DNA from: Henriciella sp.
GTDB lineage: Bacteria; Pseudomonadota; Alphaproteobacteria; Caulobacterales; Hyphomonadaceae
Direction of reading: 5' to 3'
Length of the DNA stretch: 64,000 nucleotides
Assembly: GCA_021776655.1 (NCBI GenBank)
Contig: JAJFFK010000039.1
Span: 55,059 to 119,058 of the forward strand
Shown: positions 1 to 64,000 of the stretch, in pieces
Layout: the number at the start of each line of letters is the position of its first letter
How positions within the stretch are numbered: position 1 is the stretch's first letter
Position numbers and translations under genes: made by a program
The notes under the pieces: model-generated
Told to the model about the DNA's origin: nothing
Databases searched by the model: none
Seen by the model: only the letters and a program-made list of their open reading frames with translations

Positions 1-360
1 CTCAGCACGGCGCGCGATGCGATGGAGGCGCGGCTGAAATCGGAAGCGGGCGTGACCGTGTTTGGCGAGGGCGCTGAGCGGTTGGCGCAGACATCGAACT
101 TTGCGATTGCTGGGTTCGCCGCTGAGACGCAGGTTATGGCGATGGATCTTGGCGGCGTGGCGATATCGTCCGGCGCGGCCTGTTCCAGCGGCAAGGTGAA
201 ACGATCTTTGATCCTGTCGGCGATGGGGGTCGATGATGGGCTTGCACAATCGGCGATCCGCACCAGTTATGGATGGAACACCGATCTATCGGATTTTGAC
301 CGAACAGCGGATGCGTGGCTGGAAGCGGCGCGACGTACGGTCTTGAAGGAAAACGCGTAA
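1..360 (+). CDS. cysteine desulfurase (IscS/NifS-type), C-terminal part, truncated by window start
   Basis: Frame open from base 1; [11 protein letters not shown] active-site Cys loop; followed by sufB with overlapping stop/start (TAATG). Confidence 0.88.
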
Positions 361-1922
361 TGGATTGCTGCGGCGGAATTGATGATCACGACGAAGACTG
401 CGCCGAGGTGAAGGTGAAGGACTCGATTGATGAGGGCACGGTTGCGGCGGCAAAAGCGCTGGAGTCGGAGAACTATTCGGCTGGGTTTTCCACCGAGATT
501 GAGACCGAGTATGCGCCGATTGGCCTGAACGAAGATATTGTCCGCTTCATCTCGGTCAAGAAGGAAGAGCCGGAATGGCTGCTTGCGTGGCGGCTGAAAG
601 CGTATGAGCGCTGGCTGACGATGACAGAGCCTGACTGGGCGATGGTGCGCTATACCAAGATTGACTACCAGAAAATATACTTCTACGCCGCGCCGAAAGC
701 CGGGGCGAATTACGCAACGATTGACGACGTTCCGCAGGAAATTCTCGACACCTATAAGAAGCTTGGCATTCCGTTGAGGGAAGCTGAGGTGTTACTCGGT
801 GTGGAGGGCGCGGCTGAAACGGCGGCGACGGCGCGTGAGACCCCACGCGTGGCGGTCGATGCGGTGTTCGACAGCGTTTCTGTGGCGACGACGTTCCGGG
901 CCGAGCTGGCCAAGGCGGGCGTGATTTTCATGTCGATCTCTGAGGCGGTGCACGAGTATCCCGACCTGATCAAGAAATATCTCGGAACTGTGGTGCCACA
1001 ATCGGACAATTATTTCGCGACGCTGAACTGCGCTGTGTTCTCGGATGGGACATTTGTCTACATCCCGCCGGGAGTGCGCTGCCCGATGGAGCTCTCGACC
1101 TATTTCCGGATGAATGCCGAGAATACCGGACAGTTTGAACGCACGCTGATCATTGCCGACAAGGGTAGCTATGTCAGCTATCTTGAAGGCTGTACCGCGC
1201 CGATGCGCGACGAGAACCAGCTCCACGCGGCGGTGGTCGAGCTGGTCGCACTGGAAGATGCCGAGATCAAATACTCGACGGTGCAGAACTGGTGGCCGGG
1301 CGACGAGAATGGCAAAGGCGGGATCTATAATTTCGTCACCAAGCGCGGCGATTGCCGGGGCGACCGTTCGAAAATCTCTTGGACGCAAGTTGAGACCGGC
1401 TCGGCGATCACCTGGAAATATCCGTCCTGCGTGCTGCGCGGCGACGATAGTGTTGGCGAGTTCTATTCGATCGCGGTGACCAATGGTCGGCAAATGGCCG
1501 ATACCGGGACCAAGATGATCCATCTCGGCAAGCGCACCAAATCGCGGATCATCTCCAAGGGCATCTCGGCGGGCAAATCTGACAACACCTATCGCGGGCT
1601 GGTATCAGTGAACAAGAAGGCTGAACAGGCGCGCAACTTTACCCAATGCGATAGCCTGCTCATCGGCGGCGATTGCGGCGCGCATACAGTGCCCTATGTC
1701 GAGAACCGCCGCATGGATGCGCAGCTGGAACACGAAGCGACAACGACGAAACTGTCGGATGAGCAGCTATTCTACGTGCGCCAGCGCGGCATCGGCGAGG
1801 AAGAGGCAGTCGCCCTGCTGGTCAACGGCTTCGTGCGCGATGTGCTACAGCATTTGCCAATGGAATTCGCGGTTGAAGCGCAAAGCCTGCTGAAGGTGAG
1901 TTTGGAGGGGAGCGTTGGGTAG
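360..1922 (+). CDS. sufB: Fe-S cluster assembly protein SufB
   Basis: Long ORF with typical SufB sequence ([32 protein letters not shown]..., [21 protein letters not shown]); ATG at 360 overlaps the upstream stop. Confidence 0.97.
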
Positions 1923-2298
1923 GTTTTTCGCTTTTCTTGCCATGGCGCTTACACTCAGCGGATGCAACTTGTTTGAAGATCCGGTCAGCCGGCAATTATC
2001 GTGGACCAAATCAGCTAAGTTCATGCAAACAGTTCCGTTGAAGCAGACTGAATTGGCCGAAGGTACGGAGCTTGTTGACGCCCTTGCTCGGTTGGAGCAC
2101 TGGGGGTGGACCCGCGAGCAGGTGTTGTTTGTCTGGTATGCACAGCAACTGGAAAGCCCTCTGGCGACGACGACAATAATTTATACCAAGCCAGATAGTA
2201 CGTGGGTGTGTGGACTCAATCGGTTTGTGTTTATCGAACATGCCGATGGGAGTGTCGTTTCGGCGTTAGGCGCGACCGGTGAAGCAGGATGCTTATAA
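1915..2298 (+). CDS. hypothetical lipoprotein inside suf operon
   Basis: TTG start overlapping sufB end; signal peptide with lipobox ([17 protein letters not shown]). Confidence 0.6.
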
Positions 2299-2375
2299 GG
2301 GCGGACATGCCGCTTTTATTGAGCTTCCTCGTTCAGCGGCGTTTGGCCCTTTGATTTCTGCACATTAAGCTCTAC

Positions 2376-3146
2376 ATGCGCACCATGTTGAAACTTGATA
2401 ATCTATCCGCCCAAGTTGGCGAAGGTGATGCGGCCAAGACGCTGCTGAATGGCTTGTCGCTGGAGGTGCCTGCGGGCGAGGTTCATGCCATCATGGGGCC
2501 GAATGGCGCGGGTAAATCGACGCTGTCTTATGTCCTGACCGGGAAACCGGGCTATCAGGTGCTCGGCGGCACCGCGACGCTGGACGGCGAAAACCTGCTG
2601 GATATGGACCCGGAAGCGCGCGCGACCAGCGGTCTGTTCCTGTCTTTCCAGTATCCGGTTGAGATCCCCGGCGTGCCGGTGATGACGTTCGTGCGCACCG
2701 CAATGAATGCCCAGCGCAAGGCGCGCGGCGAGGATGAAATTTCTGCGCCCGCTTTCATAAAGCTGTCGCGCGAGATTGCCGCGCAACTGAAACTGACACC
2801 GGAGATGTTGAAACGCCCGGTCAATGTCGGCTTTTCGGGCGGCGAGAAAAAGCGGCTGGAAATCTATCAGATGATGATGCTGGGGCCGCGTTTTGCGATT
2901 CTGGACGAGACCGATAGCGGGCTGGACATTGATGCGCTGCGCACGGTGGCGGATGGCGTGAATGCCCTGCGCGCGCCGGATCGAGGCATGCTTGTCATCA
3001 CGCATTATCAGCGCCTGCTCGACTATATCAAACCCGACAAGGTGCACGTTTTGTCAGCCGGAAAAATCATCAAGACGGGCGGGCCGGAACTGGCTCTACG
3101 GCTTGAGGATGAAGGCTATGACGGGGTGATCGGAGAGGCGGCGTAA
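2376..3146 (+). CDS. sufC: Fe-S cluster assembly ATPase SufC
   Basis: ABC ATPase: GPNGAGKST Walker A, FSGGEKKRLEI signature, ILDETDSGLDIDAL. Confidence 0.97.
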   Translation: MRTMLKLDNLSAQVGEGDAAKTLLNGLSLEVPAGEVHAIMGPNGAGKSTLSYVLTGKPGYQVLGGTATLDGENLLDMDPEARATSGLFLSFQYPVEIPGVPVMTFVRTAMNAQRKARGEDEISAPAFIKLSREIAAQLKLTPEMLKRPVNVGFSGGEKKRLEIYQMMMLGPRFAILDETDSGLDIDALRTVADGVNALRAPDRGMLVITHYQRLLDYIKPDKVHVLSAGKIIKTGGPELALRLEDEGYDGVIGEAA

Positions 3147-4393
3147 TGAGCGCCACAATTGCTGATCTCAAGGCGAAATTCCGCGATCCCAGCCCGGCAG
3201 AGCTGGAACTGATCGCGCGCTATGCGATGCTGCCCGAAGATGGACGGCGGACCCGCGCGTTTGAAGCCTTCGCGCTAACCGGCCTGCCACACCGGCGTAT
3301 GGAAGCCTGGAAGTGGAGCGATTTTCGCAGCGCCCTGAGCGCGGTCGAGAGCGCCAAACATACCGGTCATGGTGCGGCACTGCCGAGCGCAGATGATGCC
3401 ATCGTCCTGCGGGTCTCGGCGAGGGGAATTGACCTGCCCAAGGCCGCGCCAGACGGGTTGATTTTTCATCAGCAGACAGATGCGCCCGCCCTCGGCAATG
3501 CTGAGCAGGTGCCGCTGGCGGCGATGACGGCCGCATTGGTGGGCCGGGTTGGCGGCATGGATACGCTGGTGGTTGAGGTGACAGGTGTGGTCAAAGCGCC
3601 GCTGCACGTGATCTGCGCCGGTGACCGCGACGAGACGAATTTTGCCCGCATACAGGTTGTGGTGCGCCCCGGCGTGTCGCTTGAGATTGTCGAGAGCCAT
3701 CTTGGCGGCGCGGGGTTTTCGTCCTTCCTGATCGAGATTGCGATGCATCAGGGCGGCGCCGTGCGGCGCACCGTATTGCAGCGCGGCGGCGTCGACGAGG
3801 CGCAAGCCATCACGGCGCTGATCGAACTAGGCGAAGGCTCTGTGTACTCGCAAACCGTGCTGGCTTTTGGGGCAAAAGTGGCGCGGATCGAAACGGAGGT
3901 GACGCATCAGGAAAGCGGCAGCAAAGCCGAGCTGAACGCGGCCTATCTCTGCGGCGACGGCTTTCATGCTGACATTACCACGCATGTGCGCCACGGCGCG
4001 CCGTCTTGCACGACACGGCAAGTTACCAAGGGCGCTGTGCTGAACGGCGGCACTGGCGTGTTCCAGGGCAAGTTTCATGTCCCGCGCCATATCGGTCAGC
4101 ATACCTACGCTGACATGCAGCATCAGGCATTGCTGCTCGAAGACGGCGCGCAAGTATTTGCCAAGCCAGAGCTTGAAATCTATGCCGACGATGTTGAATG
4201 CGCGCACGGCAACACGTCCGGGGCGCTGGACCTCGAACAATTGTTCTACTTGCGCCAGCGCGGGATACCTCTGGTACAGGCGCGCGCGATGCTGACGCAG
4301 GCGTTTATCGCTGAAGCACTGGACACTGCGAATGAGGACGCCCGCGTAGCGATGCTTGAGGCGGCGCGGGACTTTCTGGAGGCGGTGAGCTGA
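3146..4393 (+). CDS. sufD: Fe-S cluster assembly protein SufD
   Basis: SufBD-type core (GVFQGKFHVPRHIGQHTYADMQHQALLL, CAHGNTSGALDLEQLFYLRQRGI); overlaps sufC stop. Confidence 0.95.
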   Translation: MSATIADLKAKFRDPSPAELELIARYAMLPEDGRRTRAFEAFALTGLPHRRMEAWKWSDFRSALSAVESAKHTGHGAALPSADDAIVLRVSARGIDLPKAAPDGLIFHQQTDAPALGNAEQVPLAAMTAALVGRVGGMDTLVVEVTGVVKAPLHVICAGDRDETNFARIQVVVRPGVSLEIVESHLGGAGFSSFLIEIAMHQGGAVRRTVLQRGGVDEAQAITALIELGEGSVYSQTVLAFGAKVARIETEVTHQESGSKAELNAAYLCGDGFHADITTHVRHGAPSCTTRQVTKGAVLNGGTGVFQGKFHVPRHIGQHTYADMQHQALLLEDGAQVFAKPELEIYADDVECAHGNTSGALDLEQLFYLRQRGIPLVQARAMLTQAFIAEALDTANEDARVAMLEAARDFLEAVS

Positions 4394-5619
4394 TGACCCA
4401 CCGTTCGTTCGACATAGATGCGATCCGCGCTGAGTTTCCGATCCTTGCCCGGCAGGTGAACGGCAAGCCGCTGGTCTATCTGGATAATGCCGCGAGTGCG
4501 CAGAAACCCGATGCGGTGATCGACGCGATGGGAACCCAAGCCCGCACGGCTTATGCCAATGTGCATCGCGGCCTGCATACGCTGGCAAACGAGACCACTG
4601 ACGCCTTCGAGGCGGCGCGCGAAACCGTTCGGAAATTCATCAATGCCGGGTCTGTGAATGAGGTGATCTTCACCAAAGGCGGCACTGAGGCGATCAATCT
4701 GGTCGCGTCCGGGATTGCCGGAGAGATCAAGCCCGGCGACGAGATTGTCCTATCCGTGATGGAGCATCATTCGAATATTGTGCCTTGGCATTTCCTGCGT
4801 GAACGCCATGGCGCGGTGCTGAAATGGGTGGATGTTGATGCGACCGGCGCGCTGGATATGGCGGCGTTGAAAGCGGCGGTCGGGCCGAAGACGCGGATGG
4901 TCGCGATGGCGCATATGTCGAACGTGCTGGGCACGGTGACAGACGCAGCTGAGATTGTCGCAATTGCGCATGCGGCGGGGGCGGAAGTGCTGTTCGATGG
5001 CTGTCAGGCCGGGGTGCATCTGCCTGTCGATGTACAGGCGATTGATTGCGACTATTACGTTCTGACCGGGCACAAGATTTACGGACCGACCGGCATAGGC
5101 GCGCTATATGGCAAGGCGGCGTCGCTAGCGCGACTGCGACCGTATCAGGGCGGCGGTGAGATGATTGAAGTGGTCGAGAAGACCCGCGTGACCTATAATC
5201 AAGCGCCGCACAAATTCGAAGCCGGGACACCGCCAATCCTCGAAGCCATCGGTTTTGGCGCGGCGATCAACTGGCTGGCGCAGTTCGATATGGCGGAGGT
5301 TCAGGCGCACGAGCACGCGCTATATGAACGCGCGATTGAGGGTGTTCGCGGCGTGAATGGCCTGACGGTGCATGGTACAGCGGCGGGGAAGGGGGCGGTG
5401 CTGTCTTTCTCAATCGAGGGTACACATCCCCATGACCTTGCGCAGATTATGGACCGCTACGGCGTTGCTGTGCGTGCGGGGCATCATTGTGCGCAACCCC
5501 TGATGCAGCATCTCGGCGTATCTGCTACGGCGCGGGCGAGTTTCGGGATCTATAATACCGCAGCAGAAGTGGACACCTTCATTGAAGCGCTACACAAAGC
5601 GCGCGGCATGCTTATATAG
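4393..5619 (+). CDS. sufS: SufS-type cysteine desulfurase
   Basis: PLP lysine motif TGHKIYGPTGIGALYG, RAGHHCAQPLM; position in suf operon. Confidence 0.96.
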   Translation: MTHRSFDIDAIRAEFPILARQVNGKPLVYLDNAASAQKPDAVIDAMGTQARTAYANVHRGLHTLANETTDAFEAARETVRKFINAGSVNEVIFTKGGTEAINLVASGIAGEIKPGDEIVLSVMEHHSNIVPWHFLRERHGAVLKWVDVDATGALDMAALKAAVGPKTRMVAMAHMSNVLGTVTDAAEIVAIAHAAGAEVLFDGCQAGVHLPVDVQAIDCDYYVLTGHKIYGPTGIGALYGKAASLARLRPYQGGGEMIEVVEKTRVTYNQAPHKFEAGTPPILEAIGFGAAINWLAQFDMAEVQAHEHALYERAIEGVRGVNGLTVHGTAAGKGAVLSFSIEGTHPHDLAQIMDRYGVAVRAGHHCAQPLMQHLGVSATARASFGIYNTAAEVDTFIEALHKARGMLI

Positions 5620-5623
5620 GAAT

Positions 5624-6019
5624 ATGATGGCAGACGATTTGACCCCTCGCGATGTGATTGACGTCTCTGCGCCCGCTGCAGAGGAGGCGTCTTCGGCGAT
5701 CCCGCAAAAAGAATTGAACCGGATTACCGATGATCTGATCACGGCGTTCAAATCTGTCTATGACCCTGAAATTCCTGTTGATATTTATGAACTTGGCCTG
5801 ATCTACAAGGTTGATATTGATGATGACCGCAAGGTTGATATCGACATGACGCTGACCGCGCCGGGCTGTCCGGTGGCCGGTGATATGCCGGGCTGGATCG
5901 AAAATGCGGCGCGCACAGTTGCAGGCGTTACAGATGTCGAAGTGCGCCTGACCTTCGATCCGCCCTGGGATCCATCGCGGATGTCAGACGAAGCGCGCCT
6001 GGCGCTGAATATGCTTTAA
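5624..6019 (+). CDS. sufT: SUF system protein, MIP18/DUF59 family (SufT-like)
   Basis: VYDPEIPVDIYELGLIY...MTLTAPGCPVAGDMP; ATG 5624 chosen as likely start. Confidence 0.9.
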   Translation: MMADDLTPRDVIDVSAPAAEEASSAIPQKELNRITDDLITAFKSVYDPEIPVDIYELGLIYKVDIDDDRKVDIDMTLTAPGCPVAGDMPGWIENAARTVAGVTDVEVRLTFDPPWDPSRMSDEARLALNML

Positions 6020-6054
6020 TTGAAGCGTAAGTGCTTCGTAGTTATATAGAGATC

Positions 6055-6414
6055 ATGGCCAGACGACCGAGACCCAAACTTGTATCTTTGACCGACGCTG
6101 CTGCGACGCGCGTCGCTGAGATTATGACTGACAAAGGCGCAGGTTTCCTGCGTGTTGGCGTCACCAATGGCGGTTGCGCGGGCATGGAATATGTCATGGA
6201 CTATGTTGAAGCGCCGGAGCCGTTTGACGAAATGGTCGAGGACAATGGCGTCAAGATCGTGGTCGATGCCAAGGCCGTGTTGTTCCTGCTTGGCTCAACC
6301 GTCGATTATGAAACAACTGTGCTGTCGGAACGGTTCACGTTTGTTAATCCGAACCAGACCGATGCATGTGGCTGCGGCGAGAGTGTCACTATTACCCCCG
6401 CCGCTGCTGAATAG
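6055..6414 (+). CDS. sufA: A-type iron-sulfur cluster carrier (SufA/IscA family)
   Basis: LRVGVTNGGCAGMEYVMDY and C-terminal CGCGES; ATG at 6055. Confidence 0.92.
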   Translation: MARRPRPKLVSLTDAAATRVAEIMTDKGAGFLRVGVTNGGCAGMEYVMDYVEAPEPFDEMVEDNGVKIVVDAKAVLFLLGSTVDYETTVLSERFTFVNPNQTDACGCGESVTITPAAAE

Positions 6415-6433
6415 TCTATAATACGCCTGGTGC

Positions 6434-6934
6434 TTATTTCGACGGATTAGTGGCCGCGCAAGAGCTGGCAAATTCGGCAAAGTCAGCATTCATTGGCGGC
6501 AAGGTCAGCGTATATTCGCCAACCCGCGAGATATCGATCGCGACCGCTTCGCCTTTAATGGCTGCATTGAACAGACGTTTGCCTTGCCATGATTTGGTTG
6601 AGACCAGGACTTTTTGAGGCCGCCAATAACCCCATTTTGCGTCTCGCTGTGTATATGAATCGGTCGACATTTCCATATTACGAGATTTCAGCCTTGTGCG
6701 CGGATTGATTGGTGGGGTGCCACTGTCGGTACCATTGAGGTACAGGATCGCTTGAATACCGATTGAGTCAGAGCAAACCAAGGACAGGCTTGGGCCGCCA
6801 ACATCCTGAGCGAAGATGAGGGATGCGCCTGCTTCTTCGTCAAGCTGCCAGCTTGTTTCTGCGGCTTGGACGGTCATCGCGCAACCGAGGCTGGCAATTG
6901 AGGCAATGATGAGGTGGGTGGGGTTGGGGGTCAT
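6434..6934 (-). CDS. hypothetical secreted protein
   Basis: Signal peptide (MTPNPTHLIIASIASLGCAMTVQAAE); GAAGGAGA RBS upstream; no recognised domain. Confidence 0.6.
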   Translation of the reverse strand: MTPNPTHLIIASIASLGCAMTVQAAETSWQLDEEAGASLIFAQDVGGPSLSLVCSDSIGIQAILYLNGTDSGTPPINPRTRLKSRNMEMSTDSYTQRDAKWGYWRPQKVLVSTKSWQGKRLFNAAIKGEAVAIDISRVGEYTLTLPPMNADFAEFASSCAATNPSK

Positions 6935-7035
6935 GGCAGTCTCCTTCTTTGTTGAATAACGATAACATCATATTGAATAAAGGCAAACAATTTATCGATA
7001 AAAAATAAAACCTAGTGTTTTTAGGTATTTACCGC

Positions 7036-7066
7036 TACAATTGTAACAATATTGACTACAGGTGTA
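7036..7066. promoter_or_regulatory. tandem TACA-N2-TGTA operators (BlaI/CopY-type) in divergent intergenic region
   Basis: TACAATTGTA at 7036-7045 and TACAGGTGTA at 7057-7066 (second extends to dyad ACTACA-GG-TGTAGT); centres 21 bp apart; TTGACT overlaps second site. Confidence 0.6.
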
Positions 7067-7144
7067 GTTTATATGTTCTGAATCGCTTGGCCTCAGAGAC
7101 ATCGATGACTAACGTTCGCAGGTTCAGACAATTGGAGGGCGGGC

Positions 7145-7720
7145 ATGCTCTATTTTATCGCAGGAATGGTCATCTTCTTTGGTGCACACATTTATAGCGC
7201 CGTTCGTATTCGCGGAGAGCATGATATTAAAAACCGCATCGGCTACGGACCCTATATGGGGCTGTACAGCCTTGTCTCTCTGATCGGATTTGTGCTGATC
7301 GTCTACGGGTTCGGCGCCTTGAAAGGTGCTGGCATTCTATACACGCCGCCAAACTGGGCCCGGCACGTGAATATATTGCTGATGATTCCAGCCTTGATCT
7401 TGCTGGTCGCCTCGCAACTGCCGGCAGGACAGATCAAGCGGGTGACGCGCCACCCGATGCTGGTGGCTGTGAAACTGTGGGCGATTGGGCATTTGCTGGC
7501 CAATGGTGAGTTGAACTCGGTGCTGCTATTTGGAAGTTTCCTGGCCTATGCCGTGTTTGATCGGATCAGAGTTAAACGTCGCGGCGATATGGGGCCTGAT
7601 CTGGATGTGCGGGTCGCTGGCAAGATGGATGTTGTGTCGATTATTATTGGCGTTGGCGTATGGACCGCTCTGGCGTTCTGGCTGCACCCGGTTCTGTTTG
7701 GTGTTTCCGTGATCGCATGA
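7145..7720 (+). CDS. NnrU family membrane protein
   Basis: NnrU-like sequence (GLYSLVSLIGFVLIVYGF..., RHPMLVAVKLWAIGHLLANG); GGAGG RBS. Confidence 0.88.
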   Translation: MLYFIAGMVIFFGAHIYSAVRIRGEHDIKNRIGYGPYMGLYSLVSLIGFVLIVYGFGALKGAGILYTPPNWARHVNILLMIPALILLVASQLPAGQIKRVTRHPMLVAVKLWAIGHLLANGELNSVLLFGSFLAYAVFDRIRVKRRGDMGPDLDVRVAGKMDVVSIIIGVGVWTALAFWLHPVLFGVSVIA

Positions 7721-7816
7721 GAATAAGGCTTGCGCTTTTGTGCGCTGCAACACACTTTTAGGAATGAAGCTGGCTAGCCTGAATGAAGTTGGCCGGTTTG
7801 CAGAGGACATTTGCCC

Positions 7817-8647
7817 ATGTCAGCCCAATCACAAATGCGTCGCAAGACCGTCAGGGATATTGCCAAGGCGAAAGGCGGCTCGCCGCTGGTTTGCCTGACA
7901 GCCTATGATGCGCCAATGGCGCAATTACTCGACCCACATGTCGATGTTCTTCTGGTCGGTGACAGTGTCGGCATGGTCGTCCACGGTCTGCCCTCTACGG
8001 TTGGGGTGACAATGGAGATGATGATCCTGCATGGGCAGGCTGTGATGCGCGGCTCTGTACAGGCCTTCGTCGTCGTGGATATGCCGTTCGGATCCTATGA
8101 AACCAATTCTGATCAGGCGTTTCTGAATGCCGCAAGGATCATGAAGGAAACCGGCTGTCAGGCGGTGAAGATCGAAAGCGGCAGCTATGCCGCGACCCAG
8201 ATCAAACATCTGGTAGAGCGTGGAATTCCTGTAATGGGGCATGTTGGCCTGCGACCGCAAGCGGTGAATGTCGATGGCGGATTTCGCGCTAAGGGAAAAA
8301 CCCAGGCGGAGTGGTCGACAGTCTTGGAGGAGGCCATCGCGGCGGATGAAGCAGGGGCCTTTGCAATCGTGATTGAAGGGGTTGCCCCTGAATTGGCGAC
8401 AGAGATAACCACGCGTGTTTCGTGCCCGACGATCGGCATTGGCGCGTCCGCGAGTTGTGATGGACAGATATTGGTCACCGATGACATGCTCGGCGTGTTC
8501 GATTGGGTGCCGCGTTTTGTGAAGAAGTATGGTGATGTGCGCGGTGAGGTCACACGGGCTGTTTCAGCCTATGCTGATGAGGTTCGCGCCCGACAATTTC
8601 CCGGCACGGAACAGACCTATCAACTGCCTAAACCGCCCGCCAACTAA
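7817..8647 (+). CDS. panB: 3-methyl-2-oxobutanoate hydroxymethyltransferase
   Basis: VCLTAYDAPMAQLLD, LLVGDSVGMVVHGLPSTVGVTMEMM, GHVGLRPQ; full length. Confidence 0.97.
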   Translation: MSAQSQMRRKTVRDIAKAKGGSPLVCLTAYDAPMAQLLDPHVDVLLVGDSVGMVVHGLPSTVGVTMEMMILHGQAVMRGSVQAFVVVDMPFGSYETNSDQAFLNAARIMKETGCQAVKIESGSYAATQIKHLVERGIPVMGHVGLRPQAVNVDGGFRAKGKTQAEWSTVLEEAIAADEAGAFAIVIEGVAPELATEITTRVSCPTIGIGASASCDGQILVTDDMLGVFDWVPRFVKKYGDVRGEVTRAVSAYADEVRARQFPGTEQTYQLPKPPAN

Positions 8648-8724
8648 CTTCCCGCGTTGCGGGTCTGCGCAGGCGCGGCTAGGGTGCCGAAAATTCAACA
8701 GATTGATGCGTGGAGTAAGCTCTT

Positions 8725-9447
8725 TTGGCTGATATTTTCGAGGAAGTCGAAGAAGGCATACGCCAGGAACGGCTGACCAGGCTTTGGAAGCGGTACGGTA
8801 TCCTGGCCTATATAATTGGCGGGCTGCTGATCGGCGGTGTGTGGCTGAACGAATATTTAAAGGACAGCGAAGAGAAGGCTGCCATACGCACGACGATAGC
8901 GCTTGAAGCGGCCTTGGCTGATGTTGAGGCCAGCGCATTTCAGGAAGCCGGTGACGCCCTTAGCGAATTGGCCATGTCGGACACGCAAGTGGCCCCTATT
9001 GCGGGGCATTATCTGGCTCGCGTTCGCCTGGATGGAAATGGCGATGCGGTTGCGGCGGCGGATGCGCTGATCGCTGCAGCTGCTGGGTCTGAAGGACCGG
9101 CGGCAAACCTGGCATTGATCAAGGCGGCATACTTGCGCGCCGATACAGCTAGCCGGGCCGAGCTTGAGACCATGCTGGGCCCGCTCATCGATGACACGTC
9201 TGCGTTCACGGCGCTGGCCCAGGAACTGATCGCTGCCAAAGCTCTGGAAGAGGGCGACATGGATTTTGCCCGCGCCGAGTTCAATTATCTGAGCATCGCC
9301 CCTAACGTGCCCGCAGGGGTGGTTAAACGTGCAAGCCAGGCCCTGGCCTCATTACCGCCTGCAATCGATCCACTGGTTGCCACGCTACCAGCTGAGACTG
9401 AACCTGAGGCCGACCCGGCCCCGACTGAGGAGACCGTTGTCGAATGA
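8725..9447 (+). CDS. YfgM-like TPR/ancillary SecYEG-type protein upstream of bamB
   Basis: TTG start; N-terminal TM (YGILAYIIGGLLIGGVWLNEYLKD), position before bamB-der. Confidence 0.78.
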   Translation: MADIFEEVEEGIRQERLTRLWKRYGILAYIIGGLLIGGVWLNEYLKDSEEKAAIRTTIALEAALADVEASAFQEAGDALSELAMSDTQVAPIAGHYLARVRLDGNGDAVAAADALIAAAAGSEGPAANLALIKAAYLRADTASRAELETMLGPLIDDTSAFTALAQELIAAKALEEGDMDFARAEFNYLSIAPNVPAGVVKRASQALASLPPAIDPLVATLPAETEPEADPAPTEETVVE

Positions 9448-10790
9448 CTTTTGGTAACATCAAGAAAATAGCCATTTTGCTGGTCTGTTTCAGCGCGCTG
9501 ACATCATGTTCGGTGCTGGATTTCGGTCGCAAGTCCCGAGAAGAAGCCAGTGCCGAAGAAAGAGTCGGTCGGATAACAATGGTGCTTGGTGACGAGGAAT
9601 TGGCACCTGATCCAACCCTGGCTGGCGTGTCGATTGTCCTGCCGGAAGCGCTAGTTATCGAAAACTGGCAGCAGGCTGGCAGCAAGGCCAGCAAAGCGAT
9701 TGGGCATATTGCAGCGGGCGCTGAGTTTGAGATTGCATGGCGCGCGAATGCGGGGCGGGGGTCAAGCAACAAATCAGCGCTGACGACGCCGCCTGTCGCG
9801 TCTGCCGATACCATTTATGTGATTGATTCACGCCAGATTGTCAGCGCATTTGCGGTCTCAAATGGATCAAAGCTGTGGTCGGTAAAACTCAATTCTGATA
9901 ATCGGCGTGATGGTACGGGTATTGGCTCAGGCATCGGACTTGAAGATAACAAACTGATCGTTGCCAGTGGGTTTGGTTTTGTTGCGGCGCTAGACGCAAG
10001 TAATGGCGCTGAATTATGGCGTACCCAGACAGAAGCCCCGATGACGGGCTCACCGACGATCAAGGATGGCCGCATTTTTGTGTCATCCAACAATAATGAA
10101 GTCCTGGCGCTCAACCTCGATACGGGGGTCGTCATCTGGTCGGACCAGGCGATTGCAGAATCGGCACGTGTGCTAGGCTCAACCAGTGCCGCCGCTGTTG
10201 AGGATATTGTGGTTGCGCCTTATTCGTCCGGCGAAATTATCGCCTATCTTGCGGCCAATGGCCGCCGCCTGTGGACCGAAGCATTGGCCAGCCCCGGCCA
10301 GTTCACGCCAATCTCTGCGATCAATGACATTGGCGCGCGTCCGGTTCTCGGCGGCGGCCTGGTCTTTGCGGCCAGTCAATCGGGTGTGCTGGCAGCGATT
10401 GATGGCCGGACCGGCACCCGCATTTGGCAACAGCCCATCGGATCGACCCAGGCCCCGGCTCTGGTTGGCGACTACCTGTTCGTAATGGGCGTTGAGGCGC
10501 AGATCGCATGTATCAGTGCACAGACAGGCCAGCTCGTATGGGTTCAGGACTTGCCAAAATACCGCAAGGTCAAGAAGAAGAAGGGCCGGATTACCTATTC
10601 TGGGCCGCTGATTGCTTCGGGCAGAGTTGTTGCGGCATCGTCAACTGGCGACCTGATTGCCTTCGACCCGCAGACCGGACTTGAAACTGACAGGTTGAAA
10701 CTTGGCGGCGCAGTGTATATCGAGCCGATTGCAATTCAGGACAAACTGATTGTCCTGACCGATGAAGGCCGCTTGATCGCTATCCGCTAA
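9444..10790 (+). CDS. bamB: outer membrane protein assembly factor BamB (PQQ-like beta-propeller lipoprotein)
   Basis: Lipobox ALTSC, repeated W-x(propeller) motifs (GAELWRTQ, GTRIWQQPIG); upstream of der. Confidence 0.9.
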   Translation: MTFGNIKKIAILLVCFSALTSCSVLDFGRKSREEASAEERVGRITMVLGDEELAPDPTLAGVSIVLPEALVIENWQQAGSKASKAIGHIAAGAEFEIAWRANAGRGSSNKSALTTPPVASADTIYVIDSRQIVSAFAVSNGSKLWSVKLNSDNRRDGTGIGSGIGLEDNKLIVASGFGFVAALDASNGAELWRTQTEAPMTGSPTIKDGRIFVSSNNNEVLALNLDTGVVIWSDQAIAESARVLGSTSAAAVEDIVVAPYSSGEIIAYLAANGRRLWTEALASPGQFTPISAINDIGARPVLGGGLVFAASQSGVLAAIDGRTGTRIWQQPIGSTQAPALVGDYLFVMGVEAQIACISAQTGQLVWVQDLPKYRKVKKKKGRITYSGPLIASGRVVAASSTGDLIAFDPQTGLETDRLKLGGAVYIEPIAIQDKLIVLTDEGRLIAIR

Positions 10791-10830
10791 ACCGCATCAG
10801 GCGCACAAGATATCAGACTGGACTGCGCTT

Positions 10831-12354
10831 ATGCCGCTCAAGATTGCTATTGTCGGACGCCCGAATGTCGGGAAGTCGACCCTGTTTAACCGCTTGGCCG
10901 GCAAGCAGCTCGCGCTGGTTGATGATCAACCGGGTGTCACGCGTGACCGCAAGGAAGCATCGGGACGACTGGCGGACCTGCCGCTAATTCTGATTGATAC
11001 AGCCGGGTTTGAGGACGTGCATGACGGATCACTGGAATCGCGCATGCGCCAGCAAACCGAGATTGCCATTCGTGAGGCGGAGTTGGCACTCTTCCTGATT
11101 GATGCGCGGGTTGGCGTGACGGCTATGGACGAGCGGTTTGCGCAATTGCTGCGCCGCGCCGACATGCCGATTGTGCTGGCCGCCAACAAAGCCGAAGGCG
11201 GCGCCGGTGATCAAGGTATGCTGGAGGCCTGGAACCTGGGCATGGGCGAGGCGGTTGGCCTGTCCGGCGCGCATGGCGAAGGGATGGCCGATCTTTATAC
11301 CGCAATCCGTGAAGCGCTTGGGGAAGAGGCATATGAAGAGGCGCTGAAGGAAGAAGAACGCGAGGCCAGCGATAGTTTCAATCACGGCATTCTGGACCGA
11401 CTCGATGGGCTGGATATGGACGATTCCCGCTTGACGGAAGAGCAGCTTGAAAAAGCACTGGCGGCGGCGGGTATTGATGACGCACAGGAAACGGAGGACA
11501 TCAAAGAGGCCAAAGCGGCCGCGAAGGTCAAGCCGATCCGATTGGCAATTGTTGGGCGGCCAAATGCTGGTAAATCGACACTGATCAATCAAATCCTCGG
11601 TGAGGATCGGATGTTGGTCGGACCGGAAGCCGGGATCACGCGCGATAGTGTGACGCTGTCCTGGGAATGGGAAGGCCGCGAGGTTCGACTGGTTGATACT
11701 GCTGGTCTGCGCCGTAAATCAAAGGTCCAGGATCGGCTTGAGAAGATGTCGACTGGCGAGACGGTTCGGTCGCTGAAATATGCCGATGTGATCGCTTTGG
11801 TCATGGACCCTGAAGATGCCTTTGAGAAACAGGATCTCCAGATCGCAGACCTCGCCATTCGTGAGGGGCGAGCGGTCGTGTTCGTTGTGTCGAAATGGGA
11901 TAAGGTGACCAATCACGGCATGGCGATGAAAGAGTTGGAACGACGCGCGAAAATATATCTGCCGCAATGCAAAGGTGCGCCTCTGGTGACGCTGTCGGGT
12001 CTGACCGGCAAGCGGGTTGAGCGCCTGATGCCAGCTGTTGCAAAAACGTATGACGACTGGTGCGCGCGGATCAAAACCGGTGATCTCAATCGCTGGCTGA
12101 AATATATCACTGAGCGTAACCCCCCGCCGAGCGTCAATGGCAAACGGATCAAGCCGCGTTACATGGCGCAAATCAAAGCGCGCCCGCCGACGGTTGTTCT
12201 GATGGCTTCACGCGGCGAGCAGATGCCGGAACAGTATCGGCGCTACCTCGTTAACGGCCTGCGCGAAGCGTTTGATCTGCCTGGTGTCCCAATCCGCCTG
12301 ATCGTCAAACAGGGTGCGAACCCGTATGCCGACAAGGCCCGGCGTAAGCCCTAA
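10831..12354 (+). CDS. der: ribosome biogenesis GTPase Der (EngA)
   Basis: Two GTPase domains (GRPNVGKST, GRPNAGKST) and C-terminal KH-like domain. Confidence 0.97.
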   Translation: MPLKIAIVGRPNVGKSTLFNRLAGKQLALVDDQPGVTRDRKEASGRLADLPLILIDTAGFEDVHDGSLESRMRQQTEIAIREAELALFLIDARVGVTAMDERFAQLLRRADMPIVLAANKAEGGAGDQGMLEAWNLGMGEAVGLSGAHGEGMADLYTAIREALGEEAYEEALKEEEREASDSFNHGILDRLDGLDMDDSRLTEEQLEKALAAAGIDDAQETEDIKEAKAAAKVKPIRLAIVGRPNAGKSTLINQILGEDRMLVGPEAGITRDSVTLSWEWEGREVRLVDTAGLRRKSKVQDRLEKMSTGETVRSLKYADVIALVMDPEDAFEKQDLQIADLAIREGRAVVFVVSKWDKVTNHGMAMKELERRAKIYLPQCKGAPLVTLSGLTGKRVERLMPAVAKTYDDWCARIKTGDLNRWLKYITERNPPPSVNGKRIKPRYMAQIKARPPTVVLMASRGEQMPEQYRRYLVNGLREAFDLPGVPIRLIVKQGANPYADKARRKP

Positions 12355-12357
12355 CGC

Positions 12358-13062
12358 TTAAAGCAGGTCTTTGACATTCACCCGCGCAGTGTTGCGCGTT
12401 TCATCCGCGCTCAGCATGGGGGCGATGTGGGCTGCGACATCTGCAGGCGTCGGCAGGGTCATCGGGTCTTCACCGGGAACCGCGTCAGCGCGCATATCGG
12501 TCCGCACGGCACCTGGATCAAACAGGTTGACCCGCAAGCTGGTTTTCTCATTCTCTTCAGCCCAGGCAATGATCAGCGCCTCAAGCCCCGCCTTGGAGGC
12601 TTGATATGGGCCCCAGAAGGCGCGTGGCCGAGGGACCACACCCGAAGTCATGAAAACCGCGCGCGGGGTGTCAGAGCGCCGCAAGAGCGGGTCCATGACT
12701 CGGATCAATCGCCAATTGGCCGACAGGTTCACATCGATGGTCTCGTTAAACTGGCGCTCACCTCCCGCTTGCAGCGGGCCAATCATGCCGAGCACACCGG
12801 CATTGCCAAGCAAGCCATCAAGGCGGCCAAACTTCTTGGCAATTGCTTGCCCGAGAGGTTCGAACGCTGCGGCATCTTTCAGGTCAAACGGGATCAGGGT
12901 CATTGAGCCACCAGCCGCGCGAATCTCGTCGTCGAGACTTTCTAAAGCTTTCTTTGAGCGCGCCAAAGCCACCACGTGATGGCCTGCCTTGGCGAGGGCA
13001 AGACATGCGGCGCGGCCAATGCCTTGCGATGAACCGGTTACAAGCGTGATCCGTTTATCCAT
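12358..13062 (-). CDS. SDR family NAD(P)-dependent oxidoreductase
   Basis: TGSSQGIGRA nucleotide-binding motif, YQASKAG. Confidence 0.9.
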   Translation of the reverse strand: MDKRITLVTGSSQGIGRAACLALAKAGHHVVALARSKKALESLDDEIRAAGGSMTLIPFDLKDAAAFEPLGQAIAKKFGRLDGLLGNAGVLGMIGPLQAGGERQFNETIDVNLSANWRLIRVMDPLLRRSDTPRAVFMTSGVVPRPRAFWGPYQASKAGLEALIIAWAEENEKTSLRVNLFDPGAVRTDMRADAVPGEDPMTLPTPADVAAHIAPMLSADETRNTARVNVKDLL

Positions 13063-13088
13063 ACCGGGGCCTTGTCGTGTCTTAGTGA

Positions 13089-14528
13089 TTAATCGAGCAG
13101 CGAAAGCTGGCGCTCTTTGCCGCTCTCATTCTGGTCATGGTCGATCAGGCGGGTTGGATAATTGCCGGTAAAGCAGTGATCAGCAAATTGCGGATGTTCG
13201 GCATCGCGCTCCATCCCAACCGCGCGATAAAGGCCCTCGACTGACAGGAATCCAAGGCTGTCAACCTTCATGAACTCGCGCATCTCTTCAAGTGAGTTAT
13301 TGGCCGCGAACAGTTCAGAGCGATCCGCCATGTCGATGCCATAAAAATCTTGATGGGTGATCGGTGGGCTGGCGGACCGGAAGTGGATTTCCTTGGCACC
13401 GGCGTCGCGAACCATCTGAACGATCTTGCGCGACGTGTTGCCGCGTACGATCGAATCGTCGACGAGCAGGACTTTTTTGCCCTCCAAAACAGCTCTGTTC
13501 GGCGAGTGCTTGCGCGAGACAGCGCGTTGACGCCCGCTTTGGGTTGGCTGAAGGAAGGTCCGCCCGACATAGTGACTGCGGATGATCCCAAGTTGAAATG
13601 GCACACCGGAATGTTCGGAAAAGCCGATTGCGGCAGGAACACCTGAATCTGGAACCGGAACCACAACGTCAATATCTGCCGGATGCTCGATGGCCAGTTG
13701 ATGGCCCATGCGGCGGCGCACCTCGTAAACAGATCGGCCCTGAACAACACTGTCAGGGCGCGCGAAATAGACATATTCAAACAGGCAAGGTCTGACGGGA
13801 CGGGACGGGAAGGGGTTGAAGCTGCGCATCCCGTTTTCAGTGATGATGACCACTTCGCCAGGTTGAACCTCACGTATGGTTTCGGCCCCCATCAGGTCTA
13901 AGGCGCAAGTTTCTGACGCCAAAACATATGCTTTGCCAATCTTGCCGAGGATCAGAGGGCGCAAACCAGATGGGTCGCGTGCGCCGATCAATTTTTTGTT
14001 GGTCAGGCCGACAAAGGCAAACCCGCCTTCAATTTGGCGAATCGCATCGAGGAAGCGGTCCGAGACAGTTTCCTGATCACTGCGTGCCAGCAGGTGGAGG
14101 ATAACTTCCGTATCCATCGTCGATTGAAAAATCGAGCCTTTGCGCACCAGCTTTTTGCGCAGAGCCCGCGCATTGGTGAGATTGCCATTGTGGGCGATGG
14201 CAAACCCGCCAGTTTCCAGGTCCGCGTAGATCGGTTGAATATTACGCAGCGCGGGTATGCCCTGGGTTGAATAACGGTTGTGCCCGATACCTGCTGAGCC
14301 AGGCAGGCGCTCGGCCAGGTCGCCGCCGAAATGCTCTCCGACCAGGCCCATATGTCGTTCGGTGTGAAATTTCACACTGTCATAGGTTGTGATTCCGCAC
14401 GCCTCTTGCCCACGATGCTGCAGCGCATGCAGCCCAAGAGCGACAAGAAGAGAGGCTTCAGGATGGTCGAAAACACCAATAATACCGCACTCTTCGCGGG
14501 GTTTGTCGTCATCATGGTCAAACATCAT
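13089..14528 (-). CDS. purF: amidophosphoribosyltransferase
   Basis: N-terminal glutaminase (ECGIIGVFDHPEA), VLLVDDSIVRGNTSRKIVQM PRPP motif. Confidence 0.97.
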   Translation of the reverse strand: MMFDHDDDKPREECGIIGVFDHPEASLLVALGLHALQHRGQEACGITTYDSVKFHTERHMGLVGEHFGGDLAERLPGSAGIGHNRYSTQGIPALRNIQPIYADLETGGFAIAHNGNLTNARALRKKLVRKGSIFQSTMDTEVILHLLARSDQETVSDRFLDAIRQIEGGFAFVGLTNKKLIGARDPSGLRPLILGKIGKAYVLASETCALDLMGAETIREVQPGEVVIITENGMRSFNPFPSRPVRPCLFEYVYFARPDSVVQGRSVYEVRRRMGHQLAIEHPADIDVVVPVPDSGVPAAIGFSEHSGVPFQLGIIRSHYVGRTFLQPTQSGRQRAVSRKHSPNRAVLEGKKVLLVDDSIVRGNTSRKIVQMVRDAGAKEIHFRSASPPITHQDFYGIDMADRSELFAANNSLEEMREFMKVDSLGFLSVEGLYRAVGMERDAEHPQFADHCFTGNYPTRLIDHDQNESGKERQLSLLD

Positions 14529-14564
14529 TCGACGAACCTTCTTGGTCTGTATGTTGGCGAAGTA

Positions 14565-15110
14565 TTATTCCGGCGGGGTTACGTCAAGAGGGGTATGTTC
14601 GGCTGTGCGCTGGGCAAGCTCAGGTGCGCGCTCATTTAGATAGTCAGCGCCTGCCAGAATGATCGGATAGGTCCGGGCCTGGTTGATAAATTCCGGCACC
14701 TGATCATCATCCATGGCGATATTCAGCAGATATACAAAGAAAACCAAAACCACACCGCCGCGCGCAAAACCAAATGTGCCGCCGGCCACTCTGTCCAATA
14801 GGCTGATACCATCCGGCCCCTGAATACTGCGCGACAGGCTCGCCCCGAACCAGGCCACGACGATGTAGATGAGCAAGAAGGTGGCAACGAACAAGATTGC
14901 CGTCGCGGTCCAGGCCGGTGTACTGGCAGGCAAGTATCCACGCAGCGGCTCAGCCAAATACTGATCGGCAAAGAACGCCGCTGCGATCGCTGCGATAAAG
15001 GCCCCGAGGGTCGCCAATTCACGCATGAAGCCGCGTGCCAGTGCCATTAATGTCGAAACGATCACGATCACAATCGCCACGGCATCAAAGGCTGTAAGGG
15101 CTTCCATCAT
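14565..15110 (-). CDS. cvpA: CvpA family protein
   Basis: Four-TM protein with CvpA pattern (LTAFDAVAIVIVIVSTLMALARGFMREL); adjacent to purF. Confidence 0.88.
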   Translation of the reverse strand: MMEALTAFDAVAIVIVIVSTLMALARGFMRELATLGAFIAAIAAAFFADQYLAEPLRGYLPASTPAWTATAILFVATFLLIYIVVAWFGASLSRSIQGPDGISLLDRVAGGTFGFARGGVVLVFFVYLLNIAMDDDQVPEFINQARTYPIILAGADYLNERAPELAQRTAEHTPLDVTPPE

Positions 15111-16483
15111 TGGGCAGCTTCCGGTGCAATCAACTCTACCAGATCAGATAGGCGCTTGAGAGGGGTGATCGTCAAGCCTTTGATGGCGGTTGAACTGCCA
15201 TCGGGGACAAAAGCTTGCTCAAATCCGAGCCGTGCCGCCTCTTTCAGTCTTTGTTCTGTGCGGGCGACAGGGCGAATGGCACCTGACAGAGCAACTTCAC
15301 CGAAAAATATTGCTTTGCTTGGTCCAGAACTTCCTGCGGCCGAGGTCAACAAGGCGGCGGCGGCGGCAAGATCGCCTGCCGGTTCGCTGATTCGATAACC
15401 ACCGGCAACCGACAAATAAACATCGCGGCCTCCGAGCGCGACATTGCAGCGTGTCTCAAGCACGGCAAGCAGCATGGCGAGGCGGTTGCTGTCCCAGCCG
15501 ACGATTGAGCGGCGCGGGGTGCCGTATGCGCTCGGCGCGACCAAGGCCTGAACCTCTGCTAGAACCGGGCGCGAGCCTTCCATCGCAGCGAAGACGGCCG
15601 CGCCGCCAGTGTCGCTGTTTTCGCTGGACAGGAACAGGGCTGACGGCTCCTTTGCCGGGGCGAGACCATACTGGCTCATCTCGAAAATACCGATCTCATC
15701 GGTCGGGCCGAAACGGTTCTTGACGGCGCGCAAGATGCGGAACTGGTGGCCACGCTCGCCTTCGAAATAGAACACGGTATCGACCATATGTTCGACCACA
15801 CGTGGGCCAGCGATCTGGCCATCCTTGGTGACGTGCCCAACCAGAATGAGCGCCGCGCCAGACGTTTTGGCCCAGCGGGTCAGTTCCTGACAACAGGCCC
15901 GCACCTGACTGACCGAACCGGGCGCGGCTTCGAGATTATCTGACCACATCGTCTGGATCGAATCGATGACGACGAAATCAGGCTTGGCCTTCTTGAGCGC
16001 TGTCAGCACTTTGCGAAGATCGGTCTCGGTCGCGAGTTGAACCGGGCTGTCTGCGACTTTCAGACGCCGCGCGCGTTCCTGAATTTGGGCCGTGGCTTCC
16101 TCACCAGAAACATAAACGCATTTCAAACCATTGCGCGCGAGCCGGGCAGCAACTTGCAGGAGGAGTGTGGATTTGCCGATGCCGGGGTCGCCGCCGATCA
16201 GGGTTGCAGAGGCTGGCACGAGGCCGCCGCCAAACGCCCGGTCAAGCTCGTCAACGCCCATGACGATGCGCGGCGGTGCCTCTTGCTGGCCATTCAGGGC
16301 AGTGAACTCAACCTTGCCGGATTTACTCTTGCCACCCTTTGGAGCTTTCAGCCCGCCGGGTACGCTGGTTGAAGCTTCTTCGGCCAGCGTGTTCCACTCG
16401 CCGCAGGCATCGCAGCGCCCGGACCATTTCGAGTGGACCGCACCGCAGGCCTGACAGGGGAATGTAGCGGAGGTTTTTGCCAT
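15107..16483 (-). CDS. radA: DNA repair protein RadA
   Basis: CxxC zinc motif, GGDPGIGKST Walker A, KNRFG motif (VKNRFGPTDEIGIFEM). Confidence 0.97.
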   Translation of the reverse strand: MAKTSATFPCQACGAVHSKWSGRCDACGEWNTLAEEASTSVPGGLKAPKGGKSKSGKVEFTALNGQQEAPPRIVMGVDELDRAFGGGLVPASATLIGGDPGIGKSTLLLQVAARLARNGLKCVYVSGEEATAQIQERARRLKVADSPVQLATETDLRKVLTALKKAKPDFVVIDSIQTMWSDNLEAAPGSVSQVRACCQELTRWAKTSGAALILVGHVTKDGQIAGPRVVEHMVDTVFYFEGERGHQFRILRAVKNRFGPTDEIGIFEMSQYGLAPAKEPSALFLSSENSDTGGAAVFAAMEGSRPVLAEVQALVAPSAYGTPRRSIVGWDSNRLAMLLAVLETRCNVALGGRDVYLSVAGGYRISEPAGDLAAAAALLTSAAGSSGPSKAIFFGEVALSGAIRPVARTEQRLKEAARLGFEQAFVPDGSSTAIKGLTITPLKRLSDLVELIAPEAAQ

Positions 16484-16626
16484 GGCGATAGCCTATGCTG
16501 CGCCGTCCTGGGGCGAAAGGCGTGTTGTGTTGTTTCTGCGCGTGGTTTGCGTTGCCCCCCGCAAATACAGCAACGCCCTGGGGACAGTGTCCGCAAGGCG
16601 TTGTGGCTGAGGTGTATATTTTCGCC

Positions 16627-16761
16627 TCATACCATTGGCGAAATGCTCTGGATCATGGCTGCGACGACAATGAAAGCCGTGAAGCAAAGTGCGAATGGTT
16701 CCAGCGCTCTCATGATAGAAGTAGATGATTTGCTGGCGGTTACCTGTGTGAGATTTGACAT
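16627..16761 (-). CDS. 44-aa predicted single-TM microprotein
   Basis: MSNLTQVTASKSSTSIMRALEPFALCFTAFIVVAAMIQSISPMV; AAGGAGG RBS (16770-16776 complement) 8 nt upstream; hydrophobic C-terminal helix. Confidence 0.6.
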   Translation of the reverse strand: MSNLTQVTASKSSTSIMRALEPFALCFTAFIVVAAMIQSISPMV

Positions 16762-17076
16762 GTTGTGTGCCTCCTTTTCCTGTGTGGCAGGATCATTTGC
16801 CACCATCCCGGCCAACAAATCTTGTCGCTTTCGAAAGCGCGGCTATTTTTCTGAAATCGACATGTGTTTTTCAAAATTGGTGAGAGTTATTCAGCCTTTG
16901 GATGCGGCCACACCTCAATACCCATTTAACTTGATGCATCCTCGGTAGCGTTTGGATGCACGTGTGAAGTATACTTTTCATCACAAGTAATTAATATTGA
17001 TAAACGATAAAAATGATCTTATGTGGATAACGCTCAGGGCAGAGAGAAAACAATAACCTCAACAAGGAGAACTATA

Positions 17077-17408
17077 ATGCCTACTCCCAGAAACTACCTG
17101 ATGGCCGCGATTGCGGCGACCATCATCACGGCACCAGCTTTCGTCGGTTCTGTGGATCAATCACAGAGCGTCTCCATAAAAATCTCTGGCTATGATCTAT
17201 CGACCCAGCTGGGGCAACAATCGTTTTGAACAAGATCGAGAAAGCTGCCGAGCGTGTCTGCGGTCTACGTCCGGCAACCAAAACTTTGCGGTTTAGTCAG
17301 CTCGCTGCGACGTACATCGCAACCTCAACTGAGACTGCTGTTGCCTCGATTGGCTCGCCAACGCTAGATCGCCTCTATGCGCTTAAGGGTGATCAAGAGG
17401 CCAACTAG
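17077..17408 (+). pseudogene. UrcA family protein interrupted by a one-base frameshift
   Basis: Signal peptide + KISGYDLSTQLGQQSF in frame 1, then LNKIEKAAERVCGL...AVASIGSPTLDRLYALK in frame 3; joined GQQSF/LNKIEKAAERVCG matches the UrcA core; AAGGAGA RBS upstream of ATG 17077. Confidence 0.72.
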
Positions 17409-17426
17409 TTTGGTCAACCCATAAAG

Positions 17427-17454
17427 AACGCCGCTCCTTTCGGGGCGGCGTTTT
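17427..17454 (+). terminator. Rho-independent terminator after UrcA-like gene
   Basis: AACGCCGCTCC-TTTC-GGGGCGGCGTTTT; stem with T-run. Confidence 0.8.
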
Positions 17455-17477
17455 GCAGTTTGGGAGGAGGCGTTTGG

Positions 17478-18302
17478 TTATTCAGCAGGAACCAGGATTG
17501 GCGCTTTAGCTTGTTTGCGAGCTTTGCTGGCGGCGATCTGCTGATCGAGGCAGTCAAGATAGTTTGGGTGCTCAGTGCCCATCCAGCGATCCCACCAGGT
17601 GAAGTAGAAGCCATAATTCCCAGTGCCGCGCTCGTGGTGCATGTCATGGTGGGTGACGGTGGTGAGCCATCCCAGAACGGGCAATCTGGCCCAGCGACGT
17701 GGGAACACTTCATAACCGCAATGGCCTAGCGCGTTTTTGAAAATCATAATGGTCAGCACAATATATAGCGCCAAATTGTGGGTTGGGATGAAGATCAGAG
17801 CAATCGGCACGAACATATATTCGATCACTGCTTCACCGGCCGCGAAATTGTAAGCTGTGAACGGGGTTGGGTTGTGCGAGCGGTGGTGCTGCATATGCGT
17901 GCGCTTGTAGAGTTTGGCGTGGTGCATGGCGCGGTGGGTCCAGTAGAAATACGCATCATGCAGCACGATCCATAATGGGATCGAAATCCAGAACCAGACC
18001 ATACCGTACTGACCGAAATCATTATATTTCTGGAAAATGCCAAGATTGGCCGCTTCGAAGATCAGGATATCCATCGCGACAAACACGCAAATCGTCCTGA
18101 ACGAGGCTTTCAGCTCCATCTTGATCTGTTTCGTGCGCGGGGTGGGCTTGCGGATCTTGCGGTCTTCAATGAACTGGCTGAGTACGACCCAGAGAACAAA
18201 GAATGTGGTTAGCGTACCGAGGGCGTAGCGAATGCCCTCATATTGAATACCATTGAGGACGCGGGGTCCGAGCTCATTAGTGATAAATGATATGGCTTCC
18301 AT
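17478..18302 (-). CDS. sterol desaturase / fatty acid hydroxylase family protein
   Basis: Histidine clusters HDAYFYWTHRAMHH, HMQHHRSH, THHDMHHERGTGNYG; multi-TM. Confidence 0.93.
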   Translation of the reverse strand: MEAISFITNELGPRVLNGIQYEGIRYALGTLTTFFVLWVVLSQFIEDRKIRKPTPRTKQIKMELKASFRTICVFVAMDILIFEAANLGIFQKYNDFGQYGMVWFWISIPLWIVLHDAYFYWTHRAMHHAKLYKRTHMQHHRSHNPTPFTAYNFAAGEAVIEYMFVPIALIFIPTHNLALYIVLTIMIFKNALGHCGYEVFPRRWARLPVLGWLTTVTHHDMHHERGTGNYGFYFTWWDRWMGTEHPNYLDCLDQQIAASKARKQAKAPILVPAE

Positions 18303-18377
18303 TTGGGTCTCCTTTTCCCGTTAGAGACAAGAAAGCAGACCGCGCGGAAAACCTCTCCGCATTAGCGTAAAACATAG

Positions 18378-18395
18378 CTCAATTTCGAAATTGAG
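18378..18395. promoter_or_regulatory. perfect 18-bp palindrome between AraC-type regulator and desaturase gene
   Basis: CTCAATTTCGAAATTGAG, identical to its reverse complement; 76 bp upstream of the desaturase start. Confidence 0.5.
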
Positions 18396-18404
18396 GATGT
18401 TTTT

Positions 18405-19463
18405 CTAAGATTGAGCAGGGGCGGCGAGGGCGGCGCGGCGGAAATTTGTCGGCGTCGTCCCCTCGGTAGATTTGAACGCCCGGTTGAACGTCGCCAATGA
18501 CGCATAGCCTGCATCCATTGCGATTGTCAGGACGGGCAGGCGTGCATGTTCGGGGTCTGAAAGGACGTCTTTGGCATAGGCCAGACGATAATTGTTGAGG
18601 AAGGCCGCAAAATTCCTGTAGCCGAGGCCATTATTGATCAAGGCGCGCAATTGATGTTCCGGCACCGCAATTTTGTCTGACAATATGCTGATCGTCAGGC
18701 CGTGTTCGGTGTAGAGCTTGTCTTCTTCCATCGCACTAACCAGTCGTGAATGCGAAACGGCATCACGCGGGTCAATGCTTGGCTTGGCGGGCAGGTTTGG
18801 TTTGTCTGGAATGGCCTCAAACAGCAGAGCTTCAGGATGCAAGCGTACCAGCCAAATATGCGCCCAGAACACCAAGACCGCGATAATTGCCGCTAGAATC
18901 GTCATTGCAAGCTCATTTCTATCACCGAGTATATTTTCTGAAATAACCGAAAGCGTCGTGCCGCCACCGATCGCCAACGCGAACCAGAGGCGGGCTCTGC
19001 GCCGTGGCTCAACCAAATCATCCTTGCGATTGGCTAGCGCTTTCCAACAGAGATGCACAATGATGGCGAAGATGATTAGGTCAAAAAATGGATCAACCCG
19101 AAAGCGTGGTGGTGCAATCCAGCCTAAATCAGCGAACCGGTAAACCATATTGGATGCTGAGACGAAAATGAATCCGGACCATTCCAACCATCCGGGGCGG
19201 AAATCATCGTCAAATAAGGATAGGCAGAACCACCACCCCAGCGGGATAACGATGACATCAATCATCCGCGCCGCAGCATGCAGCGGGAATGGTAGCTGAA
19301 GGTCTTCTGGCGCGGAGGACAGCAATAAGGCCACGGCGCTGAAGCTAAATAATAGGGCTAACCGCACTCGCGCGGACGAGCGCCCATCGCGTAGGCCCAA
19401 TGTGATAAACACAACAAGCGCACCAACGGTGCTATAGCGGATGAGGACGTCGGCTAGGAACAT
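18405..19463 (-). CDS. AraC family transcriptional regulator with N-terminal multi-TM domain
   Basis: C-terminal AraC HTH (VLTIAMDAGYASLATFNRAFKSTEGTTPTNFRR) after several hydrophobic segments. Confidence 0.9.
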   Translation of the reverse strand: MFLADVLIRYSTVGALVVFITLGLRDGRSSARVRLALLFSFSAVALLLSSAPEDLQLPFPLHAAARMIDVIVIPLGWWFCLSLFDDDFRPGWLEWSGFIFVSASNMVYRFADLGWIAPPRFRVDPFFDLIIFAIIVHLCWKALANRKDDLVEPRRRARLWFALAIGGGTTLSVISENILGDRNELAMTILAAIIAVLVFWAHIWLVRLHPEALLFEAIPDKPNLPAKPSIDPRDAVSHSRLVSAMEEDKLYTEHGLTISILSDKIAVPEHQLRALINNGLGYRNFAAFLNNYRLAYAKDVLSDPEHARLPVLTIAMDAGYASLATFNRAFKSTEGTTPTNFRRAALAAPAQS

Positions 19464-19539
19464 GGCTGACTAGGCACCCTGATTGGCGCGATTGGTCAAG
19501 TGGGGTGTCCTCGGCTTGCCTTTTTCGAGATGACAAAAG

Positions 19540-20304
19540 TCACAAAGCCGGTTGGATCGGACCTTCGGCGCGACCGTTGACGAATTGGTCGACATATTCG
19601 TTGCCGCTATGATCAATATCGGCAGCCGGGCCGCGCCAGATGATCTTGCCATCGAACAGGAAGGCGATCTCATCAGCGATCTTGCGAGCGCTGGCCATGT
19701 CATGCGTAATCGAGACCGCCGCCGCGCCGAGCGCCTTGGTCTGCTCGATGATCAGGTCATTAATCGCATCGGCAGTGATCGGGTCGAGGCCGGTGGTTGG
19801 TTCATCAAAGAAAATCAGGTCAGGCTTGGAGGCAATCGCGCGGGCCAACCCGACGCGTTTCTGCATCCCGCCGGAAATTTCGGCCGGGGTCAGGTCGGCG
19901 ACATCCGAGCCAAGTCGCACCTGTTTCATTGTTGCAATCGCGTGCTCTTTGGCGTCTTTGCGCTTCATCCCGTCAGCATTGAGCAGACGAAACGCGACAT
20001 TCTCCCAGATGGTCAGACTGTCAAACAGCGCGGCGGATTGGAACAACATGCCGATCCGGGCGCGCATCGCGTCGCGGGCCTTGCCTTGGTCACGCGTCAC
20101 ATCCTTGCCGTCAAAATAGATCTTGCCCGCATCCGGCGTCATCAAGCCAAGCGTGTTCTTGAGTATCACCGATTTACCCGAGCCAGAGCCGCCAAGCACG
20201 ACCAGCGACTTGCCGGGGGCGACATCAATATCCACCCCGCGCAGGACGTGATTACTGCCGAACGATTTGGTCACGCCAGAGAGCTGTAAGAGATGCTGGG
20301 TCAT
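19540..20304 (-). CDS. mlaF: phospholipid-transport ABC ATPase (MlaF-like)
   Basis: GGSGSGKS Walker A, EISGGMQKRVGLARA signature; adjacent to MlaE-like permease. Confidence 0.88.
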   Translation of the reverse strand: MTQHLLQLSGVTKSFGSNHVLRGVDIDVAPGKSLVVLGGSGSGKSVILKNTLGLMTPDAGKIYFDGKDVTRDQGKARDAMRARIGMLFQSAALFDSLTIWENVAFRLLNADGMKRKDAKEHAIATMKQVRLGSDVADLTPAEISGGMQKRVGLARAIASKPDLIFFDEPTTGLDPITADAINDLIIEQTKALGAAAVSITHDMASARKIADEIAFLFDGKIIWRGPAADIDHSGNEYVDQFVNGRAEGPIQPAL

Positions 20305-21116
20305 AGGCCGATCCCAACAAAGATGCTGGACAAGACATAATTGACGGCGAGGATCAATACCGCTGCGCCGACCATTGCAAAGGTTGCTGCGCGGCCCACG
20401 CCGGTTGCGCCTGCGCTCGATTTATCGCCGTGATAACAGCCCATTAGCGCGATGATGCCGCCAAAGAAAACCGCCTTGATCACGCCGACCAGAATGTCGT
20501 TGCGGGTGACAAAATCCAAGGTGTTGCGCAAATAGGTCGTCGAATCGAAGCCAAGCCCATAGACGCTAACCGCCCAGCCGCCCATCACGCCGATAATGTC
20601 AGCCACCAGTACGAGTAGCGGGAGGGTCAAAATACCGGCAATAAAGCGCGGGGCATAAAGATAGCGAAACGGGTTGGCGCTCAGCGTCTTCAGCGCATCG
20701 ATCTGCTCGGTGACCCGCATCGCGCCGATCTCTGCCGCGATCCCAGCAGAGACACGTCCCGCCAGCATCAGGCCGGTTATTGTCACGCCAAGTTCTCGTG
20801 TGATGCCGAGCACCACAATGTTTGGTACGAATTGTTCGGCGCCATAACGCGCCCCGCCTGTATAGATGTTGAGGGCGAGGGCAGCGCCGATAAACACCGC
20901 TGACAACCCAACGACGGGCAGGCTGTAAAATCCTATCGCGACCATTTGGCGAAAGATCTGCGCCGGATACCAGCGCGGCGTCAAACCCGCCCAACTCATC
21001 TGTGCGGCAAACACAGACAGGCGGCCAATCTCGGCCATCATGCCAAGCGCGGCGCGGCCCAGCCATTGCAGCGGATTGGGCAAGCCGCTTTTAGGTTTCA
21101 AAGATACGTGTGACAC
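20301..21116 (-). CDS. mlaE: MlaE-family ABC transporter permease
   Basis: LGVTITGLMLAGRVSAGIAAEIGAMRVTEQIDAL; typical MlaE. Confidence 0.92.
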   Translation of the reverse strand: MSHVSLKPKSGLPNPLQWLGRAALGMMAEIGRLSVFAAQMSWAGLTPRWYPAQIFRQMVAIGFYSLPVVGLSAVFIGAALALNIYTGGARYGAEQFVPNIVVLGITRELGVTITGLMLAGRVSAGIAAEIGAMRVTEQIDALKTLSANPFRYLYAPRFIAGILTLPLLVLVADIIGVMGGWAVSVYGLGFDSTTYLRNTLDFVTRNDILVGVIKAVFFGGIIALMGCYHGDKSSAGATGVGRAATFAMVGAAVLILAVNYVLSSIFVGIGL

Positions 21117-22167
21117 GAGGCGTCAGTCCTGTTGTAAGTTCATAACCAATTGTTCCGGCAAGAGCGGCCTGTTCTTCAAGCGGTGCGTCCGGACCAATGA
21201 ATTGCGCGAATACACCCGGTCTTGCAAGAGCTACAGCCGCACTTACGTCAATTGTTATCAAGTCCATGGAAACTCGCCCGACAATTGGACAGCGTATGCC
21301 CTCGACACTGGCAAAGCCTTTTCCAGATGCAGAGCGTGGAAAGCCATCGCCGTATCCCAGAGCAATTGTTACCAGCGGGGTTGCGGCCTGGAATGTGTGG
21401 GTCGCGTCATAACCGACCGTCTCACCCGCTTGCGCAGTATGGACCTGTAATATTGGCGCTTCGAGGGTCATGCCCGGCTTTAGCGGCAAGCCCTCTGGGG
21501 GATGCCCGCCACCATATAAAGCAATGCCAGGCCGCGACAGGTCGCCGTGATAGTCGGGGCCGAGCCAGACACCGCCTGAATTGGACAGACTGATCGGGAC
21601 ATCTGGAAATTGCCCGGCGGCGGTTTTGAACTCGGCCAGTTGAAACGCGTTCATGGCGTTTCCAGCGGTTTCCGAACAGGCCAGGTGTGACAGGATCAGA
21701 CTGGGCGCCATGCCTTGCGTGGCGGCGGCAAGTTTTGGTGCATCCCCAATCGGCAGGCCGAGCCGGTTCATGCCGCTATCAAAGTGCAGGCCATAGCCGC
21801 CATGCAATTTTCCGGCGGATTGTAGCCACGTCACCAGCGTTTGAAACTGCGGCTGCGAATTGATAATCGGGGTCAGCGCGCTTTGTCGGTATAGCGGCTC
21901 TTCGTAAGGGTCAGGTCCGTTCAGAACATAGATTGTCGGGTGCGGGCCGAGTGTGTTGCGGGCCAGTTCACCTTCAAAGCTGTGAGCCACGAAATAGTGA
22001 TCGCAGCCGGCAAAATGCAGCGCCTCGGCGACTTGTTCAAGGCCGTGGCCATAGGCGTCGGCTTTGATCACCGCCGCTGTCATGCCGCCGGTTTGGCTGG
22101 CACGGACTGTGCGCCAATTGTCGGCAATACTGGCCAGATGGATGCGCGCGCGCGGGCGGAGACTCAT
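21091..22167 (-). CDS. alr: alanine racemase
   Basis: AAVIKADAYGHG PLP-lysine motif; full length. Confidence 0.94.
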   Translation of the reverse strand: MSLRPRARIHLASIADNWRTVRASQTGGMTAAVIKADAYGHGLEQVAEALHFAGCDHYFVAHSFEGELARNTLGPHPTIYVLNGPDPYEEPLYRQSALTPIINSQPQFQTLVTWLQSAGKLHGGYGLHFDSGMNRLGLPIGDAPKLAAATQGMAPSLILSHLACSETAGNAMNAFQLAEFKTAAGQFPDVPISLSNSGGVWLGPDYHGDLSRPGIALYGGGHPPEGLPLKPGMTLEAPILQVHTAQAGETVGYDATHTFQAATPLVTIALGYGDGFPRSASGKGFASVEGIRCPIVGRVSMDLITIDVSAAVALARPGVFAQFIGPDAPLEEQAALAGTIGYELTTGLTPRVTRIFET

Positions 22168-22205
22168 GCGGGTCTTGTTAGCGGGCTTTGTGGCGGATGT
22201 AAGCC

Positions 22206-23702
22206 CTACTCGTAATCATCCTTCGGCTGTTTGGCGAGATTGCCAAACTGCGTGATATTTGGATCAAATGTCAGAACAATGCGGCCAATCGGACCATGGC
22301 GTTGCTTGCCGATTATCACTTCAGCGGTGCCATGGACTTCATCCATGCGTTGGCGCCAATTGTCCCATTTATCGGACTTATCCTTGCTGCCATCAGTTTC
22401 AGGCTCGGTCCGTTCAAGGTAATAGGACTCGCGGTAAACAAACATCACCACATCGGCGTCTTGCTCAATCGATCCGGACTCGCGCAAATCAGATAGTTGC
22501 GGGCGTTTATCGTCACGTTGCTCAACCGCACGTGAAAGTTGCGACAGCGCGACAACCGGAACATTCAGTTCCTTGGCCAGAGCTTTGAGAGTGGTGGTGA
22601 TCTGAGTAACTTCCTGGACGCGGTTTTCGCTGGCCTTGCCGGATGTGCCGGTTAGCAATTGCAAATAGTCGACAATGATCAGGTCAACACCTTGAGAGCG
22701 TTGTAATCGCCGGGCACGCGCGGCCAGCTGGCTGACCGAAATGCCGCCTTGATCATCGATATAAAGCGGCAGGTTTTGTAGCTCTTCAGTGGCCTGCCTG
22801 AGATCCTCGAAATCATCCTTGTGCAGGTCACCTTGGCGAATCTTGTGGGCATTGATGCCAGTGCGCTCGGCGAGAATACGGGTGGCGAGTTGCTCAGACG
22901 ACATTTCCAACGAAAAGAACGCGACTTTCGCCCCGGCCATGGTCTTGGTTGACCCGTCTTCCTGTTTCTCGCCTCGGTATGAGCTGGCAGCATTATAGGC
23001 AATATTCGTCACCAAGGAGGTCTTGCCCATTGAGGGTCGACCCGCGAGGATAATCAGGTCTGAGCCATGCATTCCGCCCAATTTATTATCAAGATCAATC
23101 AGTTCGGTTGCGATACCGGCAATGTGTCCGTCGCGCTTAAACGCAGCCTCGGCCATTTGCAGGGATTCAGTGAGCGCTTCGGCGAAACTGGAAAATCCGC
23201 GCCCCGTCGATCCGCGTTCAGCGAGGGAGAACAATTCACGTTCCGCCAGTTCGACCTGCTGTGCGCCATCGGACTCACGGTCGTGAACCATGGCGCGCGA
23301 CTGCACGCCAGCGCCAATGTCAATCAGCTCGCGGCGCATCGCCAGGTCGCGAATCATATGCGCGTAATCCTGAACTTCCGGGCCGAACGCGGCGCTATCA
23401 AGCAGGTTGGCGAGATAGGTCGCGCCGCCAATTGAGGTCAGGCGTTCGTCTTTGTCGAATTGCTCACGCAGGGTGACGCCATCGGCGACGCGGCCGTTCT
23501 GGATCAGCAATTGGCAAGCCGAAAAAATCTCTTCGTGAGCCGGGGCGTAAAAATCGCTTGGCCGCAAGATGTCGGCAACCCGTTGAAACGCGTTATTGTC
23601 ATACAGGATGGACCCAATCACCGCCGCTTCAGCAGACAGGTTATGGGGCAGATCGCGCGGCGCCTCTTCGGGCGTGTCGACGGGGGCAATAGCAGGGCTC
23701 AT
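22206..23702 (-). CDS. dnaB: replicative DNA helicase DnaB
   Basis: LPHNLSAEAAVIGSIL, LAGRPSMGKTSLVTNIAYNAA, SDLRESGSIEQDADVVMFVYR. Confidence 0.97.
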   Translation of the reverse strand: MSPAIAPVDTPEEAPRDLPHNLSAEAAVIGSILYDNNAFQRVADILRPSDFYAPAHEEIFSACQLLIQNGRVADGVTLREQFDKDERLTSIGGATYLANLLDSAAFGPEVQDYAHMIRDLAMRRELIDIGAGVQSRAMVHDRESDGAQQVELAERELFSLAERGSTGRGFSSFAEALTESLQMAEAAFKRDGHIAGIATELIDLDNKLGGMHGSDLIILAGRPSMGKTSLVTNIAYNAASSYRGEKQEDGSTKTMAGAKVAFFSLEMSSEQLATRILAERTGINAHKIRQGDLHKDDFEDLRQATEELQNLPLYIDDQGGISVSQLAARARRLQRSQGVDLIIVDYLQLLTGTSGKASENRVQEVTQITTTLKALAKELNVPVVALSQLSRAVEQRDDKRPQLSDLRESGSIEQDADVVMFVYRESYYLERTEPETDGSKDKSDKWDNWRQRMDEVHGTAEVIIGKQRHGPIGRIVLTFDPNITQFGNLAKQPKDDYE

Positions 23703-23817
23703 CTGGGCACATTAACCACAAGTCACCGAATTTGCAGCCTCGATTTTCAGCCAACCTGATCAGGTTGCTCGGAGGTTCTTCAAACTGCACAGCGAAATTT
23801 GATCTGTGGATAGACAA

Positions 23818-23847
23818 AAGGCCGCCTCGATTTTACGAAGCGGCCTT
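23818..23847 (-). terminator. putative terminator downstream of rplI
   Basis: On minus strand AAGGCCGCTTCG-TAAAAT-CGAGGCGGCCTTTTG; one wobble. Confidence 0.75.
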
Positions 23848-23868
23848 CTTGATCAGGTCACCGAAGAA

Positions 23869-24456
23869 CTATTCGTCGTCGCCTTCAGGGGCTGTATCGA
23901 TTTCAGCGGCTGCAGCAGCCATTGCAATCGCTTGCTCTTCAGCTGCTTCGGTCTTTTCAGCCTGCACGGTATCGATGACGTTTTCACCAGCGGCCTGGCG
24001 CTCAGCTTCTTCTTCCGAACGCGCGACATTGAGAGTGATCGTCACACGAACTTCCGCGTGCAGACGGATGCCGACGTCGTGAATGCCCAGCGTTTTAATC
24101 GGCGTATCCAGGCGAACCTGCTCACGCTTGATCTTGTGGCCATTCTCAGCGGCGACTTCGACGATGTCGCGCGCGGTAACGGAGCCGTAAAGTTGTCCGG
24201 TTGTGCCCGACTGGCGAATGATGCTGAAGGCTGCGCCTTCCAGTTCGGTGCCAGATGCGGCGGCATTTTCACGGGCTTCTGAGTTGCGCTGTTCAAGCAC
24301 TTCGCGTTCCGCTTCGAAACGTGCGCGGTTCTTGTTATTGGCGATCAGCGCTTTGCCAGTTGGCAGCAGAAAGTTACGCGCAAAGCCGTTCTTGACGGAC
24401 ACTTCGTCGCCAAGATTGCCGAGGTTTTCGACGCGTTCAAGTAGAATGATTTGCAT
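23869..24456 (-). CDS. rplI: 50S ribosomal protein L9
   Basis: MQIILLERVENLGNLGDEVSVKNGFARNFLLPTGKA. Confidence 0.97.
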   Translation of the reverse strand: MQIILLERVENLGNLGDEVSVKNGFARNFLLPTGKALIANNKNRARFEAEREVLEQRNSEARENAAASGTELEGAAFSIIRQSGTTGQLYGSVTARDIVEVAAENGHKIKREQVRLDTPIKTLGIHDVGIRLHAEVRVTITLNVARSEEEAERQAAGENVIDTVQAEKTEAAEEQAIAMAAAAAEIDTAPEGDDE

Positions 24457-24467
24457 GAGCTTTTCTC

Positions 24468-24734
24468 CTACTTCACGGTGAATGGAAGCAAGGCAAGCAT
24501 ACGGGCGCGTTTGATGGCACGGGTAAGCTTGCGCTGGTTTTTGAAGTTCACGGCGGTGATCCGAGATGGCACAATTTTGCCCTTCTCAGAGATATAGCGC
24601 TGCAGCGTTTTGACATCTTTATAGTCAATCGGCTGGGCATTTGCGCCAGAAAACGGATCGACCTTGCGGCGACGCCCGAAAGAGCGGCGCGCGGGGATGT
24701 TGGTGATGTTCATTCCAGAGATCATCTTGGACAT
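24468..24734 (-). CDS. rpsR: 30S ribosomal protein S18
   Basis: [26 protein letters not shown]...[19 protein letters not shown]. Confidence 0.97.
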
Positions 24735-24755
24735 AATGGTTTTCCTTTTCTCTCT

Positions 24756-25124
24756 CTAGTCGCGGTCGCGGCGGGGGGCACGATCGGGGCGATCACCGCG
24801 ATCTTTACGGGACATGACCGGCGAAGGGGTTTCGTCCAGTTCGTCGACGCGGATCGTCATGTAACGCATGATGTCGTCGGAAATTCGGTGTGCACGCTCA
24901 AGCTCGTGGACGGCTTCTGCCGGGCCATCAATATTGAACAGGGCATAGTGGCCCTTGCGCTGCTTGTTGATCGGGTAGGCGAGATTGCGCAGGCCCCAAT
25001 ACTCGGTCTTGCCGAGAGTGCATTTTTGTTTTTTGAGGAACTCGGAGAGTTCTTCCATCAGAGTCTCAACTTGTGCTGGTGAGATGTCCGGCCTCGCAAT
25101 GAGGACGTGTTCGTAAAAAGACAT
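24756..25124 (-). CDS. rpsF: 30S ribosomal protein S6
   Basis: MSFYEHVLIARPDISPAQVETL...YWGLRNLAYPINKQRKGHYALF; start trimmed to ATG at 25124. Confidence 0.96.
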   Translation of the reverse strand: MSFYEHVLIARPDISPAQVETLMEELSEFLKKQKCTLGKTEYWGLRNLAYPINKQRKGHYALFNIDGPAEAVHELERAHRISDDIMRYMTIRVDELDETPSPVMSRKDRGDRPDRAPRRDRD

Positions 25125-25330
25125 ATATAATCCCGGTCGTCTGTGGATTGCGGCGCAGGATCCGTGGGAAACGGGTCTGGCGATGGCCCCTCGCAACTGG
25201 CTCATTCCAGAATTGAGGACCGCAAACCTTGCGAAGCGCGTCGTAAAGCGCAAAACGGACACAGAATCAAGCGGCTTGCGCGGCTGAGCGCAGCGATCTA
25301 TGCGGGCGGCAACAGATACAGGAGCGCCAG

Positions 25331-26278
25331 ATGACGATGTTCGCGTTTATTTTCCCCGGCCAGGGCAGCCAGTTCATCGGAATGGGCAAGGATCTGGCCG
25401 ATACTTTTCCAGTCGCGAAAGAGGTCTTCCAAGCTGTCGATGAGGCGCTGAGTCAGGATTTGTCAGGCTTGATGTGGGCGGGCGAGATTGACGAGCTGAA
25501 GCTCACCACCAATACCCAGCCAGCCCTGATGGCGGTCAGTGTCGCGGCGATGTATGCATTGGAAGCTGAGTTTGGTATTGGCGCCGACCGGGCCGCCTTT
25601 GTCGCCGGGCACTCGCTCGGCGAATATTCAGCTCTGGCGGCGGCTGGGTCGATCAATGTTGCAGATTGCGCGCGTATCCTGCGGGTGCGCGGTGATGCGA
25701 TGCAGGCCGCTGTGCCTGCAGGAGAAGGTGCAATGGCGGCGCTTTTGGGCGCAACGCCAGAGCAAGCGGCAGACCTGTGTGCCATCGGTGCAGCGCATGG
25801 GCCTTGTGAGATAGCCAATGACAATGCGCCGGGCCAAATTGTCATTTCTGGTGCCAAGGCAGCGATTGAACTTGCCTGTGCAAACGCCAAAGACCTTGGC
25901 ATCAAGAAAGCTGTGCCACTGCCAGTGAGCGCGCCGTTTCATTGCTCACTGATGCAGCCTGCGGCGGATGCAATGTCTGAAGCTTTGGCGAGAATTACGA
26001 TCACCCCGCCAAGTGTCCCGCTAGTGGCGAATGTCACGGCGCAAGCTGGCACCGATCCTGATGCGATCAGAGCGCAATTGGTTGCGCAGGTCACTGGCCA
26101 GGTCCGCTGGACCGAAACCGTGCAATATATGGCGGCTATAGGCACTGAGCAAACCATAGAGGCGGGTGCCGGAAAAGTCCTCACCGTGATGAACCGGCGT
26201 ACTGTACGAGAGCTCGAAGGTCTCACCATGGGGACGCCAGACGAGATTGAGGCCGTGGCAACACGGCTGAACGGCTAG
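25331..26278 (+). CDS. fabD: malonyl-CoA ACP transacylase
   Basis: FIFPGQGSQFIGMG, GHSLGEYSAL. Confidence 0.97.
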   Translation: MTMFAFIFPGQGSQFIGMGKDLADTFPVAKEVFQAVDEALSQDLSGLMWAGEIDELKLTTNTQPALMAVSVAAMYALEAEFGIGADRAAFVAGHSLGEYSALAAAGSINVADCARILRVRGDAMQAAVPAGEGAMAALLGATPEQAADLCAIGAAHGPCEIANDNAPGQIVISGAKAAIELACANAKDLGIKKAVPLPVSAPFHCSLMQPAADAMSEALARITITPPSVPLVANVTAQAGTDPDAIRAQLVAQVTGQVRWTETVQYMAAIGTEQTIEAGAGKVLTVMNRRTVRELEGLTMGTPDEIEAVATRLNG

Positions 26279-26285
26279 AAGGAGA

Positions 26286-27029
26286 ATGGGAATGTTTGAT
26301 CTGACAGGAAAAACCGCGCTGGTCACCGGCGCGTCGGGCGGCATTGGCCGCGAGATTGCGGTGGCTTTGTCTGCGGCAGGCGCGACGATCGCCGTGTCCG
26401 GCACGCGCGAAGCTGTTCTGGAAGACGTGCTCGCTGGATTGCCGGGGCAGGGCGCTGTTGTGGCGTGTAACCTGTCTGACGATGAAGCGGTCAGCGGCCT
26501 CGTCAAACGCACCGAGGAGGCAATCGGTCCGCTCGATATTCTGGTCGCGAATGCCGGGATCACTCGTGATGGTTTGTTGATGCGGATGAAGGATGAGGAC
26601 TGGAACGAGGTGATAAATGTCAATCTTGGCTCATACTTTCGCCTGGTGAAATCATGCATGCGCGGGATGATGAAGCGCCGTCATGGCCGAATTATTGGCG
26701 TGACGTCGATTGTTGGTGTGACCGGAAATCCTGGGCAGGCGAACTATTGCGCGTCGAAAGCCGGGATGATCGGGTTCACCAAATCTATTGCACAAGAGGT
26801 CGCTAGTCGCGGCATAACAGCCAATACAATTGCTCCCGGTTTTATCGAATCGCCGATGACGGATGGCCTGCCAGACGCTCAAAAAGAAGCACTGATGGGG
26901 CAGATTCCGGCGGGCAGATTGGGTCAGGGGGCCGATATAGCGGCTGCGACAGTCTACCTCGCGTCCGCCGAAGCCTCATATGTGACGGGCCAGACTCTGC
27001 ACGTGAATGGTGGCATGGTGATGATCTAG
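26286..27029 (+). CDS. fabG: 3-oxoacyl-ACP reductase
   Basis: TGASGGIGREIA, YCASKAG, TGQTLHVNGGMVM; between fabD and acpP. Confidence 0.96.
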   Translation: MGMFDLTGKTALVTGASGGIGREIAVALSAAGATIAVSGTREAVLEDVLAGLPGQGAVVACNLSDDEAVSGLVKRTEEAIGPLDILVANAGITRDGLLMRMKDEDWNEVINVNLGSYFRLVKSCMRGMMKRRHGRIIGVTSIVGVTGNPGQANYCASKAGMIGFTKSIAQEVASRGITANTIAPGFIESPMTDGLPDAQKEALMGQIPAGRLGQGADIAAATVYLASAEASYVTGQTLHVNGGMVMI

Positions 27030-27141
27030 CTGCCGTCGTGGCAACAGTAAGCTAGGGCTTGGCGATGTTACAAACTGTGTGCTAACCGCAACCCATGGCT
27101 CGTAAGGGCTTGTCCTACAGGCAGTATTAGAGAGGTCTTCC

Positions 27142-27378
27142 ATGTCTGACGTACTTAAGCGAGTTAAGAAAATTGTTGTCGAGAATCTCGACGTTGATGG
27201 TGATAAGGTTGTTGAGGGCGCAAGCTTCATTGATGATCTAGGCGCCGATAGCCTCGACCTAGTTGAACTGGTCATGGCTTTCGAAGAAGAGTTTAACATC
27301 GAGATTCCTGATGATGTTCAAGAAAACATCCGCTCGGTTGGCGATGCGGTGACTCACATCAAGGCTCACGTTTCTTAA
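27142..27378 (+). CDS. acpP: acyl carrier protein
   Basis: [21 protein letters not shown] phosphopantetheine site. Confidence 0.98.
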
Positions 27379-27390
27379 GAGGCTAACCGA

Positions 27391-28686
27391 ATGCGCCGTG
27401 TTGTCATAACTGGTATTGGTATTGTGTCGCCGCTAGCGGGTAACCGTGAGGCGACATGGGAACGCTTGATTGCAGGCGAATCAGGGGCCGGACCGATTGA
27501 TCGGTTCGACGCCTCCGACACCGCCTGCAAGATCGCGTTTCAGGTTCCGTATGCAGATGGCCGTGGCGGGGGTCGTGCGGACGATCCTCATGTGTTTGAT
27601 CCGGATAAAACCGCAAGCGCCAAGGAGCGTCGCCGGATTGATGAGTTCATCCTATACGGCATGGCGGCGGCTGACGAAGCTGTCGAAGATTCCGGTTGGG
27701 TCCCGGCCAATATTGAAGATCAGGAACGCACAGGCGTTATGATCGGGTCTGGCATTGGCGGCCTGCAAAGCATTTATGATGCGGCGATTAACTTGCACCA
27801 GCAAGGCCCTCGCCGGGTCAGTCCATTCTTCATTCCATCCGCGCTGATCAACCTTGCCTCTGGACAAGTGTCGATCAAGCACGGCTACAAAGGCCCTAAC
27901 CATTCGGTTGTGACCGCTTGTGCGACGGGTGCACATGCGATTGGCGATTCGGCGCGTCTGATTAAATATGGCGACGCCGATGTGATGGTCGCCGGCGGGT
28001 CCGAGGCGGTTATTTGTAAGCTGGCAATTGCTGGCTTCTGTTCAGCCAGGGCAATGTCGACCAATTTCAATGATGAGCCTAAAAGAGCTTCACGCCCGTA
28101 CGACAAGGACCGTGATGGTTTTGTCATGGGTGAAGGTGCTGCCGCTCTGGTGCTCGAAGAGTATGAGCATGCCAAGGCGCGCGGCGCGAAGATTTATGCC
28201 GAAGTCGCGGGCTATGGTCTGACCGGCGATGCTTTCCATATTACGGCACCTGCAGAAGGGTCCGAAGGGGGCTATCGCGCGATGAAGATGGCGGCTGGAC
28301 ATGCCGAGAATAATCTCGGTGTGAAGCTGGAAGACATCGATTATATCAACGCGCACGGCACCTCGACCCCTAAGGGTGACGAGGGCGAAGTGGGCGCGGT
28401 GGAACGCCTGTTTGGCGATCATTCCAGGAACCTGTCTCTATCAGCAACCAAATCAGCTGTTGGTCACCTCCTGGGCGGTGCCGGGGCCATCGAAACGGCG
28501 TTCTGTGCATTGGCAATTCGCGATCAAATTATGCCGCCGACCCTGAACCTCGATAATCCGAGCGTCGATACGCCGATTGATTTAATTCCGCACAAGGCCA
28601 AAAAAGGCCGTGTTCGTGCGACAATGTCAAACTCGTTCGGGTTTGGCGGGACCAATGCGTCGCTTATCCTTACAGAGGTTAAGTAG
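27391..28686 (+). CDS. fabF: beta-ketoacyl-ACP synthase II
   Basis: VVTACATGAHAIGDSARLI active-site Cys, NAHGTSTPKGD, SAVGHLLGGAGAIE. Confidence 0.97.
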   Translation: MRRVVITGIGIVSPLAGNREATWERLIAGESGAGPIDRFDASDTACKIAFQVPYADGRGGGRADDPHVFDPDKTASAKERRRIDEFILYGMAAADEAVEDSGWVPANIEDQERTGVMIGSGIGGLQSIYDAAINLHQQGPRRVSPFFIPSALINLASGQVSIKHGYKGPNHSVVTACATGAHAIGDSARLIKYGDADVMVAGGSEAVICKLAIAGFCSARAMSTNFNDEPKRASRPYDKDRDGFVMGEGAAALVLEEYEHAKARGAKIYAEVAGYGLTGDAFHITAPAEGSEGGYRAMKMAAGHAENNLGVKLEDIDYINAHGTSTPKGDEGEVGAVERLFGDHSRNLSLSATKSAVGHLLGGAGAIETAFCALAIRDQIMPPTLNLDNPSVDTPIDLIPHKAKKGRVRATMSNSFGFGGTNASLILTEVK

Positions 28687-28744
28687 CGCGCCGCAATAAT
28701 GTGTGCGATTCTCTCTTGGGGCCGGAACATAATGGAAGGTCTTT

Positions 28745-29773
28745 ATGAGATTGCTTAAAGCTTTGATTGCCCTTGGGGTGGTGCTTGCGATCATTGGAGG
28801 CGCAGCTTTTGGCGTCGGCTGGGTCTGGTTGCAGAACGAAATTTCCCGCGATGGTCCGCTGGCACAAGAGACAAATTTTGTTGTCGCGAACGGGGAGGGG
28901 CTAGCCAGCGTCGCGCTGCGTCTTGAACGCGACGGCATTGTCTCAAACGCGCGCATTATTCGGCTCAAAGCACGTCTCGATGATACTGAGAATTCGGTGA
29001 AGGCTGGAACCTACAAATTATCCCCGCGTGTCAGTGTCGGGCAGATTTTGGAGCAGTTGATTGCCGGCGACGTCATCCAGTTGCGATTAACCATACCCGA
29101 AGGGTTAACTACAGCGCAGATCCTGCGACGGATTGAGGCTGCTGAGGTCCTGACAGGCGATTTGCCCGACTCTGTGATCGCCGAAGGCAGCTTGCTGCCG
29201 GATACGTACATCTTTGATACCGGAACGACGCGTACACAGTTTATTAACCGTATGGCGGCGGCGCAGGTGGATCTTCTGGATGAGCTGTGGCCACAACGCA
29301 AACCGGGGCTTCCGATAGTCTCCCGAGAGGACGCGATAATCCTCGCCTCCGTCGTTGAGAAAGAGACCGGGAATGCTGACGAGCGCGGTCTGGTGGCCGG
29401 ATTGTTCACCGGTCGTTTACTAAAAGGCATGCGTTTGGAGAGTGATCCGACAATTATATATGGCGTCTCGCAAGGCGAACCTCTGGTCAACAGTCGCGGC
29501 GAGCGTAGAACGCTTTATCGCTCCGAAATTGATCGCAAAACGGATTGGAATACTTACCAGATTGATGGCTTGCCCAAGACGCCGATCTGCAATCCTGGCC
29601 GCGACGCGATTGCGGCAGTTCTGAACCCGGTGGAGACAGAGAACATCTTTTTTGTTGCAGACGGCAAGGGCGGGCACCTGTTCGCCAAAACCTATAGAGA
29701 ACATCAGCGCAATGTTGCGGCCTATAGGCGGTTTGAGCGCGAAGAAATTCAGCGTGAGCGGGAGAATAATTAG
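28745..29773 (+). CDS. mltG: endolytic murein transglycosylase MltG
   Basis: ILASVVEKETG, LESDPTIIYG, NTYQIDGLPKTPICNPG. Confidence 0.96.
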   Translation: MRLLKALIALGVVLAIIGGAAFGVGWVWLQNEISRDGPLAQETNFVVANGEGLASVALRLERDGIVSNARIIRLKARLDDTENSVKAGTYKLSPRVSVGQILEQLIAGDVIQLRLTIPEGLTTAQILRRIEAAEVLTGDLPDSVIAEGSLLPDTYIFDTGTTRTQFINRMAAAQVDLLDELWPQRKPGLPIVSREDAIILASVVEKETGNADERGLVAGLFTGRLLKGMRLESDPTIIYGVSQGEPLVNSRGERRTLYRSEIDRKTDWNTYQIDGLPKTPICNPGRDAIAAVLNPVETENIFFVADGKGGHLFAKTYREHQRNVAAYRRFEREEIQRERENN

Positions 29774-30658
29774 GTGACCATATCAAGCATGACCGGCTTT
29801 GCCCGTGCTTCTGGCAGCGCCGACTGGGGCAGTTGGGTCTGGGAGGCCAAAAGCGTCAATGGTCGCGGGCTGGATAGCCGTGTGAGCACGCCTTCGGCGC
29901 TGGACGGCGTGGACCACGCAATAAAGGCCGGGATTTCGCAGCGTTTCGTGCGCGGCAGCCTGCAAATCAGCCTACGCATTGAGATGGCTGATGGCGGCGC
30001 AGAGATGTCAGTCAATGAGGGCGCGCTGAAAGTCCTGATGGAGGCTTATGAGCGTGCCGATGGGGCATTGGCGACAGGCGCGGCTTTGGCGACCTTGATG
30101 TCGTTCAAGGGCGTTGTCGATGTTGGCGCAGCTTCTGTCAGGAGCTTGGCCGACAATGCTGATGCGATTGCTGCCTTAATCAAATCTGGCGAAGAGGTTC
30201 TGGATCAACTGAAAGAGACCCGTCTCGAAGAAGGCCGCAAGCTGGATATATTGCTGTCCGGACATTTGTCCGACATCGCACGGATAACGGCTGATGCTGT
30301 AGCATTCGCTGCAGATCAAGTGACGTACGTCCAAGCGATTTTCCGCAAACGAATGACGGAACTCGACCATGACGGCCACGTCTCTGAGGACCGAATAGCG
30401 AGTGAGATTGCGGTTCTGGCGACCAAGGCAGATGTCACTGAAGAGCTGGATCGGCTTCTGGCACATATCAAAACGGGTCATGACTTGCTCAAGAGCGGTG
30501 ACGCCGTGGGCCGTAATCTTGGCTTCCTCGCTCAGGAGCTCAATCGCGAAGCCAACACGCTGTGTTCAAAATCAGCAACTCTGGATTTGACGAATGCAGG
30601 CCTGGCCCTAAAAAGCGTGATTGATCAGTTCAAGGAGCAGGCCGCCAATGTCGAATGA
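29774..30658 (+). CDS. YicC family endoribonuclease
   Basis: SMTGFARA N-terminus, GFLAQELNREANTLCSKS C-terminus; GTG start. Confidence 0.95.
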   Translation: MTISSMTGFARASGSADWGSWVWEAKSVNGRGLDSRVSTPSALDGVDHAIKAGISQRFVRGSLQISLRIEMADGGAEMSVNEGALKVLMEAYERADGALATGAALATLMSFKGVVDVGAASVRSLADNADAIAALIKSGEEVLDQLKETRLEEGRKLDILLSGHLSDIARITADAVAFAADQVTYVQAIFRKRMTELDHDGHVSEDRIASEIAVLATKADVTEELDRLLAHIKTGHDLLKSGDAVGRNLGFLAQELNREANTLCSKSATLDLTNAGLALKSVIDQFKEQAANVE

Positions 30659-31289
30659 TGCAGAGAATAGACGACGCGGTTTGATGCTGGTCATCTCCAG
30701 TCCTTCCGGCGCCGGTAAAACGACGCTGGCGCGAAAACTGATGGCTGAGTTTGACGATGTCGTTCTGTCAGTATCGACAACCACTAGAGAACCACGCCCA
30801 AATGAAACCGACGGGGTCGACTATAATTTTCGCGCCGAACCGACTTTTCGTGAGATGATTGGCCAGCGCGCCTATCTCGAATGGGCTAAAGTCTTCGACC
30901 ATTATTACGGCACACCGCGCGCTGATACGGTGGCCCAGCTCGAGGCCGGTAATGATGTTCTGTTCGATGTCGATTGGCAGGGGGCTGATGCCCTGCACGA
31001 TCAGATGCCGAATGATTGCGTGTCGGTGTTTGTCTTGCCGCCGAGTATTGAGGCGTTGGAGGCAAGGCTATCGGCGCGGCCAGGTTCGACGCCGGATATG
31101 ATCGCGCGGCGGATGCGTGACGCGAAAGCTGAAATCCTGCATTGGCGGCGCTATGACTATTGTATCATCAATGATGAGCTTGAAGAGGCTTATGGTAAAC
31201 TGCGCCGAATTTTGCTGGTTGAGCGCACCAAACGCCTGCGCGAGCACGGGCTTGAGGATCATGTGCGGCGTCTATTGGGTGAGCTTTAA
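30648..31289 (+). CDS. gmk: guanylate kinase
   Basis: VISSPSGAGKTTLARKL, TTREPRPNETDGVDYNF; ATG 30648. Confidence 0.97.
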   Translation: MSNDAENRRRGLMLVISSPSGAGKTTLARKLMAEFDDVVLSVSTTTREPRPNETDGVDYNFRAEPTFREMIGQRAYLEWAKVFDHYYGTPRADTVAQLEAGNDVLFDVDWQGADALHDQMPNDCVSVFVLPPSIEALEARLSARPGSTPDMIARRMRDAKAEILHWRRYDYCIINDELEEAYGKLRRILLVERTKRLREHGLEDHVRRLLGEL

Positions 31290-32155
31290 GCGACCTCGTT
31301 GATGCTCAATTTGATCGTACCGACGAGGGTTTCATCCGGGGCGAGGACGTGCAAGCCGGTCAGGCTGTGTGGCAGGTCGCTATTCACCGCATCCGGCGTC
31401 TGCGTGGCTGGTTCCACACAGAAATAGTCGCCGCCAGATGGCACGAACACGACCAGCTTTCCGAATACCGGATCAGCGGTCATGCTGAGGGTCAGGTCCG
31501 GCCAACGGATCGTATGGGGCCCAGTCCCACCCTCAAACACATCGTCGAGGACCAAATCGTCAACCATGCGACCACCAGACAGATCTCGCTTTTGGTCGAC
31601 AGGGATTGGCGCCAACGGAGTCATGTCTGCCTGTAATGGCCATACGCGCTTTGTCGGGGTAGTCAGCACGGCGCTCTGGCGCGGAAAATAAGGGTGCCAG
31701 CCAAATCCAGCGGGCATCGGTAACGTTCCAATATTCGTCAGGGTCAGACCAAGTGACAAAGCTGTTTTCGACAGTTCGAACCGCTGCGTTGCCATATAAG
31801 GCCAGGGCCATGCATTGCCACCGCCAGTGTGGCTAATCTCAACCCAGTTAGCGGTTTGTTCAATCACCACCCAGCGCGATTGCCAGCCAAATCCGTGGAT
31901 CGCATGTGGCTCTGGTGGCATATTGGCAGGTAGCGTGATGGCTTTGCCTGCAAACTGAAATTGACCATCAGTGATCCGTCCTGTGAAAGGCAGCATCGGA
32001 AAGGCTGACGATTGCAAGACATTAGGGGGATTATTTCCAGACCTGGTTGCCGGGCGCAATATATCGCGGTCGCCAAATCGCAAGTAGCTGACACTTCCGC
32101 CAACTGCCGGGGCAAGGCCGAGCGAGAGCGAGCCATTGCAAATGTCGATTGTCAC
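31286..32155 (-). CDS. aldose 1-epimerase family protein
   Basis: Epimerase-like sequence (LPFTGRITDGQF, PHAIHGFGWQSRW, FGWHPYFP). Confidence 0.9.
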   Translation of the reverse strand: MTIDICNGSLSLGLAPAVGGSVSYLRFGDRDILRPATRSGNNPPNVLQSSAFPMLPFTGRITDGQFQFAGKAITLPANMPPEPHAIHGFGWQSRWVVIEQTANWVEISHTGGGNAWPWPYMATQRFELSKTALSLGLTLTNIGTLPMPAGFGWHPYFPRQSAVLTTPTKRVWPLQADMTPLAPIPVDQKRDLSGGRMVDDLVLDDVFEGGTGPHTIRWPDLTLSMTADPVFGKLVVFVPSGGDYFCVEPATQTPDAVNSDLPHSLTGLHVLAPDETLVGTIKLSINEVA

Positions 32156-32991
32156 GAAACGGCCTCTTCATAATATCTGGCCAGGCGTCTGAACGCGGCC
32201 TGATCGAGCGTCTCTGCGCGGGCCGTCGGGTCGACATCGCAAGCTTCCAGCCAGTCGGTCGGATCTAATCGCGCGGGCTTTGCGATCGATTTCAACGAGG
32301 CTCTGAGCATTTTCCGGCGTTGTCCGAACGCGGCGGCGGCGACCGTTTCCAGCGAGCGGATCGGAGAGAATTGTTGCTCTGATGCCAGGGGACGGAGCAC
32401 AGTCACGGCGCTATCGACCCTTGGCGGCGGGCGAAATGCGCCTGGCGGCAATGTAAACGCGATATGCGCGTCGCAAACACTGGCGGTCAGGACTGCCAGA
32501 CGGCCATAGTGGCGTGTATTGGGCTGCGCGCAGATACGCTCAGCAACCTCCTTTTGAAACATCAGCGCCATCTCGCCGCGCCACGGCCCAGCCTTCAACC
32601 ATTTGATCAGCAGCGGTGTTCCAACATTATAGGGCAGGTTGGCGATGATCATGACAGGGGTTTGGCCACCGGCCTCGTCAATGATCTTCTGCCAATCGGC
32701 TTTGCGCGCGTCCATCTGGTGCACATACAGGCGTTGATCCGCCGTTTCGGGCCAGGCGTTCAGCGCTTCTGCAAAACGTGGATCGGCTTCGACACAGATT
32801 AATTTGGCCGCGCCATTATCGAGGATTGCGCGGGTCAGGCCGCCGGGCCCTGGGCCGACCTCAATCACGGTGCGGCCTTCAACCGGGCCAGCGGCTAGTG
32901 CTGAACGGCGCAAAATATCGGGATCAAACAGGAAATGTTGACCGAGGGATTTGCGGGCTGGCGCTTCGGTCAGGCCGGGTGGTTTGGTCAT
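32152..32991 (-). CDS. rsmA: 16S rRNA (adenine1518/1519-N6)-dimethyltransferase
   Basis: KSLGQHFLFD, VIEVGPGPGGLTRAIL, IIANLPYNVGTPLL. Confidence 0.97.
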   Translation of the reverse strand: MTKPPGLTEAPARKSLGQHFLFDPDILRRSALAAGPVEGRTVIEVGPGPGGLTRAILDNGAAKLICVEADPRFAEALNAWPETADQRLYVHQMDARKADWQKIIDEAGGQTPVMIIANLPYNVGTPLLIKWLKAGPWRGEMALMFQKEVAERICAQPNTRHYGRLAVLTASVCDAHIAFTLPPGAFRPPPRVDSAVTVLRPLASEQQFSPIRSLETVAAAAFGQRRKMLRASLKSIAKPARLDPTDWLEACDVDPTARAETLDQAAFRRLARYYEEAVS

Positions 32992-33992
32992 TGGTCGTTG
33001 GCTCGGTTACGGCTCATGGTTTCGGCAAGCTGTATAGCGGCGATCAGACTATCCGCGCGACATGTACCAGCTTTTGCAGCCTTATAGGCAGTGCCATGGT
33101 CTGGACTGGTACGGATGACCGGAAGCCCGAGCGTGGTGTTGACGCCGCCCCACATGTCGAGCGTCTTAACCGGGATCAGCCCCTGATCATGGGTCATGGC
33201 GATGACCGCATCATATTGGCCGGACAGGCTTTCGTGAAACACCGTATCGCCGGGACGGGCACCGACTATATCAATACCTTGCGCGCGCAGAGCAGCGGCA
33301 GCCGGGTTGATGATATCGACCTCTTCGCGCCCAATCGCACCTTCCTCGCCAGCATGTGGATTAAGGCCGGAAAACGCAAGGCGCGGTGAAGGCAAGCCAA
33401 AATAGCGCCGCAAGGCGGCTGCAGTGATGTTGGCAATCTCGATCAACATGTCCTGATTGAGGTGCTGTGAGACCTGCATCAGCGGGACATGAATGGTCGC
33501 CAGGGCGACACGCAAACCGCCGCCAACCAGCATCATCACGGGCCGGATATCGGTTGAGGAGCGGGCCTTGCAGAGCGCTGCGATAAACTCGGTATGACCG
33601 GGATGGCTAAACCCGGCACTGTAAAGGACAGCTTTGGAGATCGGATTAGTGATCATGGCCGCCGCATGCCCGTCCAGGGTGAGCTTTGTCGCGGTTTCAA
33701 TACTCTCGATAATCGCAGGCGCGAATTCAGCACTGGCAGCGCCCGGCACAGGCCGGACTGGCAAAGGCGCATTGAGCCGCAGAACGGGAAGGGCAAGGGC
33801 AAAATGATCCGCCGCCTGGGCTATATTGGTGATGATTGCAGTCGGACAGAGATGCTCGAAAATATCGGGATCTGCGATGATGGCAAAAGGGGTCGTTTCA
33901 GTTCCGCGCAACATATGCCAGGCGGTTGCAGTAATTTGTGGGCCACACCCGGCGGGGTCGCCCATGGTCAGTGCGAGTGGCTTTACCGGCAC
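32988..33992 (-). CDS. pdxA: 4-hydroxythreonine-4-phosphate dehydrogenase
   Basis: LTMGDPAGCGPQI, GHTEFIAALC, LNPHAGEEGAIGREE, AMTHDQGLIPVK. Confidence 0.97.
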   Translation of the reverse strand: MPVKPLALTMGDPAGCGPQITATAWHMLRGTETTPFAIIADPDIFEHLCPTAIITNIAQAADHFALALPVLRLNAPLPVRPVPGAASAEFAPAIIESIETATKLTLDGHAAAMITNPISKAVLYSAGFSHPGHTEFIAALCKARSSTDIRPVMMLVGGGLRVALATIHVPLMQVSQHLNQDMLIEIANITAAALRRYFGLPSPRLAFSGLNPHAGEEGAIGREEVDIINPAAAALRAQGIDIVGARPGDTVFHESLSGQYDAVIAMTHDQGLIPVKTLDMWGGVNTTLGLPVIRTSPDHGTAYKAAKAGTCRADSLIAAIQLAETMSRNRANDQ

Positions 33993-33999
33993 GAGATCC

Positions 34000-35244
34000 C
34001 TAGCGGCGAATAATCGTCGCGTCGCGGCGCAAATTACGCAAGCTGCGCTGAGAGATCATGCTAAGCTGCTGGGCATATAGGCGGTCTTCAACCTGATCCT
34101 TGCTTGGCAAGTTTTCAACATCATCTTCGCGTCGACAGACAAACATGATGACCAGTTTTCCCGATTGCGCAAATATTTCGGTGTGTCCGCCGATTTCGGC
34201 TGACATCACCATGTTCTTGCCCTCAGGACCGAGCTCAGAGACCTTGATATCTGTCAGGACTGTCGAAGTAATCTCATCATCGGCGTCCGTGACGGCGTCA
34301 ATTTCGCTGCAGGAGCCTATCGCTGCGGCTGCGGCGATTAATTTGTCCTCTGCATCGCTTGCAACGGCCAGACGGGTCAAATCCACCATAGATGTCAGTT
34401 CGGCTGGTTCCTTTTTCGCGTTTAGCGCCATCAAGTAGATACCGCTTTCGGTAATGATTGGGTTGCTCAATGCAGGTGGCAACAAGTCTTGGATGATGCC
34501 GGCCCGTGTTTGATCAATATCGGCCAGCGTAACCCAGCCCATATCACCGCCTGCTGCTGCGGTTGGGGCCGATGAGAACCTCTCAGCGGCCAGCTCAAAC
34601 GGCGCGCCAGCCATCAACTGTTCTCTAATTGAAGCCGCCGCCGTCAACGCCCGCTCCTTGTCTTCAGCTAGCGGTGCATAGAGAAATATCTCGCTGATAT
34701 GGTATTGTTCCGTGCTGGAGGCTGCTTTCAACCGCGATAGTCGGTCGAGTATCTGGGTTTGCGAAATGCGAATGCGCGTGCCATACAACCCGCCCATAAT
34801 CCGTCGCCAGGCGATATCGGCGCGGGTTTGATTTTCCAGGCTGGTTGGATTTACGCCTGATTGGATCAGCGTGTTGAGAAGGTCATCGCGTGTGATCCCG
34901 GACTGGCGGGCGAGGCTCTCGATTGAGTTTGCAATTTCTGCATCGCTGATCTCGACTTCATACTCAGACGCTTCCTGAAGCTGCAGCTTTTCATCAATCA
35001 GCTGTTCAAGCGCTTGCGAGGTCAGTTGCTGTATTTGTTCTTGTGTCGGTTGTTGCCCGCCGAGGCTGAGCAGTAACAGGCGTGCGCGTTGACGAACATC
35101 GGTAAAGGAGATCGGGTCGTCGTTGACAACAGCAACAATGCCTTCGATTTGCTCGGCCAGGGGCGGTGTTGCCTCCTGTGCAGAGGCAATAATGCCAACT
35201 GAAAGCAAACTGGTGGCGACAACAAAACTGCGAAACATGTTCAT
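34000..35244 (-). CDS. surA: SurA-like periplasmic chaperone / peptidylprolyl isomerase
   Basis: Signal peptide, IVAVVNDDPISFTDVRQRARLLL N-domain, parvulin region; lptD neighbour. Confidence 0.88.
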   Translation of the reverse strand: MNMFRSFVVATSLLSVGIIASAQEATPPLAEQIEGIVAVVNDDPISFTDVRQRARLLLLSLGGQQPTQEQIQQLTSQALEQLIDEKLQLQEASEYEVEISDAEIANSIESLARQSGITRDDLLNTLIQSGVNPTSLENQTRADIAWRRIMGGLYGTRIRISQTQILDRLSRLKAASSTEQYHISEIFLYAPLAEDKERALTAAASIREQLMAGAPFELAAERFSSAPTAAAGGDMGWVTLADIDQTRAGIIQDLLPPALSNPIITESGIYLMALNAKKEPAELTSMVDLTRLAVASDAEDKLIAAAAAIGSCSEIDAVTDADDEITSTVLTDIKVSELGPEGKNMVMSAEIGGHTEIFAQSGKLVIMFVCRREDDVENLPSKDQVEDRLYAQQLSMISQRSLRNLRRDATIIRR

Positions 35245-35351
35245 TCTCCTGCGGCGTGCTTATCCGCTAAAATGCGCGTTTTAACAATATCCAGACTGAG
35301 GCTGGGCGCAATCCATGTGACTGTATGAAGCGAGAATATTGCTGAAAGTTT

Positions 35352-35394
35352 AGGGTCTGAACCCAAAAGCACAAGCCAATTGGGTTCAGGCCCT
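35352..35394 (-). terminator. hairpin in lptD-surA intergenic region (terminator or attenuator)
   Basis: AGGGTCTGAACCCA / TGGGTTCAGGCCCT, 14-bp arms with one wobble. Confidence 0.45.
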
Positions 35395-37600
35395 AGTCTA
35401 GGTCATTCGACCCGAAATCTCCGAGTGTTTTGAGTGAGAACCGGAACTTGATTGAGTCATTTGCTCCTAAAGTGCGGTCAACTGCCTCTGAGCGCTCAAA
35501 CGAAATTTCGAATCGTGAGCAGTCGTCTTCATAGGCAATTCCGAACGAGTGTCGCAAATCGCGTGCTTTCGTCAGCGTCCCATTACCAAGGACCGAGCCA
35601 GCCAGATCGCGCTGGCGATTATAAACGACATAGTAATTATCGGTCACGCGAACTTGGGCACGAACATCAACGCCCTCTTCCTCAAACCCTGTGCTGGTGA
35701 TGTCGCTGTCAACGCGGTAATAGCGAACTTGCCCATCCAGGCGTCCCCAGCGGGATTTAAGCCGAGCATCAACCCGTTTGATAGTCAAATCTTCATCATC
35801 CAGGCGCACGCGGGTTTCGATTTTTAGTGGATTGCCGAAATTTGCCGACAGGCCAGCGACCCAATCTGAGACCGTTCCGTCGAGATTACTGGCTGTAGAA
35901 AAAGCAGTTTCTGACCGATCACGCCAGCGCCGACCACCAAGCGCCGTCAAACTAACGCCATTCTTCCATCGCGCCGTCGCAGATATTCCGAACGCCGCTT
36001 TCGAGCCACCCTCGTAAAGGTCGTAACCGCCAACTGCGCTAGCATCAAAGAGAGTGGATTCGTCGGCCTCATAGAACAGGCTATCTTCGACAGGAATGTC
36101 GCTATTATTGTCGCCGGGTGTGGCAAAGGCCGCCATAATTTCTGGTTCGATCAGGATATCAATCACACTACCCGGTCGATATAGCGGATATGACAGACGC
36201 GATCCTACCGTTGCGACCCCGCGCGAGAACTCATCCCGGCCACTGGGCGCATCATTCAATTTATAATAATCGTATCGTGCTTCTGCGAACGGATTAAGCA
36301 CAAAGCCGCCGGGTAAGATGCGCGTGGTTGACCAGTCTGACCCAAAGCTGGCGCGATGGCTGTCAATGCCGGTGCGCCGCGACAAGATCGCCGTTGAAGC
36401 GTTCACCGCTAACAGGCCATTATCGCCAAAATCAAACAGCTGTTCAGCGAACAAAAGAGGCAGAGCGGTCGGGAAAGTGTCATCGTCGTCGAAAGCACGC
36501 AAACCGTCAAAGTTCAGAACCGACACATCCGCATAGCCATTGCGGGTTTGCCCCTGCACATAAAGTTGTGACAATAGTCGGCGTGGTTGGCTGCTATACA
36601 ATCCACGTAGATTATTCTCGCCATCAATATCATACCGGCTTGTGTACAGATCATCGGTGACCCGCTCGACCCCGAATCCCCATTTCAAATTCTTTGTTAT
36701 CGCAAATTGGCCGTCGGCAAAAACATGCCCGCGCCATTCCTTTTCACCAAATGTCTCGCCATTCGTGCCGAAATCAAACTCGTTGGTGAAGCTGACATTT
36801 GCATTGACCTGACCGGACCAGAAGCGCTTGCGGTAATCCAATTCAAGCAGCGGATTGACCTTGCCCATGGCTTTCGGGGATATGGTCAAATCCTGAGATG
36901 GAGAAATCGCCCAATAGTAGGGTTGCTGATAGAACAGACCGAGCCTTGACGAGGTTCCGAAATCTGGTGGCAACAAGCCGGAGCGCCGATCTGAATTGGG
37001 ATCGGGGTGGGCGAAATACGGCATATAAAAGACCGGGAAACCACCAACCTCCAGAACCGCATCGCGGTAAGTGATCATCTGGCTTTCCTGATTTAGCGTC
37101 GCCCGTCTGGCCCGCAACGCCCAGGTTGGTCGCTTTTGACCTTCGCAGAGCTTGCAGGAGGTGTAGATAACCTTGTCCATGGCGTTGGTGCCACTGGAAC
37201 TTCGCGCCGCTGAGGCTGCGGCGACGAGACCGCCATTTGGCATCCGGGTTGAGAACCCGATCGCGTAGCCATCATCAAGACTGCTATTGGTTTCAATTTC
37301 GTCGGCGAAACGCTGTGTCCCATCGGGATCGAGAATAATCACGTTGCCGGTCGCGCGAACCGTATCATTGTTTTGGTCATAGATCAGCCGGTCGGCGCGC
37401 ATAACCCGGCCTTCATATTCAGCTTCGACATTGCCTTCAGCGGTGACGATGTTGCGCTCATCGTCGACAAAGATCTTGTCCGCGTCGAGCACGACTTGCG
37501 GGCGTTCCACTGGCGTCTCGGTGACTTCATCCTGGGCAAGGGCGACCACGGGTTGCGCAGCTATAACTGCAATCAAAGCAAGGCGCGTCCACTTATCCAA
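35393..37600 (-). CDS. lptD: LPS assembly protein LptD
   Basis: OstA-like N domain (ADKIFVDDERNIVTAEGNVEAEYEGRVMRADRLIYD), LptD C-terminal barrel. Confidence 0.93.
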   Translation of the reverse strand: MDKWTRLALIAVIAAQPVVALAQDEVTETPVERPQVVLDADKIFVDDERNIVTAEGNVEAEYEGRVMRADRLIYDQNNDTVRATGNVIILDPDGTQRFADEIETNSSLDDGYAIGFSTRMPNGGLVAAASAARSSSGTNAMDKVIYTSCKLCEGQKRPTWALRARRATLNQESQMITYRDAVLEVGGFPVFYMPYFAHPDPNSDRRSGLLPPDFGTSSRLGLFYQQPYYWAISPSQDLTISPKAMGKVNPLLELDYRKRFWSGQVNANVSFTNEFDFGTNGETFGEKEWRGHVFADGQFAITKNLKWGFGVERVTDDLYTSRYDIDGENNLRGLYSSQPRRLLSQLYVQGQTRNGYADVSVLNFDGLRAFDDDDTFPTALPLLFAEQLFDFGDNGLLAVNASTAILSRRTGIDSHRASFGSDWSTTRILPGGFVLNPFAEARYDYYKLNDAPSGRDEFSRGVATVGSRLSYPLYRPGSVIDILIEPEIMAAFATPGDNNSDIPVEDSLFYEADESTLFDASAVGGYDLYEGGSKAAFGISATARWKNGVSLTALGGRRWRDRSETAFSTASNLDGTVSDWVAGLSANFGNPLKIETRVRLDDEDLTIKRVDARLKSRWGRLDGQVRYYRVDSDITSTGFEEEGVDVRAQVRVTDNYYVVYNRQRDLAGSVLGNGTLTKARDLRHSFGIAYEDDCSRFEISFERSEAVDRTLGANDSIKFRFSLKTLGDFGSNDLD

Positions 37601-37713
37601 CGTCTACTCCACAGAAAATCCTACCCCGTCGCTTAAGCGCTGCATTCCAGCCCGTCTAGCGCGCTGGCGCGGTAAAGTGGCGAAATATACGGTAGATGTG
37701 GCATTCGGGTTTC

Positions 37714-38823
37714 TCAATAGGCTAGCGCGGCCAGTCCTCCTGGCAGGGTGATGGCTTCCCCGGCCAATTCCAATTCCATCAAGATGGCAGCGCAGCGCGG
37801 CGCACTGATCGAAGCGGCGCGGGCCAGTTCGTCAATTGTCATCGGATGCGGACTGAGCGCTTGCCGCACCGCATCAATTTGCGAGCTTGGCAGATCGTCC
37901 TCTGAATTTTCGGGATCAAATTGCGGTGGTTCAGGTGCCCGCACGCGCCCAGTGGCAAGATGACTCAAAGCCTCAATCACGTCCTGCGCATTTCGCACCA
38001 GTGTTGCGCCATTGCGCAGCAGGCGATTGGTTCCTGCGGCCCGAGGGTCGAGCGGGGATCCTGGTATCGCCATAACCTCGCGGCCTTGCTCGCCTGCGGT
38101 GCGGGCGGAAATCAGCGAGCCGGATCGCTCGGCCGCTTCGATCACCACAACCCCGTTTGAAAGTCCGGTAATGATCCGGTTGCGGCGCGGAAAGTCTCGT
38201 GCTTGCGCCCGGTATCCGAAGAAACTCTCCGAAATGATCAGGCCGTCAGCTGCAATCGCCGCATACAGGCGGTCATGTTGCGGTGGGTAGATGTGGTCGA
38301 TCCCGCCGCCGAGAACCGCGATTGTGCCGCCGCTCAGGCTAGCGGCGTGAGCTTCGCCATCAATGCCACGTGCCAGTCCCGACACGGTGACGTAGTCGGC
38401 TGCGCTCAGCTCTGCGCTTATGTCCCGCGCGAGTTTTCGCCCGGCAGCAGATGCGTCACGGGCGCCAACGATGGCAATCGTCGGGCGCTGGGCCAGTGTG
38501 ATTGTCCCAACGTATGACAAGACGGGTGGTGGCGGCGCAAGCTCGCCGAGTAAGAGCGGATAATCTGGCTCGCCTGAACAAATGAGGTTGGCGCCAAATT
38601 CCCGCAAAGCCTCATACTCTTGCTCAACCAGATGCAGGGCAGGTGGGTTCGGCCCAGATTTGCCGGAAGCTCGGCGCAGCTCGGGCAACTGTTCCAGCGC
38701 GGTTCCGGCAGACCCGAAACGGGCGATCAATTGCGCAAAGGTGACCGGGCCAATACGCGGTGTGCGGGCGAGGCGCAGCCAGTCCAAGCGCTGACGATCG
38801 GAGAAGGCGTGGCTCCCCGTCAT
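37714..38823 (-). CDS. dprA: DNA-processing protein DprA
   Basis: IVGARDASAAGRKLARDISAELS, SGLARGIDGEAHAASL, TIAVLGGGIDHIYPPQH. Confidence 0.97.
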   Translation of the reverse strand: MTGSHAFSDRQRLDWLRLARTPRIGPVTFAQLIARFGSAGTALEQLPELRRASGKSGPNPPALHLVEQEYEALREFGANLICSGEPDYPLLLGELAPPPPVLSYVGTITLAQRPTIAIVGARDASAAGRKLARDISAELSAADYVTVSGLARGIDGEAHAASLSGGTIAVLGGGIDHIYPPQHDRLYAAIAADGLIISESFFGYRAQARDFPRRNRIITGLSNGVVVIEAAERSGSLISARTAGEQGREVMAIPGSPLDPRAAGTNRLLRNGATLVRNAQDVIEALSHLATGRVRAPEPPQFDPENSEDDLPSSQIDAVRQALSPHPMTIDELARAASISAPRCAAILMELELAGEAITLPGGLAALAY

Positions 38824-39482
38824 TCAGGTGGCTGCCCGGCCCCAAATCGGGACTCCTTGCCTTGCATCAACCGGACGATATTCCCCCGATGGGTCCACAG
38901 CACCAGAAGGCTGAGCGCGAACAGAACAAGGCTGGCAAAAGGCGTTTCGCCGAGCAGCAACGCCCCGGCCGGAACCAGCGCTGCAGTGACAATCGCAGCC
39001 AGGGATGAAATCCGCGTCAGGGCAAACACCGCAATCCAGACCGGCAGGCCGACGACCAATCCTTGCCATGAAGCAAACACGAGCAGTCCGGCATAAGTGG
39101 CGACGCCCTTGCCGCCCTTGAAACCGAGCCAGACCGGGTAGCAATGCCCGAGAAAGGCAAACAGCCCGGCCACGAGACCGATATTGTGCTGGCCAGACAG
39201 CAAACAGATCGAGATAACCGCCAAGCCGGCCTTGAAACTGTCGAGCAATAAAGTCGCAAGCGCCAAATCCTTGCGGCCAGTGCGCAAGACATTGGTGGCA
39301 CCAATATTTCCAGACCCGACATCGCGGATATCACCCAACCCGGCGATCCGGGTGATAATCAGTCCGAACGGGATAGAGCCCAAAAGATATCCGAACAAGG
39401 CGGCGGCGATGTACCAGTATTGCATCAAATAGATCCTAATAATATTGCCCACCTTGTGCGCGGTGATGCGCCCCACCGTCAA
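38820..39482 (-). CDS. plsY: glycerol-3-phosphate acyltransferase PlsY
   Basis: LLGSIPFGLIITRI, DVGSGNIGATNVLRTGRK, FKGGKGVATYAG. Confidence 0.96.
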   Translation of the reverse strand: MTVGRITAHKVGNIIRIYLMQYWYIAAALFGYLLGSIPFGLIITRIAGLGDIRDVGSGNIGATNVLRTGRKDLALATLLLDSFKAGLAVISICLLSGQHNIGLVAGLFAFLGHCYPVWLGFKGGKGVATYAGLLVFASWQGLVVGLPVWIAVFALTRISSLAAIVTAALVPAGALLLGETPFASLVLFALSLLVLWTHRGNIVRLMQGKESRFGAGQPPE

Positions 39483-39625
39483 CCCGATGAACCCGGCTGG
39501 CGCAGGAATTGCTTCAGAAGCGAATAGAGAAATAGCGCCGCTCTGCCAGACCGTCTTGCCGAGGCGGCGATCGTCATATTTATTGCGGGTGCACTAGATT
39601 CGCAGGCCGGGGGAAAGCAGTACAG

Positions 39626-40219
39626 ATGTCCGAAACATTAGCTCAGTCCCTACCCGCCGGGCGCGGTGCAAATCGCGAGCGTATTCTGCGTGCGGCTCTG
39701 GACGTGATCTCAACCAGCGGTGTTGACAAGGTGACCCATCGCGCAGTGGCATCGCTGGCCTGCGTCTCACCGGGCACCACGACCTATCATTTTGATTCGC
39801 GTGAAACACTGGTGCGTGAAGCTTTTGGTCTCTACATTAGTGATTACGAAAAAGCGCTGGTTGAGACCCTGACCCAGCATCCGGTGAAAGCGCGCGAAGA
39901 CTTTATCGGCTTTCTTGGCGGGATGACGACCTTGACGCCAGATGGTGGCGGTTTGGCAGCGATTGAATATGAAATGATCCTGTTTGCGGCGCGTGATGCC
40001 CAAATGAAGATGCGGGTGGCGGCGTGGTCGCGGACCTTGGAGAGCTGGTTGTCTGACCCACTCGAACAGCTTGGTGCACAACGGCCTCTGGAGGCGGCAC
40101 GGATGCTGGTTGCGGTTTGCCGGGGCAGTGAGTTTGAAGTGATGTCGCGCGGGCAGGGTCTGTCACGCGAGCAATTTGCCGGACGGGTCAATGCCCTCCT
40201 CGACGCGGTATTGGTCTAG
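39626..40219 (+). CDS. TetR/AcrR family transcriptional regulator
   Basis: N-terminal HTH: RILRAALDVISTSGVDKVTHRAVASLACVSPGTTTYHFDSRETL. Confidence 0.9.
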   Translation: MSETLAQSLPAGRGANRERILRAALDVISTSGVDKVTHRAVASLACVSPGTTTYHFDSRETLVREAFGLYISDYEKALVETLTQHPVKAREDFIGFLGGMTTLTPDGGGLAAIEYEMILFAARDAQMKMRVAAWSRTLESWLSDPLEQLGAQRPLEAARMLVAVCRGSEFEVMSRGQGLSREQFAGRVNALLDAVLV

Positions 40220-40221
40220 CG

Positions 40222-40409
40222 TCAAATCAATCCCAGCCAGATACAGCTAAACCAGATCAGTGGCATGGTGAGGGCCGCGAGCACGGTCTGCACTGCGATC
40301 AGGTTCGCCGACAAGGTTGTATCGCCGCCAAGCTCACGCGCCAGCCGAGAAAGCGGCCAATTGCTACAATCGCAATGATTGGCGCAATCGCGAGAAGAAA
40401 AGCACTCAT
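40222..40409 (-). pseudogene. AEC (auxin efflux carrier) family transporter remnant with large internal deletion
   Basis: ATG at 40409 (ATGA overlap with ruvX stop) gives MSAFLLAIAPIIAIVAIGRFLGWR; a second frame gives ARELGGDTTLSANLIAVQTVLAALTMPLIWFSCIWLGLI, an AEC-like C-terminus; middle of gene missing. Confidence 0.7.
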
Positions 40410-40864
40410 GCCAGATTGGCCAACTGATCCAACGCCGCCTGCAAGATGATCGCGGCAGCAGACGCGTCGATGCTTTCCGCCCGGCGGGCACGCGATAGAT
40501 CGGCGACAATCATTGCGCGTTCCGCCTCGGCGCTGCTGAGCCGCTCATCCTGAAAGGCGAGCGGGATATCCCGGCGGGCGAGAATATTCGTCGCCAGAGC
40601 GTGGGCGGCCTGTGCGCGCGGGCCGGACGTCCCATCCATATTGAGTGGCAAGCCCATCACCATCCCGACCGCGCCGCGTTCATCATAAAGCTCGAACAGT
40701 CTATCCAGTGCTGGCGCCAGTTTCTTGCCGCGCTTGATGGTTTCAACCGGCGCGCCAATCATCCGCAAACCGTCACTGGCCGCGATGCCAAGCGAGCGCG
40801 AGCCGGGATCAATTGCGATCAAAGGGCCAGATTTGGGCAGGACAAATATGTCGATTTTTGGCAT
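40406..40864 (-). CDS. ruvX: Holliday junction resolvase RuvX/YqgF
   Basis: LIAIDPGSRSLGIAASD, VMGLPLNMDGTSGPRAQAA, FQDERLSSAEAERAM; start trimmed to 40864. Confidence 0.95.
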   Translation of the reverse strand: MPKIDIFVLPKSGPLIAIDPGSRSLGIAASDGLRMIGAPVETIKRGKKLAPALDRLFELYDERGAVGMVMGLPLNMDGTSGPRAQAAHALATNILARRDIPLAFQDERLSSAEAERAMIVADLSRARRAESIDASAAAIILQAALDQLANLA

Positions 40865-40951
40865 GAGCTCAAGTGCAGTTTGATTAGGAGGGGGCTTGAA
40901 TGCGGGCTGACTAGCGCGTATCGCTGCCCGCGTCGAATGGAGTTTGCCGTC

Positions 40952-41239
40952 ATGAGCGTCACAAAAGAAGATGTGAAGAAAGTTGCCCGCTTGTCGCGCA
41001 TTGCTGTTCCCGAGGATCAGCTTGAGCAGCTGGCCGCAGATTTGACCGGCATCATGGGCTGGATTGAGCAACTCAATGAGGTTGATGTCGAGGGTGTAGA
41101 GCCGATGACGTCAGTCGTCGCGACGGACCTGCCAATGCGCGAGGATGTCGTCAGCGATGGCGGAATATCCGATCAAATCCTCGCCAACGCCCCCCGCACC
41201 GAAGACGGCTTCTTCGTCGTGCCCAAAGCGGTTGAGTAG
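40952..41239 (+). CDS. gatC: Asp-tRNA(Asn)/Glu-tRNA(Gln) amidotransferase subunit GatC
   Basis: MSVTKEDVKKVARLSRIAVPEDQLEQLAADLTGIMGWIEQLNEVDVEGVEPM. Confidence 0.95.
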   Translation: MSVTKEDVKKVARLSRIAVPEDQLEQLAADLTGIMGWIEQLNEVDVEGVEPMTSVVATDLPMREDVVSDGGISDQILANAPRTEDGFFVVPKAVE

Positions 41240-41279
41240 GCGGGGTCGAAGCGTGGTTTGGGTAATCTCTCCTCGTCCC

Positions 41280-41368
41280 TCATCCTGAGCTTGTCGAAGG
41301 ATATGGGACACCGAGCGAACCGGCAAAGACCGTGAGCACGCCTTTATCCTTCGACAAGCTCAGGATGA
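41280..41368. repeat. 23-bp perfect inverted repeat, dispersed-repeat type
   Basis: TCATCCTGAGCTTGTCGAAGGAT (41280-41302) and its exact reverse complement (41346-41368). Confidence 0.85.
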
Positions 41369-41487
41369 AGCTACTTGGGTGTTGCCCGTTTCCGGTGTTT
41401 TGAGAGACCTTAGCTGGACGAATTTTACCGTAGGCTTGACCTAAGTGAATGAAATTCAAGAGCGCCCCTTTATTCGAAACGAGTCGT

Positions 41488-41943
41488 CTACGCCTCTTCA
41501 GGCACTTTTGCCTCTGGCGCGTCTTCAGCTTCAACCGCGTCCTCATCCCATTCATAGATTGCTTTGACCTTGCAAGGAATCGGTTGCAGGCCGGATTGGG
41601 CATCGGGGCCGAAGGTGCTGTCGAAGGCCAATATATCGTCGCCTTTTGACAAGCAAAGCGAGGTACTGCGAAGCGCAAGAGACTGGGCATAGCGTAAATC
41701 ATGGCAGCGCTGAAAGGTTTCGATCAAATAGGTCTGGCGACCTTCTTCAACCACAACTGAGTTGTTGGTTGCGTCGCTGAAGCGGTCAATGTTACGGGCA
41801 AAGCACAGGCTGCGGACTTCTTCGCCTTTGCGGATATCTGGTGTTTCGGTTTCGGTCGCCGCGAGCTGGTTCGGGTCGGCCGATGTGGCGCAAGCAACAA
41901 GGGTGAAGGATAGGGTGGCGAACAGGGCGCGGCGACGTAGCAT
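41488..41943 (-). CDS. DUF6491-like lipoprotein
   Basis: Lipobox (FTLVACATS); CFARNIDRFSDATNNSVVVEEGRQTYLIETFQRCHDLRYAQSLALRS pattern. Confidence 0.65.
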   Translation of the reverse strand: MLRRRALFATLSFTLVACATSADPNQLAATETETPDIRKGEEVRSLCFARNIDRFSDATNNSVVVEEGRQTYLIETFQRCHDLRYAQSLALRSTSLCLSKGDDILAFDSTFGPDAQSGLQPIPCKVKAIYEWDEDAVEAEDAPEAKVPEEA

Positions 41944-42098
41944 AGGCTTTTCTCCTTGCCCGCGAGTATACCATTTGCGGCCTCGACACACCACTGAAAT
42001 CAATGCGAGCGTCAAGCGCCGCGCTTTCGACTTGCTTTTAGCCGCGTAGGCGGCATACGAAAGCGCTGCATCTTACGACTTACCAAATAGGAGCTCGC

Positions 42099-43574
42099 AT
42101 GAGCGACCTGACCAAATTGACCCTGACAGCCGCGCTTGATGGCCTGGACAGCAAAGCCTTTTCAAGCCGTGAGCTGACGCAGAGCTTTATCGAGGCGATT
42201 GAGGCGTCGAATGATACGTTGAATGCGTATGTCGTCAAAACGCCTGAAAAGGCGCTGGCAATGGCGGATGCGTCCGATGCGCGCCGCGCCGCCGGTCAGG
42301 CGGGCAAACTGGATGGCGCGCCGATTGGCGTGAAAGACCTGTATTGTACCAAAGGCGTGCGCACGACCGCTTGCTCGGAAATCCTCGGTGAGTTTACCCC
42401 GACCTATGAAAGCACCGTGACGCAGAACCTCTGGGATGCCGGCGCGGTGATGCTTGGCAAACTCAATATGGACGAGTTTGCGATGGGATCGTCGAACGAG
42501 ACTTCGCGGTTTGGTCCGCCGTCAAACCCGTGGCGTCGCGCGGGCAGTAACCGGGCACTGACCTCGGGTGGCTCATCGGGTGGGTCGGCCACGGCGGTCG
42601 CGGCGGATCTATGTCTGGCGGCGACGGCGTCTGATACGGGCGGGTCAATCCGCCAACCTGCTGCGTTTACCGGCACCGTTGGGATCAAACCGACCTATGG
42701 CCGCGCCTCGCGTTATGGCATGGTTGCGTTTGCGTCGTCGCTGGATCAGGCCGGTCCGATTGCCAAGACGGTCGAAGACGCGGCGTTGCTGACCGAGATT
42801 ATGTGTTCGCACGACCCGGAAGACTCCACATCTTTGCCAGTGGCGACGCCGGACTGGCGCGCCGATGTGCACAAGGGCGTCAAAGGCATGAAGATCGGGA
42901 TTCCGGCTGAATACCGGGTTGATGGCATGCCGCAGGAGATCGAAGATCTGTGGAGCCAAGGGATCAAATGGTTGCAGGACATGGGCGCACAAATCGTCAA
43001 CGTGTCGCTGCCGCACACCAAATACGCGTTGCCTGCCTACTATATCGTCGCCCCGGCCGAGGCGTCGTCAAATCTGGCGCGCTATGATGGTATGCGGTTT
43101 GGGCAACGAGTTTCCGGCGACGATCTGACCGATACCTATCAGGGCACGCGCGCCAGCGGCTTTGGTGCCGAAGTTCAGCGCCGCCTGATGATCGGGACGT
43201 ATGTGCTCTCGTCGGGCTATTACGACGCCTATTATTTGCGTGCGCAGAAGGTTCGCACCAAGATTTTGCAGGATTTCCAGACCGTGTTCGCCGATGTTGA
43301 CGCGCTGCTGACCCCGACTTGTCCGAGCGCCGCCTTTGCCTATGGCGAGAAGAGCGGCGATCCGGTGCAGATGTATCTGAATGATATTTTCACGGTGACG
43401 GCAAACCTTGCAGGACTGCCGGGGATATCAATCCCTGCGGCGCTCGACGGTCAAGGTCTGCCGCTTGGTCTTCAGGTGATCGGCAAAGCGCTCGACGAAG
43501 CGACCTGCTTTCGGGTAGCGGGTGCCTTGGAAGAGGCCGCCGGGTTTGTCGCCAAACCAGAGAGATGGTGGTAG
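42099..43574 (+). CDS. gatA: Asp/Glu-tRNA amidotransferase subunit GatA
   Basis: Amidase signature [32 protein letters not shown]. Confidence 0.97.
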
Positions 43575-43583
43575 GCTCTTGCG

Positions 43584-43913
43584 ATGACCCGCCGCAACAC
43601 GATTCTGCTCTATAGCGCGATTGCTTTCGTGACTTGTGTCATTTTGATCTTAGTGACGGCGTACAATATTGGCGCTGATCCGTTGCACCCGCGTTCGCGT
43701 CATATCTGGCTGTTATCGCTGGTCGCGGCGCTATATGCCTCGGTTCGCGGTGCAATGATTGTTGAGCGGATGACACATGGGCAGGGACTGCCCGGCCTGT
43801 TTCGTAAACAGCACGCCATCGATAAACGCATGGCAGCCCGGCGGCGACGTGTCGAGGCGGCCGAGGCCAAGGCTAAAGCCGCCGCGAACGAGGCGGCACC
43901 GGGCGATGACTAG
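43584..43913 (+). CDS. hypothetical membrane protein
   Basis: Two hydrophobic segments, charged C-terminus; 9 bp after gatA. Confidence 0.6.
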   Translation: MTRRNTILLYSAIAFVTCVILILVTAYNIGADPLHPRSRHIWLLSLVAALYASVRGAMIVERMTHGQGLPGLFRKQHAIDKRMAARRRRVEAAEAKAKAAANEAAPGDD

Positions 43914-43977
43914 CAATCTTGTGATTTGAATTGCCAAGCACAACCGACTAGCGTCGCATCGAAATTGGGAGGCAATT

Positions 43978-44397
43978 ATGAAATCTATATCACTGTTACT
44001 CATGCGCGTCGGCACCGGCCTGTTACTGGTCATCTGGGGCCTCATGAAGATCGTAAAACCTGAGGCCGGCATGCATGTTTCTGACAAATACTATCATGGC
44101 CTGGTCAGCATGGAAGCGCTGCAAATGCCGTGGGGCATCGTGCAAGTGGTCGTCGGTCTGGCCGTCGTGCTCGGTCTGATGCGCAAATTCGTCTATCCTG
44201 TGCAAGCGATTATTCTCGGCGTCGGCCTCCTGGCGATCTGGAATTATATTCTTGATCCACTCGGATTGTACCTGCTGGACAAGGATACCGCCAACGTCCT
44301 GTTCTTCCCATCTTTTGCGGTGTTTGCAGGCACGCTGATCCTGATCGCCTTCCGTGAGGATGACACGATCAGTCTCGACAGCAAGCTCGGTCTTTGA
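43978..44397 (+). CDS. DoxX-like small membrane protein
   Basis: Four predicted TM helices, LMRVGTGLLLVIWGLMKIVKPE. Confidence 0.65.
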   Translation: MKSISLLLMRVGTGLLLVIWGLMKIVKPEAGMHVSDKYYHGLVSMEALQMPWGIVQVVVGLAVVLGLMRKFVYPVQAIILGVGLLAIWNYILDPLGLYLLDKDTANVLFFPSFAVFAGTLILIAFREDDTISLDSKLGL

Positions 44398-44475
44398 AGA
44401 AACGACAATAGGGGCTGGAATGCCCCGCGACACCTCGCTATGAAGCGATGAATTCTTGTTTGAGGACATCGCATC

Positions 44476-45987
44476 ATGGTTAAGCGCGCGGTATATCAGG
44501 TCAAAGGTGACACTGGCGACTGGGAAGTGGTCATGGGGCTGGAAGTTCACGCCCAGATCGCCTCCAAATCGAAACTGTTCTCGGGGGCGTCAACCCAGTT
44601 TGGTGCAGAGCCAAACGAGAATGTCTCGCTGGTCGACGCCGCGATGCCGGGCATGTTGCCGGTAATCAACGCGTTTTGCGTCGAGCAAGCTGTGCGCACC
44701 GGACTTGGCCTCAACGCGCAGATCAACAAGATGTCGCGGTTTGATCGCAAGAATTATTTCTACCCCGATTTGCCGCAAGGCTATCAGATCAGCCAGTTTG
44801 AGTTCCCGATTGTCGGTGAGGGCGTTATTGAGGTCGATGTTGAGCCGTCACATGGCGACGCAGCTTACACGTTCCCGGTGCGGATTGAGCGTCTGCATAT
44901 GGAGCAGGATGCTGGCAAGTCGATCCATGATCTGATTGATGACGCGACCTGTGTCGATCTCAATCGCTGCGGTGTGGCGCTGATGGAGATTGTCTCAAAG
45001 CCCGATATTCGCACGCCTCTGGAAGCGGCCGCCTACGTCAAGAAATTGAAGTCGATTGTGGTGGCGCTCGGCACCTGTGATGGCGACATGGAGAAGGGCA
45101 ATCTGCGCGCCGATGTCAACGTCTCAGTGTGTCGGCCTGGCGGGTATGCCAAATTCCGCGAGACCGGCGATTTTGGCCATCTCGGTACGCGTCGAGAGAT
45201 CAAGAACATGAACTCGTTCCGCTTCATTCAGGCGGCAATTGAGTATGAGGCACACGAACAAGTGCGGGTGATCGAGGCGGGCGGCAAGGTCAATCAGGAG
45301 ACCATTTTGTTCGACGCGGATCGCGGTGAAACGCGTCCAATGCGATCGAAAGAGGACGCACATGACTATCGCTATTTCCCCGATCCGGATCTGCTGCCGC
45401 TAATTATTGATGACGCCTATATTGCAGGCATCAAGGCGACATTGCCAGAATTGCCGGACCAGAAACGCGCCCGGTTTGAGGCTGATTACGGTCTGTCGCG
45501 ATATGATGCGGGCGTGCTGACGGCGGATGCTGAAGGCGCAGCTTTCTATGAGACGGTGGCCAAGGGACGCGACGCGAAACTCGCGGCCAATTGGGTCACG
45601 CAGGAATTGTTCGGCTATCTCAACAAATCCGATCTGGAGCTTTCTGGCTCGCCGGTGTCGGCGGTGCAACTGGGCGGCCTGATCGACCTGATCTCCAGCG
45701 ATGTAATTAGTGGAAAAATCGCCAAAGATGTGTTCGTGCGGATGATTGCAGGCGAAGGCGACCCGGGCGACATCGTTGAAGCCCATGGCCTGAAACAGGT
45801 CACTGACACGGGCGCGATTGCGGCGGTCGTCGACGAGATTATTGCCGCCAATCCAGACCAAGCCGCCGCTGTGAAAGACAAGCCAAAGACCATTGGATGG
45901 TTTGTCGGTCAGGTGATGAAAGCCTCCGGCGGTAAAGCTAACCCGCAAGCGGTCAACAAGATTCTGCGCGAGAAGCTCGGGCTTTAA
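44476..45987 (+). CDS. gatB: Asp/Glu-tRNA amidotransferase subunit GatB
   Basis: [32 protein letters not shown]. Confidence 0.97.
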
Positions 45988-46054
45988 AGTTGACGATCAC
46001 AATCGTTGGGGGCGCTACGTGTCACGCTCAGGGCTGTGCTCCCATAGCAAATTG

Positions 46055-46084
46055 TCATCCCGGATCGCTCCGCGTCCGGGATGA
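46055..46084. repeat. palindromic repeat element between convergent gatB and HIT gene
   Basis: TCATCCCGGA-N10-TCCGGGATGA, 10-bp perfect arms. Confidence 0.7.
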
Positions 46085-46111
46085 TAAAGGAAAGGGAGTA
46101 ATGAGTTGCCC

Positions 46112-46552
46112 CTACATCTCCGCTCGTATTTTCGCAGCAATTGTCTCCAGCTCCGCCAGATCGGCCATGCCGCCGCTGGCATGTGCGCCGACCCGCTCGC
46201 CCTCGCGGCGAGGCAGGATATGGAAATGCAGGTGAAACACGGTCTGGCCAGCCGCCGCACCATTGAATTGCGTGACGACAATCCCGTCCGGCTGCAGCGC
46301 CTTTTCAACCGCCTGCGCGACGCTCTGAACCCGCGTTATCAAGGCTCCGAGCTTGTCAGTTGGCATATCGAGCAGATTGCGCGCGGTTTCCTGCTTCGGG
46401 ATGACCAATGTATGGCCTTCGACTTGCGGAAAGACATCCATGAAGGCGAGGGCCAGATCGTCCTCAAACACTTTCACGCACGGCATCTCACCGCGCAGGA
46501 TTTTCGCGAATATATTGTCAGGATCATAAGGAGCGTGAAGGGTCATGATCAT
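46112..46552 (-). CDS. HIT family protein
   Basis: HLHFHILPRREGE histidine triad, IFAKILRGEMPCVKVFEDD. Confidence 0.95.
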   Translation of the reverse strand: MIMTLHAPYDPDNIFAKILRGEMPCVKVFEDDLALAFMDVFPQVEGHTLVIPKQETARNLLDMPTDKLGALITRVQSVAQAVEKALQPDGIVVTQFNGAAAGQTVFHLHFHILPRREGERVGAHASGGMADLAELETIAAKIRAEM

Positions 46553-47709
46553 TCCTTCCTAAACGGCGTTCTATCGCGAAGATAGTCGGCCTCTCGTGTC
46601 ACCGCGTCGCGTTCGTGTTCGAGATAGTCGCCGATGGCATTGCGCAGGCCGGGGTGGGCGATCCAGTGGGCCGAGTGGGTCGTCACCGGGGCGTAGCCGC
46701 GGGCCAGTTTATGGCCGCCCTGGGCGCCCGCTTCTACCGTCTTGAGGCCATGTGCAATCGCATAGTCTATGGCCTGATAATAGCAGGTCTCAAAATGCAG
46801 CATTGGCCGTGGTTCGAGACAGCCCCAATAGCGCCCATACAGGGTGCCAGAGCCAATCAGATTGAGCGCCCCGGCAATTGGCTGCTCGCCTTGCATGGCG
46901 AAGATTAGCAGGAGGTCGTCTGCCATCCGTTCGCTAAGCAGGGAAAATGTTTCCCGCGTCAGATACGGACTGCCCCATTTACGCGATCCGGTATCGACAT
47001 AGAAATCGAAGAAGGCGTCCCAATGCGCTTCGGTAATCGCGCTATCGGTGAGGTGGATAAAGGTGAGGTCTTGCTGGGCCTTGGCGCGCTCTTTGCGCAG
47101 GTTCTTTCGCTTGGCAGAGGAGAGCGCAGCGAGGAAATCGTCGAAACTCTGGTAGCCGTCATTGGCCCAATGAAATTGTTGGTCGGTACGGATCAGCAAC
47201 TGGTCTTTGCCCAAGGCGTCGGCCTCATGCGCCTCGATGAAATTCAGGTGCAGCGATGAGAAGCCGTTCTGCTCGGCAACTTGCACCGCGCCCATGATTA
47301 ACAGGCTGGCCAGGCGTTCGGCATCCGGCCCATCCGGCACCAGCCGCCGCCGCCCGGTGACCGGAGTGAACGGCACCGCGCTGAGCAGCTTGGGGTAATA
47401 GTTGCCACCAGCCTGCTCGAACGCATTGGCCCAGCTATAGTCGAAGACAAACTCACCCTGACTATGGGTCTTGGCATAAAGCGGCATCGCAGCGTGCAGT
47501 GTCTTATCAGGGGTTTCAACCAGGACATGTAGCGGCGTCCAACCGGTTTCAGGCGTCGCGGCGCCGGAGCTTTCAAGGGCTTCGAGAAAATCCCAGCTGA
47601 GGAAGGGATCATAAGGCTTGCCGGGCGGATTGGCGACGGCGTTCCATGCGTCTTTCGGCACGTCTTTCAAGCCGGTTGCCAAGCGTATTTGAAACTCCGG
47701 TTCGCGCAT
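46549..47709 (-). CDS. GNAT/FemAB-like family protein (peptidogalycan-type)
   Basis: PYDPFLSWDFLEALESSGA, ARGYAPVTTHSAHWI; overlaps HIT start. Confidence 0.88.
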   Translation of the reverse strand: MREPEFQIRLATGLKDVPKDAWNAVANPPGKPYDPFLSWDFLEALESSGAATPETGWTPLHVLVETPDKTLHAAMPLYAKTHSQGEFVFDYSWANAFEQAGGNYYPKLLSAVPFTPVTGRRRLVPDGPDAERLASLLIMGAVQVAEQNGFSSLHLNFIEAHEADALGKDQLLIRTDQQFHWANDGYQSFDDFLAALSSAKRKNLRKERAKAQQDLTFIHLTDSAITEAHWDAFFDFYVDTGSRKWGSPYLTRETFSLLSERMADDLLLIFAMQGEQPIAGALNLIGSGTLYGRYWGCLEPRPMLHFETCYYQAIDYAIAHGLKTVEAGAQGGHKLARGYAPVTTHSAHWIAHPGLRNAIGDYLEHERDAVTREADYLRDRTPFRKE

Positions 47710-47712
47710 CGC

Positions 47713-48450
47713 CTAGTCGGGCTTCACGAATATAGGGTCAAACCCTTCGAACATTTGCGCGTCGACGATCGGCTTGAGGCGCTGGCAGGTCTCGATATCG
47801 CGCACTGTCCAGGCGATGACCGGCATGCCTTGAGCTGTGGCATGCTGGCGAGCTTGTGCCGCATCGCTGGTATGGCAAGCGAAATAGTCGGCATGGTCGA
47901 GCGTGATTTTGCCGAGGTGTTTGTTGAAAGTCTCAACACCCAGTTTGTGGCACGCAGCAATCACCTGCCCGCGCATCAGACCGGGGGGCAAGTTTTTCAC
48001 GGCGGTTGGGGAAAAGCTCATCGCGGCGGCTGGACCTGCATACTCGGCCAGTTGCGCGCCAACCGTTCGGCCAAAGGCAGATGGGTCGGTTGCGCCGTCA
48101 ATTTTTATTTCGCAGAGCAGGGGCGTAGTAGCGGGCCAGGCCTCCAACAGCGTTGCGAACGAAATAATAGGGCAACCATCAATCAGCGTGATTGCTTCCA
48201 GTTCGGCGGCTGTGCGGGCCTCAAACAGTCCGGTTTCGGCTGTCATACGATCCAGGACCTCGTCGTGAAACACCATTGCAATACCGTCGGAAGACGGGCG
48301 CACATCGAACTCGATACCAAGTCCGGCACGGGCAGCCGCCAAGCAGGCCTCGAGGCTGTTTTCAACTGGGCCGTCTGGCGTCCACAGGCCGCGATGGGCA
48401 TAGGCAAAGTCGGAGAGTACGAACGGTTCAGCCAATCTCGAAGACTCCAT
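47713..48450 (-). CDS. glycerophosphodiester phosphodiesterase family protein
   Basis: AYAHRGLWTPDGPVENSLEACLAAARAGLGIEFDVRPSSDG. Confidence 0.93.
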   Translation of the reverse strand: MESSRLAEPFVLSDFAYAHRGLWTPDGPVENSLEACLAAARAGLGIEFDVRPSSDGIAMVFHDEVLDRMTAETGLFEARTAAELEAITLIDGCPIISFATLLEAWPATTPLLCEIKIDGATDPSAFGRTVGAQLAEYAGPAAAMSFSPTAVKNLPPGLMRGQVIAACHKLGVETFNKHLGKITLDHADYFACHTSDAAQARQHATAQGMPVIAWTVRDIETCQRLKPIVDAQMFEGFDPIFVKPD

Positions 48451-48886
48451 CAATCTCAACCGCGACGCCAAGTGGCAAGACCGGGCTGGCAACGGCTGAA
48501 CGGGCATGTCGGCCAATTTCGCCAAATACCTCGACCATCAGATTCGAGCAGCCATTGATGACTTGCGGAATATCGGTGAACTCTGGGTGTGCGTTGACGA
48601 AACCGCCTAGCTTCACGACTTGCTTGATCCGGGTCAGGTCGCCGACTGCGGCTTTGCACTGGGCGATCAGATTGATCGCGCACAATCGCGCCGCAGCTTG
48701 CCCCGCCGCCAATTGCATGTCGTCACCAAGACGCCCGAGAACCCGGCCATCTGCTCCAGCGCTAACCTGGCCAGAGATGTAGAGCTGGTTTCCTGTGATC
48801 ACGAACGGAACATAATTGGCAATCGCTGCCATCGGCTCAGGCAATGTGATGCCAAGCGCGGCCAGATTTGCTTCGGGAGTTGGCAT
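48428..48886 (-). CDS. RidA family protein
   Basis: NQLYISGQVSA, NVD-less RidA-like core, start at MPTPEANL. Confidence 0.88.
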   Translation of the reverse strand: MPTPEANLAALGITLPEPMAAIANYVPFVITGNQLYISGQVSAGADGRVLGRLGDDMQLAAGQAAARLCAINLIAQCKAAVGDLTRIKQVVKLGGFVNAHPEFTDIPQVINGCSNLMVEVFGEIGRHARSAVASPVLPLGVAVEIDGVFEIG

Positions 48887-48949
48887 TGGTTTTCTCCAAT
48901 CGATTCTCTGTTCATCGATGCCGTATTGGTCGCATGCACGCAACTACAA

Positions 48950-50233
48950 TCAAGATGATTTTGGTTTGCGCTGCTGTTCAAGGCGGATGCTGCGTCCGGT
49001 TACGACCGCCGATTTGCCGAATTTGGACCGCGCCGCATCCGATGCGCGTTCTGCTTTGGCGCGCTTTTCAATTTGCGGATCAATCAAATCACGCACATCG
49101 CCGCGCGCTGGCATGAGGTGGGAAATGCCGATCCCGATTAGCCGGTAGGCTTGGCCTGATTGAGTTTCGCGTTGCAAGACAGGACGCATCACGCGAAACA
49201 TGGTTTGCGCAAGATGGGTTGGCGTGCTGAGCGTGACGCTGCGGGTCAAGCTCTTAAAGGCTTTGGTTTTCAGTTTGAGCGTGACCGTCGCCCCTTCAAC
49301 ATCGTGGCGCTTGGCCCGCAAAGCGGTTTCCTCGCAGACTTGCCAGAGACGGTCTTCGAGTATGTTGATCTCTGAGATGTCAGTATTGAACGTGCGCTCT
49401 GCCGATACCGACTTTCGTTCTGTGTCGGTGCGAACCCGGCGATTGTCGATGCCGTTGGCGCGCTGGTGCAGCCATAGCCCGGTTTCTCCATAGCGTTGGA
49501 TCAAATCACGCGGTTCGGATGTCTGAATATCGCCAACGGTGTTAAACCCATCCCGCTCCAGTTTGCGCGCAAGCTGTGGGCCGACGCCGTGTAGAAAATC
49601 GATCTTTTGCGGGGCCAGGAAGGCGGGTGCTTCGGCTGCTGACAGGGTTGCAAATCCACGCGGCTTATCCAGCTCGCTTGCTGTTTTGGCCAGGAATTTA
49701 TTCTCGGACAGGCCGACAGAAATAGTTATCCCGATATCGGATTCAATTTCCCGGGCGAGCCGAGAGAGAGACAAAGCTGGGCTGGCTTGATTGACCCGCT
49801 CTGTGCCTGTCAGGTCGAGAAAGCCCTCATCAATACTGATCATCTGAACCAGCGGTGTAAGCTTCTCCAGTTTTTCGCGGATCACGCGGGAGGCTTCGCT
49901 ATAGGCTTCACGGCGCGGTGCAACGACGACTGCTTCAGGGCAGGCTTTGAGGGCTTTGAACATCGGCATGGCCGAGTGCACGCCGTGCAAGCGGGCAATA
50001 TAGCAACAGGTCGCCACGACCCCGCGTTGGCTCCCACCGACAAGCACAGGTTTGTCCTTCAATTCGGGATTGTCGCGTTTCTCAATGGCGGCGAAAAAGG
50101 CATCGCAATCGATATGAGCAATAGAGAGTTGGTTCAGATGCGCGTGAGATATGACTCGGCCAGATTGGCAGACAGGACAGATTTTCAGCGCTTGATCAGT
50201 TTGATAATCGCAATCTCGGCACAGGCTGAACAT
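48950..50233 (-). CDS. dinB: DNA polymerase IV with N-terminal CxxC...CxxC zinc ribbon
   Basis: CRDCDYQTDQALKICPVC then HIDCDAFFAAIEKRD and SIDEGFLDLTG. Confidence 0.95.
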   Translation of the reverse strand: MFSLCRDCDYQTDQALKICPVCQSGRVISHAHLNQLSIAHIDCDAFFAAIEKRDNPELKDKPVLVGGSQRGVVATCCYIARLHGVHSAMPMFKALKACPEAVVVAPRREAYSEASRVIREKLEKLTPLVQMISIDEGFLDLTGTERVNQASPALSLSRLAREIESDIGITISVGLSENKFLAKTASELDKPRGFATLSAAEAPAFLAPQKIDFLHGVGPQLARKLERDGFNTVGDIQTSEPRDLIQRYGETGLWLHQRANGIDNRRVRTDTERKSVSAERTFNTDISEINILEDRLWQVCEETALRAKRHDVEGATVTLKLKTKAFKSLTRSVTLSTPTHLAQTMFRVMRPVLQRETQSGQAYRLIGIGISHLMPARGDVRDLIDPQIEKRAKAERASDAARSKFGKSAVVTGRSIRLEQQRKPKSS

Positions 50234-50344
50234 CTAAGTTCGTCTCATGTTCCAGCGTTTTCTGCAAGATCAGCGCGTTTGCAAACAAACCTTAACCAAC
50301 AGGGTATTATAAAAGAATCAGATCATTAGAGAATAGCCGCTATT

Positions 50345-50749
50345 ATGGATGGGCAATCACGTATGTCAGATGGAACGAAGCAGACCGTTCTTATTGTCGA
50401 GGACAACGCGTTGAATATGCGCCTGTTCAGCGATCTGCTGGAAGCAAGTGGTTATGATACGCTGAAATGTAATGACGGTGCGAAGGCGGTTGAGCTGGCT
50501 TTGCAACATCAACCCAATTTGATTGTCATGGATATTCAACTGCCTGAAGTGTCAGGATTGGATATTACGCGCTGGCTAAAGGATGATGAGCGAACCCAGG
50601 AAATCCCTGTGCTTGCCGTTACTGCATTTGCCATGCGCACCGATGAGCTATTGGTGCGAGAAGCTGGCTGCGAAGGCTATTTGTCAAAGCCAATCCAAAT
50701 CCGATCATTCTTGTCGACTGTCGACAGTCTGGCGCGCGATAAGGCGTAG
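50345..50749 (+). CDS. divK: single-domain response regulator DivK
   Basis: VLIVEDNALNMRLFSDLLEASGYDTL, IVMDIQLPEVSGLD; directly upstream of pleD. Confidence 0.93.
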   Translation: MDGQSRMSDGTKQTVLIVEDNALNMRLFSDLLEASGYDTLKCNDGAKAVELALQHQPNLIVMDIQLPEVSGLDITRWLKDDERTQEIPVLAVTAFAMRTDELLVREAGCEGYLSKPIQIRSFLSTVDSLARDKA

Positions 50750-50752
50750 AGC

Positions 50753-52120
50753 ATGGCAGCACGTATTCTGGTCGTTGATGATATACTTGCCAACCGGCGG
50801 CTGATGAAAGCCAAGCTGGAAGCAAAATACTACACCGTGATTTTGGCCAGTGGCGGTCCTGAGGCATTACAGATCGCTGCTGAACATTTGCCGCAGGTCA
50901 TTTTACTGGATGTGATGATGCCAGGCATGGATGGTTATGAAGTTTGCAGGCGCTTGAAGCGTGATGATCGCACGCGGCATATACCAGTGGTCATGCTGAC
51001 AGCGCTTACGGATACTGATGACCGTATTCGAGGCCTGGAGGCGGGCGCTGATGATTTTCTTTCGAAGCCAGTTGATGATTTCGATCTGTTTGCCCGACTT
51101 GAAGCCTTGGCGCGCTACAACACAGTCGCTCATGAGCTTCGCCAGCGCGAAGCAAGCAATCAGCAAAGCGCCACTCTGACCAGCAGTGAACAGGCGGAGT
51201 TGGACCGCGCCGCGACATTGCTGGTGATTGATAGTGACGAGCGCGCTGCAAACCGTATGGCGCAGTCCCTGCGGGTTGCTGGGCATACAGTTGCGACGTG
51301 GCAAGAGAGCCAAGGCCAGCCTGCTGCGAGTGCTGCCGGACCAGATGTCATTTTACTCGCGGTATCGCAGCAGGGGCATGATGCCTTGCGATTGTGCGCC
51401 CACTTGCAAACGGCAGAGCAAACGAATGATGTGCCGATTATCGTTACTTATGATCTGGAAGATCGTGAGCACGCTGTACAAGCCTTAGGCTTGGGTGCGT
51501 GTGACATCGTTGCAAACCCTACAGATCCGCAGGAATTGCTGGCGCGGGTTGGGACACAGCTCAAGAGGGCACGCTATATTGAAATACTACGCCGCAGGGT
51601 TGATCGGGGGATGGAATTGTCCGTCGTGGATCAGCTGACGGGACTGTATAATCGCCGCTACATGTTGGACCACATGCATCAATCAATGCAGCGCGCAGAA
51701 AGCAGTGGTAGTAATGTCTCTGTTGTCGCGTTCGACATTGATCATTTCAAACAGGTCAATGATGAGCACGGTCATGAGGCAGGGGACTTGGTGTTAAAGG
51801 ACTTGGCCGAAAGAATTCGCATGAATGTACGGCCAAATGACGTTGTATGCCGACTGGGCGGTGAGGAGTTTCTTGTGATCATGCCGGAGACTGAGGGCGA
51901 CCTGGCATGCATTGGTGCAGAGCGTATTCGTCAGGCGATCGCGAGTTCGGTCTTTCTGTTGGAGCGTTCAAGTATCGCATTGAACATTACAGTCAGCGCC
52001 GGTGTCGCTACCTGCGCTGAAGATTGTAATACAGTTGCTGACTTGCTTTACCACGCAGATCAGGCGCTCTACAGCGCCAAACAACGCGGCCGAAACCGTA
52101 CCGAAAGTCGCGCAGCTTGA
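50753..52120 (+). CDS. pleD: REC-REC-GGDEF diguanylate cyclase PleD
   Basis: First REC with VILLDVMMPGMDGYEV; GGEEF catalytic motif; RPND (RxxD I-site). Confidence 0.94.
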   Translation: MAARILVVDDILANRRLMKAKLEAKYYTVILASGGPEALQIAAEHLPQVILLDVMMPGMDGYEVCRRLKRDDRTRHIPVVMLTALTDTDDRIRGLEAGADDFLSKPVDDFDLFARLEALARYNTVAHELRQREASNQQSATLTSSEQAELDRAATLLVIDSDERAANRMAQSLRVAGHTVATWQESQGQPAASAAGPDVILLAVSQQGHDALRLCAHLQTAEQTNDVPIIVTYDLEDREHAVQALGLGACDIVANPTDPQELLARVGTQLKRARYIEILRRRVDRGMELSVVDQLTGLYNRRYMLDHMHQSMQRAESSGSNVSVVAFDIDHFKQVNDEHGHEAGDLVLKDLAERIRMNVRPNDVVCRLGGEEFLVIMPETEGDLACIGAERIRQAIASSVFLLERSSIALNITVSAGVATCAEDCNTVADLLYHADQALYSAKQRGRNRTESRAA

Positions 52121-52143
52121 GCCGAAAAGCCCATTATCAGGCA

Positions 52144-52170
52144 AAGAAAAACCGGACGTTTCAGCCCGGT
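52144..52170 (-). terminator. putative terminator after rpmG
   Basis: Minus strand ACCGG-GCTGAAACGT-CCGGTTTTTCTTT. Confidence 0.65.
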
Positions 52171-52196
52171 CAATCGAATCGAATTTTGAAGATGAT

Positions 52197-52364
52197 CTAC
52201 TTGATCTTGCCTTCTTTAAACTCAACATGCTTACGGACGACGGGATCATATTTTCGCTGAACCATTTTTTCGGTCATATTGCGAGGGTTCTTCTTTGTAA
52301 CGTAAAAGAAGCCCGTTCCTGCGGTTGAGTTCAGGCGAATCTTGATTGTTGCTGGTTTGGCCAT
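52197..52364 (-). CDS. rpmG: 50S ribosomal protein L33 (55 aa, absent from ORF track)
   Basis: Translates to [55 protein letters not shown]. Confidence 0.96.
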
Positions 52365-52446
52365 GGAACGATACCTTAGTCAGGTCAGAAGCTTGAAAAG
52401 GCGTCTAATGACGGGATGAGGCGGCGAAGTCAAGCATCATGACACA

Positions 52447-53169
52447 TCAAATACGGTTGGTTGTGTGCCCACTTCGCGTCCAGCGCAGAAAGGGCGGGCG
52501 CAGGTCGCTTTTGCCGCTCAACCTCTCGCCAATTTCACCCAACATGAAACGTGTCACATTGGGTAAATCGAGATCCATGGCATCACCAAGCGTGACCCAT
52601 TGCAGGTCGTGCAATTCAGCTCCATCCAGCGGTGGACGGTCATCGATCAGAACTTTCTCCGCTTGCGCCATAAAGAAGCGTGCATCAAAGCGCTTCGGGC
52701 GGTAGGGCGGGGTGATCGCCCGGCCAATGAATTCCAATCCTTCAAGACAAGGCGCAATGTCGAGATCGTAAAGCGGCTGCCAGCCAGGCGGCGCTTTGGC
52801 GGGCATTTCTGCATGACGCCCGATCAGCAAGCCGGTTTCTTCAAATGTCTCGCGGATCGCCGTCATCGCGAGTGAGCGCGGTAGGCGCCGTGATTGAACA
52901 CGCAAGCGCTCAGTGTTGCGCGCTGACAGCTCCGTGAAGGCCACAACGCGGCCGTCATGAGGGTCGACCCGGCCACCGGGAAACACATATTTGTCAGGCA
53001 TAAAGTCATGCCGCCCTGAGCGTTTACCCATCAAGACACGCGGCGCGCTGGCATCCCGGCGAACAAGGATCAGGGTGGCGGCATCGCGCGGACGCGGCGT
53101 CGGTTTGCCTTTCAGAATGATGTCGCCAGCATCCTCTTTGTCATACGCGGTTCTGACGAGTTTGGTCAT
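52447..53169 (-). CDS. NUDIX hydrolase
   Basis: Nudix box-like FPGGRVDPHDG...RETFEETGLLIG. Confidence 0.9.
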   Translation of the reverse strand: MTKLVRTAYDKEDAGDIILKGKPTPRPRDAATLILVRRDASAPRVLMGKRSGRHDFMPDKYVFPGGRVDPHDGRVVAFTELSARNTERLRVQSRRLPRSLAMTAIRETFEETGLLIGRHAEMPAKAPPGWQPLYDLDIAPCLEGLEFIGRAITPPYRPKRFDARFFMAQAEKVLIDDRPPLDGAELHDLQWVTLGDAMDLDLPNVTRFMLGEIGERLSGKSDLRPPFLRWTRSGHTTNRI

Positions 53170-53555
53170 GCGTAATGCTGGATGTCCGTTTGTAGAGTTA
53201 GCCACGATACACAATGGCCGTGGCGCGCGGATATGCTGGGAGTTGGAAGAGGTGGGTCGATGAAGGCCCCGCCAGTAATCCCAGTCTGATTAGGACGACT
53301 TGGCGTAGTCCACCATAGGGTTGACCCACAATTTCCACAGAAAGACCGGATTTGTCCAGGTTCGCCAGCCGGTTCGTACGTTCCAATATCGCCGCGCTGT
53401 TCAAGCACTTGCTCGGCAGTGAAATAGGCCGACCAGCCAAAAGCTGAGCCGGTTCGACATTTGCAGTCGTCGCAATGACAAACGCCATTGAGGACGGGGT
53501 CACCCTGCACAGTGATCTTGCAAGCCTTGCAGCAACAGGCGGCAGTCCGGGTCAT
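53166..53555 (-). CDS. GFA family (CENP-V/GFA domain) protein
   Basis: CCCKACKITVQGDPVLNGVCHCDDCKCRTGSAFG, SFCGNCGSTLWW. Confidence 0.9.
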   Translation of the reverse strand: MTRTAACCCKACKITVQGDPVLNGVCHCDDCKCRTGSAFGWSAYFTAEQVLEQRGDIGTYEPAGEPGQIRSFCGNCGSTLWWTTPSRPNQTGITGGAFIDPPLPTPSISARHGHCVSWLTLQTDIQHYA

Positions 53556-55783
53556 CTGCGCTTCTTGCCGCTTTTCCCGCGTGGCGGTTTACGCTCAAAC
53601 CGTTTACCGCGTGGTCCTGGACCGCCAGTCTTCTCGCCGGGTTTGCGTGGCTTAGGTGGTGAGATTAGCTCAAGCAGCAGACCGCCCTTTAGCGGCGTCA
53701 CTTCGGCGAGGCGAACCCGGACGATCTGACCCATCTCATATCGCTTGCCGGAGCGGTTTGCGACAAGTGCCATCGCATCCTCGTGATAGGCCCAGTATTC
53801 ATCGGAAATACGTGAGGCTGGTACAAACCCATCTGCGCCCGTTTCGGCCAGTCGCACGAACAGGCCAGCCTTGTTGGCCCCGGCAATGCGACCCTCGAAC
53901 TCTGCCCCGACACGGTCAGCCAGAAAGAGTGCCAAATAGCGGTCGCTGGCTTCGCGTTCGGCGCCCATTGAGCGGCGTTCGGTCATCACTAAGTGTTGTG
54001 CGGTTTCATCCAGCGTAACCGTATGCTCTTTGGTCAGGCCATCATCGCCGAGTTTTAGCGCGGTGATAAGCGCCCGGTGGACGATCATGTCGCTATATCG
54101 CCGAATCGGTGAGGTAAAGTGGGCGTACTTGTGCAGGTTGAGGCCGAAATGGCCGATATTGTCAGGACTGTAGATTGCTTGGCTTTGGCTGCGCAAAACG
54201 ATTTCTGAAATCACCGCGCTGTTTTCAGTATCAGCAAAGTCCGCCAGTAATTTGTTGAACCGGTGCGTTTGGGCTTTCTCGCCCAAGGGCCATTTCACAT
54301 CGAGTGATTTGAGGAAGTCCGCCAGGGCTGCAATCTTGGCGTCCGAAGGTGCGTCATGGATGCGGTAGATTAGTGGCGTACTGCGCTTTTCCAACTCTTC
54401 GGCTGCCGCAACATTCGCCTGGATCATCATTTCTTCGATCAATTTATGCGCGTCAAAGCGTTCCTTGGTGATGATCCCGGAGACAGTGCCATCTTCGGCT
54501 ATCTCTACCTTGCGTTCTGGCAGATCGAGGTCGAGCGGCCCGCGTCTGTGGCGCGATGTCGTGAGCGCCTCATACGCACCCCAGAGAGGTCGCAAGACAC
54601 TGTCAAGCAATGGCATGGCGCGCTCGGATGGATTGCCGTCTATCGCTGCCTGAGCCTCTTCATAAGAAAGACCAGCAGCGGAACGCATCATGGCACGCAG
54701 AAAGCGGTGCCGCAGTTTGTTGCCCGACGTATCAAAGAAGATTTCCACCGCCATGCAAGCGCGGTCTTTGCCCTCTTTGAGAGAACAAGCATCCGCCGAC
54801 AACTCAAACGGCAGCATTGGGACAACACGATCAGGAAAGTAAGTTGAGTTACCGCGTTTCAAGGCTTCGGTGTCTAATGCAGATCCGGGCGTGACATAGG
54901 CAGCAACATCGGCAATCGCGATAATGACGCGCCAGCCATCCTTGGTCGCTTCGGCGAATACGGCGTCGTCATGGTCGCGCGCATCGGCCGGATCAATTGT
55001 GATGAGCGGGGTTTCGCGCAGATCTTCGCGGTGCGTCATGTCCGGGTCTATCTCGGACGAGGCTTGGGCCTGCGCAAGGACAGAATCTGGAAATTCTGTC
55101 GGAATATCGTGCGCAGCGATGGCCAGCAGAGACGCGGCACGCGGGTCTTCGATACGGCCGATAATCTCGATCACGCGGCCTTTCAGCGGGCCATAGGCTT
55201 TGCCGGGCAGGGGCATGGCCTGAACCAGATCACCATTCTCGGCTCCATTCGTGTCGGCTTCGCTGATCAACAGTTCGCGTTTGTCCTTACGGCTCGCCGG
55301 GCTGACTTTGCCGCCGCGATGACTGCGTTCGAAGACGCCTGTTACGGGCTTTTCCTCATCGCGCTTGTCGAACAGTTTCATCAGGCGCGCCGTCCAATGG
55401 CCGTCTTCATGCTGCTTCAGCCGCGCCAGGCCGCGATCCCCTTTGCCGGGGGCGGGGCCGCTCATTTTGCCATTATAGCCGTCATAGATGAGATCAGGCC
55501 CGAACGGACCATCCTTGCCGGCAGCGCGAGCAATCAGATCGCCATTGTCATCAAGGCGCAGGAACTCAACCACTGTGGTTGGCGGCGGCGCATCGGTCTG
55601 GGCCCACGCCCGTTTGCCGGTCTTTTTCAAAATACCCTCGGTTTCGAGGTCTTTAAGGACTTGGCGCAAGGTCTGACGCTCGCGGCCTTTGACTTTCAGG
55701 CCGCGTGCAATGTCTTGTTTGGTGATGGCGTGCGGATTTTCCTTAAGAAAATCGAGCACGGTCTTTTTATCTGGGAAACTCAT
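53552..55783 (-). CDS. rnr: ribonuclease R
   Basis: TIDPADARDHDDAVFAE, HYTSPIRRYSD-type motif (HFTSPIRRYSDMIVHRAL), S1 domain, basic tail. Confidence 0.96.
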   Translation of the reverse strand: MSFPDKKTVLDFLKENPHAITKQDIARGLKVKGRERQTLRQVLKDLETEGILKKTGKRAWAQTDAPPPTTVVEFLRLDDNGDLIARAAGKDGPFGPDLIYDGYNGKMSGPAPGKGDRGLARLKQHEDGHWTARLMKLFDKRDEEKPVTGVFERSHRGGKVSPASRKDKRELLISEADTNGAENGDLVQAMPLPGKAYGPLKGRVIEIIGRIEDPRAASLLAIAAHDIPTEFPDSVLAQAQASSEIDPDMTHREDLRETPLITIDPADARDHDDAVFAEATKDGWRVIIAIADVAAYVTPGSALDTEALKRGNSTYFPDRVVPMLPFELSADACSLKEGKDRACMAVEIFFDTSGNKLRHRFLRAMMRSAAGLSYEEAQAAIDGNPSERAMPLLDSVLRPLWGAYEALTTSRHRRGPLDLDLPERKVEIAEDGTVSGIITKERFDAHKLIEEMMIQANVAAAEELEKRSTPLIYRIHDAPSDAKIAALADFLKSLDVKWPLGEKAQTHRFNKLLADFADTENSAVISEIVLRSQSQAIYSPDNIGHFGLNLHKYAHFTSPIRRYSDMIVHRALITALKLGDDGLTKEHTVTLDETAQHLVMTERRSMGAEREASDRYLALFLADRVGAEFEGRIAGANKAGLFVRLAETGADGFVPASRISDEYWAYHEDAMALVANRSGKRYEMGQIVRVRLAEVTPLKGGLLLELISPPKPRKPGEKTGGPGPRGKRFERKPPRGKSGKKRR

Positions 55784-55823
55784 GGGCGGGCCTGTATCAG
55801 GGTTTGCAGTGATTAGACACCGC

Positions 55824-56288
55824 TCATTCTTCCAGATTCATCCGCATTTCGAGAATGTAGGGTTCGAACCCGGTTTTGGTATAGGCGCGGATCGCGGGCG
55901 CGTTGCCGGGATAGACGGTCAGATGCAGCTCCGGCAGGTCATTGGCCTTTGCCCAGGCGAACAGGTCATTCAATAGCAGCTTATTGACGCCGTTGCCGCG
56001 ATGCTCTGGCGCGACATACATGAAGCCAAGATAGGCGTGAAAGGCTGGCTGTGTGTAAGGGCGCGAGGCTTGCTTCAGCGCCGAAGCCGAGGCAATGATT
56101 TCGCCGTTCAACTCGGCGACAATCACATAAGCGTCTGGGGCATCAATCAGCGCACCAAGATCATAATAGCTTATCGGATCAGGCCGCAGCGTTCGGTCAT
56201 ACGGGCGCTCAGCGGTGATGATGCCCTGCTCGAATTGGAGCAGGGTTGGGAGGTCAGCGCGTGTGGCGGGGCGGAGGGTTAGGGGCAT
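55824..56288 (-). CDS. GNAT family N-acetyltransferase
   Basis: YLGFMYVAPEHRGNGVNKLLLNDLFAWA acetyl-CoA motif. Confidence 0.92.
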   Translation of the reverse strand: MPLTLRPATRADLPTLLQFEQGIITAERPYDRTLRPDPISYYDLGALIDAPDAYVIVAELNGEIIASASALKQASRPYTQPAFHAYLGFMYVAPEHRGNGVNKLLLNDLFAWAKANDLPELHLTVYPGNAPAIRAYTKTGFEPYILEMRMNLEE

Positions 56289-56359
56289 GGCTAAAATGAA
56301 GAGTTGTGAATGGGTTGAATAAGGAGCTAATTAGACCAAGCTAGTTCCAAGGAGCATCT

Positions 56360-56773
56360 ATGGCTAGAAATTTGATTGTTATCGCCGCAGCCATTGTGAT
56401 TGGAATTGTGATCCTACAATTCATTCCATATGATCCAAAGCCCAGAATCACGAGTATGTGCGAGGGCTATTATAACATGATCAACCGACATCATGAGGAC
56501 ATAAATGTGTCGAAGGGGGATCGCAAGAATGCCTGCGAAGCGTCGTGGTCAGCGATTGAGAGTGAGCTTAGCCACGATGATTTGGAGGCATTTTCCCACT
56601 TCACATTCAAGCGCAACGGACCCGAGCCCACGCCATCAGAAATGATAAGAATAATCCCGGAATTGAAAAGACTAGCCTTTGAGGGCTCGTGTGACTGGGC
56701 GCATACGGCTGGAAAATCGGGAGCCGAACTTGGCCTCTTTTGTGAAGCCTTGCCGCGATTTGCGATGTTCTAG
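56360..56773 (+). CDS. hypothetical protein with N-terminal membrane anchor/signal
   Basis: MARNLIVIAAAIVIGIVILQFIPYD then soluble domain with Cys residues; AAGGAG-like RBS; no recognised family. Confidence 0.6.
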   Translation: MARNLIVIAAAIVIGIVILQFIPYDPKPRITSMCEGYYNMINRHHEDINVSKGDRKNACEASWSAIESELSHDDLEAFSHFTFKRNGPEPTPSEMIRIIPELKRLAFEGSCDWAHTAGKSGAELGLFCEALPRFAMF

Positions 56774-56781
56774 GCTCAGGA

Positions 56782-59361
56782 CTATTTCTTCGCCTTCGCC
56801 GGAGCCTTTTTCTTGGCTGCAGGCTTTTTCTTAGCGACAACCTTCTTCTTTTTCTTTGGGCCCTTCGCGGCGCGGGCGTCGATCAGTTCCACAGCCTGCT
56901 CCAGTGTTACGGCGTCGGGCGCGATGTCTTTGGGCAGCGTCGCATTGGTCTTGCCGTGCTTCACGTATGGGCCGTAGCGGCCTTCGAAGACGTTGATCGG
57001 TTGGTCATCGCCCGGGTGCTTACCTAGCTCGCGTAGTGGCTTGGCCGCAGAGCCACCGCGCCCGCGTGGATTGGCGCGTTTGTCAGCGATCAGAGTGACC
57101 GCGCGGTTGAGGCCAATCTCCAGCATTTCCTCGGCGCTCGCGACATTCGCATAGGTCTTCAAGTGCTGAACATACGGGCCATAACGACCAAGATTGGCGA
57201 GGATGGGTTCGTTGTCTTCCGGGTGAAGACCAACAAGTCTCGGCAGATTGATCAGCATCAGCGCTTTGGCTTCGTCAAGCGAATCTGGCGACCAGCCCTT
57301 CGGCAAGCTGGAGCGTTTGGGCTTTTCGCCCTCATCGCCTTCCATTTCCAGATATGGCCCAAAACGACCAGATTTCAGGACGATTGGTTTGCCAGTATCC
57401 GGGTGGACGCCAAATTCCTGACCGTCTGGGTTCATGCCAGCATCATCACTGCCATCAGTAGAGAATTGCCGTGTGAATTTGCAGTCAGGATAGCGAGCGC
57501 AGCCAACAAAGGCGCCGTGGCGACCGAGTTTGAGGCTAAGCTCACCCTCTTTACAAAGCGGGCAGAGGCGCGGGGTCTCTTTCATATTGCCATCGGCATC
57601 GGTGGCGGGGAACACGTATGGTCCAAGCGTCTCGTTCAAGGCATCGAGGACGTGCGTGACGCGTAAATCCTTGGTTTCATCCACGGCGGCATGGAACTCG
57701 GTCCAGAATGACCGCAGGAAGACTTTCCAATCAAGCTTGCCGTCGGATATAACGTCGAGCTGATCTTCCAGATTGGCGGTGTAGTCATATTCAACATATT
57801 TCGGGAAGAAATTCTCCAGGAACGCCGTAACGAGGCGGCCTTTGTCGGATGGGACCAGCTGCTTTTTCTCGATCGTGACATAGTCGCGATCTTCCAGCGT
57901 CGACATGGTTGAGGCGTAGGTTGATGGCCGGCCAATGCCTAATTCTTCGAGTTTCTTGACCAGCGATGCCTCGGTAAACCGTGGCGGCGGGGCGGTGAAA
58001 TGCTGCTCGGATTTTGCCTCGAGCAGATCAGCGTGCTGCCCCTCGCTCATTTTTGGTAGACGGGCTTCAGCGTCATCATCCTTGTCAGTGTCATCGCGGC
58101 CTTCGGTATAGAGTTTCACGAAGCCATCAAACACCAGAACCTGGCCAGATGCCCGCAAGCTGGCGCGTTTGTCTTTTGAATGCAGGTCAATCGTCGTGCG
58201 CTCATACTGTGCGGCGCTCATTTGCGAGGCGACTGCGCGACGCCAGATCAGGGCATAGAGTTTCCACAGGTCGCCGTCGCCGGCTTTGTAATCATCCGGT
58301 CGTACCGAGAATATAGTCGGGCGGATGGCCTCGTGGGCCTCCTGCGCGTTCTTGGCTTTGGAGCTGTAGCGGCGCGGCTTCTCTGGCAGGTATTGCGCGC
58401 CATAGTCGCCTTTAATGTGCTCACGGGCGTGGAAATAAGCTTCCTCGGCCATGTTGACGCCGTCGGTCCGCATATAGGTGATACGGCCTTCTTCGTAGAG
58501 CTTTTGCGCTGCTTGCATGGTGCGCTTGGCCGAGAAGCCAAGTTTGCGTGAAGCGTCCTGTTGCAGGGTAGATGTAATGAATGGCGGCGGTGGGTTGCGT
58601 TTAACCGGTTTTGCTTCGACCGAAACAACAAAAAAGCCGCCCGTTTTTACGGCATCGAGAGCTGCTTGAGCTTTTTCGGCATCAGGAAGGCTGAACTTGC
58701 GCAAAGCCTTGCCATCCAAAGCGTGCAGGCGGGCATCAAAATCGCTACCATCAGGCGCGCGCAGTTTGGCACCAATCGTCCAATATTCTTCCGGTTTGAA
58801 TGTCTCGATTTCCAACTCGCGCTGGCAAACGATCCGCAGGGCAACCGATTGCACACGGCCAGCTGAACGTGACCCCGGCAATTTGCGCCAAAGGACGGGC
58901 GACAGATTAAACCCCACCAAATAGTCGAGCGCACGGCGGGCGAGATACGCGTCGACCAATTCTTGATCGACTTGGCGTGGGTGATCCATCGCGGTGGTGA
59001 CGGCATTCTTGGTAATCGCGTTGAAAACAACCCGTTCAACCGGGTAATCTTTAGGGAGCGCGCGGCGCTTGCGGAGAGCTTCGACGATATGCCAGGAAAT
59101 AGCTTCGCCTTCACGATCCGGGTCGGTTGCGAGAATCAGTTTGTCACCAGCTTTCACGGCGTCGGCAATCTCACGGATGCGCGTCTGAGACTTGCTATCC
59201 GCCTGCCAGATCATTTCGAAATCATTGTCAGGATCGACCGATCCGTCTTTGGAAGGCAAGTCCCGAATGTGGCCGTACGAGGCCAACACTTTATAATCTT
59301 TGCCGAGATATTTGTTGATCGTCTTGGCTTTCGCCGGCGATTCGACAACGACTATTTTCAT
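56782..59361 (-). CDS. topA: DNA topoisomerase I
   Basis: VVESPAKAKTINKYLG, ITYMRTDGVN active site, C-terminal zinc finger and Lys-rich tail. Confidence 0.97.
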   Translation of the reverse strand: MKIVVVESPAKAKTINKYLGKDYKVLASYGHIRDLPSKDGSVDPDNDFEMIWQADSKSQTRIREIADAVKAGDKLILATDPDREGEAISWHIVEALRKRRALPKDYPVERVVFNAITKNAVTTAMDHPRQVDQELVDAYLARRALDYLVGFNLSPVLWRKLPGSRSAGRVQSVALRIVCQRELEIETFKPEEYWTIGAKLRAPDGSDFDARLHALDGKALRKFSLPDAEKAQAALDAVKTGGFFVVSVEAKPVKRNPPPPFITSTLQQDASRKLGFSAKRTMQAAQKLYEEGRITYMRTDGVNMAEEAYFHAREHIKGDYGAQYLPEKPRRYSSKAKNAQEAHEAIRPTIFSVRPDDYKAGDGDLWKLYALIWRRAVASQMSAAQYERTTIDLHSKDKRASLRASGQVLVFDGFVKLYTEGRDDTDKDDDAEARLPKMSEGQHADLLEAKSEQHFTAPPPRFTEASLVKKLEELGIGRPSTYASTMSTLEDRDYVTIEKKQLVPSDKGRLVTAFLENFFPKYVEYDYTANLEDQLDVISDGKLDWKVFLRSFWTEFHAAVDETKDLRVTHVLDALNETLGPYVFPATDADGNMKETPRLCPLCKEGELSLKLGRHGAFVGCARYPDCKFTRQFSTDGSDDAGMNPDGQEFGVHPDTGKPIVLKSGRFGPYLEMEGDEGEKPKRSSLPKGWSPDSLDEAKALMLINLPRLVGLHPEDNEPILANLGRYGPYVQHLKTYANVASAEEMLEIGLNRAVTLIADKRANPRGRGGSAAKPLRELGKHPGDDQPINVFEGRYGPYVKHGKTNATLPKDIAPDAVTLEQAVELIDARAAKGPKKKKKVVAKKKPAAKKKAPAKAKK

Positions 59362-59424
59362 GGGGGGCTCCTTCAAGGCGGCGGAAAGTGGTTGCGCGCA
59401 GCTGTTCTGTCAACCACCCTCTTG

Positions 59425-60543
59425 TCAGCCATCTTCCTGATATGACAAAATACTGAGCGCTATGAACAAGGCGCACAGCGTTGGTGACCATGCTGCGATC
59501 GCTGGCGCGATGGTGCCAGAAGCGCCGAGACTTGATGCAAATTGAGTGACAAAGAATAGCCCTGTTGCAGAGAGCGCTCCGGCTGCAATTAATTGCGAGG
59601 TTCCACCAAGACGCGACAACCGTAAACACACAAGCGCGCCAATCAGGCCCATTGCAGCATAAAGAACTGGTAAGGCGGTCAAGCCGAACCAGCGCATGGT
59701 GAAGCGTGAGGAATCCAGTCCAGCACGGCTGGTTTGTCTAATGAATGAGGGTAGCCCCCAGAATCCAACTGTGTCAGGAGATGTAAAGCGAGACAGAAGC
59801 TTATTGGGATCAAGGTCGGTTTCAATCGCCAGCTTGTCCATATGCTGCGGCAGATTACCAGGCGTGTTTTCGATAACGTTGGTTAGCTGCCAGAAGCCAT
59901 CGACAATAATGGCTTCATCAGCATCCAGGCGACGAACGAAACGATATGCCTCAGTTGGCTGCCCGCCAGAATATATCCGGCCTTCCTCAAGAAATTTTAC
60001 CCCGCGAAAGACTTGTCCGGTTGCATCAACGGTTTGAGCGTGAATAACAATTTGGCCTTCGCCAGAACCTTGGCGTAGCCAGATGTCTGATCGTGAACGC
60101 GCTGGCGGCCTGCCACCTTCCACAAGTAGACTTGCTCTTGTGCTTTCGAAGCGCTCAGACAGGTGCGCGCCCAATGGATTAAGGACCATCATTGAAAGAA
60201 GGCCTAGCAGGCTGGCAAGAACAATGATCGGCATCAGAAATTGCCAGGCCGACTGACCGATCGCGCGGATGACTGACAGTTCTGAAGTTTTGCTAAGCTG
60301 ATTATAGGCCATCATGGCCGCAACCAATATGGCAAAGGGAAATGTCTGCTCGATCAGGGCGGGTAGTTTCATCGATGAAAGTTGAATGGCTTGGAGTGGC
60401 GACAAATCAACGTCCCCGCCAACAGTGCGGAGTTGCTCGACAACGTCGACAAGCATGATTGTGACAACAAAAATGCCGATCACCAAGGCAAGGGCCATCA
60501 AGCATTTCCAGAAAATATAGCGCTGAACTCGAGACCCGATCAT
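59425..60543 (-). CDS. lptG: LPS export permease LptG
   Basis: YjgP/YjgQ family permease; downstream of lptF. Confidence 0.9.
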   Translation of the reverse strand: MIGSRVQRYIFWKCLMALALVIGIFVVTIMLVDVVEQLRTVGGDVDLSPLQAIQLSSMKLPALIEQTFPFAILVAAMMAYNQLSKTSELSVIRAIGQSAWQFLMPIIVLASLLGLLSMMVLNPLGAHLSERFESTRASLLVEGGRPPARSRSDIWLRQGSGEGQIVIHAQTVDATGQVFRGVKFLEEGRIYSGGQPTEAYRFVRRLDADEAIIVDGFWQLTNVIENTPGNLPQHMDKLAIETDLDPNKLLSRFTSPDTVGFWGLPSFIRQTSRAGLDSSRFTMRWFGLTALPVLYAAMGLIGALVCLRLSRLGGTSQLIAAGALSATGLFFVTQFASSLGASGTIAPAIAAWSPTLCALFIALSILSYQEDG

Positions 60544-61643
60544 TCTGCCGATGCTCTCACGACAGGCTGTTTCTTGCGGAACATGATGTAGGATAGAATG
60601 ATGATTATCAGCAGCGGCAAGACCCACTGCACGATATTGTAGTTCGGGTCGTCGCCACTCGCCGATTGAAGTACCAACTGGACAACGATAATGCCAAGCG
60701 CCCCTGCTGATGCCCAGACTATTCTGCGCGAATATCCACGGCGATTGAAATTACCACCGATCACCGCCAAAACGGCAAGCAAAGCCATTGCAATGCTGAT
60801 TAAGGGTGTCGTCAGACGCGTGTGACCCTCGCCGAGGAATTGAATCCGGTTCTTTTTTTCATGATAGTCTGAGCGATCGATCCAGAAGAGTTCATGCAGG
60901 AAGCGGTCTGATGCTTTCAAGATTACGCGACCTTTCTCCCGCACAAACGGGGTCAAATCGAACGTCGATTGCTCAAATTTCAAGATTTGCAAGGTGCCAT
61001 TGCCATCAAGCTGGTGAATTTCACCTTCCTCCATCACAATGGCAGGCTCGCCGTCAACTTCAATGAACAGGCCGCGTTGTGCAAGATAATCGCGTCCGTC
61101 CGGTTGGTTTGGCCGTTCGGCAATCTGTATACCGATGAGGTAATTGCCTTGCTTTTCGCGTGCGAACACCGTCAAGTTTTCGTCTGGCGTTGTAAACTGT
61201 CCTGGCCGAATCAGGGATGAGGCCAAGTCTCCACGCACTTCAGAGATGGTCTCGCGTAACTCCCTTTGAGCCATGGGTTGAACCCACATATTGACACCCA
61301 AGTGAACAATTGCGGCCATGACTGCAAGCCGAACAACCGGCGAGGCAATTTGCCAGCGTGTCATGCCTGCTGCTTCGGCAACCACAATCTCGCTATCACG
61401 ATGCAGTCGGTTCAAGGACCATATTCCGGCAACAAACATCGCCATCGGAATAAGCATGGCCATGATTTGTGGCGCGCCCAAAGCAACAATATAGAAATAC
61501 GTCATCGCAGTTTGGCGGTTGTCCACCAGAATATCAGTGCGAGACAGTCCTTGGGCGAGGATCGCCAAAAGAGCCAGGCCGCCGACAATGATCAAAACAG
61601 ACCGCAGCACCCGGTAGAAGACGTACTTCTGGACGTAGTTCAT
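60540..61643 (-). CDS. lptF: LPS export permease LptF
   Basis: YjgP/YjgQ family permease (LIPMAMFVAGIWSLNRLHRDSEIVVAEAAGM). Confidence 0.9.
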   Translation of the reverse strand: MNYVQKYVFYRVLRSVLIIVGGLALLAILAQGLSRTDILVDNRQTAMTYFYIVALGAPQIMAMLIPMAMFVAGIWSLNRLHRDSEIVVAEAAGMTRWQIASPVVRLAVMAAIVHLGVNMWVQPMAQRELRETISEVRGDLASSLIRPGQFTTPDENLTVFAREKQGNYLIGIQIAERPNQPDGRDYLAQRGLFIEVDGEPAIVMEEGEIHQLDGNGTLQILKFEQSTFDLTPFVREKGRVILKASDRFLHELFWIDRSDYHEKKNRIQFLGEGHTRLTTPLISIAMALLAVLAVIGGNFNRRGYSRRIVWASAGALGIIVVQLVLQSASGDDPNYNIVQWVLPLLIIIILSYIMFRKKQPVVRASAE

Positions 61644-61734
61644 CGTGAAAAGGCCTGTTTTTTGTCAGTTTCCTGACTAGCGAGTTGCGCGCACCGCGTC
61701 GATGCTTAGTTTGCGGGTGAAATGGAGCTCACAC

Positions 61735-63198
61735 ATGAAAATTGCATTTGCAGATACAGCCAAGGCTGAAACGGTCGCGTTTTTAGTTTATAAAGGGGCA
61801 AACTTGCCGGCTGCTGCTGCCGTGCTCGACAAGGCCAGTGGCGGCTTGCTGAGTCAGGCGATGACTGGCAGGTTCAGCGGCAAGATTGGTCAACATGCAG
61901 TCATTGTTTTGCCAGCAAGTGCCACGACCAAACGCGCGGTACTTGTCGGGGCAGGAAATCGCAGTGACCTTGATGCGCGAGCGCTCGAGAAGATTGGCGC
62001 GCATTTATATAAGTCACAGGCCAATAGCGGTTTCGCCGGGCTTGATGTGCATGTCAGCGGCGCAGGCGATGCTGCACGACTTGCACTTGGTGCCAAACTT
62101 GCGGCCTACCGGTTCGACAATTACCGCACCACGCTCAAAGACGATCAGCGTCCGTCACTCACTCGGTTGACGATAATTTCTGCACAGCCGAAGGCTGCGA
62201 GGGCCGCCTTCAAACCACTGGATGCTGCCGGTGACGGAACGTATATGGCGCGCGATCTGGTGAACCTGCCGCCGAATGATCTTTATCCAGAAAGTTATGC
62301 AGACCGCCTGAAAGAGTTGGAGCAATACGGGCTCGAAGTTGAAATTCTTGGCGAGAAAGAAATGGCCAAGCTTGGTATGCACTCGCTGCTCGGTGTCGGG
62401 CAGGGCAGCGTCAAGGAGAGCAAACTAGGCATCATGAAATGGAAGGGTGGCAAGGCAGGCGCTGATCCGGCCGTGCTCGTCGGCAAAGGTGTATGCTTCG
62501 ATACGGGCGGCATTTCACTGAAGCCCGGCCCCGGTATGGAAGACATGCGCGGTGACATGGGTGGCTCTGCGGCTGTCGTCGGCGCGATGCTGGCACTGGC
62601 CAAGCGCAAAGCAAATGCAAATGTGGTGGGTCTGGTTGGGCTGGTTGAAAATATGCCGGATGGCAATGCCATTCGCCCGGGCGATATTCTGACCTCTGCT
62701 TCGGGGCAGACGATTGAAGTGCAAAACACGGATGCCGAAGGTCGATTGGTTCTATGTGATGTTCTCTGGTACGCGCAGGAACATTTCAAACCCGCTGCGA
62801 TTGTCGATCTGGCGACCTTGACCGGCGCAATCGTGATCGGGCTTGGCCATCACCATGCCGGGCTGTTTACCAATGATGACAAGCTGGCAAGTCAGTTGAC
62901 AGAGGCTGGCCTGAGCGAAGGCGAGCGCGTGTGGCGTATGCCTCTGGGCAGCGAGTATGACAGTCTTCTAAAGTCAAAGTTCGCCGATATGCGTAATATT
63001 GGTGGGCGGGCTGCCGGGTCGATTACAGCCGCCCAATTCCTCCAGCGATTTATCAAGGACGGCGTGAAATGGGCGCATATCGATATTGCAGGCGTAGCTT
63101 GGGTCGAGGGCGAGAAATCGCCAATTGACCCGAGTTGGGCCAGTGGCTTTGGTCCACGTTTGCTGGATCGCTGGATCGCCGATAATTTCGAGGGCTAG
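61735..63198 (+). CDS. pepA: leucyl aminopeptidase
   Basis: VGKGVCFDTGGISLKPGPGMEDMRGDMGGSA, NTDAEGRLVL. Confidence 0.96.
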   Translation: MKIAFADTAKAETVAFLVYKGANLPAAAAVLDKASGGLLSQAMTGRFSGKIGQHAVIVLPASATTKRAVLVGAGNRSDLDARALEKIGAHLYKSQANSGFAGLDVHVSGAGDAARLALGAKLAAYRFDNYRTTLKDDQRPSLTRLTIISAQPKAARAAFKPLDAAGDGTYMARDLVNLPPNDLYPESYADRLKELEQYGLEVEILGEKEMAKLGMHSLLGVGQGSVKESKLGIMKWKGGKAGADPAVLVGKGVCFDTGGISLKPGPGMEDMRGDMGGSAAVVGAMLALAKRKANANVVGLVGLVENMPDGNAIRPGDILTSASGQTIEVQNTDAEGRLVLCDVLWYAQEHFKPAAIVDLATLTGAIVIGLGHHHAGLFTNDDKLASQLTEAGLSEGERVWRMPLGSEYDSLLKSKFADMRNIGGRAAGSITAAQFLQRFIKDGVKWAHIDIAGVAWVEGEKSPIDPSWASGFGPRLLDRWIADNFEG

Positions 63199-63201
63199 TG
63201 G

Positions 63202-63672
63202 GTGACCGACAGCTTGACTCAGCCAGAATGGTGGTTCTACCACCTATCCCGCACCACGCTGGAGCGGGCGGCTGGTCCGCTCTTGGAGAAGTGCCTGGAG
63301 CGCGGCTGGCGGGTGCTCGCTATCAGCCCTGATGTCGCTCGTCGCGGCGCGCTCGACGAGGCATTGTGGACGTTTGACGATAATAGCTTCTTACCACATG
63401 GCCAGGTTGAGGCGGAGGGTTTAGAGCCTTCGCACCTGCCTATTCTGATTACGGACAAGGCCGAGAATGTGAATCGCGCAGATGTTGCCTTGCTGATGGA
63501 TGGCAGTGATTTGCCGACGGACGCAGACTTCACACGGTGCATGGTGATGTTTGATGACGGCGATGGGCCAACTCGCCAGAAAGCGCGTGAGCAATTCAAA
63601 ATCGCAAAAGACGCAGGTCTGGTGGCGCGTTATTTCCAGCAAGGGCCAGGTGGCTGGACAGAAGCGGGCTGA
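63202..63672 (+). CDS. holC: DNA polymerase III subunit chi
   Basis: FYHLSRTTLERAAGPLLEKCLERGWRVL, DEALWTFDDNSFLPHGQ; GTG start. Confidence 0.92.
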   Translation: MTDSLTQPEWWFYHLSRTTLERAAGPLLEKCLERGWRVLAISPDVARRGALDEALWTFDDNSFLPHGQVEAEGLEPSHLPILITDKAENVNRADVALLMDGSDLPTDADFTRCMVMFDDGDGPTRQKAREQFKIAKDAGLVARYFQQGPGGWTEAG

Positions 63673-63716
63673 CCGTCCGCCCGACGCCCTCAATCTCCCC
63701 CTCAATCCCCCAGTTT

Positions 63717-63880
63717 CCGCAGATGCCAGCGCAGGCTGACACCCGTGGGGGTATCCATTGCGAGGGGCAAGTCAAGCGGCATGTGGGTGCGTCTGTGCGG
63801 GACGTTATCGTAATGATAACAGCCCATTACCCTAGGCGTGCTTACCAGAGGTAGACCCCAGCCTACGCTGGCATCTGCGG
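63717..63880. repeat. inverted pair of short palindromic (REP-like) units
   Basis: CCGCAGATGCCAGCGCAGGCTG (63717-63738) and CAGCCTACGCTGGCATCTGCGG (63859-63880): 22-bp arms, one mismatch; each unit carries its own CCAGC-N4-GCTG(G) mini-hairpin. Confidence 0.7.
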
Positions 63881-64000
63881 TGAGTTAGGGAAAAACCTCA
63901 CACTCTCAATCCGACATCTCCAAACTCGGCATATACTCCTGCCCATGGATTTTGCGTTGCAACCCCATCTCTACAGACACGTCCCGGTTCTCTATTGGCC

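Follow-up and report, generated by a model that had tools for sequence, protein, structure and literature searches.

The divergent promoter region between a gene for a predicted secreted orphan protein and an nnrU-family gene is probably a target promoter of a BlaI-family repressor, BlaI-2, within what appears from sequence to be an envelope or peptidoglycan circuit. The region lies in the window, by which we mean the whole 64-kb stretch of DNA analysed, on contig C33 of a genome of 2.97 Mb in 47 contigs that we searched by pattern and by fetching loci. The bacterium, a marine one, is probably a Henriciella: loci L107 and L117, which share sequence with genomes of its genus, bear that name, and its named relatives belong to the Hyphomonadaceae. 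The operator sites, the two repressors, a protease–peptidase domain fusion, the repressors' autoregulatory operators and a set of recurring target promoters can all be read directly in the genomes compared.

Two palindromes between the orphan gene and nnrU

An exact pattern search of the window found only two TACANNTGTA sites, TACAATTGTA at 7036-7045 (site 1) and TACAGGTGTA at 7057-7066 (site 2). Both are TACA-N2-TGTA dyads within a promoter region, and their starts are 21 bp apart, just as an earlier note on this DNA had described. Shuffling of the window gave an expected 0.23 such sites, with at least two anywhere in 2 of 100 shuffles. The neighbouring genes are also as the note named them: on the minus strand, the orphan gene (6434-6934; 166 aa), and on the plus strand, the gene for an NnrU-family membrane protein of 191 aa (7145-7720; PF07298, E=1.7e-53). 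Searches of the orphan protein against Pfam and NCBIfam returned no match, and its AlphaFold model, with a pLDDT of 38.7, is of no use for assigning a fold. Site 2 does extend to ACTACAGGTGTAGT and overlaps a plus-strand TTGACT (7052-7057), which reads as a possible -35 element. No acceptable -10 element lies 16-18 bp from this hexamer, and a promoter scan returned zero sigma-70 promoters, so that no clear promoter includes the hexamer or gives the two sites a position relative to it.

Across the whole genome there are 11 copies of TACANNTGTA versus 34 of the reversed control. Five of these fall within genes and six between them; the probability of at least six intergenic copies is 3e-4, assuming 10% non-coding DNA. 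The intergenic six comprise one copy in the blaI-2 promoter, one in the region between a TonB-receptor gene and ddlB, the window pair, and another pair, 24 bp apart, of the kind for which the earlier note had proposed a genome scan. This last pair (G000:C20:44383-44416) lies upstream of an EF-hand gene whose product is small and secreted, and a second EF-hand gene adjoins.

Two BlaI repressors, their M56 partners and their operators

The window's contig carries no BlaI (PF03965) gene, which bears out the earlier statement that no repressor lies nearby. Both PF03965 genes of the genome are on other contigs (C5 and C1), and each adjoins an M56 gene; the search suggested for the two families found both, and the absence of a BlaI homologue, which the earlier note had named as grounds for refutation, does not apply. 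The Penicillinase_R winged-helix domain scores above the Pfam cut-off in both repressors (BlaI-1, E=8.2e-32; BlaI-2, E=5.3e-17), and their recognition helices differ consistently. The M56 protein encoded after blaI-1 has 673 aa and ends in a long, charged tail. The blaI-2 gene is followed by that of a 458-aa protein in which a BlaR1-type M56 protease (E=8e-18) is fused to a C-terminal, periplasmic M23 peptidase domain (E=8e-22; G000:C1:20181-21554), and the repressor is encoded beside an M56 protease with an HExxH motif. Orthologues of this fusion are found within the genus and also in a second genus of the family, probably Hyphomonas, in six genomes of which BlaI-2 precedes them. All 20 orthologues compared retain HExxH together with the M23 ligands HxxxD and HxH, and a membrane segment is predicted between the two domains in these 20 proteins.

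Neither M56 partner has a penicillin-binding sensor domain; a charged tail or the M23 domain is found instead, and their NCBIfam BlaR1 scores, 107 and 40, fall below the cut-off of 400. For lack of this domain we rejected a beta-lactam BlaR1 system proper, and the beta-lactam response for which the earlier note had suggested a test is unsupported. Control by copper through a CopY-type repressor is also very improbable. Site 2 does fit the published CopR-CopY 16-mer RNYKACANNYGTMRNY, and for both repressors CopY/TcrY is the NCBIfam model that scores best, though without reaching its cut-off. However, the C-terminal CxC copper motif is absent from both BlaI paralogues of the genome, on which ground we rejected the copper reading, and both repressors adjoin M56 proteases, not copper exporters. 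The earlier proposal of a BlaI/CopY-type regulon controlled in trans, possibly serving envelope stress or metal response, hence survives in part: there are apparent BlaI-family operators here and two BlaI genes elsewhere, and an envelope role fits the predicted regulon, whereas its CopY and copper components are unsupported, neither repressor having a CxC motif.

The two paralogues have distinguishable operators, a point missed by the earlier note. In nearly all of 27 genus genomes the blaI-1 promoter carries TTGACCACANNTGTARTC, with another site 25 bp further along, and in 23 of 24 genus genomes, by our search rule, the blaI-2 promoter carries YTACANNYGTAR with flanks of G/C or T, often as two sites 14-17 bp apart. 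Sites of the GYTACANNTGTARC type occur in blaI-2 promoters across the genus, and CGCTACANNTGTAGY occurs in six sister-genus genomes. Each operator type is thus paralogue-specific and conserved across 23-27 genomes in the blaI genes' own promoters. Because the 10-mer alone is insufficient for CopY binding (PMC7253601), we tested the flanks of the window sites. Weight matrices for BlaI-1 (PWM1) and BlaI-2 (PWM2), trained without this genome, separate the two operator sets completely (51/51 and 40/40 sites), a result whose independent support lies in the flanks only, the training sites having been picked with the core motif.

Judged in this way, site 1 (7032-7049, core 7036-7045; predicted operator CCGCTACAATTGTAACAA) is clearly of the BlaI-2 type by its exact core, flanks and score. 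It is one of three full GYTACANNTGTARC matches in the 2.97-Mb genome, the other two being in the blaI-2 promoter itself and in the TonB-receptor/ddlB intergenic region. It shares its CGCTACA half with the operators by which blaI-2 would regulate itself, both in this genus and in the sister genus, and its 18-mer scores 17.6 with PWM2 versus -2.8 with PWM1. Site 2 (7053-7070, core 7057-7066; predicted BlaI-type operator TGACTACAGGTGTAGTTT) is ambiguous between the paralogues, scoring 15.2 with PWM1 (training sites, 21.2-29.7) and 14.0 with PWM2 (training range, 10.5-24.0). In their flanks both sites agree with the autoregulatory operators found at this genome's blaI genes, site 1 with those of BlaI-2 and site 2 with those of either. 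Of 20,000 Markov-1 sequences generated with the composition of this region, about 0.06% attained the score of each site, and none attained both. Inside an open reading frame of the window (5582-6019) there is also a lone BlaI-2-like match, GCGTTACAGATGTCGAAG at 5925-5942, with a score of 12.5 that is probably due to chance.

That the two window sites are themselves chance palindromes would fit an AT-rich intergenic region and the lack of conservation of the pair. This is improbable, since the window holds just two such sites, 21 bp apart, their flanks match paralogue-specific motifs, and a site recurs at the same promoter in relatives. Instead, these matches suggest that they are true operators of the BlaI family, under the control of a repressor encoded elsewhere in the genome.

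The question of which paralogue would occupy site 2 divides the evidence. One possibility, to which we give a little less than an even chance, is that both sites are BlaI-2 sites, paired as in the blaI-2 promoter. Many blaI-2 promoters have two sites 14-17 bp apart, the EF-hand pair offers another case in the genome at 24 bp, and the PWM2 score of site 2 falls within the training range; yet the left flank of site 2, GACTACA, is a BlaI-1 signature, and a 21-bp spacing is unseen at blaI-2 promoters. Alternatively, and we regard this as possible but rather doubtful, the promoter may be composite, with BlaI-2 at site 1 and BlaI-1 at site 2 integrating two BlaI/M56 systems. Site 2 lies within TATTGACTACA, nearly the TATTGACCACA of blaI-1 autoregulatory operators. 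Allowing one mismatch, GACYACANNTGTRGTC has four matches in the genome: two at blaI-1 itself, site 2 (one mismatch) and one on contig C2. The slightly higher PWM1 score and the difference between the recognition helices point the same way. Set against this, the PWM1 score of site 2 is lower than that of every training site, near-identical CTACAGGCGTAGTTT sites occur in BlaI-2 promoters of some relatives, and no relative has a BlaI-1-type site at the orphan/nnrU promoter. The shared TTGACTACA would by itself favour BlaI-1 at site 2, a case that the near-equal matrix scores weaken.

Conservation of the promoter and other predicted targets

The orphan gene is divergent from nnrU in nine genus genomes, and six of the nine have a BlaI-2-like site between the two genes, with scores of 11.8-18.1 (this genome, G000, and relatives G001, G003, G015, G041 and G022); the site is degenerate in G014 and G024 and absent in G006. 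In genomes that lack an adjoining orphan, no such site was found beside nnrU (0/14). The association has a Fisher p of 0.0008 that ignores relatedness and overstates independence, four of the five site-bearing relatives being close kin. Scores of that level occur elsewhere once in ~505 kb of other nnrU loci, and that single background match is in the orphan/nnrU intergenic region of a relative. Orphan paralogues elsewhere have no BlaI-like site scoring at least 11.8. Site presence therefore tracks the orphan and not nnrU, which the earlier note had also missed. Because the site occurs in 6/9 cases with the orphan versus 0/14 without it, the orphan gene is the likelier regulated target, with nnrU as a possible co-target; nnrU as sole target is weakened, as nnrU without the orphan never has the site.

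Conservation across orthologous regions, which the earlier note had made a test of its reading, extends to a single BlaI-2-like site in five relatives but not to the pair or its 21-bp spacing. Only this genome has the pair, and the single site of the relatives stands at an alignment position unlike those in the window; the operators at this promoter thus exhibit site turnover and are not a fixed element.

A second palindrome, TTATYG-N5-CRATAA, is present in perfect form in the orphan promoters of six relatives. In the window it appears twice, each time with one mismatch and with no strand assigned: TTGTTGAATAACGATAA at 6949-6965, in the orphan promoter, and TTATCGATAAAAAATAA at 6992-7008. The palindrome is strongly over-represented in the genus, usually with 4-10 copies per genome versus 0-2 for a control, and with at most one mismatch it precedes the DUF2807 (Toastrack) gene in all 10 of the promoters inspected. 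Both operator types thus occur repeatedly side by side in the promoters of the orphan gene and of the DUF2807 gene. Copies also occur at UrcA-like, GPP34-like and PspB-like genes, so named by sequence reading.

Genus-wide searches with the extended motifs, followed by gene identification, point to further predicted targets. The BlaI-2 motif lies upstream of the TonB-receptor gene adjoining ddlB in 13 genomes; its distance to the start codon is 40-72 bp in the 12 relatives and ~55 bp in this genome, where ftsQ-like and ftsA-like genes come after ddlB. BlaI-2-type sites also occur at a hydrolase-like gene in three genomes and an amidohydrolase-like gene in two (these names, and those of ftsQ and ftsA, come from sequence reading, not family search). 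In eight relatives, each a different species (loci L285, L287, L293, L295, L297, L300, L303 and L305), a perfect GTTACA-N2-TGTAAC site, of the BlaI-2 type, stands between pspC and a downstream gene whose small exported product has ~57 aa; the window's own genome lacks this palindrome. BlaI-1-type sites lie 69-88 bp from the start of the DUF2807 gene in eight relatives. The DUF2807 gene of this genome (L382, G000:C28:8200-10800) has no BlaI-type site and keeps the TTATYG palindrome. Several further motif matches are inside genes or beside genes seen once.

A proposed circuit and its relation to known systems

We propose that BlaI-2 dimers would bind site 1, with site 2 serving as a second BlaI-2 site or as a BlaI-1 site, and would repress the divergent promoter in trans, acting chiefly on the secreted orphan gene and perhaps on nnrU too. 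The periplasmic M23 (LytM-type) domain may read a change in peptidoglycan and activate the M56 protease, which would inactivate BlaI-2 by proteolysis and so derepress the regulon. Binding by BlaI-2, the choice of responding gene and sensing by M23 are what we infer from the sequence features described above, and inactivation by the protease is proposed by analogy with BlaR1-BlaI.

BlaI/BlaR systems are known mainly as beta-lactam resistance switches of Gram-positives. The arrangement described here resembles BlaI/MecI-BlaR1/MecR1 of Staphylococcus aureus and Bacillus licheniformis in having a PF03965 repressor beside an M56 membrane protease, and TACANNTGTA operators that are often paired and lie also in the repressor's own promoter. 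It differs in that the proteases end in a charged region or an M23 domain in place of a penicillin-binding sensor, and in that the predicted targets are envelope genes. In B. licheniformis, a peptidoglycan dipeptide acts as a coactivator that loosens BlaI from DNA (PMC3305447), a precedent for wall-linked control that fits the sensing proposed here. CopY/CopR copper repressors share the repressor family, the core operator and the paired operators, which are mostly 24-39 bases apart (PMC7253601), unlike the present system in that the latter has no CxC motif and no linked copper exporter. Toastrack and PspC proteins are partners in envelope-stress systems (PMC11237479), and the BlaI-1-type sites before the Toastrack gene and the BlaI-2-type sites between pspC and the exported-protein gene, each in eight relatives, recall the phage-shock/Lia response; here, however, the regulator would be of the BlaI type, and neither BlaI nor M56 is mentioned in that paper. 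A limited literature search found no description of such a circuit, of alphaproteobacterial BlaI/M56 regulons or of an M56-M23 fusion beside a BlaI gene.

More speculatively, and on balance we think this unlikely, two paralogous BlaI/M56 systems, told apart by their operators and including one whose sensor is an M23 peptidoglycan-peptidase domain, might converge on one divergent promoter as a dual, non-beta-lactam wall-surveillance circuit of Hyphomonadaceae that also controls the TonB receptor in a division and cell-wall cluster. The sites make the circuit idea testable in Henriciella or Hyphomonas cultures and provide a list of predicted targets. The circuit appears to represent a little-studied form of cell-wall sensing, not antibiotic or copper resistance: a peptidoglycan-peptidase domain stands where BlaR1 has its antibiotic sensor, and a Gram-negative lineage seems to apply repressor-protease logic to its own envelope.
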